Origin: a bacterium
GTDB lineage: Bacteria > JAMOTN01
DNA: 16,680 nucleotides
Direction of reading: 5' to 3'
NCBI GenBank assembly: GCA_027062325.1
Contig: JAMOTN010000075.1
Coordinates: 1-16,680, forward strand
Position 1 is the first letter of the stretch. Each line of letters opens with the position of its first letter. Under the pieces are notes generated by a model, which saw only the letters and a program-made list of their open reading frames with translations, ran no database searches and was not told the DNA's origin. Below are positions 1 through 16,680 of this stretch, piece by piece. Made by a program: the position numbers and the translations under genes.

Positions 1-552
1 GAAGATGATGAACTTGTTGGTATGCTTTCAGAAAATAGCAAGCTTGATAAGAGAATATACATAATTACTCATTTCATGCATCCAAGAGAACTTACAGATG
101 TTGCGAGAAAAGCCATAGATAAAGTTTTAAAGGCTGGAATTATAATGGCAAATCAAACTCCACTTATTGCAGGGATAAATGACAATCCAGAGACGCTACG
201 AGATTTACTTAATGAGCTTGCGTTTGCAGGAGTTCCGCCTTATTACATCTTCCAATGTCGTCCAACTGTCGGTAACAAGACTTACTCTGTGCCGGTGGAA
301 CGTGCTTATAGAATAATAGAACAGGCTAAGAGTCAGGTGACAGGGTTAGCAAAGAGAGCTAAATATGCTATGTCTCATGCTACTGGAAAGATTGAGATAA
401 TTGGTTTAGATGATGAGTATATATACTTTAAGTATCACAGGGCAGCTCATGATGAGGATAGTGGTAAGTTTGTTATTGCCAAAAGGAATCCAGAAGGGTA
501 TTGGTTTGATGATTTTGAGGTTGTAAAAGAAATTAAGTTGGTGGATTTGTAA
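1..552 (+). CDS. KamA-family radical SAM aminomutase (5'-truncated)
   Basis: The frame is open from the first base, so the N-terminus, including the radical SAM cysteine motif and substrate barrel, lies outside the window; 183 C-terminal residues are present. They match the end of the lysine 2,3-aminomutase (KamA) family: a GI..NQTPL strand, GINDN, PYYIFQC, and a GK just after YAMSHAT. The Lys encoded at 388-390 is the likely PLP-binding lysine by alignment with the family. Such enzymes use SAM, a 4Fe-4S cluster and PLP to move an amino group between neighbouring carbons. The position that is Asp in true lysine aminomutase (after FQC) is Arg here (259-261), so the substrate is probably not lysine and I give no symbol. 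The gene ends just before a terminator and is a separate transcription unit from what follows. The family is confident; the substrate is unknown. Confidence 0.85.
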   Translation, partial: EDDELVGMLSENSKLDKRIYIITHFMHPRELTDVARKAIDKVLKAGIIMANQTPLIAGINDNPETLRDLLNELAFAGVPPYYIFQCRPTVGNKTYSVPVERAYRIIEQAKSQVTGLAKRAKYAMSHATGKIEIIGLDDEYIYFKYHRAAHDEDSGKFVIAKRNPEGYWFDDFEVVKEIKLVDL

Positions 553-587
553 TATAGTTTCGTCGTTGAGGTTTTCTTAATGTTGCT

Positions 588-618
588 GGGGGGCTTTGGT
601 GGCCCCCTTTTGTTTTAT
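588..618 (+). terminator. Intrinsic terminator after the KamA-family gene
   Basis: A GGGGGC / GCCCCC stem (589-594 with 602-607) encloses a 7-base loop, TTTGGTG, and is followed directly by the T-rich run TTTTGTTTTAT. This is the classic form of a factor-independent terminator. It sits 36 bases after the stop codon and upstream of the rpmF promoter, so it separates the two units. Confidence 0.9.
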
Positions 619-619
619 C

Positions 620-649
620 TTGAGAAAAAGAAAATGGTTGCTGTATAAT
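620..649 (+). promoter_or_regulatory. Sigma-70-type promoter for rpmF-plsX
   Basis: A -35 box TTGAGA (620-625) and a perfect -10 box TATAAT (644-649) are separated by 18 bases. Transcription would start near 656, leaving a leader of roughly 78 bases before rpmF. The promoter lies immediately downstream of the terminator at 588-618. The call rests on consensus match and position only. Confidence 0.7.
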
Positions 650-733
650 ACAATTATCAAAGTTTATTTGAGTAGCTAATATGTGGAATAATGTGTAATT
701 AATCTCTAAGGGTTATAAAAGGAGGGATTTGCC

Positions 734-943
734 ATGGCAGTGCCAAAAAGGCATAAGTCAACAGCTCGTCGTAGAATGAGAGAGGCTATGTGGAGAAGAA
801 GACTTAGAATTCCTAATTTGGTAAAGTGTTCAAATCCTGCATGTGGCCAGCTCATAAGGGCACATCGTGTATGTCCTTACTGTGGGTGGTACAAGGGTAA
901 GCAGGTTTTAGAAGCAGAGGCTAAGGGAGAAGTCAACGTATAA
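734..943 (+). CDS. rpmF: 50S ribosomal protein L32
   Basis: A 69-residue basic protein that begins MAVPKRHKS, the near-universal start of bacterial L32, followed by an Arg-rich segment. Four cysteines (C32, C37, C47, C50) form a zinc-ribbon-like set, so this is the zinc-binding rather than the cysteine-free form. The first pair is spaced CxxxxC, two residues wider than the usual CxxC; the second is a normal CxxC. It is a structural protein of the large ribosomal subunit. A strong GGAGGG binding site (721-726) precedes the ATG. The gene stands 28 bases ahead of plsX, the widely conserved rpmF-plsX pairing that links ribosome and membrane-lipid synthesis. Confidence 0.96.
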   Translation: MAVPKRHKSTARRRMREAMWRRRLRIPNLVKCSNPACGQLIRAHRVCPYCGWYKGKQVLEAEAKGEVNV

Positions 944-971
944 GCTCACGTTTTGTAAGTGAGGTAATGCG

Positions 972-1970
972 ATGGGAAATAGTGAGGTTACAGCTGTAGT
1001 TGATGCTATGGGAGGAGACAGAGCACCTGAAGAGATTGTGAAGGGTGCTCTGCTTTTTTTAAAAAGAAATAAAGGACTAAAAGGGTCTGTAAGGGTTGTA
1101 TTAGTTGGGGATAGAGAAAAGATTGAGTCTATATGTGGTGATTGTGCAGGAATTGAAATAATTCATACTGATAAATGGTTGGGGATGCATGAAAAATGGA
1201 ATAGGCGTGATAGAGAGAATTCTTTAGCAGTCTCGATGGATATTGTGAAGCAGCGGGAGAATGCTTTTTTAATTTCTGCAGGTAATACAGGAGCTGTTAC
1301 CGAAGGTTCATTTTTTACTTACAGAATGATTGAGGGGGTTAAAAGGCCTGCAATACCTACTATAATTCCAAGGTTTTACAAGAAAGAAGAGCCATTTGTG
1401 TTGTTAGATGCTGGAGCAAATGCTGATTGCAAACCAGAGTTTTTAAAGCAATTTGCAATAATGGGGGCTGCTTATTATACTGCTTTGTTTGGTAAAGCAC
1501 GTCCTAAAGTAGCGTTATTAAATATTGGTGAAGAGAATATAAAGGGAAATGCACTTGTGAAGGAAACGGATAAATTGATGAAGGATCACTCCAGTGATTT
1601 GTATGAGTATGTTGGATACATAGAGGGGCATACGATGTTTTCTGAAGATGTTGATGTTGTTGTAGCAGATGGATTTGTAGGAAATATCGTTTTGAAGAGT
1701 TTGGAGGGATTAGCTAAAGAGTTGTTGGGACTTATTAAGGATTCTGTATTTATGAAGTTAGGAGTATTTTTAAGTGGGTTGTATAAAAAGCTAAAATATG
1801 CAGATTATCGTGAATGGGGAGGAGCTCCACTGTTAGGAGTGAAAAGACTTGTGATTATTGCTCATGGGAGTTCGGATGCCAAGGCTATAGCTAATGGTAT
1901 TGATGTTGGTGTAAGGCTCACAGAGAGAGGGCTTATAGGTAGGATAAAAAGTATGATAGCAGAGGATTGA
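972..1970 (+). CDS. plsX: Phosphate acyltransferase PlsX
   Basis: PlsX makes acyl-phosphate from acyl-ACP and inorganic phosphate; PlsY then uses it to acylate glycerol-3-phosphate in phospholipid synthesis. The 332-residue length is normal. Family motifs appear in order: DAMGGD.AP near the N-terminus, SAGNTGA, RPAIPTIIP, LLDAGAN.DC, LLNIGEE..KGN, YVGYIEG and ADGFVGNIVLKS.EG. The ATG at 972 is preceded by a modest GTGAGGT ribosome site. The gene lies between rpmF and fabH and is probably transcribed from the 620-649 promoter. A second promoter follows in the plsX-fabH gap, so the downstream genes may also be expressed independently. PlsX is a peripheral membrane enzyme in characterised species. 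Confidence 0.97.
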   Translation: MGNSEVTAVVDAMGGDRAPEEIVKGALLFLKRNKGLKGSVRVVLVGDREKIESICGDCAGIEIIHTDKWLGMHEKWNRRDRENSLAVSMDIVKQRENAFLISAGNTGAVTEGSFFTYRMIEGVKRPAIPTIIPRFYKKEEPFVLLDAGANADCKPEFLKQFAIMGAAYYTALFGKARPKVALLNIGEENIKGNALVKETDKLMKDHSSDLYEYVGYIEGHTMFSEDVDVVVADGFVGNIVLKSLEGLAKELLGLIKDSVFMKLGVFLSGLYKKLKYADYREWGGAPLLGVKRLVIIAHGSSDAKAIANGIDVGVRLTERGLIGRIKSMIAED

Positions 1971-2007
1971 TAATGTGGTGAATCAGCGTTGAAAATTTTC
2001 TCTGACG

Positions 2008-2035
2008 TTGTCAAGATTTAAATTTTTAATATACT
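2008..2035 (+). promoter_or_regulatory. Candidate internal promoter upstream of fabH
   Basis: TTGTCA (2008-2013) and TATACT (2030-2035) are separated by 16 bases; each matches the sigma-70 consensus at 5 of 6 positions. Transcription would start near 2042, about 54 bases before the fabH start chosen here. It overlaps a weak imperfect hairpin (1984-1991 with 2003-2010, containing wobble pairs). I saw no convincing FapR-type operator. The 95-base plsX-fabH gap is unusually long for this tightly packed block, which supports a regulatory role. Confidence 0.5.
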
Positions 2036-2095
2036 CATTGTAAGAAGTGTGCATTTAGATGTTAAATGAGTTATAGGTGTGAGGAGGCGAATGAT

Positions 2096-3088
2096 ATGTT
2101 TATTCCCATGAAGATTGCAGGATTAGGAATGGCTTTAGGGGATAAGGTTATAGACAATGACTGGTTTGTAAAAGAATTGGGACTGGATACATCAGATGAA
2201 TGGATAACTGAGAGGACTGGAATTAAAAAGAGGTACTTTCTTTCTGATCCAGATAAGGCTTTATCTTACATTGGTGCGAAGTCTGCACGGCAAGCTTTGG
2301 AAATGGCGGGGGTGAAGCCTGAGGATGTTGATTTAGTAATATGTGCTACTTTCACTCCCGATTATCAAATGCCTGCGACAGCGTGTTTGATAAAAGAAGA
2401 AATAGGTGCTAAAAATGCTGGAGCTTACGATATGCAGATTGCATGTAGTGGTTTTGTTTATGCGCTTATTAATGCTGCTTCTATGGTTGCGAGCGGTATG
2501 TTCAAGAACGTCTTGATAGTAGCCGGAGATGTGATTTCACGTTTTTTGGATTTTGAAGATAGAGGAACCTGTATCCTCTTTGGAGATGGAGCAGGAGCTG
2601 CTCTTATTACACAAGCTGAGAATGGAGAAGGAATATTTGCTGTTGAGGTTGGAGCAGATGGGAGTGCACCTGAGAAACTTTTGATTCCTGCAGGTGGAAG
2701 TGCGCGTCCTGCAAGTGAGGAAACGGTTAAGAATAAGGAGCACTATCTGCGTATGAATGGGCGTGAAATTTTCAGGTTTTCTGTGAATGTTGTTCCTCAA
2801 ACTATGAAATTACTCCTTGAAAAAAGTGGACTTTCTAAAGAGGAGGTTGATCTTTGGATTCTTCATCAGGCAAATATTAGAATAATAGAAGCTGCTGCAA
2901 AGCGCATGGGAGTTCCAATGAGTAAGATGTACAACACTATAGCTGAATATGGGAATATTAGTGCTGGAACTATTCCTATTACGATGTATGAGGCTTACAA
3001 AAACAATGTCTTAAAAAGAGGATCCATTCTTGGTCTTATAGGGTTTGGTGGAGGGTTAAGTTGGGGTGGTTTGATATTGAGATTTTAA
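2096..3088 (+). CDS. fabH: 3-oxoacyl-ACP synthase III (FabH)
   Basis: FabH starts fatty acid synthesis by condensing an acyl-CoA primer with malonyl-ACP. The Cys-His-Asn triad is visible: C117 in IACSGF, H257 in ILHQAN and N287 in YGNISAGT. GDGAGA and the C-terminal GFGGGLSWG are also typical. An in-frame ATG exists at 2066, but the strong GAGGAGG at 2081-2087 lies after it and exactly 8 bases before the ATG at 2096. I therefore start there (MFIPMKIAG), giving 330 residues, normal for FabH. The active-site block is ACSGF rather than the common ACAGF, a conservative change. It is the first gene after the internal promoter and precedes the dehydrogenase/EtfA pair. Confidence 0.95.
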   Translation: MFIPMKIAGLGMALGDKVIDNDWFVKELGLDTSDEWITERTGIKKRYFLSDPDKALSYIGAKSARQALEMAGVKPEDVDLVICATFTPDYQMPATACLIKEEIGAKNAGAYDMQIACSGFVYALINAASMVASGMFKNVLIVAGDVISRFLDFEDRGTCILFGDGAGAALITQAENGEGIFAVEVGADGSAPEKLLIPAGGSARPASEETVKNKEHYLRMNGREIFRFSVNVVPQTMKLLLEKSGLSKEEVDLWILHQANIRIIEAAAKRMGVPMSKMYNTIAEYGNISAGTIPITMYEAYKNNVLKRGSILGLIGFGGGLSWGGLILRF

Positions 3089-3138
3089 TTCTACAAATCG
3101 CAGTGAATTTTATGAAAAAAATGCAAGGGGTGCTGTGA

Positions 3139-4260
3139 ATGAGTGTTTTGAAGTTTGTAAAGCGTCATATCAGGAACATGACGAATCAATTGGAGTGGGC
3201 AAGTGAAGAGGCGGATAGGACAGGAAACTATCCGGCGGAGGTTTTTGATCTTTTAAAAAAGAGTGGAATGTTTGCACTTCTCGCTCCCGAAAAAAGTGCT
3301 GGTGCTGGTTTGAGTTTTTCTGAATGGGTAGAAGTAGTTCGTGATGTTTCTTACTATTGCCCTTCAGCTGGAGCAATGGTTGCAGCTTTTAATGGGTTGG
3401 TTTTATTTCCCCTTGTTAGATTTGGTATGGGGAAGTTTGATGATTTGGTAAAGAGGATAGCCTCTGGTGAGATAACGGGGGCATTTTCAATAACCGAAAG
3501 AGATGCTGGTAGTGATGTAAGTTCTATAAAGACTGCCTTAATTGATGATCAGAAGGGATGGCGGATAAAAGGCTACAAGGTATTTGTATCGGGAGGTAGT
3601 ATAGCTGATTTCATAATAGCTTTTGCTAAGCACACGCGAAATGGAGAACTTACAAATAGAATAAGTGCGGTTGTTGTGCCGCGAGAAGCTTTCAAAGTTG
3701 TGCGTGATGAGGAAAAGATGGGTCTGAAGGGAACCTATACTTCAGAGGTTATCATAGATGGTTGGATTTCCAAGGATAATATCCTATTCAGGCCTCAGCT
3801 TGGATTCAAAGTGATAGCTGACACTTTGGATGTTGGAAGAGTTGGAATTGCAGCACAAGCAGTTGGTATAGCACAAAGAGCTTTGGATGAGGCGAAACGT
3901 TATATGAATGAAAGGACTCAATTTAATCAGAAATTACGTGAATTTCAGGGATTGCAGTGGTACATAGCAGATATGGCTACTGAGCTTGAGGCTGCATGGC
4001 AGTTAACCTTGAAGGCTGCTGCAGAACTTGCAAAGCCGGGAGGCCGTCCGACACGTTACGCTTCCATGGCAAAGTATAAGGCTGCAGAGGTTGCAAATTT
4101 TGTGGTAGATAAGGCGTTGCAAATATTTGGTGGTTACGGTTATGTTAAAGGAGCTGTAGTAGAAAGGTTATACAGAGATGTTAGAGTGTTGCGTATCTAT
4201 GAGGGGACTAGTGAGATTCAGAAGTTGGTTGTATTTCAGGAGGAGATGAAAGGAATATGA
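3139..4260 (+). CDS. Acyl-CoA dehydrogenase-family flavoprotein
   Basis: A 373-residue protein with the full acyl-CoA dehydrogenase fold. It has a helical N-terminal domain, the FAD signature SITERDAGSD (about 117-126), a middle beta domain, RVGIAAQAVGIAQ (about 234-246), QIFGGYGY (328-334) and C-terminal YEGTSEIQ. E355 in YEGT matches the catalytic base of short/medium-chain enzymes such as butyryl-CoA dehydrogenase, so it should be active. These FAD enzymes interconvert acyl and 2-enoyl thioesters and exchange electrons with ETF. AAGGGG (3125-3130) sits 8 bases before the ATG. It overlaps the EtfA-like gene by 4 bases (ATGA), so the two are co-translated. Its position between fabH and fabD, with no thiolase, hydratase or other beta-oxidation gene nearby, suggests a role in fatty acid synthesis. 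That role is inference; the family is certain. Confidence 0.93.
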   Translation: MSVLKFVKRHIRNMTNQLEWASEEADRTGNYPAEVFDLLKKSGMFALLAPEKSAGAGLSFSEWVEVVRDVSYYCPSAGAMVAAFNGLVLFPLVRFGMGKFDDLVKRIASGEITGAFSITERDAGSDVSSIKTALIDDQKGWRIKGYKVFVSGGSIADFIIAFAKHTRNGELTNRISAVVVPREAFKVVRDEEKMGLKGTYTSEVIIDGWISKDNILFRPQLGFKVIADTLDVGRVGIAAQAVGIAQRALDEAKRYMNERTQFNQKLREFQGLQWYIADMATELEAAWQLTLKAAAELAKPGGRPTRYASMAKYKAAEVANFVVDKALQIFGGYGYVKGAVVERLYRDVRVLRIYEGTSEIQKLVVFQEEMKGI

Positions 4261-5135
4261 GTAGTGTGAAAAATGATTGGAAGATTGCCTGTTTTCCTGA
4301 TATAGGAGCAAGGACAGATGTAGTTAATTGGGCAAGAAGGCACTTTCCAAAGGCTCACATAGTTTCGTTTTGGTTGAGAAATCCTGTTGATGCTGATAGT
4401 GATGAGGTGTACAAGCTTGAGGTAAGTAATACCTCTCCGTTTGAATTTGGAAAGCTTTTAGCAGAGTTTACCAAAGCTGAAAATTATGACTTGTTTGTGT
4501 TTCCTGCAACTTATGAAGGAAAGGTGGCTGCAGGAGTTCTAGCAGCTGCATTGGGATTAGGAGCAGTGTCGGATGTTGAGTTTGTTAAAGAGGAGCTTTA
4601 TTACAAAAGTGTTGCAGATAATTTAGTTGGTATGAAGATTTTGTCAAGTAGAGCAGTGATTACGGTATCAGGATGGCTTGAGCTTGTTAAAGAGGCTTCT
4701 GGTGATTTCTCAACTAAGGTGCTTGAGGTTAAGGAAGATGTGTTGAATAGAGAATTTCAAAAGATAAAAGGAAAGGGAAGGCTGATAATAGGAATAGGTG
4801 GAGGAGTTTCGAAGAGTGCTATGCCCCTTGTTTTGCGTTTAGCAGAGTTGTTAGGGGCGGATATTGTGGGAACGCGAGTTGCTTTTGACAGAGGTTTAAT
4901 AGATAAATCTCGGTATGTAGGGCAAACTGGTATAAGTATAAACGGTGATATATACCTTGCACTTGGAATTTCTGGAGCTGCTCAGCATATGATAGGTGTT
5001 CCAAAGAGAATGAAGATTATTGCAGTAAATGTGGATGAGAAGGCTCCAATTGCTGCACTTAGTGACTACTTTGTTAAGGAGAGGGCAGAGGATTTTGTGA
5101 GAGCTATGGTGGATATGCTTGAGGGGAAAGCGTGA
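4257..5135 (+). CDS. Electron transfer flavoprotein alpha subunit-like protein
   Basis: The C-terminal part (about 174-290) is a canonical EtfA FAD domain: GRLIIGIGGG, GTRVAFDRG, VGQTG, DIYLALGISGAAQH and NVDEKAPI. The N-terminal domain (about 1-165) is more divergent but keeps FPATYEGKVAAG..AAALG, typical of EtfA domain I. At 292 residues it is somewhat shorter than most EtfA proteins, with the deficit in the N-terminal half. EtfA normally pairs with EtfB to carry electrons to or from acyl-CoA dehydrogenases; no etfB is present here. The start codon overlaps the stop of the preceding dehydrogenase, so the products are very likely partners. fabD follows after 13 bases. The family is clear; whether it works with a remote EtfB or without one cannot be told. 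Confidence 0.9.
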   Translation: MSSVKNDWKIACFPDIGARTDVVNWARRHFPKAHIVSFWLRNPVDADSDEVYKLEVSNTSPFEFGKLLAEFTKAENYDLFVFPATYEGKVAAGVLAAALGLGAVSDVEFVKEELYYKSVADNLVGMKILSSRAVITVSGWLELVKEASGDFSTKVLEVKEDVLNREFQKIKGKGRLIIGIGGGVSKSAMPLVLRLAELLGADIVGTRVAFDRGLIDKSRYVGQTGISINGDIYLALGISGAAQHMIGVPKRMKIIAVNVDEKAPIAALSDYFVKERAEDFVRAMVDMLEGKA

Positions 5136-5148
5136 GGAGGGATAGAGT

Positions 5149-6045
5149 ATGCTTTTCATGTTTCCAGGTCAAGGAAGTCAATATGTAGGAATGGGCAAGA
5201 ATTTATATGAAAACTTTGATGTGGCCAAGAAAATGATGGATAGCGCTAATGAAATTTTAGGGTTTGACATTGTAAAGCTCATGTTTGAAGGGCCTGAGGA
5301 AGAGTTGAAAAAGACTTTGAATACTCAGCCTGCAATATTTTTAGTGTCAGTAGTTGCTGATGCTGTATTGAAAGAGAAAGGCTATGAGCCGACCGTGGTT
5401 GCAGGTCACAGCGTAGGAGAGTATGCAGCTCTTTGTTCAGCGGGGGTTGTTAGTTTTGAAGATGGGTTGAGATTGGTTAGAAAGAGAGGAGAGTTTATGT
5501 ATGAAGTGAAAGGTGGAGCAATGCTTGCAGTAGTGGGACTTTCAAAGGATATGATAGAAGAGGCTTGTGCAGGTAAAGATGCGTGGATTTCTTTATTTAA
5601 CACTGATACTCAAATTGTATGTTCAGGTACAGAAGAGGCTATAGATCAGCTTTATGCTGAATTGAGTAATAAGGCCAAGGAGGCAGGAATTAGAAGGTGT
5701 AAGTTGGTTAAGTTGAAGGTAAGCGGACCTTTTCACTGTCCGCTTATGAAAAAGCCTGCTGAGAAGTTGGCTAGTGAAATTGAAAAAGTTGAGTTCAAAG
5801 AGCCTAAAGTTGATGTTGTGCCAAATGTTACTGCTAAACCAACCCGTGATGTTGATGTATTGAAGAAAGCGCTGATTGATCAGATGATAGAACCTGTTAG
5901 ATGGTGGGAGAGCGTTATGGTTATAAAGGAAAGTGGAGTGGATAAAGCCTTTGAGGTTGGGCCAGGAAAAGTTTTGAAGGGGATGGTAAGACGCCTGTTT
6001 AAAGAGGTTGTATCGTTCCCAGATGATGGAATAGACAAAGTTTAA
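5149..6045 (+). CDS. fabD: Malonyl-CoA:ACP transacylase (FabD)
   Basis: FabD transfers malonyl from CoA to ACP, supplying the extender unit used by FabH and FabF. The 298-residue protein opens with FPGQGSQYVGMG and has the nucleophile S88 in AGHSVGEY. R113 in RKRGEFM is the likely malonate-carboxylate-binding arginine, and the active-site histidine is H196 in GPFHCPLM. The C-terminal FEVGPGKVLKGM motif is also standard. A GAGGAGG site (5134-5140) overlaps the stop codon of the EtfA-like gene and lies 8 bases before the ATG, which fixes the start. fabG begins 13 bases after it. Nothing is unusual apart from the upstream flavoprotein neighbours. Confidence 0.96.
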   Translation: MLFMFPGQGSQYVGMGKNLYENFDVAKKMMDSANEILGFDIVKLMFEGPEEELKKTLNTQPAIFLVSVVADAVLKEKGYEPTVVAGHSVGEYAALCSAGVVSFEDGLRLVRKRGEFMYEVKGGAMLAVVGLSKDMIEEACAGKDAWISLFNTDTQIVCSGTEEAIDQLYAELSNKAKEAGIRRCKLVKLKVSGPFHCPLMKKPAEKLASEIEKVEFKEPKVDVVPNVTAKPTRDVDVLKKALIDQMIEPVRWWESVMVIKESGVDKAFEVGPGKVLKGMVRRLFKEVVSFPDDGIDKV

Positions 6046-6058
6046 TGGAGGGGTTATT

Positions 6059-6751
6059 ATGGACAAGTGGGTAGTTGTAACAGGAGCAGGTAGGGGAATT
6101 GGGCTTGCTATAGCTCGTGAACTTAAAAATGCAGGATACAAAGTTGCGGGATTTTCGCGCTCTACGGATCCTGCAGAAGGAGTATTTGATTACTACGATA
6201 AGCTTGATGTATCAGATTTTGAGGCTGTTAAGAATTTTGCTTCTAAGATAGAGGGTGAAGTTTGGGCAATTGTGAATAACGCAGGAATTACAAAAGATGC
6301 GTTGTTTGCTCGAATGACAGAAGAGGACTTCGACAAAGTTATAGCTGTTAATTTGAAAGGGGTTTTTAACGTCTGCAAGGCTTTTGAGGCAAAACTCAGG
6401 AAAAGTAAGGGAGTCATTGTTAACATAACTTCTATTTCTGGGCTATACGGTAATGTTGGACAGGCAAACTATGCTGCTAGTAAGTCAGCTTTGATAGGTT
6501 TTACCTACACGCTTGCTAAGGAATATGGCCGTTATGGGGTGAGAGCTGTAGCTGTTGCCCCAGGTTTGATTGAGACAGATATGAGTGCAAAGATTCCAGA
6601 GAAGATAAAGGAACAGATGAAGTCCATGATACCGCTTAAGCGCTTTGGAAAGGTAGAGGAAGTGGCCAAGTTGGTTAGATTTCTCATATCTGAGGATGCT
6701 TCTTACATAACAGGAACCTGCATAGAGGTTGCAGGAGGGTTCAGATTTTAG
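6059..6751 (+). CDS. fabG: 3-oxoacyl-ACP reductase (FabG)
   Basis: A short-chain dehydrogenase that reduces 3-ketoacyl-ACP to 3-hydroxyacyl-ACP with NAD(P)H. It shows the Rossmann glycine motif TGAGRGIG (8-15), NNAG (73-76), N98 in AVNLKG, the catalytic S125, and Y138 and K142 in YAASK, followed by APGLIETDM. At 230 residues it is about 15 shorter than typical FabG; the loss lies around residues 33-50, after the second beta strand, where cofactor preference is set. A GGAGGGG site (6047-6053) precedes the ATG. Its place between fabD and acpP is the usual fab order and supports FabG over another dehydrogenase of the same superfamily. Confidence 0.93.
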   Translation: MDKWVVVTGAGRGIGLAIARELKNAGYKVAGFSRSTDPAEGVFDYYDKLDVSDFEAVKNFASKIEGEVWAIVNNAGITKDALFARMTEEDFDKVIAVNLKGVFNVCKAFEAKLRKSKGVIVNITSISGLYGNVGQANYAASKSALIGFTYTLAKEYGRYGVRAVAVAPGLIETDMSAKIPEKIKEQMKSMIPLKRFGKVEEVAKLVRFLISEDASYITGTCIEVAGGFRF

Positions 6752-6807
6752 TTAATCTTATTGTGTCAGGTTTTATGCATCAACTTTTTAAAAGGGAGGG
6801 ATAGAAA

Positions 6808-7050
6808 ATGACTCGTGAAGAAGTGTTTTCAAAGGTAAAGGATTTGCTTGCTCAGTCAATAGGAGAGGATAAAGCAGATTCCATTACAGAGGATGCTCTC
6901 TTGATGGATGATCTTGGACTTGATTCTCTCGAAACTATGGATTTGATTATGAATCTTGAGAGTGAGTTTGGAATTTCCATTCCTGATGAGGATATTGAGA
7001 AAATTAAAACTGTGGGAGATGTTGTGAACTACATAATGGAGAAAATATAA
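6808..7050 (+). CDS. acpP: Acyl carrier protein
   Basis: An 80-residue acidic, all-helical carrier protein. S40 in the GLDSLETMDLIM motif is the attachment site for 4'-phosphopantetheine, which holds the growing acyl chain during fatty acid synthesis. The downstream ESEFGI.IPDEDIEKI..VGDV pattern is the standard helix III/IV region. A strong AAGGGAGGG site (6791-6799) precedes the ATG, fitting a protein made in high amounts. It is flanked by fabG and fabF as in many bacteria. A stable hairpin 20 bases after its stop (7071-7102) probably raises acpP output relative to the genes below. Confidence 0.97.
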   Translation: MTREEVFSKVKDLLAQSIGEDKADSITEDALLMDDLGLDSLETMDLIMNLESEFGISIPDEDIEKIKTVGDVVNYIMEKI

Positions 7051-7070
7051 GTGTTGTTTAATTAAAAACG

Positions 7071-7109
7071 CGGGCAGGTGCTTCTTGTGAAGTGCCTGCT
7101 CGTTTGTTG
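7071..7109 (+). terminator. Strong hairpin between acpP and fabF (probable partial terminator)
   Basis: Bases 7071-7084 pair with 7089-7102 in an uninterrupted 14-bp stem (three G-T wobbles) with a 4-base loop, TTGT. A-rich sequence precedes it, and a short T-rich run (TTTGTTG) follows. It resembles an intrinsic terminator with a weak U-tract. Because fabF and rnc follow in the same direction, it is best read as a leaky terminator or an RNA-stabilising 3' end for the acpP message. A TATACT at 7112-7117 could be a -10 box, but I see no well-spaced -35. Confidence 0.7.
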
Positions 7110-7143
7110 ATTATACTCAATAAATGATTGAGGGGTGGTTGAG

Positions 7144-8376
7144 TTGAAAAGGGTTGTCGTTACGGGTATTGGATTGGTGACGCCTATTGGTTTGACAAAA
7201 GAGTTCAGAAATGGGATTTTTGAAGGAAAAAACGGAGCAGACTTAATAACTCGATTTGATGCTAGTGATGTTGGTAGTAAAGTTGCAGCAGAAGTCAAGG
7301 ATTTTGATCCTACGCCATGGATAGATAAAAAAGACTTGAAGCGTATGGATCTTGCTACTCAGTATGCTGTTGTAGCAGCGGCGCAAGCAATGGAAGATGC
7401 TGAATTGGAAGGAAAATTTGATCCAGAAAGAGCTGGGGTTATTGTTGGCTCCGGAATTGGTGGAATTGGTACAGTTGTTGAGCAAACACTAATTTGTGAG
7501 CAGCGTGGTGCCCGCCGTGTTTCACCGTTTATGATCCCAATGCTCATAGTAAACATACCTGCTGCAACTATTGCGATACGTTGGGGATTTGAGGGGGTTA
7601 ATTTTGCAGTTGTTACAGCTTGCGCAAGTGCGGCTCACTCAATTGGGGAGGCTTTCTGGAAGATAAGGAGTGGCCAACTTGATGTAGCTTTGGCTGGTGG
7701 AACTGAAGCAGCAATAATTAAGGTGGCTGTTGCAGGATTTTCTAACATGAGGGCACTTACTACCCGTAACGATGATCCAGAGCATGCTTCTCGTCCGTTT
7801 GATAAAAATAGAGACGGCTTCTTGATGGGAGAAGGGGCAGGAATTTTGGTGCTTGAGGAACTTGAACATGCTAAAAAGAGGGGCGCCAAAATTTATGCAG
7901 AAATTGTGGGATACGGTGCAAATGATGATGCGTATCACATGACAGCCCCGCATCCAGAGGCAAAGGGAATGGCCAAGTGTATGGAATTGGCCTTGAAAGA
8001 TGCAGGAATTAAACCAGAGGATATAGGTTATATCAACGCCCATGGAACAAGTACTCCTCTTAATGATAAAACCGAAACTCTGGCGATAAAGAAGGTATTT
8101 GGAGATCATGCTTACAAACTGAAGGTAAGCAGCACAAAGTCAATGATAGGTCACCTCTTGGGGGCAACTGGAGCTGTAGAAGCAGCAGCTGTTGTGTATT
8201 GTTTGCAGGAACAAAAAGTGCATCCAACGATAAATTACGAGGAGCCAGATCCAGATTGTGATTTGGATTACACTCCTAACAAAGCAGTGGAGTGGGAGTT
8301 TGAGTACGCACTTTCAAATTCTTTTGGATTTGGAGGACACAACGCATCGCTGGTGTTCAGAAAATGGAGCGAGTAG
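7144..8376 (+). CDS. fabF: 3-oxoacyl-ACP synthase II (FabF)
   Basis: FabF elongates acyl-ACP by condensation with malonyl-ACP. From the start chosen here the catalytic residues are C160 (TACASAAHS), H300 ([11 protein letters not shown]), K332 (STKSMIGH) and H337 (GHLLGATG); GFGGHN lies near the C-terminus. A GTG at 7135 is in frame but falls inside the GAGGGGTGG Shine-Dalgarno sequence. The TTG at 7144 is 8 bases after GAGGGG and gives the canonical N-terminus [10 protein letters not shown], so I use it (410 residues, normal). Transcription probably comes from read-through of the hairpin after acpP or from a weak local promoter. The 3' end overlaps rnc by 13 bases. Confidence 0.95.
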
Positions 8377-9056
8377 ATTATTCTCTTATAGAAAAAAAGG
8401 CGCATGTAGCGCTTAGGGATGTAAAAAAGACTGTCCGAATGTTGGTGCACTACTTTAACAATGCTGGTAAGCTAGAGTGGCGTACACATAAATCTATTGA
8501 TGTAAAGTCAAACTATGAGGACCTGGAGTTTGTTGGAGATGCATTGATAAATTGGTTGGCAGCACGTTTTTTATTCACGCGTGGTGTAAAAATAGAGGGA
8601 ATGTCGTCTGAGGGAAGTTTGACCTTTATAAGAAGGCGTTTGGTTGATGAAAAGGCTCTTGCTTACTTTGCGAAAGTTGTGGGGTTGGATAAATACATCC
8701 TGATTAACGATGCTAATTCTAAGACTCTTTCGGTATTGTCTGATGTAGCTGAAGCTTTCGCGGCCCAAGTTTGGTTTGAGTTTGGGGAGAAAAAGGTTGA
8801 GGAGATATTTACAGCTTATTGGTCAGTTGTTCTTGAGTTTGTAAATGAAAATACAGTTATTGATCCTAAGACTAGATTGAATAAGTATATTCAAAAGAAC
8901 CACTTGAATATAGAGTATGTCTATACTACAAAGGAAAAAGAGCATGTATGTTTAATAAAGGTTGGCGGTATCCCCATAGCTTATGGAAAAGATTACGTAA
9001 AAAAAGAGGCAGCCCAGAAGGCGGCATTTGAGGTTGGCAAAATTTTAGGGATTTAA
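8364..9056 (+). CDS. rnc: Ribonuclease III
   Basis: RNase III cleaves double-stranded RNA in rRNA maturation and mRNA turnover. The nuclease domain (about 10-155) has a divergent signature ([10 protein letters not shown]) but keeps the acidic residues expected at the metal sites: E52, E55, D59, D127 and E130. A double-stranded-RNA-binding domain follows (about 165-228: [12 protein letters not shown]..., ending [13 protein letters not shown]). The 230-residue length is normal. The usual SGGR motif before the second acidic cluster is absent (NDANSKTL instead). Its ATG lies inside the end of fabF (13-base overlap), so translation is coupled. The acpP-fabF-rnc arrangement is common in bacteria. 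Confidence 0.92.
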
Positions 9057-10126
9057 TGTTTTGGGTTATGAGTAAGGATAAAGCGGCTAAATTTTATCCC
9101 CTAAAATCTAAAGTGAAGAGGGCAGTGGTGTTTCTGCCCTGCGCTGGTTGTAAAAAGTTGTGTTCTTTCTGTGATCAGCGCATTATAACTAATAGGACTT
9201 TTCCTGAATTAGGAACTATAGAGCAAGATTTAAAAGAACAGCTTTTTGGAATTTTGAAATGGTTGGAAAGGAAAATTGAGAAAATAACTTCGAAATTTGA
9301 TTGCGAAATACAGAATTCATTGGCAGTTGAGATAGCTTTTTTTGGTGGGACTTTTACCTCACTTGATATAGAGTACCGTTACAAGCTTTTAAGTTTAGCA
9401 CGTGATTTGGGAAGTGAGTTTAAAAGACTTATTCCAGAAAAATTTTCCTCAATTGTAAAATGGCGTGGAATACGATTTTCTACAAAGCCAGGAACTGTTA
9501 ATAGATTGGAATTTGAAGATTGGAAAAAATTTGGTGTGTTTGCTGTAGAGCTTGGAGTTCAGACTACTGAGGATGAGGTTTTGGTTTTGCACGGCAGAGA
9601 TTACACTTTGGAAAATGTTATTAAAGATAGCAGTGCTTTACGTGAAGCTGGTTTCAGAGTTGGCTGGCAGTTTTTGGTTGGACTTCCTGGACAGAAAAGA
9701 GGATTTTGGAGAAAAGCTTTTAGCAAGTTTATACCAGATGAAGTTAGAATTTATCCACTGGTTGTGATAATGGGGACGCTTTTGGACAGGTGGATAGAGA
9801 ATGGAGAGCTTGAAAAAAAAGGGATAAAATTGTGGAATTTTGAAGATATTCTCGAGGAAGCGACAGATCTTTATGAGGAATGTTTGAAGAGAAAAGTAGA
9901 AGTTTTAAAAGTTGGTTTACATTACGAAAAGAGTTTAGCGGAGCGTGCAAGAGAATGGTACAATTGGGGTGATTTGGTGCGTTTGAACTATCTTAAGAGA
10001 CGTTTCGAGAGGAATGAAGAATTAACACCTCAGGAGAAAAAAATTTTATCCACGGCCTACGGGGGAGCCTTTTTAAAAAGTGGGAGTGGTTTAAAAGATT
10101 GGCTACTGAGGAGGAGTAGCAAATGA
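9056..10126 (+). CDS. Radical SAM protein of the Elp3-like type found beside rnc
   Basis: A 356-residue protein with the radical SAM motif CxxxCxxC at C32, C36 and C39 (with an extra C29). FFGGTFTSL, GVQTTEDEVL, a GWQFLVGLPGQ strand and RIYPLVVIMGT follow, as in the Elp3-like radical SAM proteins often encoded next to rnc and smc in Firmicutes. It should bind a 4Fe-4S cluster and SAM; the reaction and substrate of this branch are not known to me. I see no acetyltransferase domain, so it is not a full Elp3. The ATG overlaps the rnc stop by one base. A second in-frame ATG four codons later (9068) is possible. It ends in an ATGA overlap with the ATPase gene. Confidence 0.83.
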   Translation: MFWVMSKDKAAKFYPLKSKVKRAVVFLPCAGCKKLCSFCDQRIITNRTFPELGTIEQDLKEQLFGILKWLERKIEKITSKFDCEIQNSLAVEIAFFGGTFTSLDIEYRYKLLSLARDLGSEFKRLIPEKFSSIVKWRGIRFSTKPGTVNRLEFEDWKKFGVFAVELGVQTTEDEVLVLHGRDYTLENVIKDSSALREAGFRVGWQFLVGLPGQKRGFWRKAFSKFIPDEVRIYPLVVIMGTLLDRWIENGELEKKGIKLWNFEDILEEATDLYEECLKRKVEVLKVGLHYEKSLAERAREWYNWGDLVRLNYLKRRFERNEELTPQEKKILSTAYGGAFLKSGSGLKDWLLRRSSK

Positions 10127-11604
10127 CGAGAGATAGGAGAAAGCATCTGGAAAAATCTTGCTTTTTAAAGAAGCTTTTTATAAAAAGATGCGGTTGGATT
10201 GAGAATGCTGAACTTGAGTTTGGGGCTTCACCTGGTCTTTATATTTTGTGGGGAGAGAGTGGAAGTGGGAAGAGTATGATTTTGGATTCGGTTGCTCTAG
10301 CGCATGGAGTTATTTTACAGAGGTATCGTGGAATGGAGTTTGATATTGAGGTGAATACAAAGTGTGCCTCAGGTAAAAATAAAGCTGATGCTTATGAAAT
10401 TGCAATAAGGGGGAAGAGAGTGTTTAGTGGAAAGACATTAAGGAGTCAATATTTTATAAATGGAGAAAAAGTTAAGCAAAATATGGTTGAGAAGCTGTTT
10501 CGGGAAAATTTTGCCCATCAGGGACAGTTTTCTTTTGTAGAAATAAAAAATAATTTTAAGGAATTAATTTTGGATTACTCAGGTTTAAGGGAAGAGTATA
10601 CTCAAATAGAAGAGTTGCGCTCCAAAATTGAATTTTTAAAGAGTGTGGATGTGGAAGCTTTAAAAAATAAGTTGGATGAAGTTGAATTTCAATTGTCCAG
10701 AGTTGATGAGGAAGTACTTGAGAAGAGTTGGGATGAGGTTGCTGACGAGGTTGCAAATCTTGAGGGAATAATAAGCGGTTATGAAAAGATTTTGAAATTT
10801 AGGGATAAGGCGATTGAGTTTTTAAACGTAATTTTTGGAATTGAATTTGAGGCTGTAGATGTTTTTAAAAGTCAAAATTTAATGGAGGCGTTTGTTAGTT
10901 TAAAAGAATCTTTGGAATTCTTTTTAGATGAAACTGATCGTAAATTGAGTGAGATTGAAGATGTTAAAGTGAGGATTGAGGAGGCAAGGAGGATACTCAG
11001 GTATATGGAGGATATTGCTTCAATTTGGCAAGTTGCACCATTTGAGCTGCAGAGCAGGTATGAAGAGCTGATTTTAAAGAAGAAAAAGTTAGAAAGGGAT
11101 TTGGAGGTTGTTGAAAACGAGTTGGAAAATCTTAAATATTATGAAGATGAGTTTAGTAGAAGTTGTGCTGAGTTTGAAGGGAATCTTAAGGATAGTTTAA
11201 AAAAATTGAAATTGGAGTTAGAAAGTGCTAGTGAAAAGTTGGGATTAGGGTTTGAGATTGATGTTGAAGTATCTTCAGTTGTTCCTTTGGAGGTAAAATT
11301 GCTTTTCAGAGATGATAGAGGAGATAGGGATGTTGAAAAGCTGTCAGGTGGTGAAAGACAACGTTTAATGCTTGCTTTATCTTCTCTTTTAAAAGTCAAT
11401 ATTATGCTTTTAGATGAGCCAGCAGCAGGATTAGATGAAGAAAATGCTACCAAACTGGTTGAGTTTTTAAAAGAGAGTTCTAGGAATAAGCAGATAGTAG
11501 TTGTAACTCACAATAGAGTGATAAGAGATGCAGCAGACTGCGTTTTTGAAATAAAGCACGAGAATGGAAAGGTTCAGGTAAGAAGGGATAAATGTGAGTA
11601 TTGA
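10123..11604 (+). CDS. RecN/SMC-like coiled-coil ATPase
   Basis: A 493-residue ABC-type ATPase split by a helical middle. Walker A GESGSGKS is at 44-51, and a RecN-like HQGQ is at 132-135. Two Glu/Lys-rich coiled-coil stretches follow (about 155-215 and 265-370). The second ATPase half has signature LSGGERQ (407-413), Walker B IMLLDEP (427-433), D-loop AGLDEE (435-440) and H463 in VTHN. This is the layout of RecN, SMC and Rad50, which act on DNA structure or repair. It is shorter than RecN (about 550) and far shorter than SMC (about 1100-1200). The signature LSGGERQR and DEPAAGLD resemble transport ATPases rather than RecN's SGGELSR. Start: GAGGAGG (10108-10114), 8 bases before the ATG. A divergent RecN is the best guess. 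Confidence 0.78.
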   Translation: MTRDRRKHLEKSCFLKKLFIKRCGWIENAELEFGASPGLYILWGESGSGKSMILDSVALAHGVILQRYRGMEFDIEVNTKCASGKNKADAYEIAIRGKRVFSGKTLRSQYFINGEKVKQNMVEKLFRENFAHQGQFSFVEIKNNFKELILDYSGLREEYTQIEELRSKIEFLKSVDVEALKNKLDEVEFQLSRVDEEVLEKSWDEVADEVANLEGIISGYEKILKFRDKAIEFLNVIFGIEFEAVDVFKSQNLMEAFVSLKESLEFFLDETDRKLSEIEDVKVRIEEARRILRYMEDIASIWQVAPFELQSRYEELILKKKKLERDLEVVENELENLKYYEDEFSRSCAEFEGNLKDSLKKLKLELESASEKLGLGFEIDVEVSSVVPLEVKLLFRDDRGDRDVEKLSGGERQRLMLALSSLLKVNIMLLDEPAAGLDEENATKLVEFLKESSRNKQIVVVTHNRVIRDAADCVFEIKHENGKVQVRRDKCEY

Positions 11605-11641
11605 TGATTTGAGTTGATTGGGTTTTAAAGGAGGAGATTAG

Positions 11642-12031
11642 TTGAAGTCATTTGTGGTTTACTTTGTTGTTGCAGTAGGTGGTGCAATTGGGGCTGTACT
11701 TAGGTATTTTGTCTCTGGGATTTTCGCAAAGTGTTGTGGTTTTCTATTTCCGTGGGGAACGTTGGTTGTCAATTTGATGGGGGCTCTTTTCATAGGATTT
11801 ATTTCAGGAATCAGTGAAGAGTTATTATTGAATCCCGAGTGGCGGCTTTTTTTAATGATAGGTTTATTAGGGGGATTTACTACATTTTCTACTTATGTTC
11901 TTGAAACTTACAATCTTTTTGTTGATGGGGAGAAGCGAGTAGCTGTGTATAACGTTTTGCTGAACAATTTTCTGGGAATGTTGATGCTTATATTGGGATT
12001 TGCAGCGTCTAGGATGATTTTGAGAAAATGA
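11642..12031 (+). CDS. crcB: Fluoride ion channel FluC/CrcB
   Basis: A 129-residue, four-helix membrane protein of the Fluc family, which exports toxic fluoride as a dual-topology dimer. Diagnostic motifs are GGAIGAVLRY (13-22), WGTLVVNLMGA (38-48, with the conserved Asn44) and GGFTTFSTY (77-85), which carries the pore phenylalanines and central sodium-site residues in characterised members. The start is TTG at 11642, set by the strong AAAGGAGGAG at 11627-11636. It is followed 40 bases later by a DUF190 gene, a frequent partner. I see no fluoride riboswitch in the 37 bases upstream. Confidence 0.93.
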   Translation: MKSFVVYFVVAVGGAIGAVLRYFVSGIFAKCCGFLFPWGTLVVNLMGALFIGFISGISEELLLNPEWRLFLMIGLLGGFTTFSTYVLETYNLFVDGEKRVAVYNVLLNNFLGMLMLILGFAASRMILRK

Positions 12032-12071
12032 GAGAAAAGGTGGGCAAAGGTGTGTTTGGAGGGGAGAAAGC

Positions 12072-12428
12072 ATGAGTAGTGATAATAAAATAACACTCCC
12101 TGAAGATGGAATGCTTCTTAGGATATTTATAGGCGGTTGGGATAGAAAGGATGGTAGGCCACTTTATGAGTACATCGTATTGAAAGCACGTGAGATGAAG
12201 TTGGCAGGGGCTACTGTCCTGCGGGGAGTTATGGGGTTTGGTGCCAATAGTCATCTTCACACTGCAAAAATATTACGGTTATCGGAAGATTTGCCTATAG
12301 TGATAGAAATGGTTGATACGGAGGAAAATATAAAAAGTTTTCTTCCATTTTTAGAAGAAGTTGTAGATGATGGATTGATTACTCTTGAACGTGTTAAGAT
12401 TCTTCGCTACAAAGCAAAGAGGGGATAA
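12072..12428 (+). CDS. DUF190-family (PII-like) protein
   Basis: A 118-residue protein matching DUF190: LLRIFIGGWDRKDGRPLYEYIV, then AGATVLRGVMGFG, LPIVIEMVDTEE and a final LERVKILRYK strand. Family members adopt a PII-like ferredoxin fold and are often encoded beside crcB/fluC, as here; a sensing or regulatory role is suspected but not established. The pattern of a GFG turn after ATVLRGV and a Glu-rich helix is kept. A GGAGGGGAG site (about 12058-12066) precedes the ATG. The ABC ATPase begins 2 bases after its stop, so it may be co-transcribed with the transporter as well as with the fluoride channel. Confidence 0.88.
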   Translation: MSSDNKITLPEDGMLLRIFIGGWDRKDGRPLYEYIVLKAREMKLAGATVLRGVMGFGANSHLHTAKILRLSEDLPIVIEMVDTEENIKSFLPFLEEVVDDGLITLERVKILRYKAKRG

Positions 12429-12430
12429 CT

Positions 12431-13159
12431 GTGAAGGGAGCTACTGAGACGGCGAAAATTATATTAGTCTCTTCTCTTAGAAAGTCGTATTTAATAGGTT
12501 CTGAAAAACTAGAGGTACTAAAGGGAGTTGACTTTGAAGTAAGAAGAGGAGAATTTGTATGCATAATGGGACCTTCAGGAAGTGGAAAATCAACCTTGAT
12601 GCATCTTTTAGGCTGCCTTGATTCTCCTGACAGCGGTTCGTACATCCTTGATGGGGTAGAGGTGTCAACTCTTTCGGATTCGCAACTTGCCAGAGTTCGT
12701 AATCAGAAGATTGGATTTGTATTCCAAGCTTTTTTTCTAATTCCGTGGGCGACAGTTTATGAAAATGTTGAGCTTCCCTTGATTTATGCTGGTATTCCGT
12801 TTTACCGAAGAAGAAAAAAGGTATTGGCGGCTCTTGAATATGTGGATATGCAGCATCGTATTTGGCATAAACCTTCTCAACTTTCAGGAGGAGAGAGACA
12901 ACGTGTGGCGATTGCAAGGGCAATAGTTAATGATCCAACTTTAATATTGGCAGATGAACCTACAGGGAATCTTGATACTAAAAGAAGTCAAATGGTTATG
13001 AATTTGTTTAAAAGGTTGAATAAGCAAGGAAAAACTGTTGTAATAGTGACTCATGACCCAGAGATTACTACTTGGGCAGAACGCGTGGTTTACGTACGAG
13101 ATGGTGTCATAGAGAAGGAGGAAGTTTTGAAAAATGACAGCTTTGGTTCAAGCTTTTAA
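12431..13159 (+). CDS. MacB/LolD-type ABC transporter ATPase
   Basis: A 242-residue nucleotide-binding protein of the MacB/LolD/FtsE group. It has an A-loop/N-terminal [18 protein letters not shown], Walker A GPSGSGKS (47-54), Q-loop Gln99, signature LSGGERQ (151-157), Walker B LILADEP (171-177) followed by TGNLD, and switch His208. The start is GTG at 12431, six bases after GAGGGG. It overlaps the permease gene by 26 bases, marking a stable pair. These ATPases power FtsX-like permeases that work by mechanotransmission, moving lipoproteins, peptides or other substrates without driving them through the membrane channel. The substrate here is unknown. Confidence 0.93.
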
Positions 13160-14306
13160 GAGCATAATGGCAAATAAGGTTAGGACATTTTTAACCAGTC
13201 TTGGAATAATAATTGGAACTTTTAGTTTATTTGTTCTGCTTGCAGTGGGAGAAGGGGCAGGAGAGGCTATGCAGGATACCATAAGAAGTTTGGGGAGTAA
13301 TATCATAATGATTTTACCGGCTCCTGGAATGCGTTTTAGAGCAAGGAAAGTGCGTTTTGATGAGGAGGATTTTTTAGCATTGAAGGCTTTAGATGAGGCA
13401 AAGCAGGTTGTTGGGTATGCGGAGAAAACGGCCATAGTTGGTGTTGGAGGGCGAAAGTTTGCTTCACGTGTTAAGGGGATATACGGAGATTATTTCCGAG
13501 CGATGAATTTAAAACTTATAAAGGGACGATATCTTGATTATTTCGATTACAATTCCACAGATAGAGTTGTTGTTATAGGAAGTTTGCTTGCTAGGCGATT
13601 GTTTAAAGAAGAGGATCCAATTGGTAAGTTAATTGATATAGATGGGGTTAAGTTTGAAGTTGTCGGAGTTGTAGATAGAGAGTCTGCTACGTTTTCATTG
13701 GATAATAGCAGTTGTTTTGTGGGATTTAAGACTTTTGTAGCCGTATGGAAGATTCCTTTTTTCAATGTTTTTGTGTTGATTGCTAGAAATGAGGCAGATG
13801 TGGATGCTCTGCAGAATGAGGCAATACGTGCTCTTTATTCACGTTGGGGGGAAGATTTTATAGTTGAGTACGATGTTTTGAATCAACAAGAGTTGCTAAG
13901 TACTATGGAGAAAATTGGAGATATATTCAAGTTTTTCCTTGGAGTTGTGGCTTCAATCTCCCTTATTGTGGGTGGAATAGGAATAATGAACATAATGCTT
14001 GTCTCTGTTGCGGAGAGAACGCGTGAGATTGGGATAAGAAGGGCAATAGGAGCAACGAAGTTTAATATACTTGTAATGTTTATTTTGGAGGCAGTTGCTT
14101 TGTCTTTAGTTGGAGCTGTTGTAGGGTTGATTTTAGGTTGGTGGGCTGTAAAGTTTGTTGATAAACTAGGATATGCTGTATCTTATAATTGGGGACAGGT
14201 TATTGTTGCTACTTTGTTTCCAGTTGTAGTGGGAGTGGTGTTTGGATTTTTTCCTGCTTGGAGAGCAGCTTGTCTTAATGTGGTAGAGGCTTTGCGGTAT
14301 GAATAG
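13134..14306 (+). CDS. MacB/FtsX-family ABC transporter permease
   Basis: A 390-residue inner-membrane protein with the MacB layout. TM1 lies at about 17-40 after a NKVRTFLTSLGIIIG start. An extracytoplasmic domain of roughly 225 residues (MacB_PCD type) follows, then three C-terminal helices around 265-290, 318-345 and 355-378. Between helices 2 and 3 is the VAERTREIGIRRAIGAT coupling motif that contacts the ATPase. The C-terminus (EALRYE) is standard for the family. The ATG lies inside the ATPase gene, with AAGGAGGAA about 10 bases upstream. No MacA-type adaptor or TolC-type outer-membrane factor is in the window, so it could act alone, use a distant adaptor, or serve a different role such as peptide or lipoprotein handling. 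Confidence 0.92.
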   Translation: MTALVQAFKSIMANKVRTFLTSLGIIIGTFSLFVLLAVGEGAGEAMQDTIRSLGSNIIMILPAPGMRFRARKVRFDEEDFLALKALDEAKQVVGYAEKTAIVGVGGRKFASRVKGIYGDYFRAMNLKLIKGRYLDYFDYNSTDRVVVIGSLLARRLFKEEDPIGKLIDIDGVKFEVVGVVDRESATFSLDNSSCFVGFKTFVAVWKIPFFNVFVLIARNEADVDALQNEAIRALYSRWGEDFIVEYDVLNQQELLSTMEKIGDIFKFFLGVVASISLIVGGIGIMNIMLVSVAERTREIGIRRAIGATKFNILVMFILEAVALSLVGAVVGLILGWWAVKFVDKLGYAVSYNWGQVIVATLFPVVVGVVFGFFPAWRAACLNVVEALRYE

Positions 14307-14439
14307 CAGCTTTGTTTTAATATAATAATTGAAGTTGATGTGTATTTTTTGATAAAGTTTTTAATAAGTGATTGTCTATATAAAGAAGAGGATGATAAAG
14401 AAAAGGATGATAAAGAAGAGGATGGGGGGGAAGAAGTAG
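14307..14439 (+). other. Gap between the permease and the receiver gene
   Basis: These 133 AT-rich bases hold a 3 x 15-base purine-rich repeat (annotated separately) ending in a run of seven Gs just before the next gene. A TATAAT at 14321-14326 has no well-placed -35 box, so no promoter is called. No terminator hairpin was seen after the permease. The permease reading frame stays open past its TAG through the whole gap. Confidence 0.6.
14381..14425 (+). repeat. Three tandem copies of a 15-base purine-rich unit
   Basis: Copies at 14381-14395, 14396-14410 and 14411-14425 follow the pattern TAAAGAAGAGGATGA. Copy 2 has one change (G to A) and copy 3 differs at its last base. Each copy holds an AGAGGA or AAAGGA sequence that resembles a ribosome binding site. 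The array ends 14 bases before the receiver gene. Confidence 0.85.
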
Positions 14440-14820
14440 ATGAAGGATTCTAAGATTCTAATAGTTGACGATGCAGAGTTTATGCGCTTTACATTAAAAA
14501 GAATTCTCAATAAGCACGGTTTTAACAATATAGTTGAGGCTGGCGATGGTAAGGAAGCTGTGGAGGTTTACTTTAAAGAAAAGCCAGATCTTGTTACGAT
14601 GGATATTACCATGCCGATAATGGATGGAATTGCTGCGACAAAAGAGATATGTTCTAAAGATCCAAATGCTCTAATAGTAATTGTTTCTGCAGCAGGACAG
14701 AAGGATAAGGTTTTAGAGGCAATAAAAGCTGGGGCCAAGTATTTCATCGTCAAACCTTTCAAAGAGGAATTTGTTATTGAGACTATCATGAAATTTTTAA
14801 CTCAGAAAAAAGGCGGTTAG
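14440..14820 (+). CDS. Single-domain CheY-like response regulator
   Basis: A 126-residue receiver domain with no output domain. The acidic pocket (D10, D11), phospho-acceptor D55 (TMDITMP), switch Ser83 (IVSAAG) and K105 (VKPF) are all in place, so phosphorylation by a histidine kinase is expected. Such proteins act through binding partners, for example in chemotaxis, but no kinase, chemoreceptor or flagellar gene is nearby, so I do not call it cheY. The ATG follows a run of seven Gs (14424-14430) rather than a standard GGAGG site, and three 15-base repeats lie just upstream. It is separated from dnaN by 61 bases. Confidence 0.92.
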   Translation: MKDSKILIVDDAEFMRFTLKRILNKHGFNNIVEAGDGKEAVEVYFKEKPDLVTMDITMPIMDGIAATKEICSKDPNALIVIVSAAGQKDKVLEAIKAGAKYFIVKPFKEEFVIETIMKFLTQKKGG

Positions 14821-14881
14821 TTCTGTTTCCTCTATGTTTATTGATTGTAATTACACAATTTTATAAGGGGGAAATAAACTT

Positions 14882-15964
14882 ATGGTTAGGTTTAGAGTTG
14901 ATGCAGCAGATATTAAGAAAAATGTTGTTGATTTGTTGAAAATTATAAAGACTAGAAGCTTTCAACCAATTTTAGCAGCTGTATATTTTAAGGCTGCTGG
15001 AGATAAGCTTTTGATGGTTGGGGCAACTCAGGAAGCTCAACTTTATGTTGAGAGTGGCGCAGTTATTGAGGAAGAGGGTGAGTTCTTGCTTCCTGCAAAG
15101 ATTGCTGCTGATATTTTTAAGGATGCAGAGGGAGAGGTTCACTTTGAAATAAGTGAGGGAAATGTCTTTATAAAGATGGAAAGCGTTGAGTACAAGTTGC
15201 GTGTTGTGCCGGCTGATGATTATCCTTACAAAGAAGTGCCAACATTTGAAGGTCGTTTGACGTTACCTTCAGAGGTAATGGATTTAATTGTAAAGAAGGT
15301 GGCGATAGCTGCGGCTACTGATCCTGTTGATATTATGAGTGGAGTGTTGCTTGAGTTTGAAGAGGGAAAAGTTACAGCGGTTGCTTCTGATAACTACAGA
15401 CTTGCATGGTATGAGTTTGGCATAGATAATCAGTTGGTGGGTGAAAGATACATTGTTCCTCAGGCTGTCTTTGCGAGATTGGCAGACATATCTGATGAGG
15501 AGGTTTATTTAACCTTTTCTGAAGGAAAAGTTTTTGCTAAAGGTGATAGAGGGGCAGTTTTAATTTCGAATCTTTTGCAGGGGTCTTTTCCAAATTGGCG
15601 TCAAGTAATACCTCAGATGCATACGACGATGATTGAGTTTGAAAAGAGAGAGTTTCAACAGGCTTTGAAAAGAGTTGTTCCTATGGCAGAAGATAGACGC
15701 AGTGGTGTAAAGCTCAGTATATCCTCAGAGAAGATAGTGTTAGAAATAATGAATAGTCAGTTTGGAGAGGTAAAATCGAATGTACCTCTTTTGAGCTTTG
15801 AAGGAGAGGAAATGGAGATAACATTTGGAATAAATTACCTTGCCGCAGGTGTTGATGCTGCTGAAGAGGATACTGTGGTTTTGAAATTAGCTGGACCTAT
15901 GAGTGCAGCCTATCTTTCAAGTGGGAAATTTAACTACATTTTAGTTCCAATGAGAGTTATATAA
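14882..15964 (+). CDS. dnaN: DNA polymerase III beta subunit (sliding clamp)
   Basis: The sliding clamp encircles DNA as a dimer and tethers DNA polymerase III and other partners. The 360-residue length is standard for three clamp subdomains of about 120 residues each. Recognisable points are the RSFQPILAAVYF segment near residue 20, LRVVPADDYP, ASDNYRLAW and LLQGSFPNWRQVIP in the middle domain, and the C-terminal ILVPMRV, which matches the usual end of the protein. AAGGGGGA (14865-14872) sits about 9 bases before the ATG. dnaN is usually next to dnaA near the origin; here no dnaA or recF is seen and the neighbours are a receiver and an envelope cluster. Confidence 0.95.
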   Translation: MVRFRVDAADIKKNVVDLLKIIKTRSFQPILAAVYFKAAGDKLLMVGATQEAQLYVESGAVIEEEGEFLLPAKIAADIFKDAEGEVHFEISEGNVFIKMESVEYKLRVVPADDYPYKEVPTFEGRLTLPSEVMDLIVKKVAIAAATDPVDIMSGVLLEFEEGKVTAVASDNYRLAWYEFGIDNQLVGERYIVPQAVFARLADISDEEVYLTFSEGKVFAKGDRGAVLISNLLQGSFPNWRQVIPQMHTTMIEFEKREFQQALKRVVPMAEDRRSGVKLSISSEKIVLEIMNSQFGEVKSNVPLLSFEGEEMEITFGINYLAAGVDAAEEDTVVLKLAGPMSAAYLSSGKFNYILVPMRVI

Positions 15965-15987
15965 GTGCAGCTTTGGAGGTGTTTGAT

Positions 15988-16338
15988 TTGAAGAATTGGT
16001 TTTGGATGATAGTTGGAGCAATTGGCGGCTTTTTAGCGGCTTCGTGGTTGAAAGGTAGAGAGATAGTGTCGTCGCAGGAGAAGAAGGCTGTACGTTTTTT
16101 CTACCATGATCCAAATGCTAAGAGTGTGGCAGTTGTTGGTGATTTCAATGGGTGGGATGAGACTAAGGATCAGATGTTTAATATGGGCGGAGGTCTGTGG
16201 GAAGCTGTCATATACTTGGAGCCCGGAGAGTATGAGTATAAGTTTGTAATTGATGGAGAAAAGTGGATTGAAGATCCAAATGCGAAGAAGTTTATAGATG
16301 ATGGTAAGGGAAGAAGAAGTATCGTTACAGTTGAGTAA
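15988..16338 (+). CDS. Membrane-anchored CBM48/AMPK-beta-like domain protein
   Basis: A 116-residue protein with one hydrophobic N-terminal helix (about 4-20), a short linker, and a C-terminal E-set domain (about 33-116). The domain resembles the glycogen-binding module of AMPK beta and the N domain of branching enzymes: VAVVGDFNGWD (47-57), LWEAVIYLEPGEYEYKFVIDG (70-90), a W93 and DPNAKK. These modules bind alpha-glucans or serve as structural domains; there is no enzyme domain here. A start at TTG 15973 is possible in the same frame, but GGAGGTG (15975-15981) points to the TTG at 15988. Its end overlaps the start of the LptF/LptG-like gene, linking it to an envelope function. The function is unknown. 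Confidence 0.8.
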   Translation: MKNWFWMIVGAIGGFLAASWLKGREIVSSQEKKAVRFFYHDPNAKSVAVVGDFNGWDETKDQMFNMGGGLWEAVIYLEPGEYEYKFVIDGEKWIEDPNAKKFIDDGKGRRSIVTVE

Positions 16339-16680
16339 AGTTAGGTTACATAAATTTCCTGCTCTTGTAGATTACTATGTCTGGAGGGAGATATTTTCTC
16401 CTTTTGTATTTGGGCTCTTTTTTTTTCTGTTGATTTTTATGATTGATTTATTGATGAGTTTAATAGATGACTTTATAAGTAAAGGTGTTCCATTTTACGA
16501 TGTTGTGAAATTTTTTTACTATGCAATTCCTGCTTTTCTAGTAGTGGTTATTCCTATGGCAGTTTTATTTGGAGTAATAGTTGGAGTTGGAAGACTGCAT
16601 AGTGGCGGTGAGATTACCGCTATGGTTGCAGGAGGATTGAGCCATTTTAGGATATTTATGCCTATTTTGGTGTTTGCAGT
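16301..16680 (+). CDS. LptF/LptG-family permease (3'-truncated)
   Basis: The reading frame runs open to the window edge. After VRLHKFPALVDYYVWREIFSP it shows a first membrane helix, a loop (IDDFISKGVPFYDVV), a second helix rich in Pro and Val (IPAFLVVVIPMAVLFGVIVG), then GRLHSGGEITAMVAGG. That is the YjgP/YjgQ pattern: Arg-Leu, then an acidic E-I-T-A-M, then a Gly-Gly turn. Such proteins pair with LptB to extract lipopolysaccharide from the inner membrane, implying an outer membrane. The ATG at 16301 (38-base overlap with the preceding gene) is used; a TTG at 16331 (8-base overlap) is a real alternative, and neither has a strong ribosome site. LptF cannot be told from LptG on this fragment. 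Confidence 0.82.
   Translation, partial: MVREEEVSLQLSKVRLHKFPALVDYYVWREIFSPFVFGLFFFLLIFMIDLLMSLIDDFISKGVPFYDVVKFFYYAIPAFLVVVIPMAVLFGVIVGVGRLHSGGEITAMVAGGLSHFRIFMPILVFA

Follow-up and report, generated by a model that had tools for sequence, protein, structure and literature searches.

Each elongation cycle of bacterial fatty acid synthesis ends with the reduction of enoyl-ACP, and the enzyme that performs it is the target of triclosan and isoniazid. In operons of many Firmicutes, the slot between fabH and fabD is that of fabK. The bacterial enoyl-ACP reductases (ENRs) covered by a 2022 review, FabI, FabL, FabL2, FabI2, FabV, FabMG and FabK, are SDR or NMO proteins using NAD(P)H, and the terms acyl-CoA dehydrogenase, electron transfer and flavoprotein are absent from that review (PMC9260719). 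Among open-licence papers, we found no report of an enoyl-ACP reductase made up of an acyl-CoA dehydrogenase (ACAD) and ETF. The nearest likenesses to the acd-etfA gene pair considered here are Bcd-EtfAB (PDB 5ol2) and CarCDE (PDB 6fah), which likewise bring together an ACAD and EtfA (with EtfB) carrying FAD and are able to reduce a 2-enoyl thioester. Unlike these complexes, the present pair lies in a fab operon without etfB, belongs to genomes in which canonical ENRs were not found, and has fab-specific residues at alignment columns 84 and 152; its EtfA lacks both the ferredoxin domain and the stretch TRPAFGGN...PQMATVRP. FabK, the FMN-containing enoyl-ACP reductase II, resembles it in the proposed reaction and in flavin chemistry but folds as a TIM barrel and has an NAD(P)H site of its own, and FabI, FabL and FabV, which catalyse the reaction proposed for the pair, differ as NAD(P)H-dependent Rossmann SDR enzymes. 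Two further systems deserve comparison. FabX of Helicobacter pylori is also a flavoprotein acting on acyl-ACP within type II fatty acid synthesis (FAS II), but it belongs to the NMO family, contains [4Fe-4S] and runs as a dehydrogenase/isomerase (PMC8626469). The acyl-ACP dehydrogenase MbtN (NCBIfam NF037942) is an ACAD annotated for an ACP-bound acyl chain; it serves a siderophore side chain in the oxidising direction, and the present Acd scores 122 bits against that model's cut-off of 700.

The window, by which we mean the whole stretch of DNA analysed, is an entire contig of 16,680 bases (C75) from a MAG of 1.65 Mb that is 83.9% complete and 0.2% contaminated. On it rpmF-plsX-fabH-acd-etfA-fabD-fabG-acpP-fabF-rnc form one operon, with acd and etfA between fabH and fabD. 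Its features are as follows.

588..608, + strand: terminator-like hairpin at the end of the upstream KamA-like gene, with an 8 bp stem followed by a T run (pattern match only)
620..649, + strand: sigma-70-like promoter TTGAGA-18-TATAAT before the operon, 11/12 matches (pattern match only)
734..943, + strand: rpmF (ribosomal protein L32), the operon's first gene, read from the sequence MAVPKRHKSTARRRMREAMW...CSNPACG..CPYCG
972..1970, + strand: plsX (TIGR00182, 285 bits, above cut-off)
2066..3088, + strand: fabH (TIGR00747, 351 bits, above cut-off)
3139..4260, + strand: acd, 373 aa, an ACAD-family protein by its Pfam domains and the proposed flavin enoyl-ACP reductase
4201..4203, + strand: codon of Glu355, the catalytic base of Acd by alignment of the YEGTSEIQ motif
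4257..5135, + strand: etfA, 292 aa, a short ETF alpha with an intact FAD-binding domain and without a ferredoxin domain (Pfam, AlphaFold2/Foldseek)
5149..6045, + strand: fabD (TIGR00128, 320 bits, above cut-off)
6059..6751, + strand: fabG, the genome's only PF13561 SDR (open reading frame and family profile matches)
6808..7050, + strand: acpP (TIGR00517, 80 bits, above cut-off)
7135..8376, + strand: fabF (TIGR03150, 632 bits, above cut-off)
8364..9056, + strand: rnc (ribonuclease III), closing the conserved block (by sequence; aligned with the genes in the rnc position of loci L136 and L143)

A sequence-only reading of this DNA had noted plsX, fabH, fabD, fabG, acpP and fabF without an enoyl-ACP reductase, and the profile matches agree, no protein of a known ENR type being encoded in the window. 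The same reading had described an acd gene with intact Glu355, translationally coupled to an EtfA-like gene between fabH and fabD, which the open reading frames and Pfam domains confirm: the acd stop and the etfA start share an ATGA overlap at 4257-4260 with GGAGGAG upstream. The gap between etfA and fabD is 13 nt, and a pattern scan across fabH, acd and etfA up to the fabD start found no terminator-like hairpin. Further downstream, acpP and fabF are separated by a strong hairpin of 15 pairs with a T-rich run after it (7070-7103), a possible attenuator that could reduce fabF and rnc relative to acpP.

The search for another reductase took in FabI/FabL, FabK/NMO and FabV, with FabMG-type and MDR reductases outside its range. 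Searching the MAG with PF13561 returned a single SDR, FabG, and no protein matched the E. coli FabI query. FabK/NMO proteins were not found in the MAG at a threshold that detects the family in 14 of 14 control genomes, and neither was FabV. Acd itself is an ACAD and thus neither an NMO/TIM-barrel protein over the TIGR03151 cut-off, as FabK would be, nor a protein of SDR fold with an ENR signature, as expected of FabI, FabL or FabV. FabA/Z was considered as the missing step and rejected, since FabZ is encoded in the MAG as an LpxC-FabZ fusion (L055:1444-2856, G000:C64). The next gene is, judged by its sequence, LpxA, and the lineage thus seems to be a diderm that makes lipid A. With FabZ present and no other ENR found, FAS II in the recovered sequence is complete except for enoyl reduction, for which the sole candidate is the pair in the operon. 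The main caveat is that a canonical ENR could be encoded in the missing 16% of the MAG. Within these bounds, the genome-wide check that the earlier reading had called for came out in its favour: acd-etfA is a gene pair in a fab operon of a genome in which no other ENR of the types searched was found.

The assignment of Acd to the ACAD superfamily is secure, all three domains being over their Pfam cut-offs (PF00441, 6e-47; PF02770, 4e-18; PF02771, 2e-10) and Glu355 aligning with the Glu of the YEGTSEIQ motif in C. difficile Bcd and rat SCAD. Its best PDB matches are CarC of the caffeyl-CoA reductase and C. difficile Bcd (E 7e-66), both from ETF-linked enzymes that reduce enoyl-CoA, and its identity to generic ACADs from many phyla is 37-41%. 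A genome-wide search showed it to be the only ACAD of the MAG. The earlier remark that no thiolase or enoyl-CoA hydratase accompanies it holds for the window.

Its partner is an ETF alpha by domain content (PF00766, ETF_alpha, 2e-19; ETF domain, 2e-7) and by fold. G181, R207, G222, G225, S239, Q243, H244 and N258 are among the residues invariant in 58 EtfAs, consistent with an intact FAD-binding domain. The AlphaFold2 model has a mean pLDDT of 85, and its top Foldseek matches are all EtfA chains; their global TM-scores of 0.4-0.6 are modest, which may reflect variable placing of the two domains. The MAG encodes this one EtfA and one EtfB, the latter on another contig (G000:C4:4614-5363), so that EtfB is not encoded with EtfA as it is in bifurcating ACAD-EtfAB systems. 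This EtfB keeps D121, has GSYTQDSATSFVP in place of the GRQAIDGDTAQVGP of clostridial Bcd-linked EtfBs, and is divergent around the second flavin site. A gene for a class III aminotransferase, translationally coupled to etfB, starts within the etfB end (L296:4614-6685, G000:C4). Nearby on the same contig, a gene resembling aldehyde:ferredoxin oxidoreductase was recognised by eye.

Is this arrangement found elsewhere? The phylum of the window genome is represented by a single sampled genome. Searching 386 genomes sampled across the domain with Acd returned generic ACADs at about 40% identity, and when the gene contexts of 20 of the best matches were inspected, fab genes were present in one (G256). 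The phylum of that genome (39 genomes) yielded three further acd-etfA fab operons, in G386, G387 and G388. In G386, the order is pta-plsX-fabH-acd-etfA-fabD-fabG-acpP-fabF-rnc-radical SAM, equal to the window from plsX through the radical SAM gene; locus L143 has the window's order plsX-fabH-acd-etfA-fabD-fabG-acpP-fabF-rnc, and L093, L135 and L136 have acd-etfA-fabD-fabG-acpP...fabF. In all four operon genomes, acd and etfA are adjacent in that order directly upstream of fabD, and etfB never lies between acd and fabF. Conservation of the pair in fab operons of other genomes, which the earlier reading had asked to be checked, was thus seen at the corresponding position in a second phylum. There the operon EtfAs carry a fused two-cluster ferredoxin domain, resembling that of bifurcating or confurcating complexes, which the window EtfA lacks. 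A contig scan with EtfA found no relative, and one with the Acd alignment returned 80 generic ACAD loci of named organisms, none of which (0/80) has fab genes within 9 kb. A fab block beside an ACAD occurred in no other ACAD context examined, with the partial exception of a PKS-type region of G080, G221 and G351. The joint occurrence of Acd, EtfA, FabD-like and FabF-like proteins in G080 and its relatives was rejected as a case, being a beta-oxidation cluster beside a PKS-like gene and not a fab operon.

A tree of the Acds unites the four operon sequences from the second phylum in one clade (SH-aLRT 95), separate from that phylum's other ACADs, and places the window Acd on a long branch of unsure position. 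Holding all five fab-operon Acds together gave a better tree than the free search and was not rejected (p-AU 0.79), so that the tree is compatible with one origin as well as with two.

Residues shared by the operon Acds were sought in an alignment of 183 ACADs, the five fab-operon Acds and 178 others, by picking columns that separate the second phylum's four operon Acds from the rest, with the window Acd left out of the choice. At the strictest threshold (frequency elsewhere below 6%), two columns remain, and their codons in acd are these.

3388..3390, + strand: codon of Phe84; hydrophobic in 5/5 fab-operon Acds; 96% of the 178 others have a polar residue here, mostly His/Asn/Gln
3592..3594, + strand: codon of Gly152; Gly in 5/5 fab-operon Acds and in 4/178 others, which otherwise mostly have Asn

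A hydrophobic residue 84 together with Gly152 occurs in 5/5 fab-operon Acds and 0/178 other ACADs, and among the 179 sequences left after the choice of columns, the window Acd alone has both. At looser thresholds four columns qualify, of which the window Acd has two, and 5 of the 179 sequences have two or more, so that the test is weaker there. Column 84 we take to be on the helix lining the acyl pocket, and column 152 presumably comes directly after the Thr/Ser contacting the flavin. The shared signature is suggestive support for a fab-specific role of the operon Acds.

The distribution of other reductases within the second phylum bears on this role. In the four operon genomes, 89-97% complete, no FabI and no FabK passes the curated cut-offs. 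Among non-operon genomes, one family has an NMO that qualifies as a true FabK (cut-off 453 bits; the two genomes tested score 476 and 460), and seven genomes from three other families have strong FabI matches (E 1.2e-53 to 5e-68). The pair sits in the operon where the reductase that usually completes fatty acid synthesis would be, and as part of a second phylum shows the same swap, it probably performs that step. Still, Acd need not be the sole reductase in every relative. While G386 has no NMO, the NMOs of G256 and G387 coexist with acd-etfA and match FabX far better than FabK (best PDB 9lt5/7e1q, E about 1e-67 to 1e-66; PMC8626469 lists FabX as 7e1q), reaching 110-126 bits with the FabK model. 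G388 encodes an NMO between acpP and fabF of the acd-etfA operon itself (L136:5370-6323), which has a Cys-rich C-terminus and is intermediate between FabK and FabX in character (184 bits on the FabK model). In addition, G386 and G256 have, next to a second fabG, a divergent FabI-like SDR with the signature Yx2Mx3K that scores 152-157 bits where the cut-offs are 362-391 (L193:266-3300 and L196, respectively), followed in G386 by a phosphopantetheinyl transferase-like protein; this SDR may be a genuine ENR or may belong to a ketide pathway of its own. The case for Acd as the sole ENR is therefore strongest in the window genome, then in G387 and G388. ENR absence alone is not decisive, since a strong FabI, a strong NMO and a close ACAD are all missing from some genomes of this phylum, for example G390, G392, G404 and G405.

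On balance, we consider it likely that Acd with ETF is an ACAD-type enoyl-ACP reductase serving FAS II, run in the reducing direction, as the sequence-only reading had supposed; the lack of a canonical ENR among those searched and the matching position in a second phylum support it. In such a scheme, FabH/FabF, FabG and FabZ would make trans-2-enoyl-ACP, which the reduced flavin of Acd (FADH2) would convert to acyl-ACP with Glu355 as acid/base. EtfA would pair with the genome's only EtfB and reload the Acd flavin with electrons, whose ultimate source might be NADH and/or a donor at the level of ferredoxin. The enoyl/acyl couple lies near 0 mV, so NADH could drive the reduction with energy to spare. 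The scheme builds on the gene order and coupling, the catalytic and flavin motifs, the absence of the other reductase types searched, the recurrence in a second phylum and the shared active-site residues; from these we infer ACP as the carrier, the reducing direction and the electron donor, with or without bifurcation. More tentatively, the pair might stand for a further mechanistic class of ENR, fed by ETF, and in the relatives with ferredoxin-fused EtfA the strongly exergonic reduction of enoyl-ACP might drive that of ferredoxin in a coupled reaction, and making fatty acids would then itself conserve energy; we think this possible rather than probable. What would be new is a pathway role for known protein families.

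Let us assume, alternatively, that Acd is a catabolic or fermentative ACAD, acting for example on butyryl- or branched-chain-acyl-CoA, that is co-transcribed with the fab genes, and that a canonical ENR lies in the missing part of the MAG. A genome 84% complete leaves space for this, the 37-41% identity of Acd to generic ACADs of many phyla would be natural, and the coupling of etfB to an aminotransferase gene, together with the end of a KamA-like gene upstream of the operon, fits amino acid fermentation. That gene is, however, set apart from the operon by the terminator-like hairpin and the promoter-like site, and the genome has no second ACAD for either role. The scenario also does not account for the same slot, gene order and residue pair in four genomes of another phylum, in which FabI and FabK over cut-offs are lacking in spite of 89-97% completeness, and we regard it as unlikely.

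A quite different possibility is that Acd runs as a FabX-like acyl-ACP dehydrogenase for unsaturated fatty acids, oxidising acyl-ACP to trans-2-enoyl-ACP with ETF as acceptor and thus feeding an isomerisation. ACADs commonly oxidise with ETF as acceptor. FabX is a precedent for dehydrogenation within FAS II (PMC8626469). Yet the elongation cycle would then be left without a reductase, no other ENR having been found in the genome, and a separate NMO of FabX type is already encoded in two of the operon relatives, while the NMO of a third has a comparable Cys-rich C-terminus, all of which makes this reading improbable to a degree that the catabolic one is not. Lastly, the pair might have a side role, altering an envelope acyl chain or coupling redox state to lipid synthesis, while an unrecognised reductase reduces the chain. 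The precedent would be FabMG from a soil metagenome, an ENR without clear sequence similarity (PMC9260719), and such families were outside our search; the position between fabH and fabD, the intact catalytic Glu and the flavin motifs point instead to core catalysis, and we give this last scenario very little credence.

If Acd and ETF do act as the enoyl-ACP reductase, the step would draw on another electron pool than the NAD(P)H-using ENRs, would be expected to be insensitive to inhibitors of SDR or NMO folds, and would be filled in genomes apparently without any ENR. The position of acd-etfA between fabH and fabD, combined with residues 84 and 152, offers a search marker for further cases, and the pair is a directly testable candidate.

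A few minor observations concern the remaining genes and the short EtfA type. Near the contig edge lies the part of a radical SAM gene that encodes the C-terminus of a KamA-like protein of the lysine 2,3-aminomutase family (22-552). A CrcB-like gene followed by a DUF190 gene lies at 11642-12428, and at 15973-16338, directly after dnaN, a membrane-anchor-like N-terminus is joined to a glycogen-binding (AMPK1_CBM/CBM48) domain. The stretch TRPAFGGN...PQMATVRP of domain I, missing from the window EtfA, is by eye likewise missing from the short EtfAs of G013 (L034:9167-10788) and G161 (L048:8710-10322), members of another family of small genomes (1.4-1.7 Mb), where this short EtfA type has an adjacent EtfB and the genome encodes at most a few ACADs.
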